Assembly: GCA_002432565.1 (NCBI GenBank)
Contig: DJFP01000134.1
Location: forward strand, 1-7,458
Source: Flavobacteriales bacterium UBA5869
GTDB lineage: Bacteria; Bacteroidota; Bacteroidia; Flavobacteriales_D; Crocinitomicaceae
Length of the DNA stretch: 7,458 bases
Direction of reading: 5' to 3'
The notes under the pieces were generated by a model. That model saw nothing but the letters and a program-made list of their open reading frames with translations. It made no database searches and was not told the origin of the DNA. Below are positions 1-7,458 of the stretch, one piece after another. Made by a program: the position numbers and the translations under genes. Position 1 is the stretch's first letter. Every line of letters starts with the position of its first letter.

Positions 1-87
1 AAGGAGTTTTCACTGTAGTTCCAAATGCTAATTAAAGCATTTTAGCCTAATAAAAAACAATTTGACAAATAGTTACATTTTAAACAT

Positions 88-162
88 CTTATTTGTGTTC
101 AGAGATGCTGAAAAATTTTCAGAAAACCTGAAAATTTGTCACTGAAACTGAAAAAATATCAG
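88..162. promoter_or_regulatory. Array of 15-bp near-palindromes in 20-bp phase upstream of hsp20 (candidate operator)
   Basis: Three 15-bp elements begin at 108, 128 and 148, exactly 20 bp apart: CTGAAAAATTTTCAG, CTGAAAATTTGTCAC and CTGAAAAAATATCAG. The first is an almost perfect palindrome around its central base; the other two keep the outer CTGA/TCA arms. A weaker fourth copy, CTTATTTGTGTTCAG, sits in the same phase at 88 and keeps only the right half. A 20-bp period is about two helical turns, which would place dimeric DNA-binding proteins on one face of the helix. The last element ends 80 bp before the hsp20 start, so heat-shock or stress control of that gene is the natural inference. 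No regulator is encoded nearby and I do not recognise the site as a named operator. The repeats and spacing are directly visible; the function is inferred. Confidence 0.5.
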
Positions 163-242
163 CTTTATTTTGACTGGCATTTTGTTTGCTTCCAACTGAT
201 TGTAAGTTATTTATAATTATTGTTTAACTAAAAAAGTTGGTT

Positions 243-689
243 ATGAATCTGGTAAAAAAGAATGGGAACAGATTTCCCTCATTTTCCCCGATGTTCGACG
301 ATTTTTTTGGACGCGAACTTTTCAACTGGGGAAACAACAATTATTCTTCAACAAGCACAACTATGCCATCGGTGAACATTCGGGAGACGGGTGACAATTA
401 CGAAGTCGAGGTTGCAGCACCGGGTATGGACAAAAAAGATTTCAAGATTACGCTTGACGGCAACCTGCTGACGATTTCTTCCTTCAAGCAGCAAAGCAGT
501 GAGGAAACAGAAGATCGCTACACTCGCAGGGAGTTCAGTTATCAGTCCTTCCAGAGAAGTTTTCAACTTCCAAAAGATGTGGTAGATCAGGATAAAATAA
601 GTGCCCGTTATGAAAATGGCTTACTGAACTTGTCTATCCCTAAAAAGGAAGAAGCCAAAAAAGCTCCCAAACTGATTGAAATCGCGTAA
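243..689 (+). CDS. Small heat-shock protein, Hsp20/alpha-crystallin family
   Basis: This 148-residue protein is a small heat-shock chaperone of the cytoplasm, an ATP-independent holdase that forms oligomers and keeps unfolding proteins soluble. Residues 1-40 form a short variable N-terminal arm rich in Phe, Asn and Ser. The alpha-crystallin domain covers about 42-134 and ends with the family motif A-x-x-x-N-G-L-L (121-128). A C-terminal I-E-I motif (145-147) is the usual I-x-I/V anchor that docks on a neighbouring subunit. The length is normal for bacterial Hsp20. The ATG at 243 is preferred to an in-frame TTG at 237 because it gives the usual Met-Asn/Thr-Leu-Val start; it follows an A-rich leader (taactaaaaaag) instead of a Shine-Dalgarno site, as is common in Bacteroidota. 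The gene stands alone, with the phased palindromes upstream and a terminator just downstream. Confidence 0.95.
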   Translation: MNLVKKNGNRFPSFSPMFDDFFGRELFNWGNNNYSSTSTTMPSVNIRETGDNYEVEVAAPGMDKKDFKITLDGNLLTISSFKQQSSEETEDRYTRREFSYQSFQRSFQLPKDVVDQDKISARYENGLLNLSIPKKEEAKKAPKLIEIA

Positions 690-710
690 TCCGTTGCAAA
701 AAAAAGCACG

Positions 711-742
711 AAGGCTGCCTCCAAACGAGGCGGCCTTTTCTA
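711..742 (+). terminator. Rho-independent terminator of hsp20
   Basis: An 11-bp stem, AAGGCTGCCTC (711-721) with GAGGCGGCCTT (727-737), contains a single G-T wobble and closes a 5-base loop, CAAAC. It is followed by TTCTATTTCTAT. It begins 21 bp after the hsp20 stop, so it isolates hsp20 from the secreted-protein genes downstream. Confidence 0.85.
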
Positions 743-874
743 TTTCTATCAACATGCTAATGGTTATTACCACATCAAAAATTCAACGATAAACAGTTAA
801 AATGTGATTAAATATGATCCGTGCAACTCCGAAATAGGATAAGCGTCTTAAATCTTACACACATATTCAAGACT

Positions 875-1357
875 ATGAAGAAAAGAAAAATCATTGCAGC
901 TGCAATACTCCTTATTGCCAGCTCAGGTGGACTTCATGCACAACAAGCTTTACCGGCCGCGGGGAATGAAGCCTCGGGTGCAGGCGGAACATGCAGTTAC
1001 ACCATCGGACAAATTGATTACACTTCCAATTCCGGACCGAGCGGAGAAGTAAACCAGGGAGTTCAACAGCCTTATGAAATCCTTACCACAGTTGGTCTGG
1101 AAGATCACAACATTACTTTAGAACTTGCTGCTTTTCCAAATCCAACTGCCGGAAGCATGACCATTTCAGTGAGTGATTACGCGAATCAAAAGCTTACTTA
1201 CCAGCTTTTTGATACCCGTGGGAAACTTATCGAAGAAAGGGAAATCAACCAGCATGAAACGGGTGTTTCCATGCACCAATTGGCTCCGGCCGCCTATTTA
1301 TTGAAAGTAACTGATAACGGTCAGTTAGTAAAAGAGTTCCAAATCATTAAAAACTAA
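875..1357 (+). CDS. Small secreted protein with type IX secretion C-terminal sorting domain
   Basis: This 160-residue exported protein has a Sec signal peptide at 1-22 (MKKRK, a hydrophobic core, then a cut after LHA before QQ). Residues 38-68 carry the phrase C-S-Y-T-I-G-Q-I-D-Y and then Q-G-V-Q-Q-P-Y-E-I, which recurs in small Bacteroidota surface proteins. Residues about 82-160 match a type A T9SS sorting domain: F-P-N-P-T at 87-91, alternating beta-strands, G-K-L-I, and a final Y-L-L-K-V-T then K-E-F-Q-I-I-K-N. Such domains direct proteins through the type IX system and are usually cleaved when the cargo is anchored to the cell surface. Almost nothing remains besides the signal, the short GQIDY region and the sorting domain, so no enzymatic role is suggested. 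The ATG at 875 is chosen over an in-frame GTG at 821 because it starts the signal peptide. The next gene begins 5 bp after its stop, so the two are probably co-transcribed. Confidence 0.85.
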   Translation: MKKRKIIAAAILLIASSGGLHAQQALPAAGNEASGAGGTCSYTIGQIDYTSNSGPSGEVNQGVQQPYEILTTVGLEDHNITLELAAFPNPTAGSMTISVSDYANQKLTYQLFDTRGKLIEEREINQHETGVSMHQLAPAAYLLKVTDNGQLVKEFQIIKN

Positions 1358-1362
1358 ACACC

Positions 1363-2403
1363 ATGAATAAACGCATATTAAATACCGCAATCTTATTATT
1401 ACTTGCCTTTAATCTCTTTTCGCAGGCACCACAAAAAATGAGCTACCAGGCTGTCATTCGCAATGCATCCAACACACTGGTAACCAACCAGAATATCGGC
1501 ATGCGTGTCAGCATTTTACAGGGAAGTCCGGGTGGAACCGTGACTTACCAGGAAACACAAACCCCTACTTCAAATATCAATGGCTTAGTGAGCATTGAGA
1601 TTGGATCGGGAACGGTTGTTTCCGGTACTTTTTCGGGAATCGACTGGTCAGCAGGACCTTACTTTGTAAAAACCGAAACAGATCCTGCAGGCGGAACAAA
1701 TTATACAATTACAGGAACTACCCAGTTATTAAGCGTTCCTTACGCACTTCACGCAAACAGTGCCAACGAAAATGATCCGGTCTTCGGCGCTTCCGTTGCA
1801 TCCGGAATAACAGCTATAGATACTGCAAACTGGAACGATCACACTGATTCCACAGACATTGCAGGCATGGGATATGTTGCCGGTCTGGTGAAATACGAAG
1901 TAGGAGATTTTGCACAAGGTGGCGTAGTATGTTACGTAGACGAAAGCGGACAGCACGGACTGGTAGTTGCCAAAAACGACATACCTACCGTGAGATGGTT
2001 TGCCGGTACTTACGGTAAAACACGTGCTGACGGAAATGGTATATACGCAGGTACTGCTAATACAACCATTATTATTCCGGCACAAATCTCCATCGGTGAT
2101 GACGGCAACCCTTATGCTGCTGCAGCTTGTAATGAACTGCAGATCACTGAAGGAACTGTTACTTATTCCGATTGGTATCTTCCAACAAAGGCAGAGTTAG
2201 AGCTTATCGGTGCCAACTACACGATTATTGATGCAACTGCAACAGCGAATGGTGGAACCAACCTGCTTACATCTCCTTACTGGAGTTCCAATGAGGCAAA
2301 CAATACAGATGCAAATGCTGTGGTGATCACTCCGGGAGGAACATCTGTTATGGCCATTAACAAAGCTGCGACTTTTGAAATACGAGCGGTTCGTAGATTC
2401 TAG
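1363..2403 (+). CDS. Exported protein with C-terminal DUF1566-like (Lcl-type) domain
   Basis: This is a 346-residue secreted or surface protein. A signal peptide covers 1-20, with cleavage near F-S/Q-A. Residues about 23-131 form an N-terminal beta-rich domain that begins P-Q-K-M-S-Y-Q-A-V-I-R-N and ends L-L-S-V-P-Y-A-L-H-A; this is a frequent opening of Bacteroidota exported proteins, often ahead of tail-fibre-like or collagen-like repeats. A short linker (137-171) with D-P-V-F-G-A-S-V-A-S-G-I-T looks like one leftover copy of such a repeat. The C-terminal part (about 182-346) is DUF1566-like: G-G-V-V-C-Y-V-D (186-193), D-W-Y-L-P-T-K-A-E-L (270-279), Y-W-S-S-N-E (306-311) and a final R-A-V-R-R-F, a C-type-lectin-like pattern. 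It lacks its own type IX sorting domain, while the gene 5 bp upstream is almost nothing but one. Carbohydrate or surface binding is inference; no catalytic residues are recognised. Confidence 0.85.
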   Translation: MNKRILNTAILLLLAFNLFSQAPQKMSYQAVIRNASNTLVTNQNIGMRVSILQGSPGGTVTYQETQTPTSNINGLVSIEIGSGTVVSGTFSGIDWSAGPYFVKTETDPAGGTNYTITGTTQLLSVPYALHANSANENDPVFGASVASGITAIDTANWNDHTDSTDIAGMGYVAGLVKYEVGDFAQGGVVCYVDESGQHGLVVAKNDIPTVRWFAGTYGKTRADGNGIYAGTANTTIIIPAQISIGDDGNPYAAAACNELQITEGTVTYSDWYLPTKAELELIGANYTIIDATATANGGTNLLTSPYWSSNEANNTDANAVVITPGGTSVMAINKAATFEIRAVRRF

Positions 2404-2426
2404 TTCAAGTTCGATCAACCGCTCTG

Positions 2427-2466
2427 AAGGCCATGGAATTCGTTTCATGGCCTTTGTTTTGTTTTT
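2427..2466 (+). terminator. Rho-independent terminator with UUCG loop
   Basis: A 12-bp stem, AAGGCCATGGAA (2427-2438) with TTTCATGGCCTT (2443-2454), has one G-T wobble and a TTCG tetraloop, and is followed by TGTTTTGTTTTT. It lies 23 bp after the stop of the DUF1566 gene. The left flank has no A-run, so it should act on the plus strand only and not serve the mla operon that converges on it. Confidence 0.9.
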
Positions 2467-2641
2467 ACCCTGCACTTCCGCGAAAGTGGAAATCTGAATG
2501 AACCCATCCGAAGACTGCATGGATGAAGACTTTCAGCTAAAAGAAAATAGTGTTTGTACTTTTCATCCGAATAAAAAACGAACGTACTTTCTGCTGTGTT
2601 TTTGACATAACATTTGGTGGAGATATGGTAAGACCGGCGGA

Positions 2642-3592
2642 TTAGCGCTTTTCTTTTTTCTTTGCTTTAAAGGGCCACCGGTGTTTTAAATTGCTCATAC
2701 TTTCATCGAAATCATCTGCTCCATTTTCGAAATGGGTCAGGATGGAATCAAATTTCTTCAGATATTCCGGATCTGTGAACAACACTCTAACGATTCCATT
2801 GCCATTTTTCAAGTCATCGGACAAGGATTGAAGATTTCCTGAAACGATCGCCAGACTGTCTGTCAGTGAACGGATATTGACAACTGTGCGACTTACATTA
2901 CTTCTCAAAACCGTATCCCCCAGTATCAGACCTGCAGTTCCTTTTCCTTCACGAAGATTCCGGGCTACTGCACGCAGGTCTCCCGTAAGCACTGCCGTGT
3001 TTTCCCCTACATACCTAAAATGGGTGATCGCTGATTGTACATCAGCTGATACTCCAGGGTCGAGCAACAGGTTCAGTAATGACCTGTCACTATTCAGTTT
3101 GCCTGAAATAGCGCGCAAGTCTGCCGATATCACGTTTAAATTTTGGTTGGTTTTATTCAATGTTTGCAGAGTTACATCCATTTCTACCAACCTGTATGTA
3201 AGCAATTTATCTCCTTCTTTTATTTCCTGAGTTGTACTGTGTGAAGCATTGATATTAACAATTCTATTCCCCATTAATCCATCCGTTCCAATAACTGCCA
3301 CGGCATCTTTCCGGATAAACCGGCAAGCATCCCTGTCAATCGACATAGTAACCATTACGGAAGAATCACTAACGATTTCGACCTCATCGACCGTTCCAAC
3401 GTCTATTCCTGCATAGCGTACACTGTTTCCACTTCTGAGTCCGTTAACATTATAAAATTCTGCCCTGATATGGATCGTATCTCCGAACAAACGCTGTTTG
3501 CTCCCGACATAGTAAAGTGCAGCAATAATTCCCAGAGTCCCTATTAATACAATAAGTCCTAAGCGGATATTTCTGTTGGTTTCTTTTTTCAT
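2642..3592 (-). CDS. mlaD: MCE-family substrate-binding protein of phospholipid ABC transporter (MlaD-like)
   Basis: This 316-residue inner-membrane-anchored periplasmic protein is the lipid-binding MCE subunit of an Mla-type transporter. One N-terminal membrane anchor lies at about 11-29 after a basic start (MKKETNRNIR). A single MCE domain covers about 38-117, including G-L-R-S-G-N-x-V-R-Y-A-G-I-x-V-G (51-66) and the D-G-L-M-G-N-R-I-V turn (104-112). The rest is a long helical region, the part that builds the hydrophobic tunnel in hexameric MCE proteins. Three degenerate repeats follow a G/S-x-h-h-x-h-h-h-x-D pattern near 166-180, 216-227 and 263-275, resembling the G-x-G-T-L-G-x-L-L repeats of Bacteroidota MlaD homologues. 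The tail is strongly basic (KAKKKEKR). It is about twice as long as E. coli MlaD. Its start overlaps the mlaF stop by 4 bp (ATGA). The family call is secure; transport direction cannot be read here. Confidence 0.93.
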   Translation of the reverse strand: MKKETNRNIRLGLIVLIGTLGIIAALYYVGSKQRLFGDTIHIRAEFYNVNGLRSGNSVRYAGIDVGTVDEVEIVSDSSVMVTMSIDRDACRFIRKDAVAVIGTDGLMGNRIVNINASHSTTQEIKEGDKLLTYRLVEMDVTLQTLNKTNQNLNVISADLRAISGKLNSDRSLLNLLLDPGVSADVQSAITHFRYVGENTAVLTGDLRAVARNLREGKGTAGLILGDTVLRSNVSRTVVNIRSLTDSLAIVSGNLQSLSDDLKNGNGIVRVLFTDPEYLKKFDSILTHFENGADDFDESMSNLKHRWPFKAKKKEKR

Positions 3593-4359
3593 GATTCAAA
3601 AAATTTTTTGACGGCTTCATTTTCGGACGCCCTGAGCTGCTCATAAGTACCTTCCTGGTAGCATTTTCCATCTATCAGCATCACAATTTTTTCCGCAACT
3701 TTCTTTACGCAATGCATGTCGTGTGATATGATAATCGACGAGGTGTGATATTTTTTTCCAAGTTCGATCATTAGATCACTGATTTCTCCGGCAGTAATCG
3801 GATCAAGACCGGTAGTGGGTTCATCATACAGAATTATTTCCGGCTTAAGAATCAAGGTTCTCGCTAACGCGATTCGTTTGCGCATTCCACCGGAAAGTTC
3901 CGATGGCATCATGTTGATAGTGTGAGGGAGTCCCACATTGGTTAATGCTTCTTCAACAAGCCGGGCCACTTCCTCTTCCGACATTTCCCTCCGATGCCTG
4001 CGTAATGGAAACTCCAGGTTTTCCCTGACAGTCATCGAATCATAAAGCGCATTGCTTTGAAAAAGGAATCCCACACGGGAGCGTATTTGGTCCAGTTCGC
4101 GAAGACCGATGCCAGACATATCCTGCTCCAATACACGGATAATTCCGGAATCGGGTTTTATCAAACCGATGATGCATTTGATCAATACCGATTTCCCGGA
4201 ACCGGATCTTCCCAATATAACAATATTCTCACCTTTGTTTAATCTCAGGTTGAAATTGCGAAGCACCTTATTTTCCCCAAATGATTTACAGAGGTTTTCC
4301 AGGTAAATGACGGTCCCCGATGTTTCGGTCTCAGTTCCATATCCGGTTTTCAGACTCAT
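3589..4359 (-). CDS. mlaF: ABC transporter ATP-binding protein, Mla phospholipid system
   Basis: This 256-residue cytoplasmic ATPase powers the MlaE permease. All nucleotide-binding motifs are present: Walker A G-R-S-G-S-G-K-S (50-57), Q-loop Gln 101, signature L-S-G-G-M (155-159), Walker B I-I-L-Y-D-E (175-180) with catalytic Glu 180, D-loop G-L-D (184-186) and switch His 213. L-S-G-G-M in place of L-S-G-G-Q is characteristic of the MlaF/Ttg2A group and separates it from most other ABC ATPases. Residues 1-16 are an extra polar N-terminus before the first beta-strand. Both junctions are 4-bp ATGA overlaps, with mlaE upstream and mlaD downstream, which indicates translational coupling and fixed stoichiometry. 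Confidence 0.95.
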   Translation of the reverse strand: MSLKTGYGTETETSGTVIYLENLCKSFGENKVLRNFNLRLNKGENIVILGRSGSGKSVLIKCIIGLIKPDSGIIRVLEQDMSGIGLRELDQIRSRVGFLFQSNALYDSMTVRENLEFPLRRHRREMSEEEVARLVEEALTNVGLPHTINMMPSELSGGMRKRIALARTLILKPEIILYDEPTTGLDPITAGEISDLMIELGKKYHTSSIIISHDMHCVKKVAEKIVMLIDGKCYQEGTYEQLRASENEAVKKFFES

Positions 4360-5120
4360 ATCAGTTGTAATAAATCAGTTATCTGAACAGCTACCAGGTC
4401 AAGCACAAATACCATCAGGGAGGAAACAACAACTGCTGCATTTGCAGACCTTCCCACACCTTCCGTACCATGTTGTGTTGTGTATCCCTTATAGCAGCTG
4501 ATAATTCCAATTGCAAAACCAAAAAAGAACGTTTTGGAAATTGACGGGATAATATCTCCGAAAGAAAGGGACTCCATCACCTGAGTCCAATAAAGATCCC
4601 AGCTGATCGCACCGCGCAGGTTTACACCGAGATAACCTCCGTAGAGTGAAATCGCATCCGCAAAAACAACGAGCAATGGAACCATGAGTGTAACCGCTGT
4701 TACCCTGGTTACCACGAGGTACTTAAACGGATTGGTCCCGGAAACTTCCATCGCATCAATCTGTTCCGTTACTTTCATGGAACCTAATTCTGCACCGATA
4801 CCGGAACCGATCTTTCCTGCACAGATTAATGCCGTAATAACCGGAACAATTTCCCTTACAAGAGAAACAGAGATCATTCCTGGCAACCAGGCTTCAGCTC
4901 CGAATTTTATCAATGTGGGACGCGACTGTATCGTAATAACCAAACCTATAATAAAGCCGGTTATTGCTACCAGTCCCAGTGATTTGTAACCCAGAAAAAA
5001 ACATTGCCGAAGCATTTCCCTGAACTCGTATCCTTTTCTGAAAAACTCTCTGAAAAAACGGATAAAAAAACGGGCTATTTCACCTATTTCGATTACGCTA
5101 TTTTTAATATTCTCCCACAT
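4356..5120 (-). CDS. mlaE: ABC transporter permease, MlaE family
   Basis: This 254-residue integral inner-membrane permease is the dimeric core of the MlaFE(D) lipid transporter. An amphipathic N-terminal helix (about 1-42, rich in Phe and Arg) is followed by membrane segments near 46-66, 88-108, 143-167, 193-214 and 229-250. The family hallmarks are visible: the conserved stretch G-S-G-I-G-A-E-L-G-S-M (105-115), the coupling-helix region V-T-E-Q-I-D-A-M (117-124) that contacts the ATPase, and Y-K-G-Y then G-x-E-G-V-G-R-S-x-N-x-A-V (210-230) near the C-terminus. The length fits the family. The mlaF start overlaps its stop, and the preceding small gene ends 5 bp before its ATG. No STAS protein (MlaB) or periplasmic shuttle (MlaC) gene is in the operon, as is common in Bacteroidota. 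Confidence 0.95.
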   Translation of the reverse strand: MWENIKNSVIEIGEIARFFIRFFREFFRKGYEFREMLRQCFFLGYKSLGLVAITGFIIGLVITIQSRPTLIKFGAEAWLPGMISVSLVREIVPVITALICAGKIGSGIGAELGSMKVTEQIDAMEVSGTNPFKYLVVTRVTAVTLMVPLLVVFADAISLYGGYLGVNLRGAISWDLYWTQVMESLSFGDIIPSISKTFFFGFAIGIISCYKGYTTQHGTEGVGRSANAAVVVSSLMVFVLDLVAVQITDLLQLI

Positions 5121-5125
5121 CGCGA

Positions 5126-5491
5126 CTAAACTGAAAGATTGTTCAGCCGGTTAATTTTTTCGAGTGTCATATCGCCTGAGTCAATTATCTGCCAGGACTC
5201 TTCTGTCCATCTATAAATTTCTGTCTCAAGGCCAAATGTGTTTCTTAAATAATCCTTAAGTTCTGAAGGGGTCATTTCCGGATTTATAATGAGCATTCCG
5301 TTCTTACCTCCCGACCGGCAATCACCAACTGTAAAGCTGCTATTTCGCACCATTTTTTCGGGATGTGGTCCACCTTCTGTATGAGGCTTTGCATAGAATT
5401 CGAGTTTCAAATTCCTGAATTTATTCGTGAATAGCTCCCGGATGGCGAATACCTTCCGATGGTTATTGATTTCAATCTGAATCGCTTCCAT
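5126..5491 (-). CDS. Conserved protein of unknown function, first gene of the mla operon
   Basis: A 121-residue soluble protein with no signal peptide or membrane segment. I recognise its pattern from unnamed Bacteroidota proteins: I-E-I-N-x-H-R-K-V-F-A-I (6-17), L-K-L-E-F-Y-A-K-P-H (28-37), a middle G-D-C-R-S (56-60), M-L-I-I-N-P-E-M-T (66-74) and W-T-E-E-S-W (95-100). I know no function for it. It is the promoter-proximal gene, 5 bp ahead of mlaE, so it is very likely expressed with the lipid transporter; a cytosolic accessory role is inference only. Start: an in-frame ATG at 5554 would add 21 residues. I prefer 5491 because the conserved part begins only a few residues later and the extension has no better leader, but the longer form (5126-5554) cannot be excluded. 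Confidence 0.75.
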   Translation of the reverse strand: MEAIQIEINNHRKVFAIRELFTNKFRNLKLEFYAKPHTEGGPHPEKMVRNSSFTVGDCRSGGKNGMLIINPEMTPSELKDYLRNTFGLETEIYRWTEESWQIIDSGDMTLEKINRLNNLSV

Positions 5492-5591
5492 GACAAACCG
5501 TTTAAAAGTTAATTCCACTAATGTCTTCCATTCTACTTCCGGGAACAATGACATTCGTCAGTGCCCGAGTTGACTTTTCCCCTTCAGGTTC

Positions 5592-5629
5592 AGGCTGTTT
5601 TTAATCCGCATCATCACTGCAAACAGCCT
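5592..5629. promoter_or_regulatory. 9-bp perfect inverted repeat in the divergent intergenic region
   Basis: AGGCTGTTT (5592-5600) and AAACAGCCT (5621-5629) are exact reverse complements separated by 20 bp. They lie between the divergent mla operon and the DUF3788 gene. There is no U-run on either side, so it is not a standard terminator. A tandem TTCAGG TTCAGG (5584-5594) abuts the left arm. It could be an operator for a dimeric regulator or a leader hairpin; the sequence does not decide. Confidence 0.35.
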
Positions 5630-5660
5630 CATGCATCCTATAATTCACTAATTTCGCCTC

Positions 5661-6080
5661 ATGGACACAAGTATTTTTTCCAATAAAGAACTAATTCCGG
5701 GAGACCAGGACCTTTCCGAGAAATTGGAAAAAACCTGCGATCTGTGGAATTCCATCCGGGATTATGTTCAGAAAAAGGCTCCTGACTCCGTGGAAGAATG
5801 GAAATATTCCGGAAAAAAATTTGGATGGAGCTTTCGGATCAATGACAAAAAGAGGGTCATTGTTTACCTGCTTCCACGGGAAGCTTATTTCAAAGCCGCA
5901 TTTGTATTCGGTCAAAAAGCTACCGACGCAATCGTAAACAGCACCATTTCCGATACGATCAAAAAAGAACTCCTATCGGCTAAAGTGTATGCAGAAGGGC
6001 GGGGAATCCGGATTGATGTCCGTGATCCCGAAGTACTGGAAGATATCAGGCGTTTGATCGAGGTCAAGTTGGCTTACTAA
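5661..6080 (+). CDS. DUF3788 family protein
   Basis: A 139-residue soluble cytoplasmic protein that matches the DUF3788 family, whose biochemical role is unknown to me. Family-like features are E-E-W-K-Y-S-G-K-K-F-G-W-S-F-R (45-59), the strand Y-L-L-P-R-E-A-Y-F-K-A-A-F-V-F-G (69-84) and A-x-V-Y-A-E-G-R-G-I-R-I-D-V (107-120). The fold resembles that of small YdhG/DUF1801-like proteins, but that comparison is a recollection. The length is typical. The ATG at 5661 is the first in frame. It is transcribed away from the mla operon and ends 3 bp before the stop of the opposing CBS gene, so its mRNA must extend antisense into that gene unless termination is immediate. Confidence 0.82.
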   Translation: MDTSIFSNKELIPGDQDLSEKLEKTCDLWNSIRDYVQKKAPDSVEEWKYSGKKFGWSFRINDKKRVIVYLLPREAYFKAAFVFGQKATDAIVNSTISDTIKKELLSAKVYAEGRGIRIDVRDPEVLEDIRRLIEVKLAY

Positions 6081-6083
6081 TAT

Positions 6084-6494
6084 TCAATCACCCTGTTTGA
6101 GAAAGTAGCGGATTAAATCCGTTGCCGTTACAATTCCACTTACCTGATCACCATCCAGGACAATTACAGAACTGAACTCTCCTTTTGCAAGCAATGCCCC
6201 AGCCTCCGCAATTGAAGTGTCTTTACTGACCGTAACCGGATTAGGAGACATAATGTCTTCCACTTTTTTCAAAGAATAAACAGGTTCGTTATCATCAAGA
6301 GTTGCCTCTCCAATAGCGTGCATGTAATCGACAAGGCTTACCATTCCTACCAGCTGATCATTTTCTGTAACCGGAAAATGACGGTGAAAACGCTGCCTTT
6401 CATAAAGGTGTTTGATAACCAATATTTTATCCTGGGGACCAACACATTCAACAGGGGTGGTCATAATTGCTGATATGGGTAATTTCAAATCCAT
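6084..6494 (-). CDS. Two-CBS-domain protein
   Basis: A 136-residue protein made almost entirely of a tandem CBS pair (Bateman module): CBS1 at about 7-62 and CBS2 at about 78-135. Each begins with the usual I-M-T/S-x-x-P/x-V (I-M-T-T-P-V at 10-15, I-M-S-P-N-P-V at 81-87), and each ends with a G-h-V-S/T-x-x-D strand-turn (G-M-V-S-L-V-D 50-56; G-I-V-T-A-T-D 120-126) that carries the Asp often involved in binding adenosine ribose. CBS1 has an unusually His/Arg-rich loop (R-Q-R-F-H-R-H-F, 33-40). Such stand-alone pairs are thought to sense AMP, ATP, SAM or similar ligands and act on partner proteins; no partner is encoded beside it. The start is the only sensible ATG, after an AT-rich leader. Confidence 0.9.
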   Translation of the reverse strand: MDLKLPISAIMTTPVECVGPQDKILVIKHLYERQRFHRHFPVTENDQLVGMVSLVDYMHAIGEATLDDNEPVYSLKKVEDIMSPNPVTVSKDTSIAEAGALLAKGEFSSVIVLDGDQVSGIVTATDLIRYFLKQGD

Positions 6495-6558
6495 AGGTAT
6501 TCACATTTTAAAAAGATCGGGATATTCACTTTCTCCCGGGTATTCTTTTTTTACTCTT

Positions 6559-6587
6559 CAAAAATAAAGTTGTTTGCACCACAAAAA
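6559..6587 (-). promoter_or_regulatory. Possible Bacteroidota-type promoter for the CBS gene
   Basis: On the minus strand TATTTTTG (6566-6559) matches the Bacteroidota -7 element TAnnTTTG exactly, and TTTTTG (6587-6582) upstream could be the -33 element. The 15-base spacer is shorter than usual (about 17-21), so the pairing is doubtful. It lies 65 bp before the CBS start, a plausible leader length. Confidence 0.3.
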
Positions 6588-6658
6588 GGGAACAAAAATC
6601 ATTCGAAGCACTGATATTCATCAACTTTTATTTCTCTTAAATATAAGAAGTTAGCAGC

Positions 6659-6754
6659 ATGAAAGCAAAAACATTTATAGAATTGGCAGCATTGTCTGCA
6701 AACCTGTATGCAATCTCAAGAGAGACGCATTTAATGAAAAAATTTCCTTATTGA
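6659..6754 (+). pseudogene. Truncated 31-codon ORF, possible 5' stump of a conserved small gene
   Basis: An ATG after an A-rich leader (taagaagttagcagc) opens a 31-residue frame, MKAKTFIELAALSANLYAIS followed by RETHLMKKFPY. The first 20 or so residues resemble the start of a small Bacteroidota protein that usually continues with a helical, Lys/Glu-rich body; here a TGA stops it early. Neither of the other two frames continues the pattern convincingly. The decayed repeat unit begins at the same place on the opposite strand, so interruption by that unit is a reasonable explanation. It could also be a genuine tiny peptide or chance. The family resemblance is from memory and weak. Confidence 0.3.
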
Positions 6755-6872
6755 GAAAACTGATTCCACGTACGCTGTCTTTTCTTTCTTGCGTGAATAC
6801 TCATTGTAGATCTGAAATGCCTGGTGATAAGCCGGAATAAACGTGCTTTTCGGGAGTATTGGTTTTTATAGA
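6731..6872 (-). pseudogene. Possible decayed GIY-YIG nuclease remnant
   Basis: On the minus strand one frame reads E-K-H-V-Y-S-G-L-S-P-G-I-S-D-L-Q and stops; the frame shifted by one then reads I-Y-N-E-Y-S-R-K-K-E-K-T-A-Y-V-E-S-V-F-S-I-R-K. Joined, these give Y-x-G-x-S, L-Q, Y-S/T-R-K and Y-x-E in the same order as the intact GIY-YIG protein 400 bp away (Y-R-G-F-S, L-Q-H-N, Y-T-R-K, Y-L-E). It also follows the same two hairpins, as the intact gene does. No start codon, GIY motif or C-terminal half is present, and at least one frameshift is needed. The similarity is faint and short, so this is a suggestion only. Confidence 0.25.
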
Positions 6873-6876
6873 AGGT

Positions 6877-6908
6877 AAGTTCTCAGACATTGATACATCT
6901 TAGGACTT
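6877..6908 (-). repeat. Hairpin 2, copy A (degenerate copy of the tRNA-Asp terminator)
   Basis: AAGTTCTCAGA (6877-6887) faces TCTTAGGACTT (6898-6908) around the loop CATTGATACA. There is one mismatch and one wobble. The 10-base loop is identical to the loop of the terminator at 7318-7351, while most stem bases differ. The minus-strand 3' side lacks a good U-run, so it has probably lost terminator activity. Confidence 0.65.
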
Positions 6909-6914
6909 TCTAAT

Positions 6915-6932
6915 CTCAACAGCCATATTGAA
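6915..6932 (-). repeat. Hairpin 1, copy A (loop TATGGCTG on minus strand)
   Basis: Read on the minus strand, TTCAA and TTGAG flank the 8-base loop TATGGCTG, forming four Watson-Crick pairs and one G-U pair. The same loop appears in copy B (7355-7374) with a different but still paired stem. It sits 32 bases from the hairpin 2 loop, against 31 in copy B. Confidence 0.5.
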
Positions 6933-6954
6933 CTTCTCTTTTTGCTTTTAATCC

Positions 6955-6965
6955 CGGCTGAGCCG
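6955..6965. repeat. Short palindrome inserted next to the tRNA copy A 3' end
   Basis: CGGCTGAGCCG is a 5-bp perfect inverted repeat around one base, 4 bp from the 3' end of the damaged tRNA copy. Copy B has no counterpart: there the tRNA is followed almost at once by ACGTTAAAAG. It accounts for most of the extra 18 bases between tRNA and hairpin 1 in copy A. Confidence 0.45.
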
Positions 6966-6968
6966 TGA

Positions 6969-7035
6969 CGGTCTGGACGGGACTCGAACCCGTCCCCAAG
7001 GCACTTGGGGATGACAGGCATGTATTCTAACCAAC
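6969..7035 (-). pseudogene. 5'-truncated, rearranged tRNA-Asp copy
   Basis: On the minus strand this copy matches the tRNA-Asp at 7392-7458 exactly from the D-loop (GTTGGTTAGAATACATGCCT) to the anticodon loop (GTCA), and again through the T-loop and the 3' acceptor strand CCAGACC plus discriminator G. Between them, 12 bases that hold the 3' anticodon stem and variable loop are replaced by 19 bases forming a perfect 8-bp hairpin, TCCCCAAG-gca-CTTGGGGA (6993-7011). The 5' acceptor strand and first part of the D-arm are missing; GIY-YIG coding sequence takes their place. Neither acceptor stem nor anticodon stem can form, so it cannot act as a normal tRNA-Asp. The T-stem is intact and even improved (ACGGG with CCCGT). 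Confidence 0.85.
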
Positions 7036-7293
7036 AAGTATATTCTTCTGTGATTTGATTAATTCTCCAATTTGCATTTTAGAGTATTTCTTCAATCCCT
7101 TTTCACGAATTAAAGCTTCCTTTTTCGTTTGAAAACGTTCAAGGTAGATCAATGTCCAATCGCAATGCTTACGCGTATAGTGGCTTTCCTTATTATTATG
7201 TTGCAGTAATCGCTTCTCCGGATTTTCAGAGAAGCCTCTGTAATAACAGCCTCCTGATTGGCTATAGATGATGTAGACGTAGTAAGTTCCCAT
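7027..7293 (-). CDS. Solitary GIY-YIG nuclease-family protein
   Basis: An 88-residue protein consisting of one GIY-YIG domain, the endonuclease fold also found in UvrC and group I intron homing enzymes. The core motifs are V-Y-I (6-8, the GIY equivalent), Y-R-G (18-20, the YIG equivalent), the catalytic Arg 28 in E-K-R-L-L-Q-H-N, and Glu 64 in R-E-K-G-L-K-K, the metal-binding position. All key residues are present, so it may be active. No DNA-binding domain is attached. The last codons (GTT GGT TAG) lie inside the D-loop sequence of the damaged tRNA-Asp copy: the gene runs directly into the tRNA and takes its stop from it. Upstream, its ATG is 25 bp past the tRNA-Asp terminator, with no clear promoter between. 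Single-domain relatives next to tRNA genes are frequent in Bacteroidota; their role is unknown to me. Confidence 0.9.
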   Translation of the reverse strand: MGTYYVYIIYSQSGGCYYRGFSENPEKRLLQHNNKESHYTRKHCDWTLIYLERFQTKKEALIREKGLKKYSKMQIGELIKSQKNILVG

Positions 7294-7316
7294 GAAAGTG
7301 GTTTCTCATATAAAGC

Positions 7317-7352
7317 AAAAACCCTAGAGCATTGATACACTCTAGGGTTTTC
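7317..7352 (-). terminator. Terminator of tRNA-Asp (hairpin 2, copy B)
   Basis: A 12-bp perfect stem, AAAACCCTAGAG (7318-7329) with CTCTAGGGTTTT (7340-7351), closes the loop CATTGATACA. Both sides carry A/T runs, so it could stop transcription in either direction; on the minus strand it ends TAGGGTTTTTGC. It lies 40 bp after the tRNA-Asp 3' end and just before the GIY-YIG gene, so that gene depends on read-through or on a promoter of its own. Confidence 0.85.
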
Positions 7353-7354
7353 TA

Positions 7355-7374
7355 AGCTTACAGCCATATAAGCT
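7355..7374 (-). repeat. Hairpin 1, copy B (loop TATGGCTG on minus strand)
   Basis: AGCTTA and TAAGCT form a 6-bp perfect stem around the 8-base loop CAGCCATA (TATGGCTG on the minus strand). It lies between the tRNA-Asp 3' end and its terminator and is repeated at 6915-6932 with a changed stem and unchanged loop. Confidence 0.6.
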
Positions 7375-7391
7375 ATTTTCTTTTAACGTTG

Positions 7392-7458
7392 CGGTCTGGA
7401 CGGGACTCGAACCCGCGACCCCATGCGTGACAGGCATGTATTCTAACCAACTGAACTA
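7392..7458 (-). tRNA. tRNA-Asp (GTC), cut by the window edge
   Basis: On the minus strand the sequence starts at tRNA position 8 (TAGTTCAGTTGG, the D-arm) and runs through anticodon stem-loop CATGC-CTGTCAC-GCATG with anticodon GTC, variable loop, T-arm GCGGG-TTCGAGT-CCCGT, the 3' acceptor strand CCAGACC and discriminator G at 7392. G at that position fits aspartate identity. CCA is not encoded (GCAACG follows), so it must be added by the nucleotidyltransferase. Only the seven bases of the 5' acceptor strand, expected to be GGTCTGG, lie outside the window. Confidence 0.93.

What the first reader, a model, noticed from the sequence alone, without database searches (positions are those of the whole stretch)
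6877..7458. Tandem unit of tRNA-Asp, two hairpins and a GIY-YIG gene, one copy intact and one decayed
On the minus strand the order tRNA-Asp, hairpin 1 (loop TATGGCTG), hairpin 2 (loop TGTATCAATG) occurs twice, with tRNA 3' ends 423 bp apart. The first copy is followed by an intact GIY-YIG gene; the second by a stretch that may be a broken one. The GIY-YIG gene thus sits between a complete tRNA and a 5'-truncated tRNA copy, the arrangement left when an element targets a tRNA gene and restores it. A single-domain nuclease with no transposase or integrase could be a minimal tRNA-associated selfish unit. The order and repeats are seen; mobility is inferred.
Basis: partly seen in the sequence, partly recalled or inferred. 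Interest (0 to 1): 0.7.

Follow-up and report, generated by a model that had tools for sequence, protein, structure and literature searches.

The report
tRNA-docked nuclease-and-hairpin selfish cassette
Beside a tRNA-Asp gene of a Fluviicola relative sits a tiny GIY-YIG nuclease gene followed by a second tRNA-Asp copy in which part of the anticodon arm is replaced by a hairpin, a unit that recurs beside tRNA genes in many Bacteroidota and is likely a minimal selfish element that would spread by docking at tRNA genes while leaving them working.

Summary
The repeated layout is real. On the minus strand: tRNA-Asp (cut only by the contig end), two hairpins, an 88-aa GIY-YIG gene, then a 5'-truncated tRNA-Asp copy and the hairpins again. 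The second copy is not simple decay: its nt 39-50 are replaced by a TCCC...GGGA hairpin. A hairpin at the same tRNA position follows the related gene in 32 of 46 Bacteroidota loci; inner stem pairs vary on both sides, and the tRNA flanks mostly match the local host tRNA. Related genes sit on the same strand beside Asp, Val, Asn, Ala, Arg, Met, Phe, Leu, His and Pro tRNAs, and their tree groups by tRNA isotype more than by host. In 14 genomes of the genus the tRNA-Asp site is occupied in 5, by three nuclease lineages, and empty in 9; two close relatives carry different nucleases there in nearly identical flanks. I read it as a selfish cassette, likely spreading by nuclease-initiated recombination with the tRNA as homology arm. 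Cleavage and movement are inferred. An identical intact tRNA in occupied and empty genomes argues against classical homing on the tRNA body. Closest precedent: phage SegB. Eight full-text searches found no description.

The parts
7391..7458 (-). tRNA-Asp(gtc), nt 8-75; the 5' end is cut off by the contig end
   Evidence: 100% over nt 8-75 to the full gene on C234; Rfam tRNA 49.2 bits
7355..7374 (-). hairpin 1, loop TATGGCTG, first copy (native region behind tRNA-Asp in the genus)
   Evidence: sequence; also at 7 of 9 sites without a nuclease, by eye
7318..7351 (-). hairpin 2, loop TGTATCAATG, first copy, terminator-like
   Evidence: 12-bp perfect arms 7318-7329 and 7340-7351
7027..7293 (-). 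GIY-YIG nuclease gene, 88 codons plus stop; the last codons and stop are read from tRNA D-arm sequence
   Evidence: PF01541 E 2.5e-15; Y7, Y18, R28, H32, E64 among the columns invariant in 18 relatives; single-domain model, pLDDT 94.3; dN 0.061, dS 0.309 against G009
6969..7035 (-). T*: tRNA-Asp copy lacking nt 1-14, with nt 39-50 replaced by a hairpin
   Evidence: nt 15-74 at 81%; same structure in 32 of 46 loci
6993..7011 (-). hairpin TCCCCAAG-TGC-CTTGGGGA inside T*
   Evidence: the only TCCCCAAG...CTTGGGGA among the 36 pattern matches of this genome, going by the listed rows
6952..6968 (-). second, imperfect palindrome directly behind T*
   Evidence: sequence; the same in relative G008
6916..6931 (-). 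hairpin 1, loop TATGGCTG, second copy
   Evidence: sequence
6877..6908 (-). hairpin 2, second copy, imperfect stem
   Evidence: direct repeat 6888-6916 / 7330-7358 at 79%

Best explanation
This is a minimal, likely selfish cassette: a single-domain GIY-YIG nuclease gene lies between a tRNA-Asp gene and a second tRNA-Asp copy (T*) in which nt 39-50 are replaced by a hairpin, and it is predicted to spread by nuclease-initiated homologous recombination at tRNA-Asp genes. Shown: the anatomy, related genes beside ten tRNA isotypes, nuclease lineages that cluster by isotype, sites with and without the cassette, one lineage in place of another in the same flanks, purifying selection on the nuclease, and recurrence of the hairpin at one position of T*. 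Inferred: the nuclease cuts or nicks DNA at a hairpin (in T* or a tRNA arm); the break starts copying into the tRNA gene of a genome without it, with tRNA and terminator as homology arms; the product keeps one complete tRNA upstream, so the host is spared; the nuclease is expressed by read-through from the tRNA promoter. Hairpin type seems to follow the nuclease lineage and the tRNA flanks follow the host, so I take the hairpin to be the nuclease's cognate site or the element's end.
For: Of 101 GIY-YIG matches examined (of 139 found in 48 of 59 genomes), 41 have an intact tRNA on the same strand within 150 bp and 0 on the opposite strand; none of those 41 lies in the 32-row clade of other small GIY-YIG proteins. 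The tree needs 22 label changes against 58.6 in shuffles; among linked rows, 15 changes of isotype against 49 of host genome. Genus sites: 5 occupied, 9 not, three lineages. G000 and G008: 1,493 bp upstream at 96.4% and 217 bp downstream at 90%, but no DNA match inside the nuclease gene beyond about its first 28 bases and 39% protein identity. Hairpin at one position of T* in 32 of 46 loci, with pair types changed on both sides. T* flanks fit the own host's tRNA strictly best in 16 of 24 loci. TC-foot hairpins behind 26 of 58 linked genes against 2 of 32 in the unlinked clade. Fold nearest to UPF0213 and to SLX1, a branched-DNA nuclease.
Against: No movement or cleavage was observed. The intact tRNA-Asp is 100% identical in 12 of 13 complete genus copies, occupied or not, so a nuclease that reads the tRNA body should cut its own host. 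14 of 46 loci gave no T* hairpin in the scan (2 end at the contig edge, 3 more fit by eye). T* flanks tie with another host in 4 of 24 loci and fit another host better in 4. One lineage-A relative sits by tRNA-Ser (L254). Hairpin-bearing tRNA copies also occur beside tRNAs without a nuclease, so the pairing of nuclease and hairpin is not strict; an Arg-linked gene outside the double-hairpin clade has a double hairpin in its upstream tRNA remnant (L002). The tree rests on 97 columns with 34 of 97 inner branches unresolved.
Confidence: 0.55

Rival explanations
1. A classical free-standing homing endonuclease of the SegB kind: the enzyme cuts tRNA genes and repair copies its gene in or amplifies tRNA-nuclease units in tandem; T* is a by-product.
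For: SegB cuts in tRNA genes and makes tandem tRNA-segB units through microhomology of the tRNA 5' end and the segB 3' end (PMC13096335, passages). Here too the nuclease 3' end runs into tRNA sequence and tandem units occur.
Against: The intact tRNA is identical in occupied and unoccupied genomes, so the target would not be protected. The protein has one domain and no separate DNA-binding domain. No phage match. It does not explain the hairpin at one position of T*.
Confidence: 0.22
2. An RNA-level system: the nuclease cleaves or binds tRNA, or the T* RNA serves as its antidote, decoy or guide.
For: T* keeps anticodon and T-arm sequence of the own host; several T* stems hold a G-T pair that would pair as G-U in RNA; isotype-specific lineages.
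Against: One inverted hairpin would give A-C in RNA (L222). T* usually lacks the 5' acceptor strand. The nearest folds are DNA-repair nucleases and UPF0213.
Confidence: 0.1
3. A host gene or passenger of integrase islands that use tRNA sites; T* is an attachment-site remnant.
For: tRNA-Asp of the genus is also followed by a tyrosine integrase gene in G010 (PF00589; similar proteins by eye in G001 and G013).
Against: The unit has no integrase, recurs as a unit of roughly 300-500 bp in tandem, and T* carries both sides of an internal point, not only the tRNA 3' end.
Confidence: 0.07
4. Ordinary tandem duplication of a tRNA gene, with chance neighbours and decay.
For: Partial tRNA copies occur widely, some without a nuclease.
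Against: A nuclease of one sub-family recurs on one strand beside tRNAs in 41 of 101 cases, and the hairpin recurs at one position across a phylum.
Confidence: 0.03

Closest known systems
SegB of phage T6 (GIY-YIG free-standing homing endonuclease; PMC13096335, passages and section 10)
   Same: GIY-YIG gene beside tRNA genes, tandem tRNA-nuclease units, sequence shared between tRNA and the nuclease 3' end
   Different: Phage-borne; reported there without isotype preference; no hairpin-bearing tRNA copy mentioned in what I read; our protein has no phage match at E 1e-5, only weak PHROG endonuclease matches
REP sequences with RAYT (Y1) transposases (recalled)
   Same: Short palindromes with a shared foot; autonomous and possibly non-autonomous copies
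   Different: Nuclease is GIY-YIG; hairpins sit mainly known here in tRNA copies; only 6-41 TCCCSA..TSGGGA matches per genome in 8 genomes
UPF0213 / YhbQ-type small GIY-YIG proteins (structures 1ywl, 1zg2)
   Same: Single GIY-YIG domain, sequence and fold relation
   Different: The related 32-row clade of small GIY-YIG proteins lacks the tRNA link
tRNA-targeting integrative elements that restore the tRNA (recalled)
   Same: The tRNA stays complete and a partial copy lies on the far side
   Different: No integrase in the unit; the partial copy holds both sides of an internal point marked by a hairpin

Membership tests
Free-standing GIY-YIG homing endonuclease | GIY-YIG catalytic domain with its residues | tested here: met
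   PF01541; Y7, Y18, R28, H32, E64 invariant in 18 relatives; that these are the catalytic residues is recalled
Free-standing GIY-YIG homing endonuclease | Sites with and without the gene at one locus | tested here: met
   5 of 14 occupied, 9 of 14 not
Free-standing GIY-YIG homing endonuclease | Target sequence changed or split in the donor allele | tested here: not met
   for the tRNA body: intact tRNA-Asp 100% identical in 12 of 13 complete copies, occupied or not; flanking or structural targets not tested
Free-standing GIY-YIG homing endonuclease | Separate DNA-binding domain (as in I-TevI; recalled) | tested here: not met
   88-aa single-domain model
Free-standing GIY-YIG homing endonuclease | Cuts the empty allele and is copied in | not testable with these tools
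   needs biochemistry and crosses
REP/RAYT | Y1 (HUH) transposase in the unit | tested here: not met
   no ORF of 50 aa or more in 6866-7458 beyond the GIY-YIG gene and two ORFs that overlap tRNA copies or run inside the gene; those two were not searched for domains
REP/RAYT | High-copy dispersed palindromes | tested here: inconclusive
   6-41 matches per genome in 8 genomes against 2-12 for the reversed pattern; other palindromes not counted
tRNA-targeting integrative element | Integrase gene in the unit | tested here: not met
UPF0213-type small GIY-YIG protein | Sequence and fold relation | tested here: met
   1ywl E 7.9e-9; 1zg2 E 3.3e-4 by fold

The most novel reading that the evidence does not exclude
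A categorically new class of mobile element: a single-domain GIY-YIG nuclease paired with a cognate hairpin carried inside a copy of the host's own tRNA. Each nuclease lineage owns a hairpin type, docks at one tRNA isotype, and moves by nicking its own hairpin and recombining through the tRNA: a GIY-YIG counterpart of the REP/RAYT system, with nuclease-free tRNA-hairpin copies as its non-autonomous offspring.
Probability: 0.3. Interest if true: 0.9.

Novelty: new variant of a known kind. Interest (0 to 1): 0.76.

Why it matters
If true, it would be among the smallest autonomous selfish elements (one domain of about 80-100 residues), would explain many of the partial tRNA copies and palindromes beside Bacteroidota tRNA genes, and would give a testable case of a nuclease without a DNA-binding domain living off tRNA genes. 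It also poses a sharp question: how the nuclease spares the intact tRNA that is identical to the unoccupied site.

Tried and rejected
A second, broken GIY-YIG gene behind T*: searched with 101 proteins, best E 0.028. Other RNA genes beside GIY genes without a tRNA hit: 40 loci (three of them, L036, L047 and L048, with tRNA remnants) against Rfam; tmRNA at 3 and tRNA at 2. Palindromes as high-copy REPs: 6-41 TCCCSA..TSGGGA matches per genome in 8 genomes, against 2-12 for the reversed pattern. Phage or plasmid origin: no phage match, 4 weak Sinorhizobium plasmid matches. Literature: 8 searches listed no paper on this arrangement by title or abstract; of one paper (PMC13096335) I saw passages and one section, of the others the listing only; the library holds open-licence PMC papers. 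Curated family name: no NCBIfam match for three proteins.

Rows dropped: 38 of the 139 matches were not fetched (the weaker ones, plus two of UvrC size and one in a 375-aa frame). Of the 78 named loci, 62 were checked for tRNAs and 45, with the window, for T*. The tRNA labels were set by hand, so labelled against unlabelled (41 of 62 against 0 of 32) is partly circular; by clade it is 41 of 69 against 0 of 32. Seven GIY genes outside that clade have no tRNA label. The T* hairpin finder demands pairing, so only the variety of pair types is evidence. The tRNA scan of G002 fetched 30 of its 33 tRNA loci.

Full report
What is in the window. The window is the whole contig C164 of a 316-contig genome. 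Two genomes of the same genus group have contigs with the lengths and matches of records titled Fluviicola sp. (G009: 607,597 bases; G004: 17,535 bases), so I take the source to be a Fluviicola relative. On the minus strand the contig starts inside tRNA-Asp(gtc) (nt 8-75, 100% to a complete copy on contig C234). Two hairpins, an 88-codon GIY-YIG gene (PF01541) and a second tRNA-Asp copy, T*, follow, then the same two hairpins. T* begins at tRNA nt 15, overlapping the nuclease's last codons; the stop codon is read from D-arm sequence. After TGTCA (nt 38) nt 39-50 are replaced by TCCCCAAG-TGC-CTTGGGGA, and nt 51-74 follow. No second GIY-YIG relic was found.

The link to tRNA genes is general. 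The same genome has five GIY-YIG matches; four lie next to tRNAs (Asp, Arg, Asn, Val). Among 59 genomes from genus to order, 48 have matches, 139 in all, of which I examined 101. An intact tRNA lies on the same strand within 150 bp in 41 of 101, on the opposite strand in 0 of 101. Counting remnants, I labelled 62 of 101 as tRNA-linked: Asp, Val, Asn, Ala, Arg, Met, Phe, Leu, His or Pro. A 32-row clade of other small GIY-YIG proteins (SH-aLRT 97) has 0 of 32; seven more rows outside it have no label. The tree has few columns (97) and many unresolved forks, but isotype labels are clustered: 22 changes against 58.6 in shuffles; for linked rows 15 changes of isotype against 49 of host genome.

Occupied and unoccupied sites. 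All 14 genomes of the genus have a tRNA-Asp match; 13 have a complete gene (G004's is missing from its assembly). G000, G004, G008, G009 and G011 carry a cassette there. Nine show no nuclease in the 760 bp behind the tRNA, and 7 of these 9 show the hairpin pair (by eye); G007 has a further partial hairpin copy downstream, perhaps a relic, and G010 a second, nearly complete tRNA-Asp elsewhere. G009 carries two lineages in tandem, G011 one of them, G008 a third. G000 and G008 share 1,493 bp of upstream flank at 96.4% and 217 bp downstream at 90%, yet the nuclease genes have no DNA match beyond about the first 28 bases and 39% protein identity: one cassette in place of another at one site. dN is 0.061 and dS 0.309 between G000 and G009; the G000-G004 pair was saturated in dS.

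T* recurs and is not just decay. A scan of named genomes returned 78 loci. Of 45 Bacteroidota loci among them, 27 have tRNA-Asp upstream on the same strand within 700 bp and one has tRNA-Ser; 9 of the other 17 hold less than 700 bp upstream. Of 17 further loci checked, mostly from other phyla, one (a Kuenenia bin) has tRNA-Asp upstream and one (Omnitrophota) a tRNA-Glu downstream. A hairpin at the same tRNA position was found in 32 of 46 loci (the 45 and the window). Of the 14 misses, two end at the contig edge and three (L220, L222, L235) show it by eye with a mismatch or an inverted hairpin. The foot TC...GA is invariant in the 32, pairs 3 and 4 nearly so, and pairs 5-8 show pair types changed on both sides; pairing itself was a condition of the search. 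T* flanks match the own host better than any differing host in 16 of 24 loci, tie in 4 and are lower in 4. In the Val lineage one hairpin, TCCCGATGCATAGCAATCGGGA, sits in the anticodon arm of T* of three hosts whose tRNAs differ, with a longer variant in a fourth. Hairpins with a TC foot lie behind 26 of 58 linked genes, 3 of 7 unlabelled ones and 2 of 32 in the unlinked clade. In one nuclease clade, 8 of 11 loci, beside Asp, Val, His and Ala tRNAs or none, carry a double hairpin; I saw none behind 13 other genes folded for comparison (by eye), although one of these 13 (L002) has one upstream. So hairpin type seems to follow the nuclease, and flanks follow the host.

How it may work. The protein is one GIY-YIG domain (pLDDT 94.3), nearest to UPF0213 and to SLX1, which cuts branched DNA. 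I infer a structure-reading nuclease that nicks a hairpin in T* or in a tRNA arm and so starts recombination in which tRNA and terminator serve as homology arms. That would explain isotype-specific lineages without sequence-specific reading, tandem units and a working tRNA at every stage. Against classical homing stands the identity of the intact tRNA in occupied and unoccupied genomes. Hairpin-bearing tRNA copies also occur beside tRNAs without a nuclease. In the complete genome G002, 6 of 33 TCCC palindromes (one of them in its Val cassette) lie within 350 bp of a tRNA, against 0.15 expected by random placement; they may be non-autonomous or orphaned copies.

What is known. SegB of phage T6 is the nearest precedent: a GIY-YIG enzyme that cuts in tRNA genes and makes tandem tRNA-segB units (PMC13096335; passages, section 10). 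It is phage-borne and reported without isotype preference. Eight full-text searches listed no account of the bacterial cassette. I therefore rate it a new variant of a known kind, with an open case for a new class.

Noticed in passing
L023 (G000 C11, tRNA-Met), L029 (C166, tRNA-Leu), L159 (G002, tRNA-Leu): tRNAs without a nuclease are flanked by partial tRNA copies whose D loop or T loop holds a TCCCGA...TCGGGA palindrome in place of two or three bases.
   Followed up: partly
L170, L171 (G308, G304): Tandem arrays of T*-hairpin-terminator units without a nuclease between them; hairpin loops differ and some are inverted (TGC and GCA).
   Followed up: no
L113, L121, L123: A 78-aa GIY-YIG family outside the tRNA-linked clades lies a few hundred bases from the tmRNA gene in three genomes.
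   Followed up: no
L141, L142, L145 (G010, G001, G013): The same tRNA-Asp is followed by a tyrosine integrase gene in G010 (PF00589) and by similar proteins in G001 and G013 (by eye).
   Followed up: partly
window 7318-7374 and L140-L150: The region behind tRNA-Asp has two hairpins with constant loops (TATGGCTG, GTATCAAT) and changing stems across the genus, also without a nuclease; perhaps an RNA motif.
   Followed up: no
L048, L003, L071: The C-terminus of some GIY-YIG proteins is read from tRNA D-arm sequence (for example ...ISSAG...LAQLVRVP).
   Followed up: no
L264: A Kuenenia bin (title) carries a related GIY-YIG gene 97 bp behind tRNA-Asp; transfer or binning error.
   Followed up: no
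window 237-6494: The rest of the contig looks ordinary: HSP20, a secretion-tail protein, an Lcl_C-like protein, an MlaD/ABC/MlaE cluster, DUF3788, a CBS-domain protein.
   Followed up: yes
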